From: Opitutaceae bacterium | GTDB taxonomy: Bacteria; Verrucomicrobiota; Verrucomicrobiia; Opitutales; Opitutaceae | Reading direction: 5' to 3' | Length of the DNA: 64,000 nucleotides | NCBI GenBank assembly: GCA_028280945.1 | Contig: JANQKV010000042.1 | Span: 62,001-126,000, forward strand | Notes under the pieces: model-generated | Seen by the model: only the letters and a program-made list of their open reading frames with translations | The model's database searches: none | Told to the model about the DNA's origin: nothing | Shown here: positions 1 to 64,000 of the stretch, in pieces | Layout of the letters: each line of letters begins with the position of its first letter | Position numbering within the stretch: the stretch's first letter is position 1 | Made by a program: the position numbers and the translations under genes

Positions 1-1596
1 TTTTTGTTGGGTAGTGCGAGGCAGGTCCTCCGGCTTGAACTCCTTGCCCTCCTCTTCGGCCTTGGCCTTGGCCTCGTCCATGATGGTTTTGATCTGTTCG
101 GCGGCCTTGGGAGCGTGCTCCTGCTTGCGCGCGATGATGAGTTCAAAGGTGGCCCGGGCCCATTCGGCTTCGCGCAGGGCGATGGCGCAGGAGAGCAGGC
201 GCACGCCGAACCGGCTTTCCTCCGGCCAGCGTTCCCACAGGCGTTCGAGGATGGTCGCGGCCTCGGCGTAGCGGCCGCCGTCCATGTTGGCCTGGGCAAG
301 GTTGTAGTCGAGTTCGCGGGTGGTCTCCTCGATGGCCTGGGCCCGATCGGGATTGGGCGCGTCGATGTAGCCGAGGTCGACCAGTTGTTGGATGGATTCG
401 CGGGCTTCCTGGGCGTCGATCTGCGCGCCGGAAGGATGCCGGCCGTCAGGGTGGTCGCCGGCGACATCGTCCCAGGAGTCGATGAACTCGGGGACCTGCT
501 CTTCCTCGAAGCAATTGACCAACACCTTGCCGTCCATGTCGCGGCCGACCGGCAGGCCGTAGAGATGGAGCAGAGTGGGCGTGATATCGAGCAGGGTGCC
601 GCCGTGGATGCGTTCGCCTTGTTTGATGCCGGGCCCTTTGAGGCAGAAGATGCCGAATGGACTGTGCTCGGCGGCGGGGCCGGCGGGTTCGTTGGGGATG
701 TACTGCGGGCGCAGGTTGCCGGGCTCGAAGCCGTGATCGGAGATCAGCATCACGGTGGTCTCGTCTCCCGCCAATTGCAGCAGGGTGTCGAGCATCATGT
801 CGTGGTAGCGGTAGCCCGCCTCGGTGACGTCCTTGTAGAGTTCGAAGTCCTTTTCATCCACCCACGGTTGGCGCGGCGGATGATACTTCATGAAGGCATG
901 GCCGAAGTGGTCGATGCCGTCGTAGTAGACGGCCGTGAACTCCCACGGCTCAAGCTGCATGGCCGCCGTAGTGGCGGCATGGATACCGGAGATTTCCGCG
1001 ATGATCTTGGCGCACGACTCCATGCGCTTGTCCTTCTCCTGGTCGATTTCCGCGGCGCGCGGAATGAAGGGCAGGATGTGTTCGTTTTCCAGCTCGGCCG
1101 GGTGGACGCGCATTTCCTTGAGCGGTTCTTCGAGGCGGGTGGGGTGCACCGTGCCTGGGCGCATCGGCCAGTCGTCCTCGAGGTTTTTGACCGCCTGCTG
1201 GAAGTGGTTGGAGATCATCACGCCGTTGACCGGCTCGGCAGGGTGAGAGGGCCACCAGCCGACAACATTGGTGCGCCAACCGTGTTGATTAAAAATGTTC
1301 CAGACGGCCTTGGTCTGGCGGGAAAGGTTGGTGATGGGGCGGATGCCGCCCGTAGCGGGGCAGGGTTCGGAAAAGCCGTGGATGCCGTGTTTCCAGGCGC
1401 GCTTGCCGGTGGCGATGCTGGTCCAGAGCATGGGGGAAAGCACGGGCCGAATGGTGGCGAGGTCACCCCAGACGCCGCTATCCATGAAACGTTTGAGGGC
1501 GGGCATCTTGCCCTGCTCGATCAGCGGCAGCGCAACATTCCAATCGGCGGCGTCCCAGCCAATGAGCAAGACTTTGCGAGGAGGGGAATCAGGCAT
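1..1596 (-). CDS. Alkaline-phosphatase-superfamily phosphodiesterase with C-terminal helical (TPR-like) tail, 3' end cut by window
   Basis: Reading the minus strand from ATG at 1596 gives 532 codons with no stop before the window edge, so the protein is incomplete at its C-terminus. The N-terminus ([11 protein letters not shown], residues 9-19) has the first metal/nucleophile Asp of the type I phosphodiesterase/nucleotide pyrophosphatase family, and [10 protein letters not shown] further on supplies the second metal-binding Asp-His pair. These enzymes hydrolyse phosphodiester or phosphoester bonds using two zinc ions. The last ~110 residues ([20 protein letters not shown] onward) are helical and TPR-like, which suggests a fusion. 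No signal peptide is visible, so a cytoplasmic location is likely. The substrate is unknown. A long open frame on the opposite strand (4-1716) is an antisense shadow. Confidence 0.85.
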
Positions 1597-1916
1597 GGAG
1601 CGGAAACGTTAGGGTCCGCGAACAGGCGCAAGAAAGCACAAAACGACTTCCAAAGTTGTGGACATCGCGGCGGGTCGCGAAGAAGGAAGCAAGCTAACGG
1701 ATGGACGGTGGTCTGATCCGGAACTGGGGGTGAAATCGCCAATTGGCCTCTACCTTTCAGGTGGCTGTCCGGGATGTGCACAGGGTTGGGCGCCAAGCTG
1801 CTTAAGCTCCGCTTAATGAATAAAGTGTTTTCTTTGTGACCGTGGATTTCGTCGCCGCCACTCAGTGACTGTCCCTCCCGGCATACCATACCCCTGTTCT
1901 CCCCTTCTTCGCTCTC
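1597..1916. other. Intergenic region between divergent genes
   Basis: These 320 bases separate the minus-strand phosphodiesterase from the plus-strand PEP-CTERM gene and must hold both promoters. I see no RNA gene, no strong inverted repeat and no convincing coding frame. The AT-richest stretch is around 1805-1840, the likeliest place for the PEP-CTERM promoter, but no clear -35/-10 pair can be claimed. Confidence 0.4.
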
Positions 1917-2648
1917 ATGAAAGCCCGACCTGCGACTCCTATTCCTCTCCAAACCGCGCCGACCGTGAAGACAGGTTTGGCGTCACTTGTCGCCTTGGGC
2001 GCGGCCCAGGCCGCCCATGCCCAGATCGTGATGTCCACCACCCTCCCAGACGCAAACGGAGGTCGACCACCCTTGACCCACGGTTTCGTGGATTGGGATG
2101 TGGATAATGATGGCACAGCCGATTTTCGCTTCAGAAACTACGACACCTACTACGCTCAGTTCACCGAATTGAATGGTGGGCGAATTTTCGGTCTCGTTGG
2201 GAGCTTGGCGGATCCGTTCCAAAAACTCAACTTTGGCCAGACCATCGGTCCCAGTGTGCCAGGATACGGCTTTGCGGCGAATGCCCAATACGGATCCATA
2301 ACTGGTTCCGGCCTTCATGTGGTTGAGGGAGCTCAAAGAGGTGGTTGGGCATCGGGGACGACGGGTAATGCTATTGGTTTGGGAACGACTGGCTACCTTG
2401 GTTTCCGATTCACTACCAACGGTGGTTCGGACACACATTATGGCTGGGCCAATGTGACAATTGATGGATTAGATGACGGTGGCTACGGCTACATCTTCAA
2501 TGAAGCCTACTACAACACCACACCGGGAGCCTCGATCACGGCAGGCGCGGTTCCAGAGCCTGCGGCCGCAGCCACGGGGCTTGGATTCCTGGCCTTGGGT
2601 GCGGCAGGACTGCGCCGCCAACGCTGGCTGCAGCGGAACAGGGGCTGA
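1917..2648 (+). CDS. PEP-CTERM-like sorting domain protein
   Basis: The protein has 243 residues. An N-terminal signal peptide (hydrophobic residues about 20-34, ending AQAAHA) suggests export. The C-terminus has the PEP-CTERM layout: VPEP, a short hydrophobic helix (GLGFLALGAAGL), then an Arg-rich end (RRQRWLQRNRG). Such tails are recognised by exosortase-type systems; no exosortase is in this window. The middle is Gly/Thr/Asn-rich and contains YLGFRFTTNGG...YGWANVTI, a motif shared with the two downstream PEP-CTERM proteins (YVGFQFNPSG...YGWAEVTF), so all three belong to one family. The body is otherwise diverged. The start was chosen because the signal peptide begins there; no Shine-Dalgarno is evident. 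Function is unknown, probably an extracellular or surface matrix protein. Confidence 0.85.
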   Translation: MKARPATPIPLQTAPTVKTGLASLVALGAAQAAHAQIVMSTTLPDANGGRPPLTHGFVDWDVDNDGTADFRFRNYDTYYAQFTELNGGRIFGLVGSLADPFQKLNFGQTIGPSVPGYGFAANAQYGSITGSGLHVVEGAQRGGWASGTTGNAIGLGTTGYLGFRFTTNGGSDTHYGWANVTIDGLDDGGYGYIFNEAYYNTTPGASITAGAVPEPAAAATGLGFLALGAAGLRRQRWLQRNRG

Positions 2649-2706
2649 GATCAGGTTCGAACTCACTTCATGCATTCCTGATTTCCAGATCTATTTCCGA
2701 ACGAAC

Positions 2707-2735
2707 AAAAGCGCTCCATTTCGGGGCGCTTTTAT
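2707..2735. terminator. Bidirectional intrinsic terminator
   Basis: The arms gcgctcc (2711-2717) and ggggcgc (2723-2729) pair with one G-T wobble. The hairpin is flanked by AAAA on the left and TTTTA on the right, so it can work for the plus-strand PEP-CTERM gene ending at 2648 and the minus-strand gene ending at 2780. A related hairpin lies at 3857-3883. Confidence 0.7.
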
Positions 2736-2779
2736 TGTAGGTTTTGAATTTGGAAATCAGGAAAGCTGGAACTCTCAAA

Positions 2780-3508
2780 TTAGGGTTGTCGGCGATTGCG
2801 TTTAAGCCAGCGAGAGCGGCGCAGGCCGGCGGCGCCGAGGGCGAGCAGGCCCAAGCCTGTGGCCGCGGCGGCGGGCTCGGGGACAGCACCGACTTGGATG
2901 GCGGCGCCGGAGTCGTCGTAGGCCCAACGGTGCACGGTGATCGAACCTTGGTTGGCGGTGGTGAACGTGACCTCGGCCCAACCGTAGAGCGTCAGCGAGC
3001 CCGACGGATTGAATTGAAAGCCCACGTAGCTGGTGTTCCCAAAGACAAACCCGGTGGCACTTTTAAAATACAAGGAGATGCTATTCTGGGCGTAGGAATA
3101 CAGGAGCGACGAGACCTGGCTGGCCTTGAAATTCAGGTTCGTTCCCACCATCTGACCAGGACCATTCGAGAGGGCGAGCAGCTTGCCTCCTCCGTTGGTG
3201 GCAATCCCGACGACTCCTCCGCTAGGAGCCAGGTGCATGTAGGCGGCGCTCGACGTGGTGCCCGAATTGAAAGCGAAAGAGAATTCATTTCCCCCGGAAC
3301 CGTCGATGTTCCAGGAACCGTTCCACGGGGCATCGGCGCCGTTGGTCACGTTCCCGGAGAAGCTGTCCAGGCTGTCATCAAAAACGATGATATTGGCACT
3401 GGCGTTGGCGGCACTTACCAGAGCCATCAAGGACCCCGTGCCGAATGCTCCGACAGAGGTGAGTCGTTTCGGAGAGGAGGAAACTGTTGGATTGGATGGA
3501 GAGGACAT
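2780..3508 (-). CDS. PEP-CTERM-like protein, duplicate copy 1
   Basis: The protein has 242 residues from the ATG at 3508. A signal peptide ends near AANASA (about residue 33) and the C-terminus has VPEP, a hydrophobic helix and RRSRWLKRNRRQP. An upstream in-frame ATG at 3556 was rejected: in the paralogue at 3934-4662 a one-base indel in a poly-T/poly-G run (3532-3543 here) changes the frame upstream, so only the sequence from the internal ATG is in the same frame in both copies. It is very similar to that paralogue, the differences clustering around residues 70-130. Expected to be exported and anchored or processed by an exosortase-type pathway encoded elsewhere. Function is unknown. Confidence 0.85.
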   Translation of the reverse strand: MSSPSNPTVSSSPKRLTSVGAFGTGSLMALVSAANASANIIVFDDSLDSFSGNVTNGADAPWNGSWNIDGSGGNEFSFAFNSGTTSSAAYMHLAPSGGVVGIATNGGGKLLALSNGPGQMVGTNLNFKASQVSSLLYSYAQNSISLYFKSATGFVFGNTSYVGFQFNPSGSLTLYGWAEVTFTTANQGSITVHRWAYDDSGAAIQVGAVPEPAAAATGLGLLALGAAGLRRSRWLKRNRRQP

Positions 3509-3751
3509 CGGGTCTGAGCTTGTTCTGTCGGGTTTTTTTGGGGCGGTAATTGCCATAGCCGCGGGAACGAAAGTTCAACTGGGCCAATATGAAAACAGAT
3601 ATGCCGACCTGCGGAGTGCCGGCTCTCGCCATCATAGCAGAATGAAGCTGAAGCAGACCTGAAGCTCAGGACTTTGGATCTCGGTATATCCGAAATTATC
3701 GCACGGTTAGTCTTTTCCTCAGGTGTGATGGTCGCCTTAAGTCATTTCCGC

Positions 3752-3826
3752 ATGAGAGTGCTTGTGGTTGAAGATGAACCCACCATCCGGTCCCAGCTGG
3801 TCAAGGTGCTGCGGAACAAAAAATAA
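3752..3826 (+). pseudogene. Truncated response-regulator 5' fragment (24 codons)
   Basis: The ATG at 3752 opens a frame beginning MRVLVVEDEPTIRSQL, then VKVLRNKK and a stop at 3824-3826. The first ~20 codons match the intact regulator at 4905-5573 almost base for base (Leu-Val for Leu-Cys at residues 16-17). Similarity ends at the duplication junction, followed by unrelated bases and a stop. It is a by-product of the tandem duplication. The peptide could still be translated because its upstream region is also duplicated, but it holds only the first strand and acidic pocket of a receiver domain. Confidence 0.85.
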
Positions 3827-3856
3827 GTTCTGCCTGCTTCCCTGATTTTGAAACAG

Positions 3857-3883
3857 AAGCGCCCCGGGATAGGGCGCTTTTTT
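3857..3883. terminator. Intrinsic terminator between regulator remnant and PEP-CTERM copy 2
   Basis: The arms aagcgccc (3857-3864) and gggcgctt (3872-3879) are perfectly complementary, with a 7-base loop and a run of six T on the plus strand. It is the counterpart of the hairpin at 2707-2735 and marks the left part of duplication copy 2. Confidence 0.75.
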
Positions 3884-3933
3884 GTAGGGTATTATACCTG
3901 GAGATCAGGTGGACAGGGATCCATGAACCAAGG

Positions 3934-4662
3934 TCAGCCTCGATTCCGCTTCAGCCAACGCTTGCGGCGCAGGCCGGCGGCGCCGAGGGCGAGCAGACCC
4001 AATCCCGTGGCCGCGGCGGCTGGCTCGGGGACAGCGCCGACTTGGATGGCGGCGCCGGAGTCGTCGTAGGCCCAACGGTGCACGGTGATCGAACCTTGGT
4101 TGTCGGCGGTGAATGTGACCTCGGCCCAACCGTAGAGTGTCAGCGAGCCCGACGGATTGAATTGAAAGCCCAAGTAGCTGGTATTCCCAAAGGTAAATCC
4201 GGTGGCATTTTTAAAATACAAGGAGATGCTGTTTTGGGCGTAGGAATAAAGGAGCGATGAGATCGAATTGGTGGACTTGAAATTCAGGTTTGTTCCCACC
4301 ATCTGACCGGGACCATTCGAGAGGGCGAGCAGCTTGCCTCCTGCTCCGGTAGCAATCCCGTTGCCTGCTCCATTAGGAGCCAGGAGCATATAGGCGGGGC
4401 TCGAGGCGGTGATCGGATTATTAAAACTGAACCTGAATTCTCTTCCCCCGGAACCGTCGACATTCCAGTCACCGTTCCACGGGGCATCGGCGCCGTTGGT
4501 CACGTTCCCGGAGAAACTGTCCAAACTGTCATCAAAAACGATGATATTGGCACTGGCGTTGGCGGCGGTCACCAAGGCCACCAAGGATCCGGCGCCGAAT
4601 GCTCCGACAGAGGTGAGTCGTTTCGGAGAGGAGGAATCTGTGGGATTGGATAGAGAGGACAT
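3934..4662 (-). CDS. PEP-CTERM-like protein, duplicate copy 2
   Basis: The protein has 242 residues, the same length as copy 1. A signal peptide ends near AANASA, and the tail is VPEP, a hydrophobic helix and RRKRWLKRNRG. The start at 4662 is set by comparison with copy 1, since upstream frames differ between copies. It is transcribed divergently from the response regulator at 4905 through a 242-base region, a layout that suggests control by that regulator (inference). Substitutions relative to copy 1 are mostly in the middle of the protein, while the signal and sorting regions are conserved. Confidence 0.85.
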   Translation of the reverse strand: MSSLSNPTDSSSPKRLTSVGAFGAGSLVALVTAANASANIIVFDDSLDSFSGNVTNGADAPWNGDWNVDGSGGREFRFSFNNPITASSPAYMLLAPNGAGNGIATGAGGKLLALSNGPGQMVGTNLNFKSTNSISSLLYSYAQNSISLYFKNATGFTFGNTSYLGFQFNPSGSLTLYGWAEVTFTADNQGSITVHRWAYDDSGAAIQVGAVPEPAAAATGLGLLALGAAGLRRKRWLKRNRG

Positions 4663-4904
4663 CGGGTCTGAGCTTGTTCTGGCGGATTTTTTTGGGCGGT
4701 AATTGCCATAGCCGCGGGAACGAACGTTCAAACTGGGCCAATGTGAAAACAGGCATGCCGACCTGCGGAATGCCGGCTCTCGCCATCTTAGCAGAATGAA
4801 GCTGAAGCAGACCTGAAGCGGTGGACTTTGGGTCGCGATTTATCCGCATTACCGCACGGTTAGGCTTTTCCTCAGGTGTGGTGGTCGCCTTAAGTCATTT
4901 CCGC

Positions 4905-5573
4905 ATGAGAGTGCTTGTGGTTGAAGATGAACCCACCATCCGGTCCCAGCTTTGCAAGGTGCTGCGAGGTGAAAATTATGCCGTCGATGAAGCAGAGGAT
5001 GGTGAGGTTGCGCTCTACAAGGTAGCTGAATGGCCCTACGACTTGGTGGTCCTCGATGTGATGATGCCAAACATCGATGGATTTGAGGTGGTGCGGTGCA
5101 TGCGGGAAAAGAAGATTGATGCCGCCGTGCTCATATTGACGGCCCGGGGCGGGGTGGAAGATCGGGTGCGCGGGTTGGACCTTGGCGCCGACGACTATTT
5201 AAAGAAGGGCTTCGAACTTCAGGAGTTCAAAGCCCGGGTGCGGGCTTTGTTGCGCCGGAAGAAGCAGGTGTTTAAGAACAAGCTGCGAGCTCGGGACGTG
5301 GAGCTCGACCTCGCCACCGGACAGGTCGAAAAGGCAGGCCGGCCGGTCAACCTAACCGGCCGGGAATACGCCATCCTGGTAGAGCTCATGAGCCAGCCCG
5401 GAGCGGTGGTGCCCCGTCACCAACTCTACGAAGGAGTGGTCGATGAGTCGGACGACTCGATTTCAAATCCGCTCGAAGTCCATGTCTGCAACCTACGCCG
5501 AAAGCTCGGCAAAGACTTCGTGCGCACCTTCCGGGGGCGGGGTTACGCTCTCAACGTGGAGTCGACCGAATGA
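4905..5573 (+). CDS. OmpR-family response regulator
   Basis: The protein has 222 residues. The receiver domain (1-115) has the acidic pocket E7-D8, the phosphoacceptor D51 (VVLDVMMP) and the conserved Lys K101. The usual cis-Pro after that Lys is Gly (LKKGF instead of the common TKPF). A winged-helix OmpR/PhoB DNA-binding domain follows (about 130-220; LTGREYAILVELM...NPLEVHVCNLRRKLG). The start at 4905 is confirmed because the duplicated copy is aligned from there. Its stop overlaps the kinase start by 4 bases (ATGA), so the two are translationally coupled. It acts in the cytoplasm as the transcriptional output of the kinase at 5570; the divergent PEP-CTERM gene is a candidate target. Confidence 0.93.
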   Translation: MRVLVVEDEPTIRSQLCKVLRGENYAVDEAEDGEVALYKVAEWPYDLVVLDVMMPNIDGFEVVRCMREKKIDAAVLILTARGGVEDRVRGLDLGADDYLKKGFELQEFKARVRALLRRKKQVFKNKLRARDVELDLATGQVEKAGRPVNLTGREYAILVELMSQPGAVVPRHQLYEGVVDESDDSISNPLEVHVCNLRRKLGKDFVRTFRGRGYALNVESTE

Positions 5574-7087
5574 AACCGTATCGTTCCCTGCGTTCGCAGA
5601 TCGAACTGGGGCAGTTGGGACTCCTGGCGGTTGTCGTGCTGGTGCTGTTGGTGGGATTCTATATTTACGAAAGACGCGTGCGGCTGGAGAACATCGATCT
5701 CACGCTTTCCGTGCCGGAGTCCCGACTATTGGCGGCGCACATCATATTACCGCGGGCGGATGCGCGCTCCCTGCGGGTTCAGGCGGTCCGTCCACGCGAG
5801 CGCGGTTCTGCGGTGGAACGGTTGTCGAGAGGATCGAGTGATGGCGCGGCGGGGGTGGCGGAGGCTGCCTCGTTGCCCTGGTCGAGGGGTTCAGACACTC
5901 CTCGCCTGCGTGCCTTGGAGACGGTCGAACTGCTGGAAGCCGGGCAATTATATGCCCTCGTCTGGCGGGGAAGGGAAGGCTTGGTGTTTTCCTATGGCGT
6001 GGACGATGCCGAGTCGTTCGAAAAGCCCGCCGTCAGCGACCATGGCGAGGGACGAACCTACCGGTGGCGTGGCTCGGACCGCGAATTGATCTACATCGGT
6101 CGTCGCGGAGAGACCATTGTGGTGGGGAAAGCGGGTGTCTCCATTGATGCCGAACTTGCGACCTTTGGCTGGGGACTGGCCGGGGTGGGCGTGGTTGTGC
6201 TGCTCCTGGGCGCCCTGCGGGGGCGGGTGACCAGTGGCCGGGTCTTGAGGCCGGTCGAAAGAATATCCCGCACGGCCCGTCGAATCGCCGAGGGTGACCT
6301 GAGCGAGCGTATTGATGAATCGGATACAGAGGACGAATTGAACGAACTGGCGAAGGTGCTCAACACCACCTTTGCCCGATTGGCGGATGCGCTGGAACGC
6401 CAGATCAAGTTCTCGGCCGACGCATCCCATGAACTGCTGACCCCTGCATCCATCATCCTGACCGAATGCCAGTGGGCTTTGGACAGGGCCCGTGAATTGG
6501 AGGACTGTCATTCGAGTTTCGCCACCTGCGAAAAAGCCGCCCGCCACATGCGTGATTTGATCGAAGCACTGTTGGAACTCTCCCGGATGGATGCGGAGGA
6601 AACCCCCCTCACCGTGGCTCCGGTCCGGTTGCGGGATCTGATGGAGGAAGCCCAGGAGCTGTTGACCGGACTGGCTGAACGGCGCGGGGTTCGATTGGAT
6701 TTTCAGGTGCATGACGTCTCTTTCACGGCGGATGGGGGAAAGATCCGGCAGGTTGTCATTAATCTGGTGAACAATGCCATTCACCACAGCCCGGCGGAAG
6801 GGGTGGTCCGCGTAACCGGACGAGTGGACGGCCCCGATGTCATCATTGAAGTTGCCGACGAGGGACCAGGTATAGCGGAAGCGGAACATGCCAAGATCTT
6901 CGATCGGTTTTACCGGACCGACAAAGCACGCTCACGAGAACGCGGGGGCAGTGGACTGGGCCTGGCGATCAGCCTTGTCATTGCACGAGCCCATGGCGGC
7001 GACTTGACCGTCCGGTCGGCGCCGGACGAGGGCAGTTGTTTCATCCTGTCGGTTCCGGTCGTGTCGAAAACGCCGGTGACCACGTAA
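5570..7087 (+). CDS. Membrane sensor histidine kinase
   Basis: The protein has 505 residues: TM1 (about 12-36), an extracytoplasmic sensor region of ~155 residues, TM2 (about 195-216), a HAMP linker, a HisKA dimerisation domain with the phosphorylated His at H287 (FSADASHELLTP), and a HATPase_c domain (N box NLVNNAIHHSP, then DEGPGIAE and GGSGLGLAI). The H-box differs from the usual SHELRTPL: Leu replaces Arg and Ala replaces the Leu after Pro. It should phosphorylate the regulator at 4905. The signal is unknown; the sensor domain has no recognisable fold from sequence alone. The next gene is convergent and 96 bases away. Confidence 0.93.
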   Translation: MKPYRSLRSQIELGQLGLLAVVVLVLLVGFYIYERRVRLENIDLTLSVPESRLLAAHIILPRADARSLRVQAVRPRERGSAVERLSRGSSDGAAGVAEAASLPWSRGSDTPRLRALETVELLEAGQLYALVWRGREGLVFSYGVDDAESFEKPAVSDHGEGRTYRWRGSDRELIYIGRRGETIVVGKAGVSIDAELATFGWGLAGVGVVVLLLGALRGRVTSGRVLRPVERISRTARRIAEGDLSERIDESDTEDELNELAKVLNTTFARLADALERQIKFSADASHELLTPASIILTECQWALDRARELEDCHSSFATCEKAARHMRDLIEALLELSRMDAEETPLTVAPVRLRDLMEEAQELLTGLAERRGVRLDFQVHDVSFTADGGKIRQVVINLVNNAIHHSPAEGVVRVTGRVDGPDVIIEVADEGPGIAEAEHAKIFDRFYRTDKARSRERGGSGLGLAISLVIARAHGGDLTVRSAPDEGSCFILSVPVVSKTPVTT

Positions 7088-7183
7088 GACCCACCATGAT
7101 GCGGCGGTTACGGCGGTGAGTTAAAATCCTGATCGTTTTGGTTGGTTTCCGCCGGCCCGACGAATGCCGTTTGCTGGGGAAAA

Positions 7184-9220
7184 TCAGAATTTGAAGGCCA
7201 CTTCCACCTGCCAGGTTCTCGGGGCTCCGGGGGTGCCATGGAAAGTGCCGGGAGTGATGGCGCTGTAGTATTCCTCGTCGGAGAGGTTGCGCCCGCTGAT
7301 ACCGATACGGTAAGTCTCCGCAGCATAACCCAGCCGGGCGTTGAGCAGGCTATAACTGGCTTGGGCGAATATCTCGTCCTCGCCCTCGGTGTAGTAGGTT
7401 TTACCGTGGGTGGTGAGGCTGGCACCGATATAGACCCCGGAGGCATGCCGATAATCGGCGCGCAAATGGAGATCATGACTCGGCACGAAGGGCGTGCGAT
7501 TTCCGTCGAAGACTCGGCCCGTGAAGGGATCAATGAAATTGTCCAGCGTTGTGTCGGTGAGGCCGTAGGCGGCGGCGAGCTCGAGACCCGGAAGAGGCCG
7601 CCAACCGAGCTCAAACTCACCCCCAATTGATTCGGCGCCATCGGCGTTGACCACCAGATAATCGTCGGCTTCCCCCTGTCCTTGATCCAGTCCGGTTTGA
7701 AAGGAGCGTTCGATTTGGTAGTCGTCGACGTCGTAATAAAACGCCCTCAGGGTCATGTGGTAACGTCCGTCTTCCAGGGCGTGAGTGACACCCACTTCAT
7801 ACGCCGTGGTATATTCGGCATCGTAGGGTGCGAGATCAGGATTGCCCGTGAAGGCGGAAAACCCGCCGGTTTTGTAACCCATGGCAAAATTCCCAAACAC
7901 CGTGCTGCCACTTTCCAGTGTGTAGCGGGCGTTCACGTGCGGCAGCCAGGCGTCGCTTTCGTGTTTTGCGAGCGTCACGCCCGGAGCCGGGATGATTTCA
8001 GTGCGTTCCGAGTCCATTTCGGTGCGCACTCCGCGCAGGCCGATGGTTACGGCGAGGCGATCGACAGGTTGCAGGGTGGCTTCACCAAAAATCGCCAGGT
8101 CGGTTTGGTCGAACCGGTAGGTGGATTCTTCGAAGGTGAAACCACCGAATTGGCGCACAAAGCTTCCATCGGTCCGGCCGTCGTTGATGAACCCGCCGAT
8201 TCGCCATGCGACCTCGGCCCCTTCCGTACTGGTCAGGATGATCTCCTCACTCAGGTTGCGTTGGCTCAGGGTTGAGCCGTTGCCCAGCTCGGCGAAGCCG
8301 AAGTCGAGGGTGTTGAAGTAGGGTCCCATGTCCCAATCGGAGAAACTGGTCGTGGCCGTGAGTCGCCTCCCTTCGAAATCAAACGAGGCGGTCAGGGCGG
8401 CGTTGAAGGTGTCCAACTCCGCCAAACCCTCGGCCGAGCGCTGCACGGTGTGAAACGGCCCGCCCAGCGGCACCAGCGGCTGCGCGCCGTCGCGGGCCTG
8501 CAGGGCGTTGGCCAACAGGGTCAGTTCAACGGTTTGGCTTGGCCGCCAGCGCAGGCGGGTGAGAGCGGAGGAGGTTTCCTTGTAATCCACATCCTCGTTG
8601 AGGGTTGTGTTGGTCACATAGCCGTCTCGCTCGCTCCAATGCGCGGCGACGTAGGCGTCGCCCTGGGCATGATGCGCTGAGGAGACGGTGTAGGTGGCGG
8701 ACCGACTTCCGTAATCCCCGGCCGAAATCACCAACGCCCCGCGAGTTCGGTCGGTATTGGGCGGAGTCGAAAGGAGAAGAATCCCACCGGGACCGCTGCG
8801 GCCGAAGCGGGTGCCCGCGCCCGGACCGCGCAGCAGTTCGCCTTGGGTGAAACCGGTGAGGTCCGACGGAAAGGTGAAGCCGCTGCCCAGCGGAAGGTCA
8901 TCCAGGTAGACCGTGACGGCCGGTGCGCCAAAAATCGGGGTGTTCGTCAGGCCGCGGATGGCAAACGTATCGGTAAAGGAGCGCGCCTGGTTGCTGCCCA
9001 CGCTGAACCCCGCGATCTCCGCGGCAAGGGCGGGCAGCGCAAAATCAGCCGGTGGTTCCTCGGCCCTCAGCTCAACCTCGGTGGTGGGGCTGGCGGTGGT
9101 CGTCGTCAGCCGGGTGGTGGTGACCTCAAAAACCGGTGCTTCGATGACCCGGGCGGCTTGGGCACATGCGAGCGAACTTGTGAACAGGGTCGAGAGGATG
9201 ATGAGGACAGTCCGGGGCAT
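7184..9220 (-). CDS. TonB-dependent outer-membrane receptor
   Basis: The protein has 678 residues from ATG at 9220, which gives a clean signal peptide (MPRTVLIILSTLF...ACAQA). A TonB-box-like segment (VFEVTTTRL) follows, then a plug domain (about 45-160; AIRGLTNTPIFG...VTVYLDDLP...ELLRGPGAGTRFGRSGPGG) and a 22-strand-type barrel ending in the C-terminal Phe of outer-membrane proteins (QVEVAFKF). It imports an unknown ligand (siderophore, cobalamin or oligosaccharide) using TonB energy. No neighbouring gene points to a substrate. The gene begins 44 bases from the phosphofructokinase terminator, so its promoter is short and no riboswitch fits. Confidence 0.93.
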   Translation of the reverse strand: MPRTVLIILSTLFTSSLACAQAARVIEAPVFEVTTTRLTTTTASPTTEVELRAEEPPADFALPALAAEIAGFSVGSNQARSFTDTFAIRGLTNTPIFGAPAVTVYLDDLPLGSGFTFPSDLTGFTQGELLRGPGAGTRFGRSGPGGILLLSTPPNTDRTRGALVISAGDYGSRSATYTVSSAHHAQGDAYVAAHWSERDGYVTNTTLNEDVDYKETSSALTRLRWRPSQTVELTLLANALQARDGAQPLVPLGGPFHTVQRSAEGLAELDTFNAALTASFDFEGRRLTATTSFSDWDMGPYFNTLDFGFAELGNGSTLSQRNLSEEIILTSTEGAEVAWRIGGFINDGRTDGSFVRQFGGFTFEESTYRFDQTDLAIFGEATLQPVDRLAVTIGLRGVRTEMDSERTEIIPAPGVTLAKHESDAWLPHVNARYTLESGSTVFGNFAMGYKTGGFSAFTGNPDLAPYDAEYTTAYEVGVTHALEDGRYHMTLRAFYYDVDDYQIERSFQTGLDQGQGEADDYLVVNADGAESIGGEFELGWRPLPGLELAAAYGLTDTTLDNFIDPFTGRVFDGNRTPFVPSHDLHLRADYRHASGVYIGASLTTHGKTYYTEGEDEIFAQASYSLLNARLGYAAETYRIGISGRNLSDEEYYSAITPGTFHGTPGAPRTWQVEVAFKF

Positions 9221-9264
9221 GGGAACGTGACACCGTTGGCGAACTTTGCCGCGGGGCAAAAAGA

Positions 9265-9290
9265 AACGGCCCCCGAGATGGGAGGCCGTT
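9265..9290 (-). terminator. Intrinsic terminator of the phosphofructokinase gene
   Basis: On the minus strand aacggcc (9284-9290 complement) pairs with ggccgtt (9265-9271 complement), with extra C-G pairs inside and one bulge. A T-rich tract (tttcttttt) follows. It lies 33 bases past the stop at 9323. Confidence 0.75.
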
Positions 9291-9322
9291 AAATGGATCT
9301 GCGACCGGTGGTCGCCAGCGCT

Positions 9323-10585
9323 TTACGCGAAGTCGTAGGGGCCGAGCTGGCGGTCGACGAGGACCTTGTCGAGTTTGGCAAACTGCGGGATGCCGTTTTC
9401 ATGCGGCACCGACGTTTCACCCTGGATGAGCGGGGTGGCGTAGCGCACGAACTGGTAGTTCATCGAGATGCCATCCTCGTTGATCCAATCGGTCGGGAGC
9501 TTCTTCACGCCGTTGGCGATGTCGGCGAGGGGAGCCAGGCCGGTTTCGCAGGTGTAGGCATCGCCGTCGCCCCGCAGGAGCGTGACCATCTTGTCCGTTT
9601 CCCCATCGATGGCGGCCTTCACGGCGGCTTGGCCGGCGAGGAAAGCTTCCTCCGCGTCGGCCGCAGAGCCGTTGGTCGCAGCCGCGCGCTGGGCAATGCC
9701 GAGTTTTGCGGTGCGGGCCTTCACTCCGGGGATGTTGGCTTCGACAAGACTTTGCAGGAAATCGGCGGCTCCGCCGAGCTGGGCATGGCCAAAAGCATCG
9801 GTGGCTTCAGCGGCGGCGACGTAGTTGCCATCGGCATCGACCAAGCCTTCGCCGACAACGATGAGGCAATACTTCTCACGCTTGAGGGTGCGTTGCACGT
9901 CGGCGATGAGTTTCTCCGGCGAAAAAGCGACCTCCGGCAGGAGAATGATGTGGGGCGGATCGTGCGGGTGGTCGCGGCGCTTGGCGAGGGCGGCGCCGGC
10001 GGCGATCCAGCCGGCATTGCGGCCCATCACCTCTAGGATCGAGACGAGGTCGCCTTGCCCCATGCCCTCGTGGTCGCAGGCCATCTGCTTCACGGTGGTG
10101 GCAACATGCTTGATCACGGAGCCGTAACCCGGGCAGTGGTCAGTGACGGGCAGGTCGTTGTCGATCGTCTTGGGAATGCCGATCACGCGCAGTTCGTAAC
10201 CCTGTTCCTGGGCGAGCTTGGAGATCTTGTCCGCAGTATCTTGGGAGTCGTTGCCCCCGGCGTAGAAGAAATAGCGAATGTTCTGGGCCTTGAAGACTTC
10301 GAGAACACGTTCGAAATCAGCCTGCTTCTTCAGCTTGTAGCGGCAGGTGCCGAGGGCGGCGCCCGGCGTGTGGCGCAGGCCACGAATATTTTGCTGGGAC
10401 TCCGACGCGAGGTCGATGAAATCCTCGTTAAGAATGCCGAGCACACCGTTGAGGGTTCCGTAAATTTCTTCGATGCAGTCGTGGTTCAGCGCCTCTGAGA
10501 TGACGCCTTCCACACTGGCATTGATGACGGCGGTGGGGCCTCCGGATTGGCCCACCAAGACATTACCTACGAGTTCTTCGGCCAT
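9323..10585 (-). CDS. pfp: PPi-type 6-phosphofructokinase
   Basis: The protein has 420 residues and phosphorylates fructose 6-phosphate to the 1,6-bisphosphate in glycolysis. VGQSGGPTAVINAS (about 11-24) is the nucleotide/PPi loop. GGNDSQDT replaces the GGDGS of ATP-dependent enzymes, and PKTIDNDLP carries the Lys that in this family goes with pyrophosphate rather than ATP (PGTIDND in ATP enzymes). MGRNAGW is the substrate-binding segment. These residues point to a PPi-dependent, reversible enzyme, though donor use cannot be proved from sequence. It is monocistronic, with its own terminator. The protein is longer than ATP-PFKs (~320 aa), as usual for this clade. Confidence 0.9.
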   Translation of the reverse strand: MAEELVGNVLVGQSGGPTAVINASVEGVISEALNHDCIEEIYGTLNGVLGILNEDFIDLASESQQNIRGLRHTPGAALGTCRYKLKKQADFERVLEVFKAQNIRYFFYAGGNDSQDTADKISKLAQEQGYELRVIGIPKTIDNDLPVTDHCPGYGSVIKHVATTVKQMACDHEGMGQGDLVSILEVMGRNAGWIAAGAALAKRRDHPHDPPHIILLPEVAFSPEKLIADVQRTLKREKYCLIVVGEGLVDADGNYVAAAEATDAFGHAQLGGAADFLQSLVEANIPGVKARTAKLGIAQRAAATNGSAADAEEAFLAGQAAVKAAIDGETDKMVTLLRGDGDAYTCETGLAPLADIANGVKKLPTDWINEDGISMNYQFVRYATPLIQGETSVPHENGIPQFAKLDKVLVDRQLGPYDFA

Positions 10586-10709
10586 GGTGTGAGTAGAAAA
10601 GATCTGGAAAGTGATTTATGAACGTGAAGGGAGAAATTGGCCTGCGGGCCGAGTCACTGGCAAATGTAAATTTGGGATAAACAGGGGAAGGTCGCATCGG
10701 CCGGTGGGT

Positions 10710-10741
10710 GGCAACGTCATTCTCATGTCCTTTCTCATTCT
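10710..10741. repeat. Short direct repeat upstream of the phosphofructokinase gene
   Basis: TCATTCTCA occurs twice, one helical turn and a half apart, about 130-155 bases upstream of the PFK start (minus strand). It could be a binding site for a regulator acting on PFK or a chance repeat; the reverse complement TGAGAATGA resembles half of a Fur-type site but no full site is present. Confidence 0.25.
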
Positions 10742-10798
10742 CAAAGCGCGGGAGAGAGCGGCATTGAGTAAGATTATGAGAACGAGGATGATAGGTTG

Positions 10799-12238
10799 CT
10801 ACAGCAACTTGCCCGGCGTCACCGCGCTGGCGCCCTTGACCCGGCGGGCGGCGGAGCGGGCCGCGGAGACAAAGGCGTCGACCTGAGCGGGAGCTGCCCC
10901 GACGAAGCGGTCCGTGTCCTTGAGGATGGCCCGAATCTCGGCCGCCGACAGCCCGAGGCGATCATCGGCGGCCAGGCGCTCCACCATGGCGGGCTCCTCG
11001 CCTTCGCGGATTGCGGCGGCGGCGGCGAGGGCGTGTTGCTTGATGGCAGCATGGGCGGTTTCGCGACCGGCACCCGCTTGTACCGCGGCCATCATGATCG
11101 TGGTGGTGGCGAGGAAGGGCAGGTTGCGGGCTGATTCGGCCGCGATGACCTTGGGGAAAACAGTCAGTTGACTCAGCACATTGAGCAGGGTCTCGAGCAG
11201 CCCGTCGATGGCGTAGAATGCATCCGGCAAAGCCACGCGGCGGACGACCGAGCAGGAGACGTCGCCTTCGTTCCATTGGTCGCCGGCGAGGGCGGCGGTC
11301 ATGGTCACATAACCCGAGAGGATGGTGGAGAAACCACAGATCCGCTCGCAGTTGCGGGCGTTCATCTTGTGGGGCATGGCGGAGGATCCCACCTGGCCCT
11401 TTTGAAATCCCTCCGTCAGCAGGCCTTGGCCCGCCATGAGTCGCAGGGTTGTGGCAAAGCTGGCCGCGGCGGCACCAATCTGGTGCAGCGCCGAGACCAC
11501 TTCGAAGTCGAGCGACCGCGGATAGACCTGTCCCACGGCTCCCAGCGAGCGCTTAAAGCCGAGGTGCTTGAGCACGCGGGCTTCGAGGCGGGCCACTTTC
11601 CTGGCGTCGCCGCCGAGCAACGTGAACTGATCGAGTTGGGTGCCGACGGCGCCTTTGAGGCCGCGGGCGGGATAGCGGGCGGTTAATTCATCGAAGCGGG
11701 TGAATGCGGCCAGCAGCTCCTCGCCGAACATGGCGATGCGCTTGCCCAGCGTGGTCGGCTGAGCAGGCACGTTGTGCGTGCGGCCGGTGAGCAGGAGCTT
11801 GCGGTAGGATTTGGCGCGCTTCGCAAAGCCGAGCAGGGCGGCGGCGGTCTTTTGACGGACGATGGCCAGGGAGCGGTTAATCTGCAGTTGCTCGACGTTT
11901 TCGGTCAGGTCGCGGGAAGTCAGCCCAAGGTGGATACGCTCCCGCCCGGCCAGCGCGTTGAACTCCTCGATGCGTGCTTTCACATCATGGAGCGTGACTC
12001 GTTCACGGGCATCGATCGACGCGAGGTCGATGTTGCCTTTCGCCATTTCGTAGTCGGCGATGGCCGCGGCGGGGATGTCGACGCCAAGATCGCTTTGAGC
12101 CTTCATCACCGCGATCCAGAAATCGCGTTCGATGCCGACCCGCCCGGTGGGGGACCAGATGGCCTTGATGGCGGGCGAGGCATAGCGCTCGGCCAGGACG
12201 TTTGTAATAGGGGGGGCGGTGGCGGCGGCTTTGGGCAT
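10799..12238 (-). CDS. purB: Adenylosuccinate lyase
   Basis: The protein has 479 residues from ATG at 12238 (open frame extends further but without homology). It splits adenylosuccinate to AMP and SAICAR to AICAR in purine synthesis. The superfamily signature is present as SSAMPHKMNARNCE (GSSxMPxKxN type), together with LTSRDLTENVEQLQ and TGRTHNVPAQPTTLGKR, which carries a catalytic His. The C-terminal domain (DRLGLSAAEIRAIL) matches PurB rather than fumarase or argininosuccinate lyase. It is divergent from the sulfotransferase across 118 bases. The gene is not clustered with other pur genes here. Confidence 0.92.
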   Translation of the reverse strand: MPKAAATAPPITNVLAERYASPAIKAIWSPTGRVGIERDFWIAVMKAQSDLGVDIPAAAIADYEMAKGNIDLASIDARERVTLHDVKARIEEFNALAGRERIHLGLTSRDLTENVEQLQINRSLAIVRQKTAAALLGFAKRAKSYRKLLLTGRTHNVPAQPTTLGKRIAMFGEELLAAFTRFDELTARYPARGLKGAVGTQLDQFTLLGGDARKVARLEARVLKHLGFKRSLGAVGQVYPRSLDFEVVSALHQIGAAAASFATTLRLMAGQGLLTEGFQKGQVGSSAMPHKMNARNCERICGFSTILSGYVTMTAALAGDQWNEGDVSCSVVRRVALPDAFYAIDGLLETLLNVLSQLTVFPKVIAAESARNLPFLATTTIMMAAVQAGAGRETAHAAIKQHALAAAAAIREGEEPAMVERLAADDRLGLSAAEIRAILKDTDRFVGAAPAQVDAFVSAARSAARRVKGASAVTPGKLL

Positions 12239-12356
12239 GACAGGCACAGAAACGTTGCGGAACCCGGGGCCACGCTGCCAACGGAAAAAGGGAGGACCCG
12301 GCGGCGCACAAAGAAAGGTGTGGCGTGCGCCAGAATCCCCTGCCCAAGGTGATTCC

Positions 12357-13094
12357 ATGGCTTCCGATTCCGATCCCTTGGTTGGTCGCACCGTCGCGGT
12401 GCTGCTGTCGACCATGCGGTCGGGCTCGACTTTGCTCAAAGCCCTGCTCGCCCAAGCTCCGGATGTGAGCGATTTGCCGGAAACGGATTTCCAAAAGTTC
12501 CGGGGACCCGGCGCCTCCGCCCGGATGGCCGCGCTGAGCGCGGAGCCAATCCTGCTGTTGAAACGGCCGGGCTGGTTCACGGACATCGGCCGTTACCCGC
12601 GAATGCCGGAGGTGCCCCGCGTGAAACGAATCGTGCTCGTGCGGGATGCTTACGCCAATCTGTTGTCGGTGCGAAAGATGATGTTCCGGCACCTGCCGTG
12701 GCTGCAGCGTTCGGGTTGGGGCAACCGGTTTATCGTCAGCCGGTATTGGACCGGCACCAACTCCCGCCTCCTCGATGTTTCGGAAGCCGATCCCGCCAAC
12801 ACGATGCTGGTGCGCTACGAGGACGTTTTGGCCGAGCCTGTTGACCTGACCGCCAAACTGTTTGCGTTTCTCGGCTCTTCCCAGTCCGAGGGGCTCGACA
12901 CCTACGGCAACCCGGAAGGCTACGATTGGCGGTGGGGCAGGGATGATGGCGGTGCCGTCATCAAGTCCCTCAAAGTGCAGGCACCGCGATCGATCACTTA
13001 TGACGACCGGAAGCTCTTTGCCGCGATCAGGAGCTGCGCTGCAACGCAGTCGCTTCGCCGGAAGCTGGGTTATCCAGACTTGCCCGCGCTGTAG
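12357..13094 (+). CDS. Sulfotransferase-family protein
   Basis: The protein has 245 residues. LLSTMRSGSTLLKALLAQ near the N-terminus is the 5'-phosphosulfate-binding loop of PAPS-dependent sulfotransferases, and VKRIVLVRDAYANLLSVRK is the strand and helix carrying the 3'-phosphate-binding Arg and Ser. A second part (MLVRYEDVLAEPVDLTAKLFAFLG) is also typical. The acceptor is unknown; with the GT4 gene next door a glycan or lipid is possible. The start at 12357 was chosen because upstream codons overlap the purB promoter. The last 68 bases overlap the convergent GT4 gene. Confidence 0.8.
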   Translation: MASDSDPLVGRTVAVLLSTMRSGSTLLKALLAQAPDVSDLPETDFQKFRGPGASARMAALSAEPILLLKRPGWFTDIGRYPRMPEVPRVKRIVLVRDAYANLLSVRKMMFRHLPWLQRSGWGNRFIVSRYWTGTNSRLLDVSEADPANTMLVRYEDVLAEPVDLTAKLFAFLGSSQSEGLDTYGNPEGYDWRWGRDDGGAVIKSLKVQAPRSITYDDRKLFAAIRSCAATQSLRRKLGYPDLPAL

Positions 13095-14277
13095 CCGGAT
13101 CGCGGATACAGGCGGTGTAGAGCGCTTCGAGCCGTTCGCCCGTGCGGACGATTCCATGCTGGTGGGCGGTGGCCAACGCGCCGCGCGCCAGGCGGTTGCG
13201 GTCGGCGGGTTGCGCCAGCAATCGATCCATGTGGGCAGCCAGCTGATCCACGCTTCCCGGATCGAACAACAGGCCGTTTTCGTTGTGTCCCACCAACTCC
13301 GGAATTCCCCGGGCGCGCGGGCCGAGCGTCGGCAGGCCAAAAGACATTCCCTCGAGAATGCTCACCGGCTGGTTCTCCGTTTCACTGGCGGTCACAAAGA
13401 CATCGCCGAGACGGGGCAGGCCGCGGGCGATCAATTCAGCGTGGTCGACGGCTCCGGTGAGCACCATCGCATCCTCCAATCCGAGTTCCCGGATCTTGGC
13501 GCGAATAATGGCCATCTCGGGTCCGTCGCCGATCATGACAAACTTGGCTTTCGGGTGCTGCGGGCGGATTTTTTTGAAGGCCTCCAGGCAGACCGGGAGG
13601 GATTTTTCGTAGGAAACCCGGCCCAGATACAACAGCACGGGCTCATCGCCGATGCCGTAGGACTGGCGCAGCGCGGTGACTTCCCCAGGGCTCATTTCCG
13701 GGGCGGCCGGCATGCCGTTGGACACGATCACCGATTCCAGCCCACGCTCCTGCAAATGCCGTTGCACCGAGGGCGAAGGAGCGACGGTTACGGAGCACCG
13801 GCTGTAAAACGCGGCGGAGTAGCGCCCCATGGCCCGTTGGATGATGCGCCAGTTGGGCCACGGAAAATGATGCACGTAGCGGGGGTCATCCCAAAACGTG
13901 TGAAACGTGCCCACCGTCGGCACCTTGAGCCGCCACGCACTGATGAGGCCCGCCCAGCCGGTGCCCCACTCGGTGTGCACGTGAATCAGGTCGGGTTTAA
14001 ACTTTCGCAGGTCGCGCAGGGTCGGGAACATGACCGGAAACACGACGTTGAGGTTGGGTTGACCACCCCAAGGCAGGGAAAACGGTACGGTGCGCAGCGA
14101 AACCGACTCATGCAGCTCGGGGGTTTCCGAGGTGTGCGGGCGGTCGTGGGTGGAGCCGGGACAATAGATACGCACCTCGTGTCCTTTGGCGGCGAGGGCG
14201 TTGATCTGGTTGAGCGCCGCAAACGTGGCACCACAGATGTAAGGCAAAAAGCTGTCGGTAAAAACGGCGACTCGCAT
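13027..14277 (-). CDS. GT4-family glycosyltransferase
   Basis: The protein has 416 residues with a GT-B fold. The N-terminal half starts MRVAVFTDSFLPYICGA and includes LIHVHTEWGTGWAG. The C-terminal half has LLYLGRVSYEKSLPVCLEAF and the nucleotide-sugar-binding E-x7-E motif (SETENQPVSILEGMSFGLP). Such enzymes transfer a sugar from a nucleotide donor to lipid or polysaccharide at the inner face of the membrane; closest in layout to diacylglycerol or phosphatidylinositol mannosyl/glucosyltransferases. The start at 14277 fits the family start. Its 3' end overlaps the sulfotransferase gene by 68 bases. Confidence 0.9.
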   Translation of the reverse strand: MRVAVFTDSFLPYICGATFAALNQINALAAKGHEVRIYCPGSTHDRPHTSETPELHESVSLRTVPFSLPWGGQPNLNVVFPVMFPTLRDLRKFKPDLIHVHTEWGTGWAGLISAWRLKVPTVGTFHTFWDDPRYVHHFPWPNWRIIQRAMGRYSAAFYSRCSVTVAPSPSVQRHLQERGLESVIVSNGMPAAPEMSPGEVTALRQSYGIGDEPVLLYLGRVSYEKSLPVCLEAFKKIRPQHPKAKFVMIGDGPEMAIIRAKIRELGLEDAMVLTGAVDHAELIARGLPRLGDVFVTASETENQPVSILEGMSFGLPTLGPRARGIPELVGHNENGLLFDPGSVDQLAAHMDRLLAQPADRNRLARGALATAHQHGIVRTGERLEALYTACIRDPATARASLDNPASGEATALQRSS

Positions 14278-14423
14278 GGAGAAGCGGCGATGCAAGGTGG
14301 CTCGCCGCGAAAACCCAAGGGCAATGTGCATGGGGCGCGCCGTTTTTTTGAGCGGAACCGATAGGTTGACGCCGGGTCGCAGGCTCTCGAAGGTGGTTCC
14401 TTTGCCCGCTCTGTAGTTACCTT

Positions 14424-15590
14424 GTGAATACGATTACGAAGTCGCTCTTGTTTTTCCTGTTGGTGGCGGGCGGTTTACGGGCGAACAACCCGCTGGGATT
14501 GGATCCTGAGCTGGACCAGCGGCTGCATGCCGCCCTTGAGGCGAGCTACCGGATGGACTTTGCGGGAGCGCGGGCTGAATTGGCCGCGGCGCAAAACTGG
14601 GCGGAGGATCATCCACTCGTGCCCTTTGGCGAGTTGCTGATTGAGTGGTGGATGGTCACGGCGGCGGTCTGGGAGGAGGACCTTGATCGCAGCCAGCCGA
14701 TGCTGCGTGCCATCGAGCGCAGCTTGGCGGCCGCCGATGAGAAGATCGCGGCGGGCGACCCGACCGGCGAGGGCCATTTGGTCAAGGGGGCGACCCTGGG
14801 GCTGCTGGGCCGCTGGCACATCAAGAACCGGCATTGGTGGAAATCCTACAAAATCGGCCGGGATGCCAAGGAGCACCTTTCGCAGGCGCTGGAACTGAAT
14901 CCGGAACTCTACGACGCCTATTCCGGCATCGGGATTTACGACTATTTTGTGGCCAAGCTTCCCGGCATCGTGCGGTGGCTGGCCTTCACCGGACAGACGG
15001 CTGACCCTGCGGATGGCATGCGGTTGATCGACCTTTCATTGGAGCGGGGCAATTACACGCTCGTCGGCACCCGGGCGGCCCTGACCTTGATTTTCCTGCG
15101 CAACGAACTGGATCCGGACCGCGCGCTTGAATTGGCGGACGGACTGGTGGCGGAGCATCCGCCAAGCCCGTTCTTCAGCAGCCTGCGCTTGATCGCGCTC
15201 TACGACCTTGATCGGCCGGAGGCCCTGGCGGAGGAGGCCGCCCGCCAAGCGGAGATGCTGGCCAAGGGTGAGTTCCCGGAGTCGCGTCAGGCACAGGTCG
15301 CCTTCGCAGCCGGATTGGCGCACTTCCGCGCGGGGGAATGGGAGGCGGCTGCGGCTGACTACACCCGGGCTGTCGAGCGAGGAAATCCGTCGGACCCGTT
15401 TGCGACCTGGGCCAGATTACACCTTGGCAACATCCTGGACGTGCAGGGTCAGCGCAAGGAAGCCCGCCGCATCTACCGGGAGGTAAAAAGGGCCCTCAAT
15501 CGTTGGGGAACCAGTCGGCTGGCGGATCGTTACCTTAAGAACCGTTTTGATCCGGCAGTGCATCAATTGCGTTTGCTGCCGGATGGGTAA
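14424..15590 (+). CDS. Exported TPR-repeat protein
   Basis: The protein has 388 residues and uses a GTG start. A signal peptide (ITKSLLFFLLVAGGLRA, to about residue 20) sends it across the membrane. The rest is helical with TPR-like repeats: AKEHLSQALELNPELYDAYSG near residue 150, ALELADGLVAEHP, and AQVAFAAGLAHFRAGEWEAA...A near 290. A Trp-rich segment around residues 70-80 and 130 is unusual. TPR proteins usually mediate protein-protein contacts; the partner is unknown. It is divergent from the GT4 gene across ~146 bases. Confidence 0.8.
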   Translation: MNTITKSLLFFLLVAGGLRANNPLGLDPELDQRLHAALEASYRMDFAGARAELAAAQNWAEDHPLVPFGELLIEWWMVTAAVWEEDLDRSQPMLRAIERSLAAADEKIAAGDPTGEGHLVKGATLGLLGRWHIKNRHWWKSYKIGRDAKEHLSQALELNPELYDAYSGIGIYDYFVAKLPGIVRWLAFTGQTADPADGMRLIDLSLERGNYTLVGTRAALTLIFLRNELDPDRALELADGLVAEHPPSPFFSSLRLIALYDLDRPEALAEEAARQAEMLAKGEFPESRQAQVAFAAGLAHFRAGEWEAAAADYTRAVERGNPSDPFATWARLHLGNILDVQGQRKEARRIYREVKRALNRWGTSRLADRYLKNRFDPAVHQLRLLPDG

Positions 15591-15595
15591 AAGAA

Positions 15596-15622
15596 AACCG
15601 AGGCCGTTCCCGACCCCGGCTT
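15596..15622 (-). terminator. Probable intrinsic terminator of sodN
   Basis: On the minus strand aagccgggg (complement of 15614-15622) pairs with cctcggtt (complement of 15596-15603) with one wobble, followed by TTTTCTT. It lies 33 bases past the sodN stop. Confidence 0.5.
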
Positions 15623-15654
15623 AATGGTAAAGTTCGCTGGTTCCGACTGAAGGA

Positions 15655-16119
15655 TCAGTGGTGATGGTGGTGCTCCGGATAGTAGGTCACGAGCTTGGCC
15701 ACCGCGGTTTTAAGAGTTTCACCAGCGGCGGGGTCGGCGCTCTGTTTGACCTTCATGGCGGCAACAATGACAGCGTGGTGGTCCTTGAGTCGTTGCACGT
15801 AATCATCCTGAGAGGCGTTCACCCGCTGGGTCAGGAAATAATCAGCAATCGTCAGGATGACGTTTTGCGCGTGGGCCTCCTTGTTGTTCACCCAGCGAAC
15901 AAGCTGCTGCTGCGATTGGGCATCCGTCTTGCCGGCGAGTTCACCGATCTTGATGCCGGCCTTAATGACCGTGTCGGCATCCTGAAGCATCTCCGCGACC
16001 TTGGCATAGTCGTCGTAAATGCCACACGGCACCTGGCAATGCGCCGACGCGAAGTGAGCGGAGAACCCCAGGCCGATGGCGGCGACGAGGGCGGGAAGGC
16101 GGGATAGAAGCGTTTTCAT
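15655..16119 (-). CDS. sodN: Exported nickel superoxide dismutase
   Basis: The protein has 154 residues and converts superoxide to oxygen and hydrogen peroxide. The nickel hook HCxxPCGxY is present as HCQVPCGIYDD; nickel is held by the amino-terminal His and the two Cys, so the His must be exposed by proteolysis. Here a Sec-type signal peptide (residues 1-26, ending AHFASA) would be cut directly before His27 by signal peptidase, giving a periplasmic enzyme of 128 residues. Known cytoplasmic Ni-SODs use a SodX protease instead, and none is seen nearby. The helical core (VRWVNNKEAHAQNV) fits the family. The C-terminus ends in five His after YYPE, an unusual metal-binding tail. Downstream is a terminator; upstream is a 19-base palindrome. 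Confidence 0.93.
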   Translation of the reverse strand: MKTLLSRLPALVAAIGLGFSAHFASAHCQVPCGIYDDYAKVAEMLQDADTVIKAGIKIGELAGKTDAQSQQQLVRWVNNKEAHAQNVILTIADYFLTQRVNASQDDYVQRLKDHHAVIVAAMKVKQSADPAAGETLKTAVAKLVTYYPEHHHHH

Positions 16120-16207
16120 CGGTTTGTAAGTGATGCCTCAACGCGTTGAGGCCGTCAAACCGCTCTCACACACCACGCTCGAAAATCGATGCAGGTTGCC
16201 CGAATAT

Positions 16208-16226
16208 TGTCACCATAATGGTGACA
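16208..16226. promoter_or_regulatory. 19-base perfect palindrome, putative operator
   Basis: TGTCACCAT-A-ATGGTGACA: two 9-base arms around one base. It lies in the divergent region between sodN (start 16119, minus) and the hypothetical gene at 16322 (plus), about 90-110 bases from each start. Such symmetry is typical for a dimeric repressor or activator. It does not match the Nur consensus (TTGCAA-N5-TTGCAA) or a Fur box. Confidence 0.6.
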
Positions 16227-16321
16227 TTGTTCGTTCCGGATGCGGTTGATGAGGACTGGGTTTTGCGGGATTGTTTCAGGAGGCGGCTTGCGCGGAGGCC
16301 GGTGCTGCCATTGATGGGCGG

Positions 16322-17335
16322 ATGCGAAATTGGATGTTCTTGGTCATATTGTTGGCGGTGATCACCGCAGGAGCGGTCAAGGCGGTCGACCTGAGCGAGC
16401 TCGCTGAAACGGTGGGTCTGACGGAATTGGCTGCGACGTTCGACGAGGCCAAGGTAGACCGCATCATCGGCGAATATGGCGCACGATTGGAGGATCCCGC
16501 GGAGCGTGCCGCCGCCGCTGCGTTGGTGACCATGGGCATGGTCAAGGACTGGGCCTTGGAAGATCCCGACCTGACCGCGCGGATGCTGGTGGGATGGGAC
16601 AACCCTCCGGGCAAAGGCGTCGGCACGACCGAAATGTCGCTGCTTCGCCCGGCGGGCATCATGCGTGTCGCCTCGTTTGGTGGCCACGAAGCCCTGCGGC
16701 AGGACACCAAGCTGATCGCAGCGTTGGATGCCGCCATCGGGGCCGAGGTATTAACCGGTTACGGACTACGACCTCGGGGGGTGAGCTCTGCGACCAAAGC
16801 CGACCGTACCGTCATCTACTCCCACAGCAGCTTGCCGCACGTGAAGCAGTTGATCGGCTTGATGGCGAGTGAAGGGCTTGAGGGGCGCCTCCTGATCGCC
16901 CCGAAAGTGGCGGCTTTTGTCTTTCGGGAAGGCTGGGGGGAGCGGCCGGAATGGATCAATGAACTGGGGGATGGCGTTTACGTTGCCCAGGGCCCGGAGA
17001 TGTTGGTCCATTTTGAAATGGCCACGCCGGGAGATCGCCAACGTTTCGACGAGTTGGTCGACCGCTACGCGAAAAAGGATGAGGCGGAGGAAACGGGCAA
17101 CCTGGTCCGCTCCTGGTGGCAGCCGTTTTACTACTGCGAGTCCGAAGCGGAAGGGTATCAGCAGATCTCGCGCGTCACGCTTTTGGGCGAGGAAGTCGAG
17201 GCGTCACTGCTCATGTTGACCGAGCGGGAACAACGGGTGCGTGATCACTTTGCTGAGCAGGATTGGGAGATGGAAGTCGACTCGATTTGGGTCAGCACCC
17301 CGTTCTTCCGTTTCCTCGAGGGCGACTACAAGTAG
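16322..17335 (+). CDS. Exported or membrane-anchored protein of unknown function
   Basis: The protein has 337 residues. The ATG at 16322 is followed by a signal peptide or anchor (MFLVILLAVITAGAVKA), then an acidic, mixed alpha/beta body with no motif I recognise. It contains VIYSHSSLPHVKQLIGLMASEGLEG and a C-terminal FFRFLEGDYK; three Cys-poor regions and several Trp (WWQPFYYCESEAEG near residue 275). An upstream ATG (16271) would lack a clean signal. It is divergent from sodN and may share the palindromic operator. Function cannot be assigned. Confidence 0.75.
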   Translation: MRNWMFLVILLAVITAGAVKAVDLSELAETVGLTELAATFDEAKVDRIIGEYGARLEDPAERAAAAALVTMGMVKDWALEDPDLTARMLVGWDNPPGKGVGTTEMSLLRPAGIMRVASFGGHEALRQDTKLIAALDAAIGAEVLTGYGLRPRGVSSATKADRTVIYSHSSLPHVKQLIGLMASEGLEGRLLIAPKVAAFVFREGWGERPEWINELGDGVYVAQGPEMLVHFEMATPGDRQRFDELVDRYAKKDEAEETGNLVRSWWQPFYYCESEAEGYQQISRVTLLGEEVEASLLMLTEREQRVRDHFAEQDWEMEVDSIWVSTPFFRFLEGDYK

Positions 17336-17399
17336 ACTCGCCCTTCACCATGGCCTTCAGAGTTGGCCCGATTGTTTAGTTGGCCAGGTTGAATGAAAT

Positions 17400-18491
17400 T
17401 CACGCCGCGAGGCAGCGGACGGCCATTTCACGCAGGACATCCTCCTGTTCGTTGGGGCGCTTGATGATTTCGGCGAAGGCCTTGATGAGCTCCTGTTGGT
17501 TGTCGATCAGTCGGCGGGTGGTCGGCAGGCGGCCGCTGTTGGCCAGTTTGCCCACATACCAGGCGTTTTGGGTGAAGATGTTGTAAGGACTTTTGTCCGT
17601 CGCACCGGTGAACTTGTCGGCGTACTTCGTGCCGGCGGCCTTGAGCCCGTCGAGTCCACGTCCGCCAAGGCGGGCATCGCCGGCATCAACGAGCGCCCGG
17701 GCCTGGAGCAGGATGCGGTTGCGATTCTGCAATGCACTGATGATTGGCCGCGCATCGCCACCGGAGAAGAAATGGCGGTGCAGGGCAGCCAGGGTCCACT
17801 TGATATCACCAGAGAAAAACGCCTCGGCGGCTTCAAAGAAATCGCCCTCCGCCACGTTGGGAGTGAGCTCCGCGACCGCGGCTTCGGTGATGGGTTTGCC
17901 AGCCTCAACGAAAGACGAAAGCTTGCGCACCTCCTCAATGAGCAGCCGGGTGTTGGCGCCGATTTTGGTCAGCATCAATTCGATCGCGCCGGGTTCGATC
18001 GTTGCGTCGAGTTTCTTTGCTTCGGCCATCAAGACCCCGGCCAAGGCAGAGGAGTCACCCTCTCCGCCGACCAGGGTGAAATCGCCGTTTTTCTCACACC
18101 ATTTGGGAAAGGCCCGGCGCCGATCGATGGGTGACACGGTGATGAGCACGGCCACGTTGGCGGGATCGTTGGCCTCAAGCAGTCGTTGCACCTCCTCCAC
18201 TTGCTTGAGCGTGCTTTCGGCCCGCCCGGTCACGGAGTCGGCGAGAAAGTTGACGTCCTTGAGCCACACGAGGCGGCGTCCGCCAAACATGGAGATGGTC
18301 TGCAGGGCTTCGCGGAAGCGGTTCACGGCGGTTTCCACCTCGGCCACGTTGGCGGCATATCCGCTGATGGTCTCACGCGAGAACTCATCATCGATCTCCT
18401 GAGCCAGCTCGTCGTAGCGCTCGCGACCCAGCCGACCGACCAGAAAGTCGTCGGGACCACAGATGAAGATGAACGGTTTGCTGTCGGGCAT
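17400..18491 (-). CDS. holA: DNA polymerase III delta subunit
   Basis: The protein has 363 residues. HolA is the clamp-loader subunit that opens the beta sliding clamp. It has the divergent AAA+-like N-terminal domain (FIFICGPDDFLVGRLGRERYDEL...), the segment GGRRLVWLKDVNFL where clamp contact occurs in family members, the lid (LTKIGANTRLLIEEVRKLSSFV near residue 180), and the C-terminal collar helices (ALHRHFFSGGDARPIISALQNRNRILLQ). No Walker A is present, as usual for delta. The start at 18491 fits the family; it is divergent from the membrane protein at 18604. Confidence 0.9.
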   Translation of the reverse strand: MPDSKPFIFICGPDDFLVGRLGRERYDELAQEIDDEFSRETISGYAANVAEVETAVNRFREALQTISMFGGRRLVWLKDVNFLADSVTGRAESTLKQVEEVQRLLEANDPANVAVLITVSPIDRRRAFPKWCEKNGDFTLVGGEGDSSALAGVLMAEAKKLDATIEPGAIELMLTKIGANTRLLIEEVRKLSSFVEAGKPITEAAVAELTPNVAEGDFFEAAEAFFSGDIKWTLAALHRHFFSGGDARPIISALQNRNRILLQARALVDAGDARLGGRGLDGLKAAGTKYADKFTGATDKSPYNIFTQNAWYVGKLANSGRLPTTRRLIDNQQELIKAFAEIIKRPNEQEDVLREMAVRCLAA

Positions 18492-18603
18492 GGAGGAAAC
18501 GAAGCGGAGAGCTTGGCGATCAAGCGGCGGGTCGGGAAGGGTGAATGCGCGGGGGAGGGCGAAAAGGTTGCGTCGCGGCGAAGCCCGGCGGATAGGTGGG
18601 GTC

Positions 18604-19728
18604 ATGACGGGCGATACCGAGTTTCCCGCCCCGGAGCGGGGCACGTTGGTTGCGGCGACGGCCGTGGTCGCCGCGACATGGTTTTATTTCCTGATCTACG
18701 TGCAGCACGGGTTGCTCGATCTTGGGGAGGCTTTGGCCGCGGGTGAAGCGTGGCGGGAGCGCGGGTTACTCACATGGCTGGGCACGGGGGGGTGGGTGGG
18801 CAGTGGGTTGGCCGCGTGGCGCTTCAACGTGTATCGCTGGCGGGGGCAGCTCAGTTGGTCCCTGCGCGCCTGCGCCCTGGCGGCGGCGGCGGCAACCATG
18901 GCAGGGGCTTGGGAGGCATTGGCCGCCTTCGCGGCGCTGAGCGGTTTGTCGATGGGCTGGCTGACCGTGACGTTGGCGACCGGATTGCGGCCGAGTGTGG
19001 GCACCGGCAAGTTGGGTTGGGTCATCGGTTTGGGCACCGGCATCGCTTACGCGGCGGCCAACTTGCCTTTTGTGTTTACGGCCGAACCGGAGCGGCAGGC
19101 CATTTTGGCGGCGGTGGTTGTTGCCGCGGTTTCGGTATTGGCTCCATTTTTGACGCCGCAGGAGCCATCGGTTTCGGAAGAGTCGGTCTATGGCATCCGT
19201 GGGGTGGCGGGGTGGTTACTGCTGCTGACCCCCGTGGTCGTTTTCACTGCCGCCGTGTTTTACCGGCTGCAGGATGATCCGGATTCGCGAACTGCACTGT
19301 GGACCGGGTCGGCCTGGTTTCTGGGGCTGGGGTTGGTGCATCTGGGGGCCGGGGCGCTGGCGGGGCGCCTGCTCGATTCCGGTTGGCGTTGGCGGGCATG
19401 GCTGTTGGGTGGCGCCCTGACTGCGCTGGGAGTGGCGGCGGTGGGCGAAGGCATCATTGTTGTGTCCGTATGGGTTTTTCTGGCCGGGGTTTCGATCTTC
19501 TCCGCCACCCTGCTTTATATCCTCGCCCGGGGAGGAAGGGCCTGGACCGCCGCGCTCGTTTTTGTGGTCGCGGGCTGGTTAGGAACCGCTGCCGGAATCA
19601 GTTACGCGCAGGCGGCCACCAGCATACCGGCGGGCTTGTGGCCGGTGTTGTTGGGCGGAGCTGGATTGGGGTCGCTGCTGGTCGGTTGGGCCTATCGCCA
19701 GCCACTCAGGACTAACCCGGTGGGGTGA
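18604..19728 (+). CDS. Twelve-helix membrane protein, MFS-like
   Basis: The protein has 374 residues with about twelve hydrophobic helices arranged as two halves of six (the break lies near SVSEESVYGIRG, about residue 195). This is the layout of major-facilitator proteins, though no diagnostic MFS motif A is visible. A Shine-Dalgarno-like AGGTGGGG lies just before the ATG at 18604, which decides against upstream starts. The last 17 bases overlap the convergent OsmC gene. It is likely an inner-membrane transporter; substrate unknown. Confidence 0.75.
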   Translation: MTGDTEFPAPERGTLVAATAVVAATWFYFLIYVQHGLLDLGEALAAGEAWRERGLLTWLGTGGWVGSGLAAWRFNVYRWRGQLSWSLRACALAAAAATMAGAWEALAAFAALSGLSMGWLTVTLATGLRPSVGTGKLGWVIGLGTGIAYAAANLPFVFTAEPERQAILAAVVVAAVSVLAPFLTPQEPSVSEESVYGIRGVAGWLLLLTPVVVFTAAVFYRLQDDPDSRTALWTGSAWFLGLGLVHLGAGALAGRLLDSGWRWRAWLLGGALTALGVAAVGEGIIVVSVWVFLAGVSIFSATLLYILARGGRAWTAALVFVVAGWLGTAAGISYAQAATSIPAGLWPVLLGGAGLGSLLVGWAYRQPLRTNPVG

Positions 19729-20191
19729 GCTGCGGCTCGCAGGTGACTTCGCTGCGAATCGAGTTCGCGATGAAGCAGGCCTCGTGCGCAGCGTGATGCA
19801 TTGTCTCAAGGGCTTCCGGCGTGGGTTGCTTTTCACCAACGAAGCGGGCGTAAGGGCGTAACTCGATTTTCGAGATGGCCAGTTTGCCTTCCGCATTTTT
19901 TTTCAGGAAACCCTCGGCGTTGTCCTGATACTGATCGATGATATATCCCTTCACCCGGGCAATGTGCAGAAACCACAGGAGGTGACAGCTGGATACACTG
20001 GCAACGAAGGCCTCCTCAGGATCAACCGCTGCCGCATCCGACCATGGTGTGGGTACGACTGCAGGCGAGGGTGAACCCGGCACCACCGCCCCGCCGTCAA
20101 AAGTCCACGAGTGAGCTCGCGAGTAACGGTTGGTGGCGAAGTCATCGCCGTCGGGAAGTGACCAGGAAAGAGAAGCCGTGTGGGAGGACAT
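19712..20191 (-). CDS. OsmC/Ohr-family peroxiredoxin
   Basis: The protein has 159 residues. Members reduce organic hydroperoxides with a Cys pair. Both Cys are present: VASVSSCHLLWFL (about residue 69) and HEACFIANSIRSEVTC (about 138). DPEEAFVASVSSCHLLWFLHIA matches the OsmC helix. The start MSSHTASLSW fits the usual N-terminal strand. The C-terminus overlaps the convergent membrane-protein gene by 17 bases. It is a cytoplasmic stress protein; substrate preference is not predictable. Confidence 0.9.
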   Translation of the reverse strand: MSSHTASLSWSLPDGDDFATNRYSRAHSWTFDGGAVVPGSPSPAVVPTPWSDAAAVDPEEAFVASVSSCHLLWFLHIARVKGYIIDQYQDNAEGFLKKNAEGKLAISKIELRPYARFVGEKQPTPEALETMHHAAHEACFIANSIRSEVTCEPQLTPPG

Positions 20192-20248
20192 ATTGAGGAA
20201 AGTGCCAAGTGGCAGGGGCCAAGTATCAAGAATGATACCACGAGGGGG

Positions 20249-20944
20249 TCAGAAAAGGTCGAATTGAGCGCCGGGGGCCTCGCCGCGTTTTGTGAGGCAG
20301 CGCGGGTCGTCGTTCTTCGAGCAATTCACGTAGGTATCGAGGGCGGTTTCGGTCAGTCCACTGGATGGAAACGGTTTGATGAGATCAACGGCCGCCTGGT
20401 TGTTATTGTCCAGCCACGTGGGGGCGGTTTCCTCGCTGAGCAACACCGGCATGCGGTCGTGGATACGGGCCAGCATTTTGTTGGGGGTCGTCGTCACCAC
20501 CGTGACACTTTCGATGATGCTGTCATCAATGGGGTCCTGCCAGCGGTCCCACAGTCCGGCGAAGGCGATCGGTTCGCCATCGCGGCGTTGAAACAGCCAA
20601 GGCAGGCGCTCGCGGCCTTGTTTTTCCCATTCGTAAAATCCCGTGGCCGGGACGATGCAGCGCTGAGCGCGCTGCCAGGCAGTGCCAAAAGAAGGCTTTT
20701 CGGTGAGCGTTTCGCCGCGGGCATTGATCAGCGGAGCAGAGGGCGTTGCTCCCGGCTTTGACCAATGAGGGATCAGGCCCCAGCGCATTTGCGACACCCC
20801 GTTTTTTCGCAGCGTAACAACAGGCGTAGCCGGAGCGATGTTGTAACGGTCGCGCCCGTCCGCGAGCGCCTCATCGAGGGGGATTCCCAGCCGTTTGCGG
20901 AGATTGATGAAATCGACAAGGTTCAGGGTGAAACGCGAACACAT
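20249..20944 (-). CDS. SRAP-domain protein (YedK/HMCES type)
   Basis: The protein has 231 residues. SRAP proteins bind abasic sites in single-stranded DNA and form a thiazolidine crosslink through the N-terminal Cys after Met removal. The catalytic set is complete: Cys2, N35 (NIAPATP), E105 (ATGFYEWEK) and H162 (IHDRMPVLL). The start at 20944 is fixed because Cys must be residue 2; the frame is open further upstream. It is the second gene of a likely operon with the radical SAM gene (40-base gap). The C-terminus ends QFDLF, which resembles a beta-clamp-binding pentapeptide. Confidence 0.93.
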   Translation of the reverse strand: MCSRFTLNLVDFINLRKRLGIPLDEALADGRDRYNIAPATPVVTLRKNGVSQMRWGLIPHWSKPGATPSAPLINARGETLTEKPSFGTAWQRAQRCIVPATGFYEWEKQGRERLPWLFQRRDGEPIAFAGLWDRWQDPIDDSIIESVTVVTTTPNKMLARIHDRMPVLLSEETAPTWLDNNNQAAVDLIKPFPSSGLTETALDTYVNCSKNDDPRCLTKRGEAPGAQFDLF

Positions 20945-20984
20945 GGTGGAAGCGAGAAGTGAGCTGGAGGAAGGATGAAGCGGT

Positions 20985-22115
20985 TCAAAGCAGGTCCAAT
21001 TGCGTGCCGCCAGGCCGGCGGAAGGCGGTGGTGTTGAGGTTGGGGAGGTCGGGTTGCAAGCCCGTCCGGCGGCGGGCGGCGAGGAAAAGGTTCCGGATAT
21101 TGTCAGCGTGGGGACCTTCGCCACGCATGCGTTTGCGCCACTCGGTCACGTTGAGTTGGCCGCCCCGGATTTCACGCACGCGGGAGAGCACGCGCGCAGC
21201 TTTGCCGGGCACGTGCGTGGTCAGCCAGTCCGTGAATAGGGTCTTCAATTGGTGGGGGAGGCGGAGCACGATCATGGTGGCTGACCGGGCGCCGGCCTCA
21301 GCCGCGGCTTCAAGAATGGCCGGCATTTCGTGGTCGGTCAGTCCGGGGATGATGGGAGCGATCATGATGCCGACCGGAACCCCGGCGGCGGACAACTGCC
21401 GGATTGCTTCCAGGCGGGCCGCGGGCCGGGAGGCGCGGGGTTCGAGTTGGCCGGAGAGCTTGGTGTCGAGCGTTGTCATGGTTAGAAGCACGCCGACCCC
21501 GTTCCAGGTCGCGAACTCAGCCAGCAGGTCAATGTCGCGTGTGATGAGTCGGTTCTTGGTGATGAGGCTCACGGGATTGCGCAGTTCGAGAGCCACCTCC
21601 AGGCAGGCCCGGGTGATGCGAAAGTGGCGTTCGGCGGGTTGGTAGCAATCAGTCGCGCCGCTGAAGGCAATGGGCTCGGGCTGCCAGGTGGGTTTGCTGA
21701 GTTCCGCGCGGAGCAGTTCGGGGGCGCGGCGCTTGACCATGATTTTGGTTTCGAAATCCAGCCCGCTGCTGAACCCGAGATATTCGTGGTAGGGACGAGC
21801 GAAGCAGTAGGAGCAACCGTGTTCGCATCCGCGGTAGGGGTTGACGCCGAACGTGTAGGGCACGTCGGGACTGTCGTTGCGCGACAGAATCGACTGGGAA
21901 TCGTCATCAAAGAACTGCGTGCGCGGGTTGGGCCGGACCACATCCTCCGGGTCCAGGTCAGCCATGGCAGCGTCGTCCAGCTCAAGGTGAAGGCGCTCGA
22001 AACGGTTGGGCGGGTTGATCGGCGTGCCCCGGCCCCGACCGGCAAAGCGGGGCAGGGAAGAGGAAGACTCAGGTGAATCCGAGGGCACGCGGTGAGCGTG
22101 AATCGAGAAACTCAT
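20985..22115 (-). CDS. Radical SAM protein, PA0069/SplB-like family
   Basis: The protein has 376 residues. C97, C101 and C104 (GCEHGCSYCFARP) form the CxxxCxxC site for the 4Fe-4S cluster that cleaves S-adenosylmethionine. FARPYHEYLGFSSGLDFETKI matches the PA0069 family, related to spore photoproduct lyase. IMIAPIIPGLTD is a TIM-barrel strand. The reaction is unknown; the SplB kinship and the downstream SRAP gene hint at a DNA repair role (inference). A start at M51 is possible, but the cluster region is unaffected. The C-terminus ends QLDLL, similar to clamp-binding motifs. Confidence 0.88.
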   Translation of the reverse strand: MSFSIHAHRVPSDSPESSSSLPRFAGRGRGTPINPPNRFERLHLELDDAAMADLDPEDVVRPNPRTQFFDDDSQSILSRNDSPDVPYTFGVNPYRGCEHGCSYCFARPYHEYLGFSSGLDFETKIMVKRRAPELLRAELSKPTWQPEPIAFSGATDCYQPAERHFRITRACLEVALELRNPVSLITKNRLITRDIDLLAEFATWNGVGVLLTMTTLDTKLSGQLEPRASRPAARLEAIRQLSAAGVPVGIMIAPIIPGLTDHEMPAILEAAAEAGARSATMIVLRLPHQLKTLFTDWLTTHVPGKAARVLSRVREIRGGQLNVTEWRKRMRGEGPHADNIRNLFLAARRRTGLQPDLPNLNTTAFRRPGGTQLDLL

Positions 22116-22224
22116 TGTGGCGAGACGCGGTCAGGAAAAACCGTGTTATTGCCGTTGTGATGATCTCATGAACGGGATTGCGGTGGCACTTGGCGGTTTG
22201 CAGCGTGTCGGATTCCGCCCGCGT

Positions 22225-23313
22225 ATGTTTCGATTTCTGCTCATAACCCTCCCACTTTCACTTGTCCTCGCCGTCACCGGGTCGGCCCAGACTGCGACGA
22301 CGCGGGCGGATGAGCGACTGGAGGACTTGTTGCAGACGCAGCGCGAGTTGCTGATGCTCGCGTCGGCGGTGCAGGCGCAGGAGGACGTGGAGAAACTGCG
22401 CCCTCGTCTGCAGACCTTGGTTTTCGACTGGGAGGACTATTTGCGCGATTTCGCCGACAAACCCGAGGGTTACATCGCTTACTCCATGCTGCTCGGGAAT
22501 CCGTTGATCGAAGAGCGCGAGCGAGCCAAGGCCTTGCTCCTGAAAGCGAATTCATTGGATTCGAACCAGGCCATCGTGAAGAACCAGTTGGGCAAATACC
22601 TGGCGGAGGACGGCCTGCCGTTGCAGGCGTTGCCGTATTTCTTGGCGGCATCGGAGTTGGAGCCGGATGAGCCACTCTATCATTACCAGATTGGTCAGCT
22701 GCTGGGAGGTGCCCGGTCCGATTTTTTGACCAGCGGAGAGTGGACGGTGGAGTCGATTGACCGGGCCATGCAACACGCCTTCGCCGAAGCGGTTCGGTTG
22801 GATCCGGAGAACCTCCCCTACGCCTATCGCTACGCGGAGTCCTATTACGATCTGGAGGAGCCACCGTGGGACGACGCCCTGGCCGCCTGGCGCACACTGG
22901 AAGAGCGGGTCGAGACCTCGGTGGAGCAGCAGATGATGCGGCTGCACCAGGCCAACGTGCTGCTGTTCAAAGGTGAGCTCGACGAAGCTGAGGTGATGTT
23001 GCAGGGGTCGTTTGAGGGAGTGCTGGCATCGCAACAGGATCAGCTCCTGGGACGTTTGGAGCGGCTGCGCAATCCGCCACCGCCGCCGGATCCGACTGAA
23101 CTCGAGCCCGAGCCCGAGCCCGCTGCCACCGCTGTCGCAGCGGTGGAGTCAGCTCCCGCGCTGCCCTACGATCCCAACTTCCGGGTGCCCGAGTTTCGTC
23201 CGGTCACCATCGTCGAACCCCTGGCCGTGGACAGCGAGGCGGTGGTGGAAATGAACGAAGCAACGGTCGAGGAGGTTTCGGATGCCGGCGTCGGCCAGGC
23301 AGCTGCCGAATGA
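22225..23313 (+). CDS. Exported TPR protein
   Basis: The protein has 362 residues with a signal peptide (MFRFLLITLPLSLVLAVTGSAQ). The body holds TPR-like repeats (AKALLLKANSLDSNQAIVKN; ALPYFLAASELEPDEPLYHY; AFAEAVRLDPENLPYAYRYA). A Pro/Glu linker (PPPPPDPTELEPEPEPA) follows near residue 285 and leads to a disordered acidic tail. The start at 22225 was chosen because it gives the signal peptide. The frame is open upstream into the radical SAM promoter. It may form an operon with the rhomboid-like gene 41 bases downstream. Likely a periplasmic or envelope scaffold. Confidence 0.8.
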   Translation: MFRFLLITLPLSLVLAVTGSAQTATTRADERLEDLLQTQRELLMLASAVQAQEDVEKLRPRLQTLVFDWEDYLRDFADKPEGYIAYSMLLGNPLIEERERAKALLLKANSLDSNQAIVKNQLGKYLAEDGLPLQALPYFLAASELEPDEPLYHYQIGQLLGGARSDFLTSGEWTVESIDRAMQHAFAEAVRLDPENLPYAYRYAESYYDLEEPPWDDALAAWRTLEERVETSVEQQMMRLHQANVLLFKGELDEAEVMLQGSFEGVLASQQDQLLGRLERLRNPPPPPDPTELEPEPEPAATAVAAVESAPALPYDPNFRVPEFRPVTIVEPLAVDSEAVVEMNEATVEEVSDAGVGQAAAE

Positions 23314-23354
23314 TGTTTCCCCACGGTCGATTGATCGCCTAGCTTCACATTTTC

Positions 23355-24137
23355 ATGTCGTCCTTCATCAACAAGCTCGAGCGCCGACTGGAGCCGTTCG
23401 CGATCCAGAACCTGACGCTTTACATCGTTATCGCGCAGACCTTTGTGCTGCTGACCGGCCTGTTGCAGGCGATCGATGTGAACAAAGTTGTCCTTGTGCC
23501 GGTGCTCGTTTTGCAGGGGGAGGTGTGGCGGCTCTTCACCTTTATCGCGATGCCGCCCGGATTTGGCATCCTGGTCGCGTTCGCGTTGTATCTGTTCTAC
23601 ATCTACGGCAATGCGCTGGAGCAATACCTGGGGGTGGTGCGTTACAACCTTTTCCTGCTGACCGGTTTTGTGCTCACGGTTTCGCTCGCCTTTTTGTCGC
23701 CGTTGTCCCCGGCCACCAACCTCTTTCTCGGAGGGTCCGTGTTTCTGGCCTTCGCCTTTCTCAATCCCAATTTTGTCCTCCACCTGTTCTTCATCCTGCC
23801 GGTCAAGATCAAGTGGCTGGCCCTCTTCACCTGGGGTCTGTATGCAATGCAGTTTGTCGCGGGCGGAGCCTCCGCCCGCCTTGGGGTGCTCGCGGCGACG
23901 GGAAATTTCTTTCTCTTTTTTGGCGCCGAAGTCGTGCAGCGGATCAAGACCGGTCGCCGGCAGGTCGAACAGCAGGCCAAGCGCGAACGCATGCGTCAGG
24001 AGATGGCCGGGCCCATGCACACGTGCTCGGTCTGTGGCCGCAACAGCGACGATTATCCCGATCTGGTTTTTTATTACCGTACCGAAGGCGACAAGGAAGT
24101 GTGCTACTGTGAGGAGCACCTGCCGCCGCGGAAGTGA
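23355..24137 (+). CDS. Rhomboid-like membrane protein with C-terminal Cys/His ribbon
   Basis: The protein has 260 residues. About six hydrophobic helices span residues 20-195 (QNLTLYIVIAQTFVLLTGLL; LVAFALYLFYIYGNALEQYLG), with the GEVWRLFTFIAMPPG segment typical of rhomboid/derlin folds. The catalytic GxSG of active rhomboids is not clear (FLGGSVFLAF) and no HxxG is seen in the last helix, so it is probably proteolytically inactive. The tail (about 220-260) has CSVCGRNSDDYPD...VCYCEEH, a possible zinc ribbon. It follows the TPR gene closely. Role unknown. Confidence 0.75.
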   Translation: MSSFINKLERRLEPFAIQNLTLYIVIAQTFVLLTGLLQAIDVNKVVLVPVLVLQGEVWRLFTFIAMPPGFGILVAFALYLFYIYGNALEQYLGVVRYNLFLLTGFVLTVSLAFLSPLSPATNLFLGGSVFLAFAFLNPNFVLHLFFILPVKIKWLALFTWGLYAMQFVAGGASARLGVLAATGNFFLFFGAEVVQRIKTGRRQVEQQAKRERMRQEMAGPMHTCSVCGRNSDDYPDLVFYYRTEGDKEVCYCEEHLPPRK

Positions 24138-24341
24138 ATCTGATATTCCTTACAGAAGGAAACAAAGGTAAAGAAGAAGCCGAGAGGCAGGGTTTTCTTC
24201 TACAGGAGGAAGCGGAGGAGCGCGGAGATTTCGTTTTTCGAGATGGTTCGGCACTGTCCTTTCTTGGTTTCACTTTGTTTCATTCCGTAAAAAATGCGAT
24301 GGGATGACTCTGTTCGTCTCCGTTCTCTCCCGTAAATACCC

Positions 24342-25253
24342 ATGCTTGCTCGTTCCCATCGACCCTTAGAATTGCGAACCCCTGGCGATTGGCTGCGGTG
24401 GGCGATGGAAGAATACGAGCGCCATGATTTGGCCCTCGGGCAGATTTCAGACAATGCGCATGACGAAGCGCTCTACCTGATCCTGCGCCTGCTCGAGCTG
24501 CCGCTCGACAGCGAACCCGATGTGCTCGAGGTCGTGCTCGATGACCAACAGCATGCGACCTTGCGCGATGGCTTCACCCGACGCATCGCCGAGCGGGTAC
24601 CGGCGAGTTACCTCACCAAGGAAGCCTGGCTGGGTCCGTATCGATTTTATTGTGACGAGCGGGTTCTCACGCCGCGCAGCTATTTTTTGGAGCTCATTCC
24701 CGAGCTGCACCGGTATCTGCCGAAAGGCGTGGTCGTGCGCGATGCGGTGGACGTGTGCACGGGTTCCGGTTGCCTGGCCATCCTGCTCGCGCACCAGTTT
24801 ACCCGGGCGAAAGTCGACGCCGCGGAATTGTCGGCCGATGCGTTGGCGGTCGCGAAGATCAATGTCACCGAACACAACCTGGCCGACCGGATATCACTGT
24901 GGGAGAGCGATGTTTTCGACACGGTCCCGGAGCGTCGTTACGATATCATCCTCAGCAATCCGCCTTACGAGCCGAGTGCGGTGTGTGATGCCTTGCCAGC
25001 TGAATTCAAGCAGGAGCCGCGCATGGCATTGGACGGGGGAACGGATGGGTTGGTGATTGTGCGTAAACTGCTCCGGCAATCGGCCGCACGGTTACAGCCC
25101 CATGGATTTCTGGTAATGGAGGTGGGCGCGTTGAAGCCGGTGGTTCAAAGCACGTGGCCCAAGCTGCCGATGCGCTGGCTGAAAACACAGGATGGGCTCA
25201 ACTGCGTGTGCCTGATCCGCGCCCCAGACCTTGCGGCCCATTTCAAGAGCTAG
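24342..25253 (+). CDS. prmB: Ribosomal protein L3 N5-glutamine methyltransferase
   Basis: The protein has 303 residues. It methylates a Gln side chain, in this family that of ribosomal protein L3, using S-adenosylmethionine. The signature NPPYEP is present near residue 205, with the SAM-binding motif VDVCTGSGCLAILLA (about 138). The N-terminal helices (WLRWAMEEYERHDLALGQ) and VPASYLTKEAWLGPYRFYCDERVLTPR match PrmB rather than PrmC. The start was chosen as the first Met with family-like sequence. It is preceded by a 204-base intergenic stretch that is purine-rich and otherwise featureless. Confidence 0.9.
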   Translation: MLARSHRPLELRTPGDWLRWAMEEYERHDLALGQISDNAHDEALYLILRLLELPLDSEPDVLEVVLDDQQHATLRDGFTRRIAERVPASYLTKEAWLGPYRFYCDERVLTPRSYFLELIPELHRYLPKGVVVRDAVDVCTGSGCLAILLAHQFTRAKVDAAELSADALAVAKINVTEHNLADRISLWESDVFDTVPERRYDIILSNPPYEPSAVCDALPAEFKQEPRMALDGGTDGLVIVRKLLRQSAARLQPHGFLVMEVGALKPVVQSTWPKLPMRWLKTQDGLNCVCLIRAPDLAAHFKS

Positions 25254-25349
25254 TCTGCGACAGCAACAGGGATCGCCGCTGTTCTGGCGGGACGACCGTT
25301 CGGCCAATCGTGATTTGAAACTTTTCGCGGGCTCGCGTGTGCTGAACCC

Positions 25350-25898
25350 ATGACGTCCAGCCCCAGTCAGGATGAAGCGATCTTCGCCATCACCCGTCCG
25401 CACGCGGACTTGATGAAATATTACCTCATCGCGTCCTTTGTAATTCCCCCGATCTTCCCGATCCTGATGGTCGTGGGAGCGATCCGATTTCGGACCATGC
25501 GTTATGCGTTCACGTCCGAAGGGGTCTCGATGAGTTGGGGCCTGCTGTTCCGGAAACAGATCATCATCCAGTATTCGCGCATCCAGGACATTCATCTGCG
25601 TTCCAACATGGTGCAGCGTTGGCTCGGTCTTTCCGATGTGCTGGTGCAGACGGCGAGTGGCAGCGCCACGGCGGAGATGACGCTCGAGGGCCTCAAGGAA
25701 TTCGAGGCCGTGCGCGATTTTCTCTATCACCGGATGCGAGGCGTGAAGGACGACCACCCCACGGTGGATGCCGGAGTTGATGCCCCGGTTGCCTCATCCA
25801 CGCCGGACGAATTGACCTTGGTTTTGCGCGAGGTGGCGGCGGAGCTGCGCGCCGTGCGCAGCGAACTGGCCCAGCGAAAGGAGAATTCCGATGCTTAG
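25350..25898 (+). CDS. Bacterial PH-domain (bPH2/YdbS-like) membrane protein
   Basis: The protein has 182 residues: two hydrophobic segments (about 22-48) followed by a PH-like domain, MRYAFTSEGVSMSWGLLFRKQIIIQYSRIQDI...RWLGLSDVLVQTASGSATAEMTLEGL. It ends in a coiled-coil-prone tail (LREVAAELRAVRSELAQRK). YdbS and YdbT proteins usually occur as a pair. Its stop overlaps the start of the next gene by 8 bases, so the two are co-translated. Function of the pair is not established. Confidence 0.88.
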   Translation: MTSSPSQDEAIFAITRPHADLMKYYLIASFVIPPIFPILMVVGAIRFRTMRYAFTSEGVSMSWGLLFRKQIIIQYSRIQDIHLRSNMVQRWLGLSDVLVQTASGSATAEMTLEGLKEFEAVRDFLYHRMRGVKDDHPTVDAGVDAPVASSTPDELTLVLREVAAELRAVRSELAQRKENSDA

Positions 25899-26979
25899 GC
25901 GGTTGGAAGAGCGGGCGTATTGGTGGCTGCGGGTTCCTCCCGAACCCGTGCCACCGGCGGGAGCACCGGGTTCGCTGAAGACGTTCCGAGCCGGTCGGAA
26001 CTTCCTGTATCTGCGCTTGGTGCTGTGGGGCGCCACCCAGGCGGGGGCGATCGTCGGATTGGTGTTTTCCCTCTACTTCATCCGGGAGGTGGAGATCCAA
26101 ATGGAGTTGGAGCAGGCCGCCCAAGCCCGCGAAGCGGCGGCAGCGGCCCTGCAGGCGGAAGTTGACCAAGAAACAGCAGACAATCCGACGACCAACGACG
26201 AGGCGGTGGAGGATTCCCCTGCCGCCGGCGATCAACCGGAGCCTGTGGCGGCGGATGCGGCCAACGCAGAGACGATCGAACCTTATGACACCGCAGCCTT
26301 GGCCGATAAGGCGAAGGAAGATGGTGTGCTGACCGACGAGGAGGAACGGGAAATCGTGCGCAGCGCCTTTCATCAAGTGATTCACCGGGTCGCGCCGCGG
26401 TGGTTTCGGGAGATGCCCAGCCGCATACCTGGTGATGCCCTGGTGTGGATGCGACTGGCGGAGTCGATCGGTATCGTCGGTTTTGTGATCCAGTTCTTTT
26501 GGTCACTGTTGGCCGTGCGGATCGATTACAAGCAGCGCTGGTATATGGTGACCGATCGCAGCCTGCGCCTGCGCTGGGGAGTGGTGAAAATCCAGGAAAC
26601 CACCATGAGTTTTGCCAACCTTCAGCAGGTCTCGGTCAAACAAGGGCCGCTGCAGCGTTTGCTCAAACTGGCTGACGTGGAGGTGCGTTCGGCCGGCGGG
26701 GGGTCGGGCGAAGCCGAGAAAGGGGAGGAAGACTCGATGCACCGCAGTGTGTTTCGGGCGGTGGAAAATGCGCCGGAGATTCGTGACCTCATACTCGAAC
26801 GTTTGAAGCGTTTTCGGCAGGCCGGGCTCGGCGAACCCGACGACCCGAACCAATCCGAATCAGCTCTGATTCCGGGGGCGGCACAATCGACTTCCGTGGC
26901 CACGGTCGATGCGGCGAAAGAATTACTCAGCGAAGCACGCGCCCTGCGGGTTACCTTGAGTGGCGAGCGGGCGCCATGA
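25891..26979 (+). CDS. Bacterial PH-domain (YdbT-like) membrane protein
   Basis: The protein has 362 residues, with membrane segments near 40-65 and 190-210. Between these is a long Ala/Glu-rich charged region (about 70-160) with coiled-coil character. The PH-like part runs RWYMVTDRSLRLRWGVVKIQETTMSFANLQQVSVKQGPLQRLLKLADVEVRSAGGG. It overlaps the previous gene by 8 bases. Its C-terminal sequence (DAAKELLSEARALR) reappears as a broken fragment at 27547-27618. Likely forms a complex with its small partner in the membrane. Confidence 0.85.
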   Translation: MLRRLEERAYWWLRVPPEPVPPAGAPGSLKTFRAGRNFLYLRLVLWGATQAGAIVGLVFSLYFIREVEIQMELEQAAQAREAAAAALQAEVDQETADNPTTNDEAVEDSPAAGDQPEPVAADAANAETIEPYDTAALADKAKEDGVLTDEEEREIVRSAFHQVIHRVAPRWFREMPSRIPGDALVWMRLAESIGIVGFVIQFFWSLLAVRIDYKQRWYMVTDRSLRLRWGVVKIQETTMSFANLQQVSVKQGPLQRLLKLADVEVRSAGGGSGEAEKGEEDSMHRSVFRAVENAPEIRDLILERLKRFRQAGLGEPDDPNQSESALIPGAAQSTSVATVDAAKELLSEARALRVTLSGERAP

Positions 26980-26991
26980 GAGTGAACCGGA

Positions 26992-27348
26992 TCAATTTCC
27001 GGAAATCGGATAAAAGGCGAGCAGGCCGATGATCACCGCCGTCGCGCCAAAACCGGTCACCAGTTTCCAAGGTTTGGCGCCGGCGGCGACCTTCCATAAC
27101 CAAGCAGAGTGCAGGGCCAGGTGGACCGCGACCAAGGCAACCAAGACGTATCCCAACCAGGCATGCACGTCTCCCCAGTGGTGCCGGTCCCACCCCAGCA
27201 AGGTGAGGTGGCGGCTGTGTTGTCCTCGTGGCAATCGTTCATCCAGCACCCAACCCGTGCCTACCAGAAAACCACCGCTGAGCATCAGCAGCAGATTGAG
27301 CACCCGATTGATTCGCGTTTTGGTGTAAGCTTTTATGGTGATGGGCAT
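26992..27348 (-). CDS. DUF4405-like small membrane protein
   Basis: The protein has 118 residues with three hydrophobic segments (VLNLLLMLSGGFLVGTG; WLGYVLVALVAVHLALHSAW; GFGATAVIIGLLAFYPISG). The His residues HHWGDVHAWLG and HLALHSAW match DUF4405 and cytochrome-b-like small membrane proteins that may ligate haem. The start at 27348 was chosen because everything upstream lacks hydrophobic or family-like sequence. Neighbours face the other way on the left side. Function is unknown. Confidence 0.75.
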   Translation of the reverse strand: MPITIKAYTKTRINRVLNLLLMLSGGFLVGTGWVLDERLPRGQHSRHLTLLGWDRHHWGDVHAWLGYVLVALVAVHLALHSAWLWKVAAGAKPWKLVTGFGATAVIIGLLAFYPISGN

Positions 27349-27546
27349 CACAGGACCGAGACGGCGCAGGCCGGCCCTTGGTTTCCCATTGGTGCACGTA
27401 TTTGCCCAGCTCATGGCCCGCAAAAGGTGAAGTTTGCCTATTTGTCCGCAAACCCCACGAAGGCTCAGTCGAAAGCGCTGAGACGGTTGTCGGGCCAGCT
27501 CTGAATGAGGCACTTGAGCTTTCGAATCCGCGAACGATGAACAGGT

Positions 27547-27618
27547 TCCGGCGCCACTTCGGAGGCCGCTCGCGAGTTGCTCAGCGAGGCCAGGGCGCTG
27601 CGGTCCGAACTGAACTAG
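27547..27618 (+). pseudogene. Remnant resembling the C-terminus of the YdbT-like gene
   Basis: The plus-strand codons from 27547 read SGATSEAARELLSEARALRS...N and stop at 27616-27618, against DAAKELLSEARALR at the end of the gene at 25891. There is an in-frame stop just upstream (27538-27540), so no protein can be made. At DNA level the match is partial, consistent with an old duplication or rearrangement; a chance match of a low-complexity helix cannot be ruled out. It overlaps the last bases of the minus-strand oligopeptide-binding gene. Confidence 0.4.
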
Positions 27619-29219
27619 TTGGCAAAACCGATTCGCGTCCACACCACCGCCTCCAGGGCGTTGGTGGGCCATCCGTCCACGCTGGGGTCGACCAGTCTGG
27701 CCCGGGCGTAAAATCCGATAGGGATGAGAGGCATCTCATCAGCCAGTATCTGGTCGAGCTGATCGTAGAGCTGCCGGCGTTTGGTGAGATCCATTTCACG
27801 CCGGGCCTGATTGAGGATACCGTCGTATTCAGGATTGCGCCATCCGGTTTGGTTGTTGGGTGAATCACCGTGGGCCAACTCATAAAGTTCGGCGGGTTCG
27901 GGCGAAAAGGGCAGCCATCCAGCGCGAGAGATTTGGTAGTCCTCCTGGATTCTCGTATCGAGGAAGACCTTCCACTCTTGGTTTATGATCGAGACAGGCA
28001 CGCCGAGATTCGCGCGCCACATTTGTTGCATCGCTTCGGCCATTTCGCGATTGCGGTCGCTGGTGTTGTAAAGGAATTCCACCGAAGGGAGTCCTTCGCC
28101 TCCCGGGAATCCCGCCTCCGCCAGCAAAGCCTGAGCCTCTTCCACCGATTCCTCTATCAAGATGGAAGGTTCATGCCGGTTGGACACCTGGCCGATCATG
28201 GCGTAGCCGGGTTGGCCGCCCGTGCGCAGCACGATTCCGACAAGTTTTTCCCGGTTGAGCGTCATGGCGAAAGCCTGCCGAACCCGAACGTCATCAAACG
28301 GCGGTCGTTGCGTGTTGACCATCAGGTAGCGGGAACCAACCCGGGGATAGTTCAAAAAGGCGGGATCACCGGCTTCGCGATAGCCGTCCATTTTGGACGC
28401 AGGCACGCCGCTGGTGATATGCAATTGACCGGACCGGTAGGCGCGCTCCTCCACGTCAAGGTTGCCCATGGCGAGGAAGCGAATGGCCTCCAAGCGGGTC
28501 TCGCCGTGGTAGTGCGGGTTGCGGGTGACTTCCACAAATTGGTCATGGCGCCATTCGGAGAGCCGGTAGGGGCCGTTGGAGACGAGCACTCCCGGACGGA
28601 TGAAATTCGTCATGGGGTCGTGAAAATCGCCGACGGCCGTCACGCTGGGTTGGTGCACCGGAAACCAGGGATAGCTGGGCAGCCGATCGATGAACATGAC
28701 ATCCGGTTCAACGAGCTCGATCTCCAGGGTGTATGTATCGATTTCACGGATACCCAATGAGCTGGGGTCCGGATTCCGGCCGGTGCGGTAGTCAAATGCG
28801 CCGACGATGGGGTCGGCAAAGTTGCCCAGCTCGGCCGCCATGGAAGGAGTAAGCCACCGCTGGAACGATACCACCCAATCGCGGGCCGTTACCGGGTCGC
28901 CGTTGGACCACTTGGCTTCGGGCCGGAGATGGAAGGTGTAGGTGCGACCGTCCTCCGAAATCTCCCAATCCGCCGCGGCCGCCGGCACAAATCCGGAGGC
29001 GTCTTCGTTCCAATCAATGAGAGGCTCCCAGAGCGCCGACATGATGAAGCTCTCGGGGGAACCCGTGCTTCGATGAGGATCGAGAGAGGACGGTTCCGGT
29101 CCAACCGTAATCAGCAGCTTGTTCTCGGCCCGGGCGGCATCGACCGGGGAGGTGCGGTTGCACGCTCCAAGGAGCAACAGAGCCGTACCGACGAACAGCA
29201 GGGAACCAAGGCGGCTCAT
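27615..29219 (-). CDS. Oligopeptide-binding lipoprotein (SBP family 5)
   Basis: The protein has 534 residues. A lipoprotein signal ends LLLLGAC, with Cys20 to be lipidated. The family signature ITVGPEPSSLDPHRSTGSPESFIMSALWEPL is of the OppA/DppA type, with the body showing EISEDGRTYTFHLRPEAKWSNGDPVTARDWV and YYHGE-type strands. It captures peptides for an ABC importer, whose permease genes are not in this window. Its ATG overlaps the rhodanese stop by 4 bases, so the two are coupled. Confidence 0.93.
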   Translation of the reverse strand: MSRLGSLLFVGTALLLLGACNRTSPVDAARAENKLLITVGPEPSSLDPHRSTGSPESFIMSALWEPLIDWNEDASGFVPAAAADWEISEDGRTYTFHLRPEAKWSNGDPVTARDWVVSFQRWLTPSMAAELGNFADPIVGAFDYRTGRNPDPSSLGIREIDTYTLEIELVEPDVMFIDRLPSYPWFPVHQPSVTAVGDFHDPMTNFIRPGVLVSNGPYRLSEWRHDQFVEVTRNPHYHGETRLEAIRFLAMGNLDVEERAYRSGQLHITSGVPASKMDGYREAGDPAFLNYPRVGSRYLMVNTQRPPFDDVRVRQAFAMTLNREKLVGIVLRTGGQPGYAMIGQVSNRHEPSILIEESVEEAQALLAEAGFPGGEGLPSVEFLYNTSDRNREMAEAMQQMWRANLGVPVSIINQEWKVFLDTRIQEDYQISRAGWLPFSPEPAELYELAHGDSPNNQTGWRNPEYDGILNQARREMDLTKRRQLYDQLDQILADEMPLIPIGFYARARLVDPSVDGWPTNALEAVVWTRIGFAN

Positions 29220-29647
29220 TCGTTACCGGCGGGTTCGTCGGGTTGGCGCGTGGGCAGTTCGGCGGCCTGCCAATCCCGGAAGCCACCGATGTTGGCGACT
29301 TGGAAGCCTTCCTCTGCCAGGATCGCGGCGGCCTGCCCGGAACGGTTGCCGGAGCGACAGTAGAGCAGCAGGGGTTTGTCACCGGCGTCTTCGAGCACAT
29401 GCGCCCACTTGGTGCGGTCGCCCCGCAGGTCACTGAGGGGCAGCAAGTAGGCCGGGGCGGCGACGCCGCCCTTCCATTCCGCGGGTTCACGCACATCGAT
29501 CAACAAGGCTTCTCCGCTTCGCACTTGGGCGGCGGCCTCCGCGGGTTCCATGGCTTCGACAGCAGAACTGGTGGCTTTGGCAGCATAAATGGATTGGACC
29601 ACGAGCAGCAGCACAAAAGCAATGGCGAGCAGCAGGACGAACTTCAT
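29216..29647 (-). CDS. Membrane-anchored rhodanese-like protein
   Basis: The protein has 143 residues. An N-terminal anchor (FVLLLAIAFVLLLVVQSIYA) precedes a rhodanese domain with LLIDVREPAEWKGG and the active-site loop YCRSGNRSGQAA (catalytic Cys near residue 97). The first Cys of the loop can carry a persulfide for sulfur transfer. It faces the periplasm, judged by the single anchor. It is translated just before the peptide-binding lipoprotein (4-base overlap). Physiological acceptor unknown. Confidence 0.9.
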   Translation of the reverse strand: MKFVLLLAIAFVLLLVVQSIYAAKATSSAVEAMEPAEAAAQVRSGEALLIDVREPAEWKGGVAAPAYLLPLSDLRGDRTKWAHVLEDAGDKPLLLYCRSGNRSGQAAAILAEEGFQVANIGGFRDWQAAELPTRQPDEPAGNE

Positions 29648-29694
29648 GACTCCAACTTACGCGTCCCGGCCAGTGCGCAAACGCCAAATGAAAA

Positions 29695-29722
29695 ACCCGG
29701 GCCGTCGTGAACGAACCCGGGT
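29695..29722 (-). terminator. Intrinsic terminator of the FKBP gene
   Basis: On the minus strand acccggg (complement of 29716-29722) pairs with cccgggt (complement of 29695-29701), with a 14-base loop, followed by TTTTT. It separates the FKBP gene from the rhodanese-peptide-binding pair. Confidence 0.75.
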
Positions 29723-29737
29723 CGGAAAGACCAGTTG

Positions 29738-30514
29738 TTAGCTGTTGTCACTGGGTGGTTTCTCGATGCCGAGAAGCTCAACCTCGAATACTAACGTGGC
29801 GCCGCCGGGGATCTTGGGCGGACGGCCTTGGTCGCCGTAGGCAATGTCGGACGGGATGTAGAGCTTCCACTTGGAGCCCACGGGCATGAGCTGAAGGGCT
29901 TCCACCCAACCGGCAATCACACCCGTGACGGGGAACGAAATCGGTTCGCGTTGGAGGGAGCTGTCGAAGACGTCACCGTTAATGAGGGTGCCATGATAAT
30001 GCACGTTTACCTTGTCATCCGGCGTGGGCTTTGGTCCGTCACCTTCGACCAGAATTTCATACTGCAGACCAGACCCGGTGGTGGTGACCTCTGAGCGCTG
30101 ACCGTTGGTGGCGAGGAATTGCGCGGCGCGTTCCTTTTCGGCGTTCACTTCCAACATCTGGGCTTCCTGGGCGCGAGCGCGGATTTCCGTGAAGGCTTGA
30201 TTGATTTCCTCATCGGTCATTTTGGCTTCCGCCGAGGAGAGGGCATCACGCAGGCCGGCGATCACGGCGTTGGCATCCACATCGACGAGTTGGTCATTGC
30301 GGATCTGGTTGCCAAAATTCCGGCCGACGGCGTAGCTCACGCGTTGGTCGAGGGTTTCGAGGGTGACTTCGGTATTCACCGCAGCGTTGTCGGCGGCCGG
30401 GGCTTCCGCGGGTGCAGGAGCGGTGGATTGAGCCGGCTCTTTCTGGCAGGCGCTGAACAGCAGCGGGAAGCCAACCAGGAGCAGACAGGAAAGGAGGCGA
30501 GGATGGGTTTTCAT
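29738..30514 (-). CDS. FKBP-type peptidyl-prolyl isomerase lipoprotein
   Basis: The protein has 258 residues. The lipoprotein signal ends LLFSAC (Cys about residue 23). An FKBP-N dimerisation domain (DQRVSYAVGRNFGNQIRN...) precedes an FKBP-C catalytic domain with GDGPKPTPDDKVNVHYHGTLINGDVFDSS, FPVTGVIAGWVEALQLMPVGSKWKLYIP and IAYGDQG. It isomerises Xaa-Pro bonds of exported proteins in the periplasm, like FkpA or Mip. The gene has its own terminator. It is divergent from the VOC gene. Confidence 0.93.
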   Translation of the reverse strand: MKTHPRLLSCLLLVGFPLLFSACQKEPAQSTAPAPAEAPAADNAAVNTEVTLETLDQRVSYAVGRNFGNQIRNDQLVDVDANAVIAGLRDALSSAEAKMTDEEINQAFTEIRARAQEAQMLEVNAEKERAAQFLATNGQRSEVTTTGSGLQYEILVEGDGPKPTPDDKVNVHYHGTLINGDVFDSSLQREPISFPVTGVIAGWVEALQLMPVGSKWKLYIPSDIAYGDQGRPPKIPGGATLVFEVELLGIEKPPSDNS

Positions 30515-30666
30515 GAGTTAAACCGCCGAGTGAGGGGCAAGTAAGGGGGCAATACAAGTCCGCGCACGAGCGCGGGATTGACATCCCGAAAGCGGAAGCA
30601 GGGAATCGGCGACCCCGATTTTGGGACCCTCATCCGCGCATCGTTCAATCCCTATCGAATTCTCTC

Positions 30667-31539
30667 ATGGTGCCTCGTTTAATGCCCCTGCTGTTGATGG
30701 CGCTTGGTGCCTCGGTTGCCTTGGCCGCGCCCAAGCGCATCCCATCATTGGTCCAACCTCCCGGTGACGAACGCCTGCCCGGCAAGATCATCTGGGCCGA
30801 CATTATTACGACCGACCCGAACCAGACGGCGCGCTTCTACGCCGCCCTGTTCAACTGGACGCCCCGCACCTATACCGATGAAGGCGGAAAATACGTGGTG
30901 CTTGCCAATGCCGACGGTCCGGTGGTGGGCGTGGCCCGCGGACCCAACCGCAAGGACCGGCGTCCCTCCGCCCGCTGGATGGCCTATTTTTCGTCCCGCA
31001 ACCTCGACCAAGCGGCTGAATCCGTGAAAGCCAACGGTGGCCGGCTGCTGGCCGGACCGGTGATGTTGCCTGATCGTGGTTGGCACGTGTTTGCGGCTGA
31101 CAACGAGGGAGCACTCTTTGGGTTGATGAATTCCACCTCGGGCGATCCGCCCGACGCCGAAATTGGCGAAGGGGGCCTGCTGTGGTTTAATCTCTTTGCC
31201 CACAATCCCACGGGTGTCGCGTCGTTCTATGAAAGCGTTGCCGGCGTAGACTCAGCTCCCGGCCGACAAAGTGCGATTCTTCTGAGCGCCGACGGGGTGA
31301 CCCGCGGCAGCATCAGCCCGATGCCCGAGCGGACCACCGCATCCCCGACCTGGGTGCCGTTTTTCCGCGTCGGCGACATCGAACGCAAAGCCAGGCTCGC
31401 CCGACGGCTAGGCGCCCGCACGGTCATCGAAATGACCGAGCTTGAAGGCGGCATGCAGGTGATCGTGCTGGCCGACCAGACCGGCGCGGTTTTCGCGTTG
31501 GCCCAGGGTGAATTTCAATCGGAGGAGGCATCGCAATGA
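30667..31539 (+). CDS. Exported VOC-family (glyoxalase-like) protein
   Basis: The protein has 290 residues with a signal peptide (MPLLLMALGASVALAAP). Two glyoxalase/bleomycin-resistance-type modules follow: IIWADIITTDPNQTARFYAALFNWTPRTYT (about 42) and LLWFNLFAHNPTGVASFYESVAGV (about 180). These domains bind a divalent metal, but the usual metal-binding His are not obvious. An exported location is unusual for this family. It is coupled to a small lipoprotein gene through a 4-base overlap. Substrate unknown. Confidence 0.82.
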   Translation: MVPRLMPLLLMALGASVALAAPKRIPSLVQPPGDERLPGKIIWADIITTDPNQTARFYAALFNWTPRTYTDEGGKYVVLANADGPVVGVARGPNRKDRRPSARWMAYFSSRNLDQAAESVKANGGRLLAGPVMLPDRGWHVFAADNEGALFGLMNSTSGDPPDAEIGEGGLLWFNLFAHNPTGVASFYESVAGVDSAPGRQSAILLSADGVTRGSISPMPERTTASPTWVPFFRVGDIERKARLARRLGARTVIEMTELEGGMQVIVLADQTGAVFALAQGEFQSEEASQ

Positions 31540-31805
31540 AGACTCTTGTTCAAAAGTGCATGATCCTCGCCGGCCTTGGGGCAATCGCCCTGGCTTTCGC
31601 GAGTTGCTCCAGTTCACCTTATTCGACTTCGCCTCCGGGGCGAAGCTCGGTCTACATGGGCGTGAGCTATTACGACGGGTTCTACGGTGGTCCCTGGTAT
31701 GGCCCGGGTTACCGGCCGCCCACGGTGATCGTTCCGCCGCGTCCCCCGCGCCCGCCCATCAACCGTCCGATGCCGTTGCCCGCTCCCGTTCCGCGCGGTC
31801 GGTAA
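31536..31805 (+). CDS. Small Pro/Gly/Tyr-rich lipoprotein
   Basis: The protein has 89 residues. Its signal peptide ends ALAFASC, giving a lipid-modified Cys near residue 23. The mature part is low complexity: Tyr/Gly-rich (YYDGFYGGPWYGPGYRPP) then Pro-rich (VPPRPPRPPINRPMPLP). It is co-translated with the VOC protein by ATGA overlap. It is followed by a terminator. Similar short lipoproteins are often envelope structure proteins; no specific role can be given. Confidence 0.7.
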   Translation: MKTLVQKCMILAGLGAIALAFASCSSSPYSTSPPGRSSVYMGVSYYDGFYGGPWYGPGYRPPTVIVPPRPPRPPINRPMPLPAPVPRGR

Positions 31806-31817
31806 CCCGAAGGTTTG

Positions 31818-32129
31818 CTAAGCCCGTCGATTCGGCGGGCTTTTTTTGTCCAGCCGTTGCCACTCCCGTTGCAGGTTGCGGCGAAAATCTGCGGGCAGGT
31901 CCCGCCAGTCGACATCCATGAGGGCGCCTTCGATCGCGTAAGCCATGTTGAGCGAAACCGAGTGTCCGGATTCGCGCAGTTGACGGCATGCCTCGAGTGC
32001 CCCGGCCCGGGCGAGTTGCTCGCGGTCGGTTATGCCGATGCCCGCCAGCATGGCTGCTGATTTGGGTCCGAGATTACGCAGGTGAGCAAGCGTGAGGTCA
32101 CCGGCCGGGGGATCGCGGAATGGCCGCAA
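31818..32129 (-). CDS. TfoX C-terminal-domain-like protein
   Basis: The protein has 103 residues. LAHLRNLGPKSAAMLAGIGITDREQLARAGALEACRQLRESG matches the TfoX/Sxy C-terminal helix-hairpin-helix-like domain. The start is TTG at 32129: a good Shine-Dalgarno (AAGGAG) lies 7 bases upstream, overlapping the end of the M61 gene, while no ATG or GTG is present. It is thus coupled to the M61 peptidase gene. The last 10 codons lie within the intrinsic terminator of the convergent lipoprotein gene. Function (DNA binding or regulation) is inferred only from the family. Confidence 0.75.
   Translation of the reverse strand: MRPFRDPPAGDLTLAHLRNLGPKSAAMLAGIGITDREQLARAGALEACRQLRESGHSVSLNMAYAIEGALMDVDWRDLPADFRRNLQREWQRLDKKSPPNRRA
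31820..31847 (+). terminator. Intrinsic terminator of the VOC/lipoprotein pair
   Basis: AAGCCCG (31820-31826) pairs with CGGGCTT (31836-31842), followed by a T tract to 31847. The hairpin lies inside the 3' end of the convergent TfoX-C-like coding sequence. Confidence 0.75.
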
Positions 32130-32133
32130 CGTT

Positions 32134-34053
32134 TCACTCCTTGGTTGGTGCCGTGGGGGCCAGGAGCACGTCCAACCAGCCGGTGGTCTCGCCGTCAATT
32201 TTCTCCAGCGTTGGGTAGCGCAGGCCGCCGGTGTATTCAATTTCCACTTCCCGGTACACTTCGCCTGCTTCAATCAACAGTTTGAGGGGCGACGACTTGG
32301 ATTTGAGCAGCTCGCGCACGACCTTGGGGTCAAACGCACGGCCGTTTACGGCGAGTATCTTGTGACCCTTGGCGAGGCCGGCATCGAACGCCAGGCTGTC
32401 CCAGATCACGTCACGCACTTCGCCGGAGTTTCTGACCTGCAGGCCGAGCGAGTAGGACAGTTCGAGATATTTGAACTTACCTTCCGATGTTTTGAAGTAG
32501 GCCGGCCGCTCGTTGACATACACAAGTTGGTAGCCGCCGCGGCCAAGCCCGTCCAGTGGGGCCTGCGGTGCGAGCTGGTGGACGCGCTGGTTGAGCCAAC
32601 TTTCCCAATCGTGGGGCAGCACTTTGTTCAACTCCGCCACGATGTCTTCAAAGGTGTAGGTCAATTGTCCCAGGTCGCCGTCGTTTACGCCGAAGAAGTT
32701 GGCCGCAAAGGTATCCAGCGATTTTGCGCCGTCGGTCTGCTCGCGAATCAGACTGTCGGCATCGAGCCAAACCAGCAGGCCTTCGCTGTAGTAGTCCTCG
32801 GTGCGTGACCAGCTGGTCCAACCGCGAGGCTGGCGGGATGCCACGACCGGATCGAGACTGGTGTCCGCCAGCGTCCGCCAATTACGACCAGGGCGGTGAT
32901 TGTAGCGCGCCGCCGTCGCGGCGAGCATGCCGAGGGTTTCCTCCGTGGTCATGAGTCCGGCCCGGGTGGCCAGGATGTAGCCCCAAAACTGGGTTTGCCC
33001 TTCGTAGAGCCAGAGCAGGTTGCCTCGCATCGGGGTGCGAAAGTCTGCCGTCCACATGTCGGCAGGGCGACGGTATTTGCCATTCCAGCTGTGCACCAGT
33101 TCGTGGGCGAGCAGGTCGCGGTCGTAGACGGCTCCCTTCCAGTCCGTGAAGTAGCCCGGGTCCACTTGGTTTTCTGAGCTACTCTGGTGTTCCAGTCCGA
33201 TGCTGCCGAGTTGGTCACTGATCGCGACGAGGAACTCATATTGCTCGTAGTGGCGTCCGCCAAACAGGCTGAGGGCTTCGTGCACGAGATTGCGATGCTG
33301 GGCGATGTGCTCTTCCGTCGCCTCAAGCTCACTGGGGTGATCGGCAAAGAGGTGCAGGTTCACGTCCTCTGTCAGAACCTCCAATCGGTAGTGCCGTCCG
33401 GCAAACATCGGGCTGTCCACCAGTTCGTCAATGGTGGTGGTCTTGTAAATCCAGCGTCCGCCGTCGCGTTCGCGGAGATCCAGGGCCGTGGCCGCCGACC
33501 AATCCGCCGGCAGGGTCACACTCGGCTCGACCCGAATCCGTCGCGTGTAGTAACCAGCCGGATACAGGACCATGTCCCACCACTGCAGGTTGAGCATGTC
33601 GGGTGTCGTCACAATGCGCCCCTGGTCGGACAACGTTGGCGAAAGGAATTGGAACTCCAGCGCCAGCTCCGTCGCCCCAGTCGGCACGTCCACGTGAAAT
33701 GCATACACTTCCACGTCGTCGCGGTGCCAGGGCACGACTTGGTCACCGGTTCGGATGGTAAGTCCGGCCAAGGCCCGGATCGAGCCGGCAATCCGGTGTT
33801 TGGCGGGAATCCACTTGGGCAGCATCAGGGTCAACTGCCCGGGTCCTGCCACGGGCACCGTCTGTCGGACCCGGTAGATGCGCTGCAGCAGGTCGGTTGC
33901 GTCGACCTCGATGGTCAGGGTGCCCGGGTAGGGGATGTCTTCCGCCACCGGCACGCGATCGGGCACGGGAAGTTCGGCGGGAAGCGAATGAGACGGATGG
34001 GCGGACAGCGGAACCAGCCCCATCCCGATCAAGAGGAGAATCAACACACGCAT
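32134..34053 (-). CDS. M61-family aminopeptidase with PDZ domain
   Basis: The protein has 639 residues. A signal peptide (LILLLIGMGLVPLSA) suggests a periplasmic enzyme. The N-terminal beta domain is followed by the zinc-binding HELVHSWNGKYRRP (HExxH, near residue 320) with the third ligand Glu in LLWLYEGQTQFWG. A C-terminal PDZ-like segment (LGLQVRNSGEVRDVIWDSLAFDAGLAKGHKILAVNG) is usual for M61. These enzymes are glycyl/acidic aminopeptidases. The start codon lies in a perfect inverted repeat (34051-34074). A TfoX-C-like gene follows 4 bases later. Confidence 0.92.
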   Translation of the reverse strand: MRVLILLLIGMGLVPLSAHPSHSLPAELPVPDRVPVAEDIPYPGTLTIEVDATDLLQRIYRVRQTVPVAGPGQLTLMLPKWIPAKHRIAGSIRALAGLTIRTGDQVVPWHRDDVEVYAFHVDVPTGATELALEFQFLSPTLSDQGRIVTTPDMLNLQWWDMVLYPAGYYTRRIRVEPSVTLPADWSAATALDLRERDGGRWIYKTTTIDELVDSPMFAGRHYRLEVLTEDVNLHLFADHPSELEATEEHIAQHRNLVHEALSLFGGRHYEQYEFLVAISDQLGSIGLEHQSSSENQVDPGYFTDWKGAVYDRDLLAHELVHSWNGKYRRPADMWTADFRTPMRGNLLWLYEGQTQFWGYILATRAGLMTTEETLGMLAATAARYNHRPGRNWRTLADTSLDPVVASRQPRGWTSWSRTEDYYSEGLLVWLDADSLIREQTDGAKSLDTFAANFFGVNDGDLGQLTYTFEDIVAELNKVLPHDWESWLNQRVHQLAPQAPLDGLGRGGYQLVYVNERPAYFKTSEGKFKYLELSYSLGLQVRNSGEVRDVIWDSLAFDAGLAKGHKILAVNGRAFDPKVVRELLKSKSSPLKLLIEAGEVYREVEIEYTGGLRYPTLEKIDGETTGWLDVLLAPTAPTKE

Positions 34054-34074
34054 GATGGTCGAACGGCCATCATG
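34051..34074 (-). promoter_or_regulatory. Hairpin overlapping the M61 start codon
   Basis: CATGATGG and CCATCATG (34051-34058 and 34067-34074) form an 8-base perfect inverted repeat with an 8-base loop. The start codon of the M61 gene is inside one arm. In mRNA this hairpin could hide the start, or it could be an operator. Confidence 0.45.
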
Positions 34075-34136
34075 GTGACGTGATCAACCACCTCAATGGA
34101 AATGCCGCCCGGCGGCCGCGCCAAGGGCACGGTTCG

Positions 34137-34883
34137 TCACCGCAGCAGGGAAATCGCCGTAGGAGCGGCGTGGAGAATATGCCAGTCTCCCACCGTGGTC
34201 ACGATGCCCGTTATCTCAATCGGAAGGGCGGCATACTCGAGGGCGGTTTCCTTCATCGGGTGGCCGGTCTCGTCGACCAGGAGATAGTGGGTCGCGCTGG
34301 TGCCACCCTCATGCCGGACCACCAGCACCGGAGGGATGTCCCCGGCGAGGCAGGCGATGGCGCAGGCCCGGTGCGGCTTGAGCACGCCGGGATTCATGGC
34401 GCCGAAGGCACATTTGGAGTCCACGATTTCTCCACGCAGGGTTACGGGGTCCGAGGCGCGGGCGAGCCTCATGGGATCCTCGCCGCGGGCCTCTTCACGG
34501 GTGATCGCCTCCACCCCGGTGAGGGCAATCATCGCAACCGGCTGGGTGGCATCAGAGATGACCGAGCCCCGCACGGTGATGGGTGAAAGATGCAGGGGCT
34601 CCACTTCCGGCGTGCGAATCGCCTCCTTGTTCTGTCGCACGAGATAGAAGATCCCCTCGTCGGTGATCAGGGTGGGGTAAGGTTCGGCCACCAGGATGCC
34701 GGCAAACGTCTTCTCGGTGAAATCCCAGGACCCCGTGGTTTTGAATCCTTGTTGCAGCGCCGCTCCACCACCCAGGAGCACGAGCCCGGCGACCCCTGCC
34801 GCGAGAGCCCAGGTCCGACATTTTTTAACCGCCGCGGGAGCCGGGTTTTCCTCCCAACCGATGAAGAATGTTTTGTCGGACAT
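34137..34883 (-). CDS. Membrane-anchored Cys/His-motif protein, last gene of the Rieske operon
   Basis: The protein has 248 residues. A transmembrane helix (WALAAGVAGLVLLGGGAAL, about 25-43) anchors it, and the body faces out. It carries DSKCAFGAMNPGVLKPHRACAIACLAGDIPP: C158, H171, C174 and C178 in a C-x12-H-x2-C-x3-C arrangement that looks like a metal or cofactor site. Proteins with this motif are known beside redox genes but their function is not established to my knowledge. Its start lies 9 bases from the stop of the ferric-reductase/Rieske gene, so it belongs to that operon. It is the probable redox partner on the outer face (inference). Confidence 0.75.
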   Translation of the reverse strand: MSDKTFFIGWEENPAPAAVKKCRTWALAAGVAGLVLLGGGAALQQGFKTTGSWDFTEKTFAGILVAEPYPTLITDEGIFYLVRQNKEAIRTPEVEPLHLSPITVRGSVISDATQPVAMIALTGVEAITREEARGEDPMRLARASDPVTLRGEIVDSKCAFGAMNPGVLKPHRACAIACLAGDIPPVLVVRHEGGTSATHYLLVDETGHPMKETALEYAALPIEITGIVTTVGDWHILHAAPTAISLLR

Positions 34884-34892
34884 AATCAGGGT

Positions 34893-35939
34893 TCAGTTGA
34901 GGGTGACGGGTTCCACCCGCGTGCCGGCAGGGCAGGGAGTGGGATGCACAAAGACGTCGCCGTCGCTGACCCGAAGGCGAAAGGTCGGCACCTTTTCAGT
35001 GAAGGGCGGGGGCGATGCACCGGTGTCGGGTTGGTATTGGTAGCCGTGCCACGGGCAGGTAAGGCAACCTTTCACATATTTGCCCTCGGACAGCGGACCG
35101 TTCTGGTGCTGGCAAATGCCCGAGAGCGCTGAAAGCTTCTCCACCCCGTCTTCCTCATAGCGCAGCACGGCAACCCGGTCACCATTCAGGCAGGCGGACA
35201 CCGCTTCGTTTAACGGCAGGTCGGCCAGGGACGCCACGCGCACGAAACCGTCGGACTCGACCGGCGAGGCAACCGACGCGTCCGCGGCGGTCTCGGTCCG
35301 GCCCGCCTTGAGGTGGAGGCCGGTCAGGATGACAACGCCGGTGGCGAGAATCCCGAGGTAGACGGGGGAGGTTTCGGCCTGCAGCACACCAAAGCCGACA
35401 TGCACCACGAGCAGTGCATAGGCGACGTAGACCATCATGTGCAGCGACTTCCATACCGGGGCTGTCAGATTGGCCAACCAGAAGTCGTGGCTGGTCGCCG
35501 CCATCACGAACAGGATCATCAAGGCGACGGCGCCAAAGGCTTGGAACGGGAACGCGCCGGGGTGGGATCCCCAATCACTCAGGAAGACACTCAGGAACGG
35601 ATTAAGCGTGCCCAGGGCGTGATACCAAAACGTCGCGATCGCGCCATGAATGAAGGCCAGCGCAAACATCATGACGCCAAGGTGGCGTCGGTTGTAGAGC
35701 AGGGGCAAAAAACGTTTGTCGATCCGCGCCAAAGGTCCGATGGCAAGAATCACGTGCAACAGCACGATGGCGACCAAGCCGAATGCCCGCATCAGCACCT
35801 GGACCGGGTTGGCCAACGGGTTTAGCGCGAACGTCACGCCCCCAAACACCGCGATGCCGGCGACCACTACTCCAACCAGGAATTGGTCGTAGCGTTTTTT
35901 GAACGGTGTCCACGTGACGAGTTGGTAGCCGTGGCTCAT
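34893..35939 (-). CDS. Ferric-reductase-like membrane cytochrome fused to a Rieske domain
   Basis: The protein has 348 residues. About six transmembrane helices (residues 20-210) carry His residues positioned to bind haem (LLHVILAIGP, FALAFIHGAIATFWYH, LHMMVYVAYALLVVHVG), as in ferric reductase-like/MsrQ proteins. The C-terminal Rieske [2Fe-2S] domain has its ligands at C276, H278, C295 and H298 (CQHQNG... CPWHG), with an extra Cys292. Start at 35939 is fixed by a 4-base overlap (ATGA) with the 49-aa gene before it. It can pass electrons between a soluble cluster and the membrane. Acceptor unknown. It is the membrane member of the three-Rieske operon. Confidence 0.9.
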   Translation of the reverse strand: MSHGYQLVTWTPFKKRYDQFLVGVVVAGIAVFGGVTFALNPLANPVQVLMRAFGLVAIVLLHVILAIGPLARIDKRFLPLLYNRRHLGVMMFALAFIHGAIATFWYHALGTLNPFLSVFLSDWGSHPGAFPFQAFGAVALMILFVMAATSHDFWLANLTAPVWKSLHMMVYVAYALLVVHVGFGVLQAETSPVYLGILATGVVILTGLHLKAGRTETAADASVASPVESDGFVRVASLADLPLNEAVSACLNGDRVAVLRYEEDGVEKLSALSGICQHQNGPLSEGKYVKGCLTCPWHGYQYQPDTGASPPPFTEKVPTFRLRVSDGDVFVHPTPCPAGTRVEPVTLN

Positions 35940-36085
35940 GGCCGGGTCTCCTCCGTGACCGGTTGTTTGGGTTCGTTTACCGGCCAGAACGGGCGGGTCG
36001 TGTAGGAGAGAATGACGGCCAGGATCAGGAGTGGTCCCAGAACCAGCCAGAATCGACGATGGCGGCGGCGGTGGGAGGATTGCAT
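35936..36085 (-). CDS. 49-residue single-pass membrane protein
   Basis: The frame MQSSHRRRHRRFWLVLGPLL, continuing to ILAVILSYTTRPFWPV and ending ETRP, has 49 residues. A basic N-terminus (RRRHRR) followed by one hydrophobic helix puts the C-terminus outside. The start overlaps the stop of the 87-aa gene by one base (TGATG) and its stop overlaps the ferric-reductase start by four bases. This chain of overlaps is the main evidence that it is real. It is likely a subunit or assembly factor of the membrane cytochrome. Confidence 0.7.
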   Translation of the reverse strand: MQSSHRRRHRRFWLVLGPLLILAVILSYTTRPFWPVNEPKQPVTEETRP

Positions 36086-36348
36086 CAGGGATGGGGTGGG
36101 CTTTGGGCGGAGGTGCGGTGGGCGCTGTGCTCAACGGGAGGAGGCTCGCCCCGGAGCCAGCGTTTGAGCAGCAGCGGCCAAAACACCGTGGATCCCGGGA
36201 TGAGGATCAGCTTAAACCAGAAGCCGGCGGATGCGGCCGGGGCATCGATCTTCGCCACTCCGATGAACACAAACGGCAAGGCAAACAGCAGGCCGACTCC
36301 GAGGTAGGCGGCGATTATGCCGAGGGCGATGGTGACGATTGTGTCCAT
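36085..36348 (-). CDS. 87-residue two-helix membrane protein
   Basis: The protein has 87 residues with two helices (IVTIALGIIAAYLGVGLLFALPFVFIGVA and GFWFKLILIPGSTVFWPLLLKRWL). The tail is hydrophilic and His/Pro-rich. It begins 16 bases after the stop of the TPP/Rieske enzyme and overlaps the 49-aa gene by one base. No family is recognised with certainty. By position it belongs to the membrane part of the three-Rieske operon. Confidence 0.75.
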   Translation of the reverse strand: MDTIVTIALGIIAAYLGVGLLFALPFVFIGVAKIDAPAASAGFWFKLILIPGSTVFWPLLLKRWLRGEPPPVEHSAHRTSAQSPPHP

Positions 36349-36364
36349 GAGGCGAATCCTTGAT

Positions 36365-38356
36365 CTATACCAGCGCGGGGTCGGTCATGACTTCGACCAG
36401 GGCCGGGCCGGGGTAGTCACGGGCCTCGGCCATGGCCGCACCGAGTTGGCTGGAATCGCTTACCCGGATGCCCCTGCCACCGCACAGGTTCACGTATTCG
36501 GCAAAGTTCGGGTTGTGCAGATCGGTCTTCCAGACGGCGAAGTGAGCGGCCCGTTGTTCCTTCGCGATCTTGGCAATGGCGCCGTTGTGGAGCAGCACAT
36601 GGGTGAGGTTCATGCCATACTTCACGGCCGTGAGCACCTCCATCATGTATTGGCCGAAACCGCCATCACCCGTGACCACCCAGACGGGACGGTCCTTGAA
36701 GGCCGGATCATCTTCCTGGGTCGCCGTCCACGCGCCCATGGCGGCGGGATAACCGAATCCAATGGAACCGAGGTAACCCGACATCAGCACGGCCTGGCGG
36801 CCGGAGGATTCAAAGTATCGACCGAATGAATACGTGTTGTTGCCGACGTCCGCCGCGATGATGGCGTTGTCCTGGCAAGCGCGATTCATGGCGGCGAAAA
36901 CCGCAGCCGCGCCGATGCCCTGGGTCTCGTCGTCGGCGACACGGCTGGCCTTCTCCTCCCGCCAAATGGCCCAGCGTTCCGCGACTTCGGCCTCGATACC
37001 TTCACGTTGCCCGCCGTCCGGGAAGGCCTCGCCCAGCAGTGCGACCGTGCGGCCGATCTCACCGCAAACCGGCAGGTCAATGGCGTGGGTCTTGCCGAGG
37101 TGCATGGGATCAAAGTCGATCTGGATGGTCGGGATGTAGGAGGCGATGCCGGTGTGGTTGGAAAACGATGTGCCGATTGCCAGGATCAGGTCGCACTCGT
37201 TCATGAACCAACTGGCGATCGGCGTGCCGGAGCGACCGAGCACGCCGCAACCGAGGGGATGGTCGTCGGCGATCAGGCCTTTGGCCTTGAAGGTCGTCAG
37301 CACCGGCAGGTGCATTTTTTCCGCAAAGGCGATGATGGCCTCCATGTGGAAACGGGCGCCGTGGCCGACGATGATGATGGGGTGCTTGGCCTCGCGAATC
37401 CTGGCGACGGCCTGCTCCACCACCGCGGCGGGCGGAGCGATGGTCAAATCGGCGACGCGGCCTTCGGGAGAACCGGCCACGCCGTCGGGATTGTCGATCT
37501 CCTGCACCGCGTTGGGCAGGATCAGTGAAACCGGATTGCGGGTGAGCACGGCGTTCTTCAAAGCCAAGCTGGTGAGCTCGCCGTGCTTGGAGTCGGCAAA
37601 AACGGTGTGATTGAAGGCGGAGACATCGTTGAAGGCCCCCATCAGGTTGACCTCTTGGAAGGCCCCTGGGCCGAGCACCTGGGCGTCCACCTGGCCGGCG
37701 AGGGCAAGCACCGGTGCCCGATCGACCTTGGCATCGTAGAGGCCGGTGATGAGGTTGGTGGCACCGGGGCCGGCGATGGCGAAGCAAGCGGCGGGGCGAC
37801 CGGTGAGCTTGGCATAGGCGGAGGCGGCGAACGAGGCGGCGCCTTCGTGTCTGATGCCGTAGAACGTGAGGTTGCCGTTTTCCTCCTGGATGCGCAGGGC
37901 GTCGGCCATGCCGAGATTCGAATGCCCCACCATGCCAAAGACCTGCTTGATTCCCCAGTTGACCATGGTTTCAGCGATCACGTCGGAATTGCTGCGCGCC
38001 CGGGTTGTTTCGGGTTCGAGCCCGAGGTAAATGCCATCCTCGCGCTCCTCAATGGGGAAGGTGGCAAGCGAATCACCGTGGCCGCCGGGAGATTCACCGG
38101 TAAGGGGATCGAAGTCCCAGCCATGCCACGGACAGCGCAGCCAGCAACGGCCTTCGGCGCCGTCCTCGATGGAGCCTTCGCCCAGTGGTCCACCCTGGTG
38201 CGGGCAGGCGTTGTCGAGGGCGCCGTATTTTCCCTGAAAATTGGAAACGGCAAATGTCTGCGTGCCCACGGCCACCGTGGTGACCCGGCCGGGCGGCAGG
38301 GTGTCGGATTCGAGGACTTTATGCCATACGAGGTCGGACGAAGTGGAATCGGACAT
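36365..38356 (-). CDS. Thiamine-diphosphate enzyme with N-terminal Rieske domain
   Basis: The protein has 663 residues. The Rieske domain (1-115) has C51, H53, C75 and H78 (CPHQGGP... CPWHGW). A TPP enzyme of the acetolactate synthase/pyruvate oxidase superfamily follows: E171 (GIRHEGAAS) is the cofactor-activating Glu, IAGPGATNLITGLYDAKVDRAP is the N-domain core, and GDGGFGQYMMEVLTAVKYGMNLTHVLLHNG is the Mg/TPP motif. Start at 38356 leaves a 20-base gap to the gene before it. The Rieske cluster could take electrons from the TPP carbanion intermediate, as FAD does in pyruvate oxidase (inference). The substrate is unknown. Confidence 0.9.
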   Translation of the reverse strand: MSDSTSSDLVWHKVLESDTLPPGRVTTVAVGTQTFAVSNFQGKYGALDNACPHQGGPLGEGSIEDGAEGRCWLRCPWHGWDFDPLTGESPGGHGDSLATFPIEEREDGIYLGLEPETTRARSNSDVIAETMVNWGIKQVFGMVGHSNLGMADALRIQEENGNLTFYGIRHEGAASFAASAYAKLTGRPAACFAIAGPGATNLITGLYDAKVDRAPVLALAGQVDAQVLGPGAFQEVNLMGAFNDVSAFNHTVFADSKHGELTSLALKNAVLTRNPVSLILPNAVQEIDNPDGVAGSPEGRVADLTIAPPAAVVEQAVARIREAKHPIIIVGHGARFHMEAIIAFAEKMHLPVLTTFKAKGLIADDHPLGCGVLGRSGTPIASWFMNECDLILAIGTSFSNHTGIASYIPTIQIDFDPMHLGKTHAIDLPVCGEIGRTVALLGEAFPDGGQREGIEAEVAERWAIWREEKASRVADDETQGIGAAAVFAAMNRACQDNAIIAADVGNNTYSFGRYFESSGRQAVLMSGYLGSIGFGYPAAMGAWTATQEDDPAFKDRPVWVVTGDGGFGQYMMEVLTAVKYGMNLTHVLLHNGAIAKIAKEQRAAHFAVWKTDLHNPNFAEYVNLCGGRGIRVSDSSQLGAAMAEARDYPGPALVEVMTDPALV

Positions 38357-38376
38357 GATGTTGGGAAATTGTGAGT

Positions 38377-39999
38377 TTAGAGGGTTCCGCCCCCGGCCCA
38401 CGGAATGCCGGTGAGGCGGACCATGGTTTCGTCAAAGGTGGAAAGATCGTTGATGGAAAAGTCGCGCAGTCGGCGATGGCCGCATGCCCGCGCGAGCACT
38501 TGCATGAGTTCAGTGCTGGCGAGGAAGAAGTTTTTGAGCCGGGTGGCGGATGCCGCGATTTCCAGGCGGGCCCGGAGGTGGTCCTTTTGCGTGGCGATGC
38601 CAACGGGACAGTTGTTGGTATTGCAGGCTCGCATGGCGATGCAGCCGATGGCCTGCATGGCGGAATTGGACACGGCGATCGCATCCGCCCCAAGGGCCAG
38701 GGCTTTCACAAAATCGGGAGCGGTCCGCAGACCGCCGGTGGCGATCAGCGTCACGCCCCGGGCTTCACAGGCATCGAGGTGGCGCCGCGCCCGGGCGAGG
38801 GCCGGGATGGTCGGCACGGAAATGTGATCCCGAAAAAGAGTGGGGGCCGCCCCGGTGCCGCCGCCGCGGCCATCGAGAATGATGTAGTCGGCTTTGGCCT
38901 CGAGGGCGAAGTCGATGTCCTTCTCGATGTGTTGAGCGGACAGCTTAAAGCCGATCGGGATACCGCCCGTGAGCTCTCGAACGTGATCGCCCAAGGCGGC
39001 AAAGTCCTCGGCCTTGTTCAGGTCGGCGAAGCGTGGGGGGGAAATAGCAGCGGTGCCGGGTTCGAGGCCACGCACTTCGGCGATCTTGCCGACAACCTTG
39101 TTGCCGGGCAGATGCCCGCCCGTGCCGGTCTTGGCGCCCTGCCCGGCCTTGAAGTGGAAGGCCTGGGCTTTTGCCACCTTGTCGTCGGAGTAGCCAAACC
39201 GGGCGCTGGCGAGTTCGTAGAAGTAGCGGCGGTTCTCCGCTTGTTCCTCCGGCAACATGCCCCCTTCGCCGGAGCAAATCCCGGTGCCAGCCATTTCAGC
39301 CCCGCGCGCCAGGGCGGTCTTGGCTTCCTGGGAAAGGGCGCCGAATGACATGTCGGATACAAAAAGCGGAATCTCCAGCTCGAGGGACTTCTTGGCTTTG
39401 GGACCAATGACCACCTTGGTGTCGACCGGTTCGTCGTCGAACAGCGGCAGTCTCTGGAGCTGGGCGGTGAGCACCTGAATGTCGTCCCACCGCGGCACGG
39501 CGGTGCGCGGCACGCCCATGGCGGCACTGGCCCCGTGATGGCCCCACTGCGACAAGCCGTGCTTGGCGAGGTGCTGGATTTCGCTGACGCGGTCTTCTTC
39601 GCTTACCGGGTGGGTGTCGGCATACGCACCGAGGTATTCCGTGCGATTGAACGGCTGTGGATGATCCGCGGCCCAAGCCGCAATCTCATCCGCATCGACC
39701 ATGATTTGATCGTCTTCCACCCAGGCCGTGAATTTTTCCAAGACCTCGGCATTGTTGTATTCGGATACTCCGGTATCGACGCGGAAATCCCAGTTATGGA
39801 CGCCGCAGATCAGGTTGTGGCCGTCCACGTGACCGTCAGCGAGCAGGGCCCCGCGGTGGGCGCAGCGGCCGTAGAGCACGGAAAACTCGTCTTCGGATTC
39901 CCCGTAGCGCGTCACAACAAGATCGACTCCTTCGACCAGCGCGTGGGTGGGTTGATTAACGGCGAGTGACGAGAAGCCGGAAACGGCGTGGGCGCGCAT
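38377..39999 (-). CDS. Glutamate-synthase-like flavoenzyme with N-terminal Rieske domain
   Basis: The protein has 540 residues. The N-terminal Rieske domain has C46, H48, C65 and H68 (CAHRG... CGVHNW). The remainder is the FMN-binding glutamate synthase domain: MSFGALSQEAKTALARGAEMAG, GEGGMLPEEQ, the segment ILDGRGGGTGAAP and the Fe-S Cys motif CNTNNCPVGIATQ. There is no glutaminase (GATase) domain, so ammonia release from glutamine does not occur here and the substrate may not be glutamine. It is the first gene of the three-Rieske operon. No promoter is evident in the 227 bases upstream. Confidence 0.9.
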   Translation of the reverse strand: MRAHAVSGFSSLAVNQPTHALVEGVDLVVTRYGESEDEFSVLYGRCAHRGALLADGHVDGHNLICGVHNWDFRVDTGVSEYNNAEVLEKFTAWVEDDQIMVDADEIAAWAADHPQPFNRTEYLGAYADTHPVSEEDRVSEIQHLAKHGLSQWGHHGASAAMGVPRTAVPRWDDIQVLTAQLQRLPLFDDEPVDTKVVIGPKAKKSLELEIPLFVSDMSFGALSQEAKTALARGAEMAGTGICSGEGGMLPEEQAENRRYFYELASARFGYSDDKVAKAQAFHFKAGQGAKTGTGGHLPGNKVVGKIAEVRGLEPGTAAISPPRFADLNKAEDFAALGDHVRELTGGIPIGFKLSAQHIEKDIDFALEAKADYIILDGRGGGTGAAPTLFRDHISVPTIPALARARRHLDACEARGVTLIATGGLRTAPDFVKALALGADAIAVSNSAMQAIGCIAMRACNTNNCPVGIATQKDHLRARLEIAASATRLKNFFLASTELMQVLARACGHRRLRDFSINDLSTFDETMVRLTGIPWAGGGTL

Positions 40000-40226
40000 G
40001 GCAGGGGAGAAAAGGGGATGAAGCGGCAGGAGGGCGTCCGTGCCATCCAGTCGGAGCGGTGGTGGGCGTACTCTCTATCTCCTAAGAGTGAGCGGGGTTG
40101 ATTTTATTTCAACCGGGATGTCCGATATGCGTGCTACACCTTGGTTACGTTTCAGCAGTCGCCCCCTGCCGGGTCGAGACGGGAGGGATGACGCGGACCG
40201 ACTTGTCGGACTCCCGGGGAACCGTG

Positions 40227-41450
40227 CTAGCGCCACCCGACGGGCTGGAGCCAGGCCTGCTTGGTTTGAAAATCGAAGGATGGGTTGGGGTGAGGCGAAG
40301 TCGCAGTGATAGTGACCCGCGCATAAAGCGCATCGACCGGAACGGAAAACCGAACGTGGCGATCCGACGAGAAGGCAAACACCTCGCCAATCCTGGCGGT
40401 CCCATCCACTTTGTCGTAGCCCCGGCGGGTGCCGATCAACTCACTGCGGAACCGGGTGTCACCGTCCGATTTGATGGAAAAATCGAGTATTCGCGTTTCC
40501 GGATCATATGAGAAGTGGTGCAACTCAACACCGGTAGACGCATAAAAGTCCCCGGCCCGCATGGCCGTGATCAGTGCTTCCGGGGTGAGTTCGGTGGCGG
40601 CGACCTGAATCCATCCCCGCCCCGGAGAAACGTTCCCGCCATGATAATGGTGGGAGTCATCAGTGGCCACGCCGAAGAGCGGATCGCTGTCCAGTTTCGT
40701 GAGGCGCAGGGTGTTGGCGATGTCCCAGATCACTTCGTTGCCGGGGCGGGTCTCGTCTCCGAGGTGATTGATCGACGGATGTCCGTTGTAGACCTCAAAA
40801 AAACGTTCCTCGGTCACGGTCGCCAAGTCCTCGGCGGTGATCGCCCATTGAAAGTTGGGATGATTGAGGTGCGTAAGGATGGGGCGCCCCGTGGTTTTTT
40901 CCTGTGCGATCACAGCCTGCAAAAGCTCCCGCATCACTTCCACGGCGGGCCGGGTTGTGTCATCTTTGGTTGGGACCAAGCGGGCCAGGTTCAAGGCATT
41001 GATATGCACGGGCCCCGTGTTGGATTGATCGGAGATTTCCTGCGCCTCCAGAATGAGAAACTCGCCGGGGCTTTCGAATTGTGCCCGGACCTCGGCCAGC
41101 GTCTTGAGCACAACTCCAGTCTTTCCCCCGACGGTTTCCCATGTGATCCAATCCGGCCCAAACCGGGCGACACACTTCTCAATCGCACTCGGCCCGCTCC
41201 CCGTCTGGCGGGCGTGGATGGCACTTTCGGCCATCCATCGGCGATCACGCGCAAGGATGTCGTGATCGCTCACGGCGACGAAGTCATAGTCGTGGCGATG
41301 GTAGTAATCGACGACCATCTCCAGGAAATCATTGCCGTCACTCCAGAGCGAATGGGCGTGGGTGTTGCCTTTGTAGAAGGTCTGCTCCGCCGGCGCGCCA
41401 CTGATGGTCAGGATAAGCACCCAGATCAATATGCCAACGCGGATCATCAT
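40227..41450 (-). CDS. Exported PHP-domain (CehA/McbA-like) metallohydrolase
   Basis: The protein has 407 residues with a signal peptide (VGILIWVLILTISGAPA). NTHAHSLWSDG (about 29) and VAVSDHD supply the metal-binding His/Asp cluster of the PHP fold, HINALN and HLNHPNFQW further His, and ATDDSHHYHGG the last. The C-terminal part is beta-rich. Members cleave phosphoesters or carbamate esters. Downstream of the MFS-like symporter on the same strand; the two are separated by 94 bases with a hairpin. Substrate not predictable. Confidence 0.85.
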   Translation of the reverse strand: MMIRVGILIWVLILTISGAPAEQTFYKGNTHAHSLWSDGNDFLEMVVDYYHRHDYDFVAVSDHDILARDRRWMAESAIHARQTGSGPSAIEKCVARFGPDWITWETVGGKTGVVLKTLAEVRAQFESPGEFLILEAQEISDQSNTGPVHINALNLARLVPTKDDTTRPAVEVMRELLQAVIAQEKTTGRPILTHLNHPNFQWAITAEDLATVTEERFFEVYNGHPSINHLGDETRPGNEVIWDIANTLRLTKLDSDPLFGVATDDSHHYHGGNVSPGRGWIQVAATELTPEALITAMRAGDFYASTGVELHHFSYDPETRILDFSIKSDGDTRFRSELIGTRRGYDKVDGTARIGEVFAFSSDRHVRFSVPVDALYARVTITATSPHPNPSFDFQTKQAWLQPVGWR

Positions 41451-41466
41451 CGGGGTTTGACTTATG

Positions 41467-41514
41467 GCACGTCGGTAATCTTCACACGTACAAAAGTGTG
41501 AAAGTCGTGCGACT
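41467..41514. promoter_or_regulatory. Nested hairpins between the GPH symporter and PHP genes
   Basis: TTCACAC (41481-41487) pairs with GTGTGAA (41496-41502), inside GCAC/GTGC (41467-41470/41507-41510). An overlapping palindrome AGTCG-TG-CGACT lies at 41503-41514. There is no T tract, so it may be an operator or processing signal rather than a terminator. Confidence 0.35.
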
Positions 41515-41544
41515 GACTTTGTGCGTTACGAATCCCCGCTGGGC

Positions 41545-42975
41545 CTAAACCTTGCCCCGTCGCTCTTCCAATTGGGTGCGGATGTCGGCCATGCGTTTGG
41601 GGGTCAGCGGGAAACGCCACAGGCCGATCATCGCCACCAGCAGTCCGCCGATGGGCACGGCCATGAACCAAATGCGGATGCCGGTCAGCGCCCCGGGAGC
41701 TTGGTCCGCCCCGAGCGTGGCATCGAAACCGGTTGATTCCAGGGCAAACCCGGACATGCCGATGCCGAGGGCCAGGCCGAGTTTCATGATCCACGTGCCG
41801 CAGGCGGCGAACGCACCTTCTCGACGCTTGTGCGATCGCAGTTCGTCGTAATCAATCACGTCGGCACCGAGGGCGCTGTAGAGCATCCAGAAGCCACCGG
41901 CGATGAATGAGATCGAACCGGCGGCCAACAACTGCAGCCACTTGATCTCCGGGTTGTAGAGGAACCATGACGAGAGGAAGACGCCGATGCCGATCGACTG
42001 CACCGCAAACATGGCTCCGCGCTTGCCAAAACGATGGGCCACTCGGTTGAAAAAGAACACGCCCAGCACTCCGATACCCATGTTGGCCAGGCCCATGGCA
42101 AAATTCCATTTGGAACCCAGCGCGACGTCACCTTCGCACACGTAGAACACGGTCAGGTAGTAGCCCAGCGAGCCAAGCATGCTGGTGCTGAGCCCATAGG
42201 CCAGGGCCATGGCGAGTTGGGCGCGGAAGGGCTGCACTTTCAGGCATTCCCAGATGGTTTCCATCAGGCTGGTGCGCTGCGTCTGCTTGACCACGAGGCG
42301 CTCGTAGTAGCGCTCCTTGACCACACAGAAGATGATTATGCCAACGACGATCATCAGCGCTCCCAACATCATCGTATAAACCCGGGCCCCCTTGAGAATG
42401 TCGGGCTCGCCGCTGCTGTCGTTGAAGATTTTCAACGTCATGAACGCCGCGGCAAAGAACATCCCGATCTCGGGCAGTTTTTGAATTGCGCCCTTGTAGG
42501 AGAACAGGCTGGTGCGCTCCTGATACGACGGGGTCAGCTCGTTGCCCAAGCTCTGGTAGGGCATGTTGAAACAACTCACGATGGTGATGAACACCCCCGA
42601 GGAAATGATCATATACCAGAAGTAGGCCTGCTCGGACCATCCGGGCTGAACCATAAACAGCATCGGCAGTCCCAGGCCGGCCAGGATCGATCCGACCAGG
42701 ATGAACGGCCGTCGTCGACCCCACCGCGAACGGGTGTTGTCGGAGACCCAGCCGAAAAACGGATCGGAGACGGCGTCGACCAGCCGGTTGATGAGCAGGG
42801 CGGTCGAGACGAGGGAAGGCGAGACGTGTAGGAAAATATTGAATACCGGCCACACCATGGTGGGGTAGAGCCAGTTGCCCCACATGTCGTTTACGGTGCC
42901 GAGACCGTAAGCGACCTTTTGTTTGGTGGGGATACGATCTTCCGGGGCGATGGGGGCGGCGTTGGGGGAAGCCAT
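41545..42975 (-). CDS. GPH-family (MelB-like) sugar/cation symporter
   Basis: The protein has 476 residues with 12 hydrophobic helices. The family motifs are clear: KVAYGLGTVNDMWGNWLYP, LLINRLVDAVSDPFFGWVSDNTRSRWGRRRPFIL (motif A region) and FNMPYQSLGNELTPSYQERTSLFSYKGAIQKL. MelB-type proteins bring in glycosides with Na+ or H+. The ribokinase cluster upstream fits a sugar. It begins 92 bases past the stop of the SdpI-like gene, on the same strand. Substrate not known. Confidence 0.92.
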   Translation of the reverse strand: MASPNAAPIAPEDRIPTKQKVAYGLGTVNDMWGNWLYPTMVWPVFNIFLHVSPSLVSTALLINRLVDAVSDPFFGWVSDNTRSRWGRRRPFILVGSILAGLGLPMLFMVQPGWSEQAYFWYMIISSGVFITIVSCFNMPYQSLGNELTPSYQERTSLFSYKGAIQKLPEIGMFFAAAFMTLKIFNDSSGEPDILKGARVYTMMLGALMIVVGIIIFCVVKERYYERLVVKQTQRTSLMETIWECLKVQPFRAQLAMALAYGLSTSMLGSLGYYLTVFYVCEGDVALGSKWNFAMGLANMGIGVLGVFFFNRVAHRFGKRGAMFAVQSIGIGVFLSSWFLYNPEIKWLQLLAAGSISFIAGGFWMLYSALGADVIDYDELRSHKRREGAFAACGTWIMKLGLALGIGMSGFALESTGFDATLGADQAPGALTGIRIWFMAVPIGGLLVAMIGLWRFPLTPKRMADIRTQLEERRGKV

Positions 42976-43066
42976 GGTGGACAGAAGCGAAGCAGTGAGC
43001 CGGTCCCTTAGCGAGCCCGCCCCAGGCCAATCCCCGGATCGTTAAACGAAGCGGGAAGGACGCTAT

Positions 43067-43405
43067 CTAGTCGCTGCGATTTCCGGCCAGGTAGGTCTGC
43101 ACACAACCGATCACCGACAGTAGTGGAGCGAGGCCGAAGAACCAGATCCAGAGTCCGGCGAGCGGCGGGAAGACCAGGCAAATGAAACCAAGCCCGGCGA
43201 TGACTGCTCCCCAAATCACAAGATAGCGGCCCCCGATGCGGTTCCAGCGATCCCAGGTTTCGTCTGATTTCATGGCGGCAGCGAAGCGCACCCCGTAGAA
43301 GTTGTTGCGTTTCACTTTTCCGCGCAGCAAGGGCAGCCCGAGCGCGACAAACAGCACCCCACACAGGATGTTGCCGAATCCAAGCCAAAGATTGAGTCCG
43401 GCCAT
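43067..43405 (-). CDS. SdpI-like small membrane protein
   Basis: The protein has 112 residues with three helices. RNNFYGVRFAAAMKSDETWDRWNRIGG matches the SdpI family (NxxYGxR... W motif), in which a membrane protein gives immunity to a toxin or acts as a sensor. It follows the 58-aa gene by 3 bases, on the same strand as the ribokinase. An actual immunity role is not supported here; no toxin gene is seen. Confidence 0.8.
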   Translation of the reverse strand: MAGLNLWLGFGNILCGVLFVALGLPLLRGKVKRNNFYGVRFAAAMKSDETWDRWNRIGGRYLVIWGAVIAGLGFICLVFPPLAGLWIWFFGLAPLLSVIGCVQTYLAGNRSD

Positions 43406-43408
43406 GGA

Positions 43409-43585
43409 TTATTGCTCGTCGGTCGACTTCAGCTTCCGCCAATGCAGGCCGAAGGAGACCGCGACGTTAATGATGCCGAGGACCACCAGGGTGATGGCCG
43501 CACCTTCTGCTCCCTGCCGGTGCAGAAAGATGCCCAGCACATTGCAAAGGAGCCCAAGAAGAAGAAAGAGCAGCCAGGATTGCAT
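43409..43585 (-). CDS. 58-residue membrane protein
   Basis: The frame MQSWLLFLLLGLLCNVLGIF continues with LHRQGAEGAAITLVVLG and ends KLKSTDEQ, 58 residues. It has two hydrophobic helices. It starts 4 bases past the ribokinase stop and ends 3 bases before the SdpI-like start; this packing supports it. No family is recognised. It would be in the ribokinase operon. Confidence 0.65.
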   Translation of the reverse strand: MQSWLLFLLLGLLCNVLGIFLHRQGAEGAAITLVVLGIINVAVSFGLHWRKLKSTDEQ

Positions 43586-43589
43586 GGGA

Positions 43590-44543
43590 TCAGGAATGTT
43601 GCTTGAGGAATCGTTTCACGGCGGTGGCCTTGGGCATGGCGGGGGCGGTGCCTGGTTTGGTCACGGCGAGGGCCGCTACGGCGCAACCATGGTGGGCGGC
43701 GGCAGCGAGGTCGCCCTCATTTTCGAGCAGCCCCGCGGCGAATCCACCGACGAACGCATCGCCCGCCCCCGTGGTGTCGACAGCCTTCACTTTGAAGGCG
43801 GGCACCTCCAGGTAGCCGTCCGCTCGTGAAATAAAGCATCCCCGCTGCCCCAGGGTCACGATCACGACCGGCACACCAAAGGTGCCGCAGAGCTGATGCA
43901 GCTTGGGTGCGGGCAGCTTGAGCAGCGTTGTCTCAGTCAGTTTCTTTTTCCCTTCGGGCCGGAGTCGATTGATCAGCTCGACGAATTCCGTCTCGTTGGG
44001 AATGAGGATGTCGACATGCTTGAGGATGGCAGGTTTGAAATCCGGTCGCATGGGCGCGGGATTGAGGATGGTGAGCGCTCCGCCCTCGCGCCCCAGCTTC
44101 ATCGCCGCGGCCGCGGCGGTTAGGTTGGCCTCGAGCTGGGTGATCACGATTTCAGCCTCGCGGATCGACTTCGCCGGCAGGTCGTTTTTTGACAGTCGTG
44201 CGTTGGCCGAAAGTGAGACGAGGATTTGGTTCTGCCCTTCGGCATTGACCAGAATGGCCGCCGAGCCGGTGGGGTGCCGTTCCTTGACCGCCCATTTTGC
44301 TCCGATGCCCTCGCTTTTGTAGAACGCCCTGGCGTCGCGCCCGAAAGCGTCGTTGCCGATGGCGCCCACGTAAAGGGTGGGGGCGCCGGCGCGACCGGCC
44401 GCGACGGCTTGATTTGAGCCTTTGCCCCCCGGGCCGGCCATCGACGTGGCCATGAGGGTTTCGCCGGGGCGGGGAAAGACATCACAGCTGAAGCAGAGGT
44501 CCTGCACGAAGCTGCCGACAACAACGACTTGGGAAGAAGGCAT
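43590..44543 (-). CDS. rbsK: Ribokinase (PfkB family)
   Basis: The protein has 317 residues and would phosphorylate ribose at C5. GPGGKGSNQAVAAGRAG (about 38-54) is PfkB signature 1, and DTTGAGDAFVGGFAAGLL (about 263) is signature 2 with the catalytic Asp. The C-terminal ATP site fits. Other PfkB sugars cannot be excluded. It begins a short cluster with the two small membrane proteins and is followed by the symporter. Confidence 0.9.
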   Translation of the reverse strand: MPSSQVVVVGSFVQDLCFSCDVFPRPGETLMATSMAGPGGKGSNQAVAAGRAGAPTLYVGAIGNDAFGRDARAFYKSEGIGAKWAVKERHPTGSAAILVNAEGQNQILVSLSANARLSKNDLPAKSIREAEIVITQLEANLTAAAAAMKLGREGGALTILNPAPMRPDFKPAILKHVDILIPNETEFVELINRLRPEGKKKLTETTLLKLPAPKLHQLCGTFGVPVVIVTLGQRGCFISRADGYLEVPAFKVKAVDTTGAGDAFVGGFAAGLLENEGDLAAAAHHGCAVAALAVTKPGTAPAMPKATAVKRFLKQHS

Positions 44544-44625
44544 GGAGAGAAACTAGATAAGAAGGCTGAAGTAAAAAGTCAGAAGTGAATGCCGGTATCC
44601 CGAGGGGGGAATCGATTTTGGGGGC

Positions 44626-45630
44626 TTAAGGAATGAGCAACAGTTTCCCCTGCACGTGCCGTGCCTCGAGTTCAGCGTGTGCCCGGGCGGCTTCCGCCAA
44701 GGGAAAACGCCCGGCGATGCGGGGGACTATCACCCCTTCTCTGATCCCACGGAACAGGTGATCGGCATGTCGTCGCCGTTGTTCCGCAGTTTCCGTATAG
44801 TGACTGGCCGCCGCCCAAATCAGCGAGAGCGATCCGCGACCACTCCCGGCCGTGATGCCCGAGAGTCGATTGACGTCAAATGGCGGCACGGGACCACTGG
44901 TTTGCCCATACAATACGACGGTTCCGCGCTTTCGGACGGCGGCGACACTGGTGTCGAACGTGGCTCGGCCAACTCCATCGTAGGCCACGTGCACCCCTTC
45001 GCCATCAGTGAGGATATCGATGCTTTCCCTCTCTTCGTCCTGGCCGTAGGTGAGCACGTGATCCGCCCCGCACGCGCGGGCGAATTGCGCTTTCGCTGGG
45101 GTTGAAACCATGCCGATAACCCGTGCTCCAAGCTGTTTGGCGATTTGCACCAGCATGCTGCCAACTCCGCCGGAGGCGGCGTGCACCAGCACCCATTCAC
45201 CGGCGGCGAGGGGATAAACTTCGCGAGTGAACAACGCAGCCGTGGTGCCCTGCAGCAGCGATGCCGCTGCCATTTCACTGGAAATGTCATCCGGGATGCC
45301 CACCAGCTGATCGGCGGAAACGACCAGGCGCTGGGAGTATATCCCGGGCATGCAGCCAAAGATCCCGACTCGATCACCCACCTTAAAATCCAACACTCCG
45401 GATCCTGTTGCTTCAATCACGCCGACCGCCTCGATACCCGGCGTGAAGGGCGGATCCAACGGGTAATAGCCTCCCATCCGGTGTTGCACATCGACGAAGT
45501 TCACTCCGATGGCTTCGTTTCTCACCAGCACCTCTGTTTCTCCCGGATCGTCGAGTGTAACCGTGGCCATCTCCAGCTGACGCGGTCCACCGTGAGCTCG
45601 GACAACAATGCGAGGGGTGGATTGGCTCAT
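44626..45630 (-). CDS. Quinone oxidoreductase (zinc-free MDR family)
   Basis: The protein has 334 residues (335 if the ATG at 45633 is used). VLVRNEAIGVNFVDVQHRMGGYY is the QOR family segment; zinc ligands are absent. HAASGGVGSMLVQIAKQLGARVIG (about 148) binds NADPH, with the rest matching QorA-type proteins (LLQGTTAALF). It reduces quinones or enones with NADPH in the cytoplasm. It lies upstream of the ribokinase on the same strand, 82 bases apart, and is divergent from the LytS-type kinase across 174 bases. Confidence 0.92.
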   Translation of the reverse strand: MSQSTPRIVVRAHGGPRQLEMATVTLDDPGETEVLVRNEAIGVNFVDVQHRMGGYYPLDPPFTPGIEAVGVIEATGSGVLDFKVGDRVGIFGCMPGIYSQRLVVSADQLVGIPDDISSEMAAASLLQGTTAALFTREVYPLAAGEWVLVHAASGGVGSMLVQIAKQLGARVIGMVSTPAKAQFARACGADHVLTYGQDEERESIDILTDGEGVHVAYDGVGRATFDTSVAAVRKRGTVVLYGQTSGPVPPFDVNRLSGITAGSGRGSLSLIWAAASHYTETAEQRRRHADHLFRGIREGVIVPRIAGRFPLAEAARAHAELEARHVQGKLLLIP

Positions 45631-45804
45631 CATTCCCGACCTAAACGCCATCACCTCAGAATCACAACATCGTTGCCGAACCGGTGGTTTTGCTGGTGCA
45701 GGAGTTTGCTCGGTCGGCCCGGGATGGAGCCAGGGGAAGCGTTTGCCCGCTCGTCCCGCGTCAGTTGCCGTTTGTCCAAAGTTTGTCCGTTCGGAGGGAA
45801 CTTG

Positions 45805-47025
45805 GTGTATGTTGGCAGCGTGAACGACTCTCAGCCCCCATTCCAGGACGCCACCGCCGAGGCCAAACGTCAGCGAGCGAAGGATCGTCTCTACGTGCTG
45901 TGCCAACTTCTCGGATGGGGAGCTTTCGTTTCCCTTCAGCTCGTCTTCGTTTTGCTGCTTCGGGACAGCAGCGAAGTGAGTTATTCCAGCATGGACATGG
46001 TCCACTTGGTGGCGATTGGTCTGCAAGGTTTGCTGGTTTCCCACTTTTCCCGCCCGTATGTACATCGATGGGGGCTGAAAAACATGGGTTGGAAACGGTT
46101 GGCGCCTCGCATCCTGGGCCTGGCGCTGGTCCTCTCCATCGTATGGACAATCATAAGCTACGGCTGGCACTACGGGATACTGCGGGAGACTTACCCCGAT
46201 AAGCTGAACCCGTTTGTGCTCATGGGCATCAGCATTTTCAACGGGACACTCATCTACCTCACTTGGTTTGTAATCTACTTCGCCTACCATGTCTTTGACC
46301 GTTTCAATCGTTCCGAGCTTGAACGGCTGCGGCTGGCTGCGGTGGTCAAGGATGCCGAGCTGCGGGCTCTGAAATCCCAGGTCAATCCACACTTCATTTT
46401 CAACTCTCTCAACAGTGTCCGTGCCCTGATTGATGAGGATCCTCAGCGTGCCCGCAGCGCGGTCACCCAGCTCGCCAACATGCTGCGCTATTCGCTCCAG
46501 TCAGGCATGAAGGGAACCGTGTCCTTTGAGGACGAACTGGCGGTTGTGAACGACTACTTGGCGCTGGAGCAGGTGCGCCACGAGGAGCGCCTTCGTTTGA
46601 AGCTGAATATCTCGCCTTCAGCGCTGCACCGCATGATTCCTCCCATGCTGTTGCAGACCTTGGTCGAAAACGCTGTCAAATATGGGATTTCAACCCGGCC
46701 AGAAGGAGGTGAGATCGCGATTGATGCCACCATCGAAGAAAATGACTTGGTTATCGACGTGCGTAATCCTGGACACCTTAAGAACCGGCCTCAAAAAGAT
46801 GCGGCGGAGGGGCGTTCCACTGGGGTGGGTCTGCGCAACGCGCTCGATCGCCTACATCTGTTGTGTGGGGGCACGGCCCGCATCTACTTGGTTCAATCCG
46901 GCCCCAACGAGGTGACGGCCACCGTGGTGATTCCGGAAGCTCGCATCACCGAGCCCCCGCCAACCTCACCCAGCTCCCGCTCCTTGCCCGCCCGCGGCAG
47001 CCTCAACCCTGCCGTTTCCCCATGA
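45805..47025 (+). CDS. LytS/YehU-type membrane histidine kinase
   Basis: The protein has 406 residues if started at GTG 45805, preceded by GGAGGG (45793-45798) at a 6-base spacing; a GTG at 45820 is an alternative. Four helices (about 25-165) precede a coiled coil and the His_kinase domain: LKSQVNPHFIFNSLNSVRALI carries the phosphorylated His. TLVENAVKYGI and GVGLRNALDRL are the N and G boxes. Its stop overlaps the LytTR regulator start by 4 bases. It controls the ABC exporter genes downstream (inference from the operon). Confidence 0.88.
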   Translation: MYVGSVNDSQPPFQDATAEAKRQRAKDRLYVLCQLLGWGAFVSLQLVFVLLLRDSSEVSYSSMDMVHLVAIGLQGLLVSHFSRPYVHRWGLKNMGWKRLAPRILGLALVLSIVWTIISYGWHYGILRETYPDKLNPFVLMGISIFNGTLIYLTWFVIYFAYHVFDRFNRSELERLRLAAVVKDAELRALKSQVNPHFIFNSLNSVRALIDEDPQRARSAVTQLANMLRYSLQSGMKGTVSFEDELAVVNDYLALEQVRHEERLRLKLNISPSALHRMIPPMLLQTLVENAVKYGISTRPEGGEIAIDATIEENDLVIDVRNPGHLKNRPQKDAAEGRSTGVGLRNALDRLHLLCGGTARIYLVQSGPNEVTATVVIPEARITEPPPTSPSSRSLPARGSLNPAVSP

Positions 47026-47741
47026 AAGCCCTGTTGATTGACGACGAACGCCTGGCACGCGGCGAGTTGCGCCGACTTCTCGCGGACCAAAAGCAAGTCG
47101 AGATTGTTGGTGAAGCCGGCAATGCCGATGAGGCGCGCCAGCAGCTCAAGAAGTTGAAGCCGGATTTGCTCTTCCTTGATGTGCAGATGCCGGGCGAGAC
47201 CGGGCTGGATTTTTTGGAGACACTCGAGCCGCCCGCCCCGATGGTTATCTTCACCACCGCTTACGACGAGTTCGCGGTCAAAGCCTTTGAGCTCAACGCC
47301 CTCGATTACTTGCTCAAACCAGTCGACCCCGCGCGCCTGCAGGCGGCGTTGGATCGCCTCTCGGTGCGAGTTGGTCAACCCGCCCCCGAGACCCGGCCCG
47401 AGGTGCTGCACCCTGAGGACAAGGTTTTCGTGCGCGAGGGTGACAACTGCTGGTTTGTCGAGGTGAAGCGCATTCGCTTGCTGGAAAGCGAGGGCAACTA
47501 CACTCGGGTGCATTTCGACGATGCCCAACCGCAGCTCTTTCGGTCACTCAACGCGATGGAAGCCCGCCTCGATCCCAAATACTTCTTTCGCGCCAATCGC
47601 CGCCAGATGATCAACCTCGAGTGGATCGAGAAGATCGAACCGTGGTTCAGTGGCGGTTTGCTGGTGGAGCTCAAGGGCGGTGCCAAAGTCGAGCTCAGCC
47701 GGCGCCAGGCCCAGGCCTTCCGCGAGCGCATGAGCCTCTGA
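47022..47741 (+). CDS. LytTR-family response regulator
   Basis: The protein has 239 residues. The receiver (1-115) has D8-D9 (DDE), D53 (LFLDVQMP) and K99 (LLKPVDP). The LytTR DNA-binding domain (about 130-235) contains FVREGDNCWFVEVKRIRLLESEGNYTRVHF and FFRANRRQMINLEWIEKIEPW. It pairs with the kinase and is probably the regulator of the NatAB-like operon 19 bases downstream. Start at 47022 fits the overlap. Confidence 0.93.
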   Translation: MKALLIDDERLARGELRRLLADQKQVEIVGEAGNADEARQQLKKLKPDLLFLDVQMPGETGLDFLETLEPPAPMVIFTTAYDEFAVKAFELNALDYLLKPVDPARLQAALDRLSVRVGQPAPETRPEVLHPEDKVFVREGDNCWFVEVKRIRLLESEGNYTRVHFDDAQPQLFRSLNAMEARLDPKYFFRANRRQMINLEWIEKIEPWFSGGLLVELKGGAKVELSRRQAQAFRERMSL

Positions 47742-47760
47742 CCCTCAACTCATTTCTCCC

Positions 47761-48540
47761 ATGATTGAAGCGATCAACCTTACCAAGACGTTCAAGGATA
47801 AGAAGCGTGGACTGGTGCGCGCCGTGAATGACGTCTCGTTCCGCTGCGAACCCGGCCAAATCTATGGCCTGCTCGGAGCCAACGGCGCAGGCAAGACCAC
47901 CGCCCTGCGCATGCTGGCTACGCTCCTGAAACCGGTCAGTGGCACGGCCAAGGTCGCCGGCTTTGATGTGGTGTCCGAAAGTCAGGCTGTTCGCGCCGAG
48001 GTCGGCTTCTTGGCCGCCAGCACCGCGCTCTACGGCCGCCTGACCGCTCGCGAGATGGTTGCCTACTTCGGCCGCCTCAACGGCATGGATGACGCCGGCA
48101 TTAGATCCCGGATTCAACAGCTCGCCGACCAACTCGATATGCATGAATTCCTCGATCGGCGCACCGACAAGTTTTCCACGGGCATGAAGCAGAAGACCTC
48201 GATCGCCCGCACGCTGGTGCACGATCCGGCGGTGATGATTTTCGACGAACCCACACTTGGCCTCGATGTGATGACTTCCCGGGCGATCGTGAAGTTTGTC
48301 CGCCAATGCCGCGACGAGGGGAAGACCGTGATCTATTCCTCCCATGTCATGAGCGAGATTGAAAAACTCTGCGATCGCATCGGCATCATCCACGACGGCG
48401 AGCTTGTCGCCGAAGGCACGCTCCCGAGCCTGCAGCAGCAATACGGCGAGACCGAGATGGAAGAGATTTTTGTGAAAGCCGTCGGTGGTGAAGCCGCCCT
48501 CGTCAAAGCGCTTGAGGAACAGGAATCCCTCGAGAAGTAA
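47761..48540 (+). CDS. natA: ABC exporter ATP-binding protein, NatA-like
   Basis: The protein has 259 residues. Walker [14 protein letters not shown] (about 40), signature [15 protein letters not shown] (about 140), Walker [13 protein letters not shown] (about 157). NatA-type ATPases pair with an ABC-2 permease such as NatB, which drives Na+ (and other) efflux in Bacillus. The gene lies between the LytTR regulator and the permease in one run, the same arrangement as the natKR-natAB type. The cargo here is not proven. Confidence 0.9.
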
Positions 48541-48559
48541 ACCTCCCCCTGAGACGACC

Positions 48560-49783
48560 ATGAATTGGCAAGCCATCCAGACGATTTACCTCAAGGAGCT
48601 CACCGACACGCTCCGCGACAAACGCACCCTCATTACCACCTTTCTTATCCCGGCGCTCGTGATTCCGGGGATTATCTTCGGCGCGGGGTTTGTAATGACC
48701 AAGATCATCACCAAAGCGGAGACCGAGGCCTCCACCGTGATGATCATTGGGGCGGACAACGCACCCGACCTCGTCGAGCAACTCAAGGGGAACGCGGAGT
48801 TTGAAATCGTGCCTGAAACGGACGACTTCAAGGACCGCATCTCCCACAAGGAAATCCGTGTCGCGGTGGAGATTCCCGAAGGATTCACCGACAGCATTGC
48901 ATCGGACACCGCGCCCGACGTGACGATCTACCATTACCAAGGGGAGATGAAATCAAACATGGGTCGGAACGAAGTGCGGTCCTTCCTTGGCGACTATCGT
49001 GAAGGCGTGGTCGAGGCCGGCCTGGAGGAGCGAGGACTTCCCAAGACGATTGCCCAGCCGTTCAACGTGAAGAGTGAGAACGTGGCTCCGCCGGAGAAGG
49101 TCGGTGGCAATGCCTTTGGCGGATTCATCCCTTACATCGTGGTCATCCTGTGCATGACCGGGGCGATGTACCCGGCGATGGATTTGACGGCGGGCGAAAA
49201 GGAACGCGGCACGATGGAGACGCTGCTCTGCAGTCCGGTGAATCGTCTCAACATTGTGCTCGGCAAGTTTCTCATGACCCTCTCCGCGTCGATTGCGACG
49301 ATGGCCTTATCGCTCGTTATGTTTGTGGTGAGCGCGGTGGGAGCGGGAAAATTCTTCGCCGGCCAAGGCGGCGGCGGTGGAGCCGGCGGCGATGGCGGAG
49401 GGTTTGTGATGCTGATCGATCCCTGGGGCATGGTGGGCGTATTCGGTATGGTCGCTCCGGTGGCGGTTCTCTTTTCGGCCGGACTGCTGGCGGTTTCTCT
49501 GTTCGCCAAGAGCTTCAAGGAAGCGCAGAGTTACGTTTCCCCGCTGATGATTGTGGTCATCCTGCCGGCGGTCATGGGGACGTTGCCGGGCATCGAGTTG
49601 ACCTGGACCACGGCATTGGTGCCGATCACCAGCTTGAGTCTTGTTTGCAAGGAGATGCTTTCCGGAGTGTGGAACTGGCACTTTATCGTCCTGGTTTTCA
49701 GTTCCCAGGTCTTCTATGCCGCGATCGCCTTGTGGTTGTGCGTCAAGATGTTCGAGCGCGAAAGCGTGCTCTTCCGCGCGTAG
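48560..49783 (+). CDS. natB: ABC-2 permease, NatB-like
   Basis: The protein has 407 residues. IYLKELTDTLRDKRTLITTFLIPALVI is the N-terminal helix typical of NatB, followed by a large extracellular loop (about 50-195) and five more helices. FIPYIVVILCMTGAMYPAMDLTAGEKERGTMETLLCSPV is the ABC-2 signature region. A Gly-rich insert (GQGGGGGAGGDGGG, about 272) sits in a loop and is unusual. It starts 20 bases past natA, in the same operon. Confidence 0.88.
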   Translation: MNWQAIQTIYLKELTDTLRDKRTLITTFLIPALVIPGIIFGAGFVMTKIITKAETEASTVMIIGADNAPDLVEQLKGNAEFEIVPETDDFKDRISHKEIRVAVEIPEGFTDSIASDTAPDVTIYHYQGEMKSNMGRNEVRSFLGDYREGVVEAGLEERGLPKTIAQPFNVKSENVAPPEKVGGNAFGGFIPYIVVILCMTGAMYPAMDLTAGEKERGTMETLLCSPVNRLNIVLGKFLMTLSASIATMALSLVMFVVSAVGAGKFFAGQGGGGGAGGDGGGFVMLIDPWGMVGVFGMVAPVAVLFSAGLLAVSLFAKSFKEAQSYVSPLMIVVILPAVMGTLPGIELTWTTALVPITSLSLVCKEMLSGVWNWHFIVLVFSSQVFYAAIALWLCVKMFERESVLFRA

Positions 49784-49930
49784 CCCTGGGCTGGATGGCT
49801 ACTGGGGTTCGTTAATAAATCGTAAAGGAAAATTTCGTAAACACATAGTAAATAGGTGGTTATGATCACGTTTGATATGGCGTAAGTGAGGAGGAGGCGT
49901 AGGGTCGGCAGCGTGGAACCTATCGCCGAT

Positions 49931-51019
49931 ATGAAGACTCCCCAACGCGTATTGCTTGCGCATGCCGATGCGCACACGCGCCGAATGCTCACCATGTTGC
50001 TCGCTGAGGCCGGCTTGGGCGTTCATGCGATTGAACCCGCGCCACACGTTGTGGAGCGGTTGCGAGGAGAACCCTTTGCATTGGCCTTGATCGGTCACGT
50101 CGAAGTTACCGATGACATTTTTTCGATCTGTCCCGTGCTGCGGGATGCCCAGCCGGATTTGCCCATTGTGATGCTTTTGCCGGAGTTGAATCTGCCCCAG
50201 ATCGTGCAGGGCATCCGCCATGGCCTGACCGATGTCCTGCCGCTGCGCACCGATCCAAAACCCTTGTTGCGCCGTATCCAAAACTTGTTAGGCATGGAAG
50301 TGGAGGGTGAACCCACGGCCGCCGAATTAGCCGAAGTCGAAGCCACGTTGGCGCAGCTCGATCCTGAGTCCGCCGTGCCTGCGGCCGACCCGGAAACCCT
50401 GGCCCAACGGGAGCGCCTGTGGCGCGGTTTGCGCGAGTTGCATGTCGAGCGTGAACTCATTCAGGCAGCGCAGGCGGGGATAGACGAAAAGGCGCGGATT
50501 CTCCGGGTCGAACGCGAGGATCTTCGCCGCGAGCGCAAGACCTTTGCCGCGGAGTTGGCGGAAGTGAAATCCGAGGAGGATGATCTTGATCGCGAGTGGC
50601 AACGCCTGCGCGAAGAACAGGATCTCCTGCAGAACGAGAAAAAGGGACTCGCCCAAGTCGAAGCGGACCTCCGCCGCCGCGAGCAGACTTTGACTGAGTC
50701 AGTGCCTCCGATGTCATTTAAACATGCTGGATCTTCCCGCGAACTCGAATACGAGTGGGATCGGCTTGACCGGGCCAAGGCGGCTTTTCAAGCCGAGCAG
50801 GCGCTCTTTCGTGATGAACGCATGGTCCTCACGGACCTGGACCGCCAGATTCGGCAAAAGGAAGCGCGCATGCGTGATCTGACGGAGCAGATCGACGACC
50901 TGGATCGGCGTCGCCGCGGTTTGCCGCTACCGCCGCCCAAGGCTTTCGCCAAACCTGCCATGGTCACGGGAGTCGGCCGCAAGCCTGGGATTTTCAAGAG
51001 CCTGCTCGGGCGAAGCTGA
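49931..51019 (+). CDS. Pseudo-receiver domain with long coiled coil
   Basis: The protein has 362 residues. The first ~115 look like a receiver fold (VLLAHADAHTRRMLTMLLAEAGLGVHAIE, ending NLLG), but the phosphoacceptor Asp is missing (ALALIGHVEVTDD where LDxxMP is expected) and the acidic pocket is weakened. About 150-310 is coiled coil (Arg/Glu/Leu-rich heptads with RREQ and DLDRQIRQKEARMRDL). A basic C-terminal tail follows. Such proteins often act as scaffolds. Start at 49931 follows a 147-base gap from natB. Confidence 0.75.
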   Translation: MKTPQRVLLAHADAHTRRMLTMLLAEAGLGVHAIEPAPHVVERLRGEPFALALIGHVEVTDDIFSICPVLRDAQPDLPIVMLLPELNLPQIVQGIRHGLTDVLPLRTDPKPLLRRIQNLLGMEVEGEPTAAELAEVEATLAQLDPESAVPAADPETLAQRERLWRGLRELHVERELIQAAQAGIDEKARILRVEREDLRRERKTFAAELAEVKSEEDDLDREWQRLREEQDLLQNEKKGLAQVEADLRRREQTLTESVPPMSFKHAGSSRELEYEWDRLDRAKAAFQAEQALFRDERMVLTDLDRQIRQKEARMRDLTEQIDDLDRRRRGLPLPPPKAFAKPAMVTGVGRKPGIFKSLLGRS

Positions 51020-51064
51020 CCGGCTCTCTTCAATTGTTGGTCCGAGTGGTGGATCAACTTACCG

Positions 51065-51100
51065 GACCGGCGCCGTGGTGATTAGGACACGGCGCCGGTC
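51065..51100. repeat. 36-base hairpin element, copy 1
   Basis: gaccggcgccgtg and its perfect complement flank a 10-base loop gtgattagga. It lies in the convergent region between the pseudo-receiver gene and recD2. Copy 2 has the same loop bases except one, and stem changes are compensated. No T run follows on the plus strand, so it is not a classic terminator for the gene on the left. Confidence 0.85.
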
Positions 51101-51183
51101 TCCCGGAGAAGTAAGCCAAGGCTCCAATGTCCAAAGATTAATGATATCTTAATCAATGATATGGTTTGATGGGTTGGCTCGAC

Positions 51184-51206
51184 GGAAATGCTTCGCCAGC
51201 ATTTCC
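51184..51206. repeat. 8-base perfect hairpin between the paired elements
   Basis: GGAAATGC (51184-51191) and GCATTTCC (51199-51206) pair around a 7-base loop ttcgcca. A weaker repeat, gattaa/ttaatc, lies at 51136-51154. Both are between the two 36-base elements. Confidence 0.6.
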
Positions 51207-51255
51207 AATGAACGGACCAGAGTGGTGATTGTCCGATTCTTAGGAGTCAAAAACC

Positions 51256-51291
51256 GACCGGTGCCGCGATGATTAGGACGCGGCACCGGTC
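51256..51291. repeat. 36-base hairpin element, copy 2 (also a likely recD2 terminator)
   Basis: gaccggtgccgcg and its perfect complement flank the loop atgattagga. On the minus strand it is followed by GGTTTTTG, so it can end recD2 transcription. Relative to copy 1, two base pairs of the stem change on both sides (C-G to T-A, and T-A to C-G), keeping full pairing. Confidence 0.85.
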
Positions 51292-51311
51292 ATCTATCTG
51301 ACACGGCAAGA

Positions 51312-53513
51312 TTATGTTGTCTTCAGCAACTTCTGTTGCAGGTGGGTGCTGCGGACCTTGGCCTCGTGGTTGCGCACGGCCATGGCGTAGGCGGCGGGTT
51401 CGCCGACGAGGTAGACCTTTTTCTTTCCCCGGGTAATCGCGGTATAAAGCAGATTGCGCTGCAGCATCATGAAGTGAGCTTTAAGCAATGGAATCACCAC
51501 CACGGGATATTCGCTGCCCTGTGACTTGTGGATGCTGATGGCGTAGGCGAGGGCAAGCTCGCTGAAGTCGCCACGCTCGTAGGAATGACTTTCCCCGTCA
51601 AAGTCCGCAACCAGCGCCCCGGCTTTGAGGTCAACGCTCGTAACCGTGCCGATATCGCCGTTGAAGAGCCCCTTGTCATAGTTGTTGCGCAGTTGAATGA
51701 TCTTGTCACGGGGGCGGAGTTCTCCGCCGAGGAATTTCAAACCCTGGTGGCCGGGGTTGAGGGCGTCCTGCAACGCGGAGTTGAGATTGCCGACGCCGGC
51801 GATTCCCCGGTGCATCGGGGCAAGGACCTGAATGTCCTGCGTGGGCTTGAGCCAGCGATGTAGATTCGGCAGTGTCTCACGACACAGGGTGAGGACCTTG
51901 CGAACGCAGTCCGGTTGGTCTTCAGCCGGGATGAAGTTGAGGTCGCTCCAGGCCTGCAGGCCGGCGAGTTCGGGCTGGGCAGGCGGCAACGTGGGGTCTC
52001 CGCCGTTGATGGCGTGGGCCGTGGTGACAATGCCACTTTGCCCCTTTTGGCGATGAATGACGTCGAGCCGTGTGACGGGCACATGCTGCGTGGCGATCAA
52101 GTCCTGCAGCACGTTTCCGGCGCCCACCGAGGGGAGCTGGTCGGTGTCCCCCACGAGCAGGAGATGGGCGGCGGCCGGCACCGCCTGCAGCAGGGCGGAG
52201 GCCAAACGCGTATCGAGCATCGAGGCCTCGTCCACGACGAGAAAATCGGTTGCGAGCGGATGGTCTTCGTTGGTCGTGAAGCGTCCGGCGGCGGGGTCGA
52301 ACTTGAGCAGCCGATGAATGGTGGAGGCAAAGCCGCCGGTGGTCTCCGCCAATCGCTGGGCCGCCCGGCCGGTGGGGGCGGCGAGGTGCAGGCGCACCTT
52401 TTTCGCGCGCAGGATATCGACCAGCGCACGCAGGATGGTGGTTTTCCCGGTGCCCGGCCCGCCGGTGAGAATGCTCGCTTTGTTGGCCAGGGCGGTGCGG
52501 ATGGCGTCGGCTTGCTTGGCGGCGAATACGATCTCGGCCTTGTCCTGCGCCCAAGTGATGGCGGCTTCGATTTTGACGGGAGGCAAACCGGACGGGACGG
52601 CTTGAACCCGTTGCACCACCGCGGCGATTTTGTGCTCCGCCCGGTTGAGAACGGGGAGCTGGATGAACGCTGATCCCGGGAGCGGATCGGGCGTATCCAA
52701 AGAGTGGTGACAGGCAAGCGCGTGCTCCTTGACCAACGCCGACACCCGTGAAGCGAGTCGATCCGTGGTGGTCTCCAGCATCTCGGCCGCATGCGCCACC
52801 AGGTCAGCCTCGCGGATCGCGGTGTGACCCTCCTCCTGCAGCGTTTCGAGGGCGTAGATGATGCCGGCATCGAGCCGCGGCGGGGCGTCGTTGGCGAAGC
52901 CCAGATTGATGGCGATTTTATCGGCGGTCTTGAAACCGATGCCGTCGATTTCGCGGGCGACTCGATAGGGTTCGGTGGTGAGGATCCGCTTGGCCTCGGC
53001 GCCGTAAGCCTTGTTGAGCTTCACGCATTGGCCCGTGGTCACGCCGTAAGTCTGGAGGAAAATGTAGAGCTCACGAAAAGCCTTTTGGTCGTCCCACGCC
53101 GCTTTGATTGAAAGGGCGCGTTTTTTACCGATGCCCGGCACGGTGCGCAGTCGGGCGCTTTCCTCGCTGAGCACGCGAAAGGTGTCGGTGCCGAACGCAT
53201 CGACAATCTTGTTGGCGTAGACCTTGCCAATGCCCGGTACGAGACCGCTGCCCAGGTACTTGCGAATGCCGTAGACGGTGGACGGCAGGGTGGAGCGAAA
53301 CTTGGCGATTTTAAATTGCAGGCCGTGTTGGCTGTGCCGCGTCCATTCGCCGTCGAGATGCAGGGTCTCCCCGCACTGCACGCCCGGCAGGGTGCCGGTG
53401 ATGGTGACCTTGTCATCGCCGTCGCCGGTGCGGAACTCGGCGATCGTGTAGTGGTTCTCTTCGTTGGAGAAGATGATGCGCTCAAGCACACCGGTGAGTT
53501 GCTCGGTGCTCAT
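51312..53513 (-). CDS. recD2: RecD2-type DNA helicase
   Basis: The protein has 733 residues. The N-terminal OB-like and helix-hairpin-helix region (GSGLVPGIGKVYANKIVDAFG; TVPGIGKKRALSIKAAWDD) is followed by a superfamily 1 helicase: Walker A LTGGPGTGKTTILRAL (about 348), DEASMLD (motif II), GDTDQLPSVGAGNVLQDL, and YAISIHKSQGSEYPVVVIPL (motif V/VI region). RecD2 is a 5'-3' helicase found in bacteria without RecBC. Start at 53513 (MSTEQLTG) is the family start. It is terminated by element 51256-51291. Confidence 0.93.
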   Translation of the reverse strand: MSTEQLTGVLERIIFSNEENHYTIAEFRTGDGDDKVTITGTLPGVQCGETLHLDGEWTRHSQHGLQFKIAKFRSTLPSTVYGIRKYLGSGLVPGIGKVYANKIVDAFGTDTFRVLSEESARLRTVPGIGKKRALSIKAAWDDQKAFRELYIFLQTYGVTTGQCVKLNKAYGAEAKRILTTEPYRVAREIDGIGFKTADKIAINLGFANDAPPRLDAGIIYALETLQEEGHTAIREADLVAHAAEMLETTTDRLASRVSALVKEHALACHHSLDTPDPLPGSAFIQLPVLNRAEHKIAAVVQRVQAVPSGLPPVKIEAAITWAQDKAEIVFAAKQADAIRTALANKASILTGGPGTGKTTILRALVDILRAKKVRLHLAAPTGRAAQRLAETTGGFASTIHRLLKFDPAAGRFTTNEDHPLATDFLVVDEASMLDTRLASALLQAVPAAAHLLLVGDTDQLPSVGAGNVLQDLIATQHVPVTRLDVIHRQKGQSGIVTTAHAINGGDPTLPPAQPELAGLQAWSDLNFIPAEDQPDCVRKVLTLCRETLPNLHRWLKPTQDIQVLAPMHRGIAGVGNLNSALQDALNPGHQGLKFLGGELRPRDKIIQLRNNYDKGLFNGDIGTVTSVDLKAGALVADFDGESHSYERGDFSELALAYAISIHKSQGSEYPVVVIPLLKAHFMMLQRNLLYTAITRGKKKVYLVGEPAAYAMAVRNHEAKVRSTHLQQKLLKTT

Positions 53514-53572
53514 GTGAGGGGCGCTCGCTGGATGGGGGTGGCCACAGAAAAAGGAATGCAATCCGATCCGGA

Positions 53573-54466
53573 TCAGGCAAGCACCAGACCCACGGCAACC
53601 AACATGAGCCCGGCGCCCCAGAATCGGAACCGGAGGACTTTGCCTCCCAAGTGCTGCTCTTCGTTTTTAAACCAATGTCCAATCCACCACACTGCCAGGA
53701 CGGACCAGAGGCCGCGGGAGCTGTAGACGACATTGATGGCGGTCGCATCGCCGTAGGTGCCGAGCGCAATGGTGAGTCCGGCCGCCTGCAGGCCGAGTGC
53801 GGTGGAACCGCTGATCAGCCACGGCCAGGCGGGCCGGGCGATCTGGCGCAAGGGAGCACTGAATGCGGGAACCAGCGCCAGCGACCAGCCGGTCAACAGC
53901 AGGAAGTTGATGGAGAGAAAACGGCCCACTCCCCAAAGCGAAGCCCACTTTTGAACCAATACGTCAAAAAACGCAAAGGAGGTGGCGGCGCCGAGGGCGG
54001 CCGTGATGGTGGGGCCGATAGAGGCCGCTCGATCGGCCGACATGCCGCCTGCTGGGTTCCGGTTAAGCATCACGATGGCGGTGACGCTCAGGGCGGCGGC
54101 GATCCACCATTTCAGTGGAACGGGGTCGGGCAGAAGCAAGGCGCTGACAAAGGCGACCAGAATGATTTTGGTTCCCAAAGCGGGAGTGGCAATGGATACG
54201 TCGCCTTTCTCGATCGCCTGCAATGTGGCGGTTTGACCGAGCATGAAGAGCAGACTGGTCACCACGGGTTGCCACCAAACCCCTCCTCCGCTGGCCATGC
54301 CCAGGTTCCAAAATGGGACGAGGCATACTGCATGCATGACATTGGCCACAAAGGTTGTCCGCCACAAGCCGACGCCCAATGCGGAACTGCGTTTGAGCAG
54401 CAGGGCTCCAATCACGTAACCCATGCTGCTGGCCAGCGGCAGGAGCAGGTATAGCGAGGAGGACAT
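53573..54466 (-). CDS. EamA/DMT-family membrane transporter
   Basis: The protein has 297 residues with ten hydrophobic helices in two similar halves, as in EamA drug/metabolite transporters (first half ending LNRNPAGG, second beginning TAALGAATSFAFFDVLVQKWASLWG). Start at 54466 is chosen because the sequence before it belongs to the nadB reading region in another frame. It is 44 bases past the nadB stop, on the same strand. Substrate unknown. Confidence 0.85.
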   Translation of the reverse strand: MSSSLYLLLPLASSMGYVIGALLLKRSSALGVGLWRTTFVANVMHAVCLVPFWNLGMASGGGVWWQPVVTSLLFMLGQTATLQAIEKGDVSIATPALGTKIILVAFVSALLLPDPVPLKWWIAAALSVTAIVMLNRNPAGGMSADRAASIGPTITAALGAATSFAFFDVLVQKWASLWGVGRFLSINFLLLTGWSLALVPAFSAPLRQIARPAWPWLISGSTALGLQAAGLTIALGTYGDATAINVVYSSRGLWSVLAVWWIGHWFKNEEQHLGGKVLRFRFWGAGLMLVAVGLVLA

Positions 54467-54509
54467 CAGTGGACGTGACGCCCGTTGCACCGCAGCGTCA
54501 AACCGTCGC

Positions 54510-56087
54510 TCATATCCGCACCTTGGTGTCGAGGGCGCGTTTGCGGGTGCGCGGAAAGTCGGTGATGGCATGCAGGCCGCGGCTCTCGCCGCGCTGCAAC
54601 GCACATGCGACGATCAAGCGGGCGACCGTGGTCATGTTGCGCAGTTCCAGCAGCTCGGGATCCACCGAGAAGTTCCAATAGTAGTCTTGGATCTCGCGCT
54701 CGAGGTTGGCGATCCGCGTGCGGGCGCGTTCAAGCCGTTTGGTCGTGCGCATGATGCCGACATAGTCCCACATGGTCCGGCGCAACTCGTCCCAATTGTG
54801 GCTGATCACCACACGCTCGTCGTCATCGTGACCACCAAGATCAACCCATTCGGGAATCGGCGCCGCCCGGCCCCTGGGCAGTTTGGAGAAATAGCGTCTA
54901 ATCGAGTCTCCGGCGCGGTGGGCCACAACAACGGCTTCAAGCAGCGAATTGGAGGCCAGTCGGTTGGCGCCGTGCAGACCCGTGCACGCGACCTCCCCGC
55001 AGGCATACAAACCGGCCAGCGCGGTTTCGCCGGCGAGGTTGGTGGCGACGCCGCCGCAGGTGTAGTGGGCGGCCGGCACGACCGGCAGGTAATCGTTGGC
55101 CAGATCGTAGCCCCGCTTCTTGCACGCACGGTAGATTTTGGGGAAACGCTTGCGCAGGTAGGTCGCGTTGCGGTGGGTGATGTCGAGCCACACATGCGGC
55201 GCCCCGCTGGCCTTCATCTCCGCATCGATGGCCCGGGCCACGATATCGCGGGGGGCCAGGTCGGCTTGCTCGTGATAGTCCGCCATGAACGCCTCGCCCC
55301 CAAGACTGCGCAGCACCGCGCCCTCGCCGCGAATGGCTTCACTGATCAGGAATCGTTTGTCATCCGCGGCATACAGGGTGGTGGGATGAAACTGGACGAA
55401 CTCCAAGTTGCGGATTTCGACCCCCGCCCGGTAGGCCATGGCAATGCCGTCGCCGGTCGCGATCTCCGGATTGGTGGAGTATTGATAAACCCGGCCCGCT
55501 CCTCCGGTCGACAGCATGATCACGGGAGCTTGAAACGTGGTGACGCGGCCATCCAGGACATCGAGCGCGTAGAGCCCACGCACCCGGCGCTGCCGGCCTC
55601 GTCCCGTAGTGATAATGTCGATACCAAACAGGTGCTCGAACAATGCCACCCGGGGTTCGCGGCCGATGGCCTTCAGCAGGGCCTCCTCGATGGCCTTCCC
55701 GGTCATGTCCTTGACGTGCAGAATCCTCCGGGCGCTGTGGCCGCCCTCGCGGCCCAGATCATAACCGCCGCCAGATTCCCGGGAGAAATTCAAGCCGAGT
55801 TGGATCAGCTCCTTCACCCGGGCGGGGCCGTCCCGCACGATTTCCCGGACCACCCGCTCGCGGCAGAGGCCGTCGCCGGCGACGAGAGTATCCGCCACGT
55901 GTTTTTCGATGTCGTCCTCCGGACTCGTCACCGCCGCGATTCCGCCCTGCGCCCAATTGGTGTTGGAGTCGGCTTTGTTTTTCTTGGTCAGGATTGCCAC
56001 CGACCTTCCCGCCTGCGCCGCCTTCAGGGCAAAGCTCAGGCCCGCGATGCCGCTGCCAAGCACAAGGACGTCAAAGGAGGAGTTCAT
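54510..56087 (-). CDS. nadB: L-aspartate oxidase
   Basis: The protein has 525 residues and oxidises L-aspartate to iminoaspartate, the first step of NAD synthesis. FAD binding: VLVLGSGIAGLSFALKAA (about 8). Substrate-site sequences are RNLEFVQFHPTTLY, RGEGAVLRSLGGEAFM, HYTCGGVATNLAGETALAGLYACGEVACTGLHGANRLASNSLLEAVV. The C-terminal helical domain is complete. NadA and NadC are not in this window. It is followed by the EamA gene and preceded by the GNAT gene; likely a co-directed cluster with panC. Confidence 0.94.
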   Translation of the reverse strand: MNSSFDVLVLGSGIAGLSFALKAAQAGRSVAILTKKNKADSNTNWAQGGIAAVTSPEDDIEKHVADTLVAGDGLCRERVVREIVRDGPARVKELIQLGLNFSRESGGGYDLGREGGHSARRILHVKDMTGKAIEEALLKAIGREPRVALFEHLFGIDIITTGRGRQRRVRGLYALDVLDGRVTTFQAPVIMLSTGGAGRVYQYSTNPEIATGDGIAMAYRAGVEIRNLEFVQFHPTTLYAADDKRFLISEAIRGEGAVLRSLGGEAFMADYHEQADLAPRDIVARAIDAEMKASGAPHVWLDITHRNATYLRKRFPKIYRACKKRGYDLANDYLPVVPAAHYTCGGVATNLAGETALAGLYACGEVACTGLHGANRLASNSLLEAVVVAHRAGDSIRRYFSKLPRGRAAPIPEWVDLGGHDDDERVVISHNWDELRRTMWDYVGIMRTTKRLERARTRIANLEREIQDYYWNFSVDPELLELRNMTTVARLIVACALQRGESRGLHAITDFPRTRKRALDTKVRI

Positions 56088-56108
56088 GAGGTAGTCGCTG
56101 GCAAAGCT

Positions 56109-56609
56109 TCAACCCAGCGTGCGTTGCATGATGACGACGTCGAGCCAGCGGTCGAACTTGAAGCCCACTTCAGGCATCACGCCGGTTTGAACGAAACCCG
56201 CTTTCACGTGGAGGTTGATGGAGGCGTGGTTGGTCGAATCACCAATGAGGGCCACCAACTGCGTGCAGTTGCGTGCACGGGCGGCTTCGATCAGGCTGGC
56301 CAGCAGCGTTCGGCCGATGCCTTGGCCGCAATACTCCGGGTGCACGTAGATGGAGTCTTCGGCGGTGAATCGATAGGCGTGGCGTTCGCGGAAGGGACCA
56401 AGATAACCAAAGCCGACGATGCCACCTGCCGCTTCCGCCACCAAGTAGGGATACCCGGCGGCGGTGATTTTGGAGAAGCGGGCGCGCATTTCCGCCGCAT
56501 CCGGCGGTTCCGTTTCGAAGGTGCCGGTTCCGTGCAGGACATGGTGGGCGTAGATCGCCGTCAGGGCCTCGACATCGGCCTCGGTTGCGTCCCGCAGCTC
56601 GGTAGACAT
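56109..56609 (-). CDS. GNAT N-acetyltransferase (phosphinothricin-acetyltransferase-like)
   Basis: The protein has 166 residues. RDATEADVEALTAIYAHHVLHGTGTFETEPP is the N-terminal substrate region of PAT/MddA-type enzymes, and SIYVHPEYCGQGIGRTLLASLIEAARA is the acetyl-CoA-binding motif (Q/RxxGxG/A). It acetylates an amine, possibly methionine sulfone or a phosphinothricin-like toxin. The gap to panC is 8 bases and to nadB 21 bases. Confidence 0.88.
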   Translation of the reverse strand: MSTELRDATEADVEALTAIYAHHVLHGTGTFETEPPDAAEMRARFSKITAAGYPYLVAEAAGGIVGFGYLGPFRERHAYRFTAEDSIYVHPEYCGQGIGRTLLASLIEAARARNCTQLVALIGDSTNHASINLHVKAGFVQTGVMPEVGFKFDRWLDVVIMQRTLG

Positions 56610-56617
56610 CGGGTGGT

Positions 56618-57460
56618 TCAGAACAGGATGTTGTCGATCAGGCGCGTCTGGTCCACCCAGGCGGCGATGGCCATGAGGGAATTGCCCGGCTCCACGGTGA
56701 TCTGTTTTTGCATCGTGGCGGGGTCGACAATCGACACGTAAATCACCCGCAGCCGGCGTTCGTCCGCCAGGATGTGGGTGGCCTCCGCCACGAGGCGTTC
56801 CGCCCGGCGTTCGCCTTTCGCCACCATGCTCTCGATTTGGCGCAAAGTCCGTGAAATTACCAAAGCCGCCTCGCGTTGGCTGGAGGTCAGGTAGGCATTG
56901 CGCGAACTCATGGCCAAGCCGTCGGGATCGCGGGCGGTGGGCGCGGCCACGATTTCAACCGGCACATGGAGGTCGGCCACCATTTTGCGAATCACCGCGA
57001 GTTGCTGGGCGTCCTTTTGGCCAAACACCGCGAAGTGGGGTTGAATGATGTTGAAGAGCTTGAGCACCACGGTCGCTACGCCGCGAAAGAACTGCGGGCG
57101 CGACTCGCCTTCCAACGGTTTTGCGACCGATTCCTCCGTGACGTAGGTCGAGTAGTCATGGGGATAGATCAACCCCCGGCCGGGCAGGAAGATATGGTGT
57201 GCTCCCGCCGTCTCGCACTTGGCCAAATCGCCCTCCAGATCACGAGGGTAACGGTCAAAGTCCTCGTTGGGCCCAAACTGGGTGGGGTTCACAAAAATCG
57301 AGACCACCACCACGTCGGCTTTTTTCGCCGCGAGCCGCACAAGGTCGAGGTGTCCCTCGTGCAATGCACCCATTGTCGGCACAAAGCCGATCGTCTTGCC
57401 GGCGGCACGCGTCTCGGCGGCCAGTTGGACCATGGCGGAAAGGGAGTCGTGAGTTTGCAT
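56618..57460 (-). CDS. panC: Pantothenate synthetase
   Basis: The protein has 280 residues and joins pantoate and beta-alanine with ATP. The HxGH-type motif is MGALHEGHLDLVR (about 29-41). VSIFVNPTQFGPNEDFDRYPR, FRGVATVVLKLFNIIQP, GQKDAQQLAVIRKM and MSSRNAYLTSSQR are family segments. Start at 57460 (MQTHDS) leaves the panC-dapL divergent region free. It heads the panC-GNAT-nadB cluster on the minus strand. Confidence 0.93.
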   Translation of the reverse strand: MQTHDSLSAMVQLAAETRAAGKTIGFVPTMGALHEGHLDLVRLAAKKADVVVVSIFVNPTQFGPNEDFDRYPRDLEGDLAKCETAGAHHIFLPGRGLIYPHDYSTYVTEESVAKPLEGESRPQFFRGVATVVLKLFNIIQPHFAVFGQKDAQQLAVIRKMVADLHVPVEIVAAPTARDPDGLAMSSRNAYLTSSQREAALVISRTLRQIESMVAKGERRAERLVAEATHILADERRLRVIYVSIVDPATMQKQITVEPGNSLMAIAAWVDQTRLIDNILF

Positions 57461-57581
57461 CGCGGAAAGGGGAGAGCAGCGTCCGAAGCGGGCTTGATCA
57501 AATTCTGCCCCCGCCACTTATTCAAGTTTTTGCCCCGGAGAGTCGGGGTTAATCCCACTGCCAACGTTCCCCTTTCCCACC

Positions 57582-58802
57582 ATGATCCGCATCAACGAAA
57601 ACTACCTCAAACTCAAGGCCTCCTACCTTTTCGCCGACATTGCCAAACGCGTGAATGACTTCGCGGCGGCGAATCCGGACAAATCCGTCATCCGCCTCGG
57701 CATTGGCGATGTGACCGAACCTCTCCCCGAGGTGTGCGTGCAGGCCCTGCACGAGGGTGCCGATGAGCTGGCCCAGCGGGAGACGTTCAAGGGTTATGGT
57801 CCGGAGCAGGGTTACGCTTTTCTGCGCGAGGCCATTGCCGAGGGCGACTACGCCGACACGTCCATTTCGGCGGATGAGATTTTTGTTTCCGACGGCGCCA
57901 AGTGCGACAGCGCCAACATCCAGGAGATCTTTGCCGAAGACGGTCTCAAGCTCGCCATCCCCGATCCCGTGTATCCGGTTTACATCGACACCAATGTCAT
58001 GGCGGGACGCACCGGCGCCAACGTTAACGATCGCTATGAAGGGGTGACCTACCTCGAGTGCACGCCGGAGAATGGCTACATCCCCGCGATCCCGGATCAC
58101 CCCACCGACCTGATCTACCTCTGCTTTCCGAACAACCCGACGGGTGCCATGGCCACCCGTGAGCAACTCGCCGCCTGGGTCGATTATGCAAAGGCCAACC
58201 AGGCCATCATCCTTTACGACGTCGCTTACGTGGCCTTCATCCGCGACGATTCGCTGCCGAAGTCGATCTACGAAATTTCCGGAGCGGACGAGGTTGCGAT
58301 CGAGATGCGCAGCTTCTCCAAGACGGCTGGGTTCACGGGTACGCGTTGCGCCTACACGGTGGTGCCGAAGAAGCTTCAAGCTTACGATGCTGCCGGTAAT
58401 GCGCACTCCGTGCACGGACTTTGGAACCGTCGCCAGGCCACCAAGTTCAACGGCGTTTCCTACCCCGTGCAAAAAGCAGCGGCTGCGATCTACACCGCAG
58501 AGGGTCAGGCCCAGGTGAAGGCGAAGACGGACTTTTATCTGGAGAACGCCGCCATCGTGCGCGAAGCGATGACCAAGCTCGGTTATGACTGCGTGGGGGG
58601 CGAGAACGCGCCCTACATCTGGATCAAGACTGGCCAGCCCTCATGGGATTTTTTCGATCTCTTGTTAGACAAGGCCGGCGTGGTCTGCACCCCGGGCGCC
58701 GGGTTCGGCACTTGCGGCGAAGGCCACGTGCGCATCAGTGCGTTCAACTCCCGCGAGAACATCGAGAACGCGATGGAGCGGATCGCGGCGGCACTCGCCT
58801 AG
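57582..58802 (+). CDS. dapL: LL-diaminopimelate aminotransferase
   Basis: The protein has 406 residues. It makes LL-diaminopimelate directly from tetrahydrodipicolinate, with glutamate as amino donor, for lysine and cell wall synthesis. [41 protein letters not shown] is the DapL N-terminal region; [19 protein letters not shown] carries the pyridoxal-phosphate Lys. DapL is characteristic of Verrucomicrobia, Chlamydiae, cyanobacteria and plants. It is followed by a small hairpin. Confidence 0.94.
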
Positions 58803-58833
58803 GTTGTTGACCAATTCCACGCTTTGGGGCCGG

Positions 58834-58846
58834 ACCCACCGTGGGT
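58834..58846 (+). terminator. Weak hairpin after dapL
   Basis: ACCCAC (58834-58839) pairs with GTGGGT (58841-58846), followed by only TTTCT. It could stop dapL transcription inefficiently. A second inverted repeat CTGCCC/GGGCAG surrounds the following bases (about 58849-58880). Confidence 0.4.
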
Positions 58847-58905
58847 TTCTGCCCTTTGAGGTGTCCGAGTGGTGGGCAGCGAAAGGCTGAGGATATATCT
58901 TACTG

Positions 58906-60651
58906 TCACGGATCCTGACGGTCCCCTGCGGTCTTCATCATGTTGCGATGGAGACTGATGGCCCGGGTGTAGGCTCCGCGGCGTGCCAGTAAATCGGCAT
59001 GAGTTCCGGACTCACAGATTCGCCCATCCTCCATGACGAGAATAAGGTCGGCGTTGGTGATGGTGCTCAGGCGGTGGGCAACAATAAACGTAGTCCGGTC
59101 CTTCACCAGTTCGGTGAGAGCCTGTCGGATCTTCTCCTCGCTCGCGACGTCAAGGTGACTGGTCGCCTCGTCCAGCAGCAGGATCGGAGGGTCAACCAGG
59201 AACGCCCGGGCCAAACCGATGCGTTGTCGTTCACCACCAGAAAGTGCGCCGCCACGCTCGCCGACCTCGGTGGCGTAACCGTCAGGCAGGTTGTCGATAA
59301 AATGATGGGCATTCGCTCGCCGCGCGGCTTTCTCGACTTCGATGTCCGAGGCCTGGGGCCGCCCATAGCGGATGTTTTCCCCAATCGACCCGGAAAACAA
59401 AAACACCTCCTGCTCGACCATGCCCACCAACTCACGGTAGCTGGACAAGGTGATTTCCTCGGTGGCCACGCCGTTGACGAGTATCTGGCCGTGATCGGGT
59501 TCGCGCAACCGGGCCAACAGTTCCAACAAGGTGGTTTTGCCGGCACCGCTTGGGCCTACGATGGCGACTGTCTGGCCTCCATTGATCCGGGCGGAGACAT
59601 CCTTGAGGGTATCGGATTCGTTGCCGGGGTGACGGAACCGAAGTGCCCGGAGCTCGAGGCTCTGGACCCTCGCAGGCGCGAGCCGGTGAGCCTGGGAACC
59701 GGAAGTTTCGGTTGGGTGTTCCAGAATGGAATCCACTCGGTGCAGGGCGGCGAAGTTTTCCTGCACTTGGTCAAAAGACCGGGCGAGTTGCCGGAAAGGA
59801 CCAAACAATCGCACCGCGAGAATGGTGATGGCCATCACATCGCCAATGGTGGCCGCCTCCTTGATGACCAAATATCCGCCGAAGACTATCACGACGAGCT
59901 GGATGACCGCCCCGAGAAAAATCCATCCGCTTTCGAGGACGATTTGATAACGCTTGGCCTTGAGGCCGTGGCGGATCAGGCGATGCAAGGTGCGAACATA
60001 AGTGCGTTCCCGTTCGTTTTCCCGACGATGTATCCGGGTTGTTGTCATGCCACTGAACGTCTCCACCGTGCGGGCGGAGAGGCGGGACTGCTCGCGGAGA
60101 ACCGCGTCGAAGTAGGGCCGGGCCTTGGCGGACAGGAAGTGGGTCACCACGGCAAGAGGCACGACGACGGCCAGTCCGATCACAAAAAGGGTGCGATTGA
60201 CCAGGAAGATCACCGCGAGGGTCGAAACGATCTGCAGCAGGGCGGTGGCGGGATCCAGCAGGGCGCGGTCGACGACCTGACTGAGCACGGAAGTGTCGTG
60301 GTTGAGGCGGGCAGAGGCGCCGCCAGTCTTCAGGTTGTCGAGATCGCCCAGTTTGAATCGCAGCAAACGCCTGAGAACCTGCCCCCGCAGTTTGGCCGTG
60401 AATTGATAGTTGAGGACCGCGCTTTGATACAGACGCCCAAAATCGCAGGCCCATCCAAGAAGCAAAGCCAGACACAGCGCCAAGCCTGCCGAAGTGAGCA
60501 GCTGGATGCGTTGGTCTGAGGTGAGGCTGGCGTCGAGCACGGCATGGTCGATCACCCAGCGATAGATGATGGGACGGATCAGCTCGGCGCCGGTGGCGAG
60601 GCTTCCGAACAACAGGACCACCACGATCTTGCGCTGAAACGGTTTCAGCAA
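58906..60651 (-). CDS. ABC exporter, fused permease-ATPase
   Basis: The protein has 581 residues from TTG at 60651, with a permease of six helices (about 1-300) and the ATPase: Walker A VGPSGAGKTTLLEL (near 365), signature LSGGERQRIGLARA (near 475), Walker B ILLLDEATSHLD (near 500). The family usually starts about 24 residues earlier. The frame is open and the upstream codons (KKFLQTFGADLQTSRSDFAR then CWRL) look like a real N-terminus, but contain no ATG, GTG or TTG. A CTG at 60723 is the best alternative. Function may be lipid or peptide export. Confidence 0.85.
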   Translation of the reverse strand: MLKPFQRKIVVVLLFGSLATGAELIRPIIYRWVIDHAVLDASLTSDQRIQLLTSAGLALCLALLLGWACDFGRLYQSAVLNYQFTAKLRGQVLRRLLRFKLGDLDNLKTGGASARLNHDTSVLSQVVDRALLDPATALLQIVSTLAVIFLVNRTLFVIGLAVVVPLAVVTHFLSAKARPYFDAVLREQSRLSARTVETFSGMTTTRIHRRENERERTYVRTLHRLIRHGLKAKRYQIVLESGWIFLGAVIQLVVIVFGGYLVIKEAATIGDVMAITILAVRLFGPFRQLARSFDQVQENFAALHRVDSILEHPTETSGSQAHRLAPARVQSLELRALRFRHPGNESDTLKDVSARINGGQTVAIVGPSGAGKTTLLELLARLREPDHGQILVNGVATEEITLSSYRELVGMVEQEVFLFSGSIGENIRYGRPQASDIEVEKAARRANAHHFIDNLPDGYATEVGERGGALSGGERQRIGLARAFLVDPPILLLDEATSHLDVASEEKIRQALTELVKDRTTFIVAHRLSTITNADLILVMEDGRICESGTHADLLARRGAYTRAISLHRNMMKTAGDRQDP

Positions 60652-60723
60652 TCTCCAGCACCGGGCGAAATCGCTGCGGCTGGTCTGTAGATCAGCTCCG
60701 AAAGTTTGGAGGAATTTCTTCAG

Positions 60724-61216
60724 TTTATGGGGCGGTTCAGGGTTGGAGAAGATCAGTCGACCAAGCTTTGGCGGTAGGCGAGTTTCTTACTCGTGCCTTC
60801 GTTTTCGAATGAGCCGAAGTGCACAAAAACTGAGGTGCGGCAAAAGCGCGGCGGCTTCGATCATCAATTTGAGGCGTTTGTGCCGACTCCAGCGGCGAGT
60901 GCCCGGCTATTCTGGTCCGAAATCTCATGGACAGAAAAGGTCGTCGAGCCAGGTATCCCTTGATTTTGTGGGGTGGTATTGGGCCCATGCTGGGGAAAGC
61001 TATCGAGTCTGAGATGAGCCGTTCCGGGTAGCGAGACAGGACACTTTGGCCGTGATGTCTCACAATTCCGATGGAGCCATGGAACGATCCATTACCTTAT
61101 CGCAGAGAGCGATTTAATGTTGAAATGTAGTCTGGCAAGGGGCGATCAGTATCTCACAATATGGATACCGCTTCGATGATGGTTTTCATAGGCAGATTAG
61201 TTTTCTATATTCCGTC
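60724..61216. other. Intergenic region upstream of the GT2 pair
   Basis: About 490 bases separate the ABC exporter (minus) from the first GT2 gene (plus). The last ~120 bases are AT-rich and may hold the GT2 promoter. No tRNA, ncRNA-like structure, repeat or coding frame convinced me. Short open frames here have no codon bias or family match. Confidence 0.4.
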
Positions 61217-62083
61217 ATGGTCACCCTGATAACCCCTACTACCGGCCATCAACGGCTCAAGGCAGCCATCCGCAGTGTGCAACAGCAGTCGCACTCTGAT
61301 TTCCGTCACATCGTGGTAATCGATGGCGAACCCCGGCGGGCAGCGGCCGAAGCGATCATGGCGGAAACCAACTTCCAGGGACAGGTGATGGTGTTGCCTG
61401 AAATCACCGGTGCCGGCGGTTTCAACGGGCATCTGATCTATTTGACCGTTCCCTACTTGGTGAAGTCGGAGTTCGTGGCATTGCTGGATGAAGACAATAC
61501 GCTGGAGCCGGATCATTTGTCTCAGCTGCACGCGTTGTGCGAACGGCATCGTCTCGATTGGGCTTACTCGCTGCGCAATGTGTTCGTGGAAGGCGGCGAA
61601 AGCATGCGTGACGACTGCCAAAGCCTGGGGCTTTGGCCGGTCTACGCGGGTTGCTACCACCACATTGACACAAGTTGCTATTTTGTGCGGCGAGAGATCC
61701 TCAAGAAAGCCACCGACGTGTGGGACCGGCCCTTTCAAGAAGGGGTGCGTTGTCCGGACCAGACTTTTTGTGGCTGGCTGATGCATCACTATCCCCGCGG
61801 GTTCACGAGTGGCGAATACAGCATGAACTACTCACTGGGATCGGAAGAAACCCTTGCCATGGTAGGCAACCATGACCGCATGGATTTTTTTCGGCGCGGC
61901 AATGCGATCCAGGCTCAGATCTACCGCTATTTCCCCTGGCGGTACACCGAACCCGCTGACGATATTCCCTATGGTAACATGGGAATCACCTGTCGGGATC
62001 CCGAGTTGCGCTTGAAAATGAGAGCGGTGTTGCAGGCGGCGAGTGCCGGGGCGCGGCCATCGACTGCTCCGATCGATTCGTAA
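61217..62083 (+). CDS. GT2-family glycosyltransferase
   Basis: The protein has 288 residues. The N-terminal strand MVTLITPTTGHQRLKAAIRSVQQQSHSDF and the DxD-like FVALLDEDNTLEP mark a GT-A fold of family 2. A Trp/Cys-rich central part (WPVYAGCYHHIDTSCYFVRREIL) holds acceptor-side residues. It transfers a sugar from a nucleotide donor. It is 18 bases before a second GT2 gene, so the two are probably in one operon. Substrates unknown. Confidence 0.88.
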   Translation: MVTLITPTTGHQRLKAAIRSVQQQSHSDFRHIVVIDGEPRRAAAEAIMAETNFQGQVMVLPEITGAGGFNGHLIYLTVPYLVKSEFVALLDEDNTLEPDHLSQLHALCERHRLDWAYSLRNVFVEGGESMRDDCQSLGLWPVYAGCYHHIDTSCYFVRREILKKATDVWDRPFQEGVRCPDQTFCGWLMHHYPRGFTSGEYSMNYSLGSEETLAMVGNHDRMDFFRRGNAIQAQIYRYFPWRYTEPADDIPYGNMGITCRDPELRLKMRAVLQAASAGARPSTAPIDS

Positions 62084-62101
62084 ACCCCGTCTGTTCAGGC
62101 T

Positions 62102-63019
62102 ATGCCTGCGGAGAGTGAAGCCCCATTTAAGATTTCTGTCATCATTCCGTTTCATCGCGGATTTGTGACGTTGCGCGACACCCTCGAAGGTATCCGTTCC
62201 CAGACTTATCCGGCCGAGGCGATTCAGGTCATCGCGGTCAATAATAACCCGGGCGATCCCGGTATCCAGACGATGAAAGGGGATTTCCCCGAGGTGCGCT
62301 GGATTGATGAGCCTGTTCCCAGCAGTTACGTAGCCCGCAATCGCGGACTGATGGCGGCTGATTCGGAGTGGTTGGTCTTCACCGACTCTGATTGCCTGCC
62401 GACGCCGGAATGGCTGACCGAGGGGGTGAAGGAGATTCAAGCGGGAGGATGGGACCTGTTGGCCGGCCGGGTTGACCTGGCTGATCCGTCAGACCGTTCC
62501 CTGAATGCCTGTGAGCTCCTCGAGCACGAATTCTCGATGTTGCATCGGCAGAAGGAACTTGTGGAACATCTCAATGTGGTGGCGACGGCCAATCTTTTTG
62601 CGAAGCGGGCATTGTTTGATGAGTTGGGTGGATTCGCCACTGATCTGATGTCCTATGGCGATGGAGAGTGGACTCGCCGGGCGGTGGCGGCCGGGAAGCG
62701 TCTGGGCTACGCCGACCGGGCGTTGGTGCGGCATCCTCGGCGATCGTGTTTCCGGGAGATCTTGAGCAAGATGGTGCGGGTGGCGGGAGACCGGGTGAAT
62801 TACCTGCGTTTTCAGGGTGAGTCCGAGTGGATGGTCTTACACGACCTGTGGCGCGGGTCTTTTTTGGATCCCCGGATTTACGTGCGGATTTTGCGTTGTT
62901 CGCGCGAGCGCCCGCTGTGGCAGCGGCTGCAGATGCTGGCGATGGGCGGCATCTGCACCTTCTGCTGTATGGTGCAGAAGATACGCGTGGCCGCCGGAGC
63001 CAAGGCCTTTCGCGGTTGA
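62102..63019 (+). CDS. GT2-family glycosyltransferase
   Basis: The protein has 305 residues. FKISVIIPFHRGFVTLRDTLEGIRSQTYPAEAIQVIAVNN is the GT-A N-terminus; LVFTDSDCLPTPEWL is the DxD motif; YGDGEWTRRAVAAGKRLGY has the catalytic E/D-W motif. A hydrophobic patch near the end (QMLAMGGICTFCCMVQKI) may touch the membrane. It is the second gene of the GT2 pair. Confidence 0.9.
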   Translation: MPAESEAPFKISVIIPFHRGFVTLRDTLEGIRSQTYPAEAIQVIAVNNNPGDPGIQTMKGDFPEVRWIDEPVPSSYVARNRGLMAADSEWLVFTDSDCLPTPEWLTEGVKEIQAGGWDLLAGRVDLADPSDRSLNACELLEHEFSMLHRQKELVEHLNVVATANLFAKRALFDELGGFATDLMSYGDGEWTRRAVAAGKRLGYADRALVRHPRRSCFREILSKMVRVAGDRVNYLRFQGESEWMVLHDLWRGSFLDPRIYVRILRCSRERPLWQRLQMLAMGGICTFCCMVQKIRVAAGAKAFRG

Positions 63020-63081
63020 ACACATCCCCGAAGGTGGCGAGTCAGCAAACGGCGAAGACTTTGGGTTTGGAGCGTAGCCGC

Positions 63082-64000
63082 TCAATCCATGTCGGTGCGA
63101 AAAGGTTCCGCGGGAAGGGTTTCCCCATTCTGTAGATTGGCGTCGACCCAGCGGCGCCATGCGTAGCGCACATTGCGTGGATGGGCCACGATGTCGCTGG
63201 TGAGCACAACGGTGTCGCCGGCAACGGTGGCCGTCGTGGCGGGCACAAATTCATTGTCGATGCCGGCGACCTCGAAGCCACGGGGTGGTTCACCGTCCCG
63301 GGTGGTGAGCCCCTTACCGTTGGCGAAGTGCACGATCAGTTCATTCTGCCGGTAGGTGATGGCGGTGTAGTTGGGGCCGCGATACGCGACATCGTGGTCA
63401 TAAGCGTTGGCCAGGGCGATGCGAGCCAGACGGTCTCCGACGTCCTGTTTGTTGCGCGGGTGAATGTCAAAGGCCTCGCCAACGTCCATGAGGATGGCTT
63501 GGCCGGTATACGGAAGGGCAAGGGTCTGTTGCTGGGCTTCGCGGAGAAACGCCCAGCCCGTGCTGTCCCCGTTCCCCGCATCCCAAGAGGCAAGTTGGGC
63601 CCAGTAGAAGGGGAGCTCGGGCTGTTCGAACTTCGCCCGCCATTGGTTGATGAGCTCCGAGAACATGGCGCGGTAAGTTTCGGGCTGTCCTCCGTTGCCT
63701 TCGCCTTGATACCAGATCACGCCGCCGAGTGCATAGGGCAGCAGGGGCTCAATCATGCCGTTGTAGAGCACTGTCGCGGTCTTGAAGGGGCCGGGCTGCC
63801 AGGGACGCGCAGGCTCCTCCGTTGCAAAAACCTTGCCGGTCTTGGCAGCGGCTGCACGGGCGGTCTGCCATTCGGTTAGCTCGCTTTGGTAGCGCTCGTT
63901 TTGCGCCAAGATCGTTTGGTTCACAGAATACTGATGACGCGAGACGGTGACAGCCATGGCTGGATCATGGAGGGAGTCCGGCGGCAGCCATGCTTCCACC
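63082..64000 (-). CDS. Sialate O-acetylesterase-like protein, 5' end outside window
   Basis: The frame is open to the right edge, so at least 306 codons are the C-terminal part of a longer protein. GGVIWYQGEGNGGQPETYRAMFSELINQWRAKF is the SASA (SGNH-type) signature, with YWAQLASWDAG and AILMDVGEAFDIHPRNKQDVGDRLARIAL supplying the catalytic Asp-His of the DxxH type. These esterases remove O-acetyl groups from sialic acids and plant polysaccharides. It ends with a beta domain. It is convergent with the GT2 pair. Exported in most relatives; the signal lies outside the window. Confidence 0.9.
   Translation of the reverse strand, partial: VEAWLPPDSLHDPAMAVTVSRHQYSVNQTILAQNERYQSELTEWQTARAAAAKTGKVFATEEPARPWQPGPFKTATVLYNGMIEPLLPYALGGVIWYQGEGNGGQPETYRAMFSELINQWRAKFEQPELPFYWAQLASWDAGNGDSTGWAFLREAQQQTLALPYTGQAILMDVGEAFDIHPRNKQDVGDRLARIALANAYDHDVAYRGPNYTAITYRQNELIVHFANGKGLTTRDGEPPRGFEVAGIDNEFVPATTATVAGDTVVLTSDIVAHPRNVRYAWRRWVDANLQNGETLPAEPFRTDMD

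Follow-up and report, generated by a model that had tools for sequence, protein, structure and literature searches.

A tandem duplication in a PEP-CTERM gene island of an Opitutaceae bacterium and a candidate PmrA-like regulator of PEP-CTERM genes

Two closely similar PEP-CTERM-type genes of an Opitutaceae bacterium lie beside a two-component system, and the first codons of its response regulator gene are found a second time between them. This raises the question of how the arrangement arose and whether the regulator controls genes of this type. The analyzed window is a stretch of 64,000 nucleotides, positions 62001-126000 of contig C20 in a 5.44-Mb draft genome, and coordinates are those of the window unless a locus name precedes them.

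The preliminary description proposed a tandem duplication of a PEP-CTERM gene together with its promoter region and the 5' end of the regulator gene. This was confirmed by a direct head-to-tail repeat with a unit of ∼1.15 kb (offset 1148-1154) and a DNA identity of 89%, and by a single BLASTN match of 1028 columns with 89.4% identity between 2793-3813 and 3941-4966. The repeat is far above chance expectation. Copy 1 spans 2671-3826, the left edge being approximate, and copy 2 spans 3835-4979, its right edge continuing into the intact regulator gene; neither is assigned to a strand. Both copies carry, on the minus strand, a PEP-CTERM-type gene of 242 codons with ∼245 bp of sequence upstream of it and, on the plus strand, the first part of a response regulator gene. 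In copy 1 the regulator frame closes as a stub of 24 codons; the full-length gene, with a histidine kinase gene behind it, is that of copy 2. Identity remains at about 92% in the ∼245-bp upstream region, so the low identity outside the PEP-CTERM gene that would point to independent gain is absent. A third, older PEP-CTERM-type paralogue, PEP3 (1917-2648, plus strand; 36% identical to PEP2), adjoins the repeat in convergent orientation to PEP1, and the region does, therefore, collect PEP-CTERM genes. Nevertheless, the view that related PEP-CTERM genes were inserted twice, independently, beside the regulator is scarcely credible, being refuted by the colinear identity that runs through the upstream region into the regulator reading frame.

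The breakpoints had been placed at two terminator hairpins, at 2707-2733 and 3857-3881 (neither assigned to a strand). However, the hairpins are internal to the unit rather than its ends, because homology passes through both of them: local alignment of the left flanks matches 2704-2761 with 3852-3909 (score 35, against a maximum of 25 in 500 shuffles). A further weak match, TGCwTyCCTGATTT, pairs 2671-2684 with 3835-3848 (p ∼0.02). At the new junction, around 3826-3835, no clear microhomology is left, the sequence being too eroded. The two hairpins are homologous, fold well on either strand, and lie 45-50 bp past the stop codons of PEP1 and PEP2, for which reasons they are most readily interpreted as bidirectional terminators of the unit, the first one likely serving both PEP1 and PEP3. 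A terminator scan reported neither, probably because the T runs sit within the stem, and a σ70 promoter scan gave nothing above chance. The hairpin behind PEP1 is enclosed by a longer inverted repeat at 2667-2771, TTCCTGATTTCCA / TGGAAATCAGGAA (z −7.7, minus strand), which is kept in part behind PEP2.

PEP1 (2780-3508, minus strand) and PEP2 (3934-4662, minus strand) are both 242 amino acids long, as first described, and 208 of 240 aligned residues are identical. PEP1 has an N-terminal hydrophobic signal, a VPEP motif, a transmembrane helix, and a RRSRWLKRNR tail, in agreement with the anatomy of PEP-CTERM proteins, in which an N-terminal signal is combined with a C-terminal PEP motif followed by a transmembrane helix and a basic cluster. 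VPEP, IPEP, or IPES is present in 13 of 13 aligned relatives. The predicted structure of PEP2 is poor (pLDDT 54) and unsuited to a fold search; helices are placed at residues 24-35 and 215-240 of this low-confidence model. None of PEP1, PEP2, and PEP3 reaches the curated cut-off of PF07589 or TIGR02595, and PEP-CTERM family models match them only weakly (NF038129, 15.4 bits for PEP2). A paralogue on contig C31, with a tail nearly identical to that of PEP1 and PEP2, scores 15.1 bits with PF07589. The genome has six exosortase loci above the PF09721 cut-off. The proteins thus resemble the PEP-CTERM/exosortase system in the signal region, the VPEP motif, the transmembrane helix, the basic tail, the many paralogues, the exosortases in the genome, and the rapid expansion within a lineage, but differ in the tail, VPEPAAAATGLGLLALGAAGLRR, a variant below the two cut-offs. 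Together the signals and the six exosortase genes suggest that PEP1 and PEP2 undergo export and that exosortase anchors or processes them. PEP-CTERM/exosortase (EpsH) sorting families show lineage-specific paralogous expansion (Haft 2006, PMC1569441), and as a case of PEP-CTERM family growth the present duplication is nothing unusual.

Relatives sought to date the duplication gave no homologue at E 1e-5 in 7 congeneric genomes; among other genera of the family a distant homologue was found in genome G008 only (36% identity). In G008 a PEP-CTERM motif (G008:C10:52523-52597) ends an open frame of 8781 amino acids. Between PEP1 and PEP2, Ks is 0.26 and Ka 0.089, giving a Ka/Ks of 0.34; in alignment columns 65-140, the middle of the proteins, the ratio is 0.73, as against 0.16-0.21 at the ends. 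PEP1 and PEP2 are thus under purifying selection, with a freer middle under relaxed constraint. The preliminary description hinted at diversification of the middle. More amino acid changes are indeed found there, but positive selection is not supported: relaxed constraint fits the region as well as selection does, since the ratio stays below 1. These values also bear on the reading that the duplication was neutral and nothing more, PEP1 and PEP2 being redundant, the adjacent regulator having unrelated targets, and the boxes of the cluster (described below) serving regulator autoregulation. A Ka/Ks of 0.34 with a freer middle fits drift under weak constraint, yet both frames are still open with intact signals at a Ks of 0.26. 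On the evidence as a whole, to which the boxes contribute, we consider this reading unlikely, although it deserves to be taken seriously.

The intact regulator (4905-5573, plus strand) is of the OmpR/PmrA type, with a receiver domain and a winged helix, and its gene overlaps by 4 bases that of a sensor histidine kinase with HAMP, HisKA, and HATPase_c domains (5570-7087, plus strand). It fits the OmpR/PhoB family (receiver, 2.2e-28; Trans_reg_C, 5e-19). The best NCBIfam model is PmrA (NF007928) at 211.8 bits, under the equivalog cut-off of 330. In the PDB, structures of PmrA/BasR rank with the best matches, and the recognition helix is largely conserved (SNPLEVHVCNLRRKLGK versus TNTLEVHIHNLREKIGK). 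A Lys-Gly pair (K101-G102) replaces the usual receiver Lys-Pro in three of three paralogous regulators (window 4905-5573, L035:12530-13210, and L035:13703-14371); the homologue in Puniceicoccaceae bacterium K14, a taxonomic neighbor, keeps Lys-Pro.

In copy 1 the regulator was correctly described as truncated. The stub (3754-3826, plus strand), translated as MRVLVVEDEPTIRSQLVKVLRNKK before its stop, comprises the start of a receiver domain only: at 20 of its first 21 codons the encoded residue agrees with that of the intact regulator, after which N-K-K and the stop follow. The longest perfect run between the copies, 70 bases at 3729-3798, covers the regulator leader and the stub start, and the flanking 3667-3722 differs at 16%. 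This could be taken to mean that the stub is functional, the leader and first codons being kept because they act, for example, within a promoter or give rise to a short transcript or peptide with a regulatory role. However, the run is only borderline in a permutation (p ∼0.05), gene conversion from the intact copy accounts for it equally well, and the stub has neither the phosphorylation aspartate nor a DNA-binding domain, so that a function for it appears improbable. Gene conversion is the simplest reading of the run, constraint on the leader being the alternative, and the stub itself is probably a passenger without function.

The duplicated pair belongs to a larger island. On the same contig, 9-10 kb to the left, lie two regulator paralogues, RRa (L035:12530-13210; 65% identical to the window regulator) and RRb (L035:13703-14371; 62%). 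They are accompanied by a kinase that shares 53% identity with that of the window and by two PEP-CTERM genes, of which one is oriented divergently from RRa. Behind the window kinase, at 7089-7124 (plus strand), the last codons of a small gene survive as a relic; the intact form of this gene follows the paralogous kinase (L035:16007-16483). Reciprocally, the paralogous kinase has behind it the C-terminal codons of a TonB receptor, the intact version of which lies in the window. The island has therefore grown through repeated local duplication, and the PEP1/PEP2 duplication is the most recent visible case. In the gap between RRa and RRb, the 3' terminal part of the neighboring TPR-sulfotransferase gene recurs as a 77% copy (L035:13275-13373 and 17158-17256), another duplication scar. 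Other tandem arrays were noted at L078 (G000:C4, 4862-10921), with four closely related PEP-CTERM genes of LamG-like appearance at a spacing of ∼1.7 kb, and at L199 (G000:C43, 733-4453), with two closely similar autotransporter-repeat proteins that have PEP-CTERM tails.

In Proteobacteria, PEP-CTERM genes are controlled by PrsK/PrsR with σ54 (PMC1569441, PMC9850573), and in a DAP-chip study of Desulfovibrio PrsR bound PEP-CTERM targets (PMC3333781). The PrsK/PrsR/σ54 motif was common to Proteobacteria only in the 2006 survey, the table of which gives 65 PEP-CTERM proteins for Verrucomicrobium spinosum and has none of PrsK, PrsR, and PrsT entered for it (PMC1569441). The window regulator has no AAA+/σ54 domain, its output being the winged helix, and is thus not of the PrsR (NtrC) type. 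The PmrA half-site of Salmonella is YTTAAK, arranged as a direct repeat (PMC10927774), and a canonical PmrA-like box, CTTAAG-CTCCG-CTTAAT (1801-1817, plus strand), lies 100 bp upstream of PEP3. Boxes are also found 23-24 bp before RRa and RRb.

The pattern CTTAA-N6-CTTAA occurs without mismatch at 9 positions, or 8 distinct places, in the 5.44 Mb, and five of the 9 positions fall within 9 kb around the island. At five of the 8 places, the one before PEP3 among them, the box is no more than 350 bp upstream of the start of a PEP-CTERM gene (gene set, n = 36; starts assigned by rule, a few by hand), where 0.02 would be expected for uniform placement and 0.06 if every box lay before some gene, the 350-bp distance having been picked after the first boxes had been seen and the gene number of 4600 used in the expectation being an estimate. 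With one mismatch allowed, 12 of 64 places are upstream of PEP-CTERM genes (expected, 0.17-0.5); among the matches listed for a reversed control pattern, the count is 0 of 90. When the island is excluded, the counts on contigs C1-C33 are 5 of 29 for the box and 0 of 87 for the control among the matches listed (Fisher p 0.0007). PEP-CTERM genes with an upstream box are found on contigs C10, C19, C31, C43, and C59, far from any regulator seen, which argues against boxes that serve autoregulation only, as a purely neutral duplication would have it. A box at 350 bp or less is lacking from about two thirds of the genome's PEP-CTERM genes.

Individual boxes vary in their surroundings. In the C43 array the exact box CTTAAGCTCTGCTTAAT lies 112 bp upstream of the first gene, with a divergent sensor kinase beyond it. 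The boxes on C34, at efflux genes, and on C56 show no link to PEP-CTERM genes; nor does a strong match in the window, ATTAATGATATCTTAAT (51137-51153, 20.5 bits), which adjoins a RecD-like helicase gene. The second kinase gene has an exact box within its 3' end (L035:15976-15992), just ahead of a 158-amino acid protein that belongs to no known family and is possibly another target.

The YTTAAK-N5-YTTAAK form is found at RRa, RRb, and PEP3 but is absent at the window regulator and in the upstream regions of PEP1 and PEP2, as would be expected had a neutral duplication carried no regulatory link. The upstream regions of PEP1 and PEP2 contain instead an identical direct repeat with an 11-bp period, CTGAAG-CAGAC-CTGAAG (3648-3664 and 4802-4818, both plus strand), a possible variant box; CTGAA-N6-CTGAA occurs only 10 times in the genome. 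The repeat scores 5.9 bits on the box matrix, compared with 17-23 for other boxes, and shuffled sequence attains the best matrix score of the duplicated regions in 14-17% of cases, so the repeat was rejected as a firm operator of PEP1 and PEP2. Control of the pair by the neighboring regulator, via CTGAAG-N5-CTGAAG or another site, is plausible but weakly supported, and is the least certain link of the regulon proposal.

Across regulator homologues, those of other Verrucomicrobiota included, a box lies within 300 bp at 12 of 93 loci (RRa and RRb among them), compared with 3 of 93 for the control. It is 35-50 bp before the homologues in G054, G031, G010, and Verrucomicrobiia TGS_VER2, and in L083 the distances are 89 and 150 bp. 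In strain K14 the gene immediately before the regulator homologue is a PEP-CTERM gene, and CTTAATCTAAACTTAAT stands ahead of that PEP-CTERM gene. Strain K14 is the only such case among 80 loci from named genomes, and adjacency of PEP-CTERM genes to these regulators was rejected as a general arrangement. The boxes in G054 and G044 are unconnected to PEP-CTERM genes, those of G054 being at the regulator, as a neutral duplication beside an autoregulated system would also predict. To judge by these boxes, autoregulation seems to have come first, and control over a large number of PEP-CTERM genes may be particular to certain lineages.

Taken together, a duplication with a passenger stub, combined with a PmrA-like two-component family that controls PEP-CTERM genes through boxes, is the explanation that we favor with moderate confidence. 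The ancestral layout would have been divergent, with a PEP-CTERM gene on the minus strand, a shared upstream region, and the response regulator and kinase genes on the plus strand. Tandem duplication of this layout, the right end of which lies inside the regulator gene as the repeat shows, left two complete surface-protein genes, each with a full upstream region, one intact regulator, and the stub as a probable passenger. The window kinase and regulator would be members of a local PmrA-like family that, judging by box placement, most likely binds CTTAA-N6-CTTAA and controls PEP-CTERM genes genome-wide, including PEP3, as well as its own paralogues.

The proposed family resembles PmrA/BasR (PMC10927774; PDB 4s04 and 8jo2) in domain architecture, recognition-helix sequence, and the half-site of its putative box, but differs in its score (212 versus the 330-bit equivalog cut-off), in its genome context and putative targets, and in the Gly for Pro after the receiver lysine. 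With PrsK-PrsR/σ54 it would share a two-component system and a cis site, here a candidate one predicted from sequence, before many PEP-CTERM genes. However, PrsR is an NtrC-type, σ54-dependent regulator of Proteobacteria, and the system described here would pair an OmpR/PmrA-type regulator with an 11-bp direct-repeat box. In a full-text search of open papers, control of PEP-CTERM genes by a regulator of the OmpR/PmrA type was not found, and in the literature on PEP-CTERM cis-regulatory sites only the proteobacterial site was found, none being described for Verrucomicrobiota as far as found. The regulon hypothesis is thus new as far as checked, and box placement lends it statistical support. 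We tentatively propose, while giving doubt at least equal room, that the PmrA-like family of the PEP-CTERM island is a dedicated PEP-CTERM regulator in Verrucomicrobiota that acts via CTTAA-N6-CTTAA in place of the proteobacterial PrsK/PrsR/σ54 system, and that local tandem duplication enlarges the sets of genes and regulators jointly, with PEP1 and PEP2 as the latest instance. PEP-CTERM proteins are numerous in Verrucomicrobiota, and a defined box together with a regulator family makes their switch open to a direct binding experiment.
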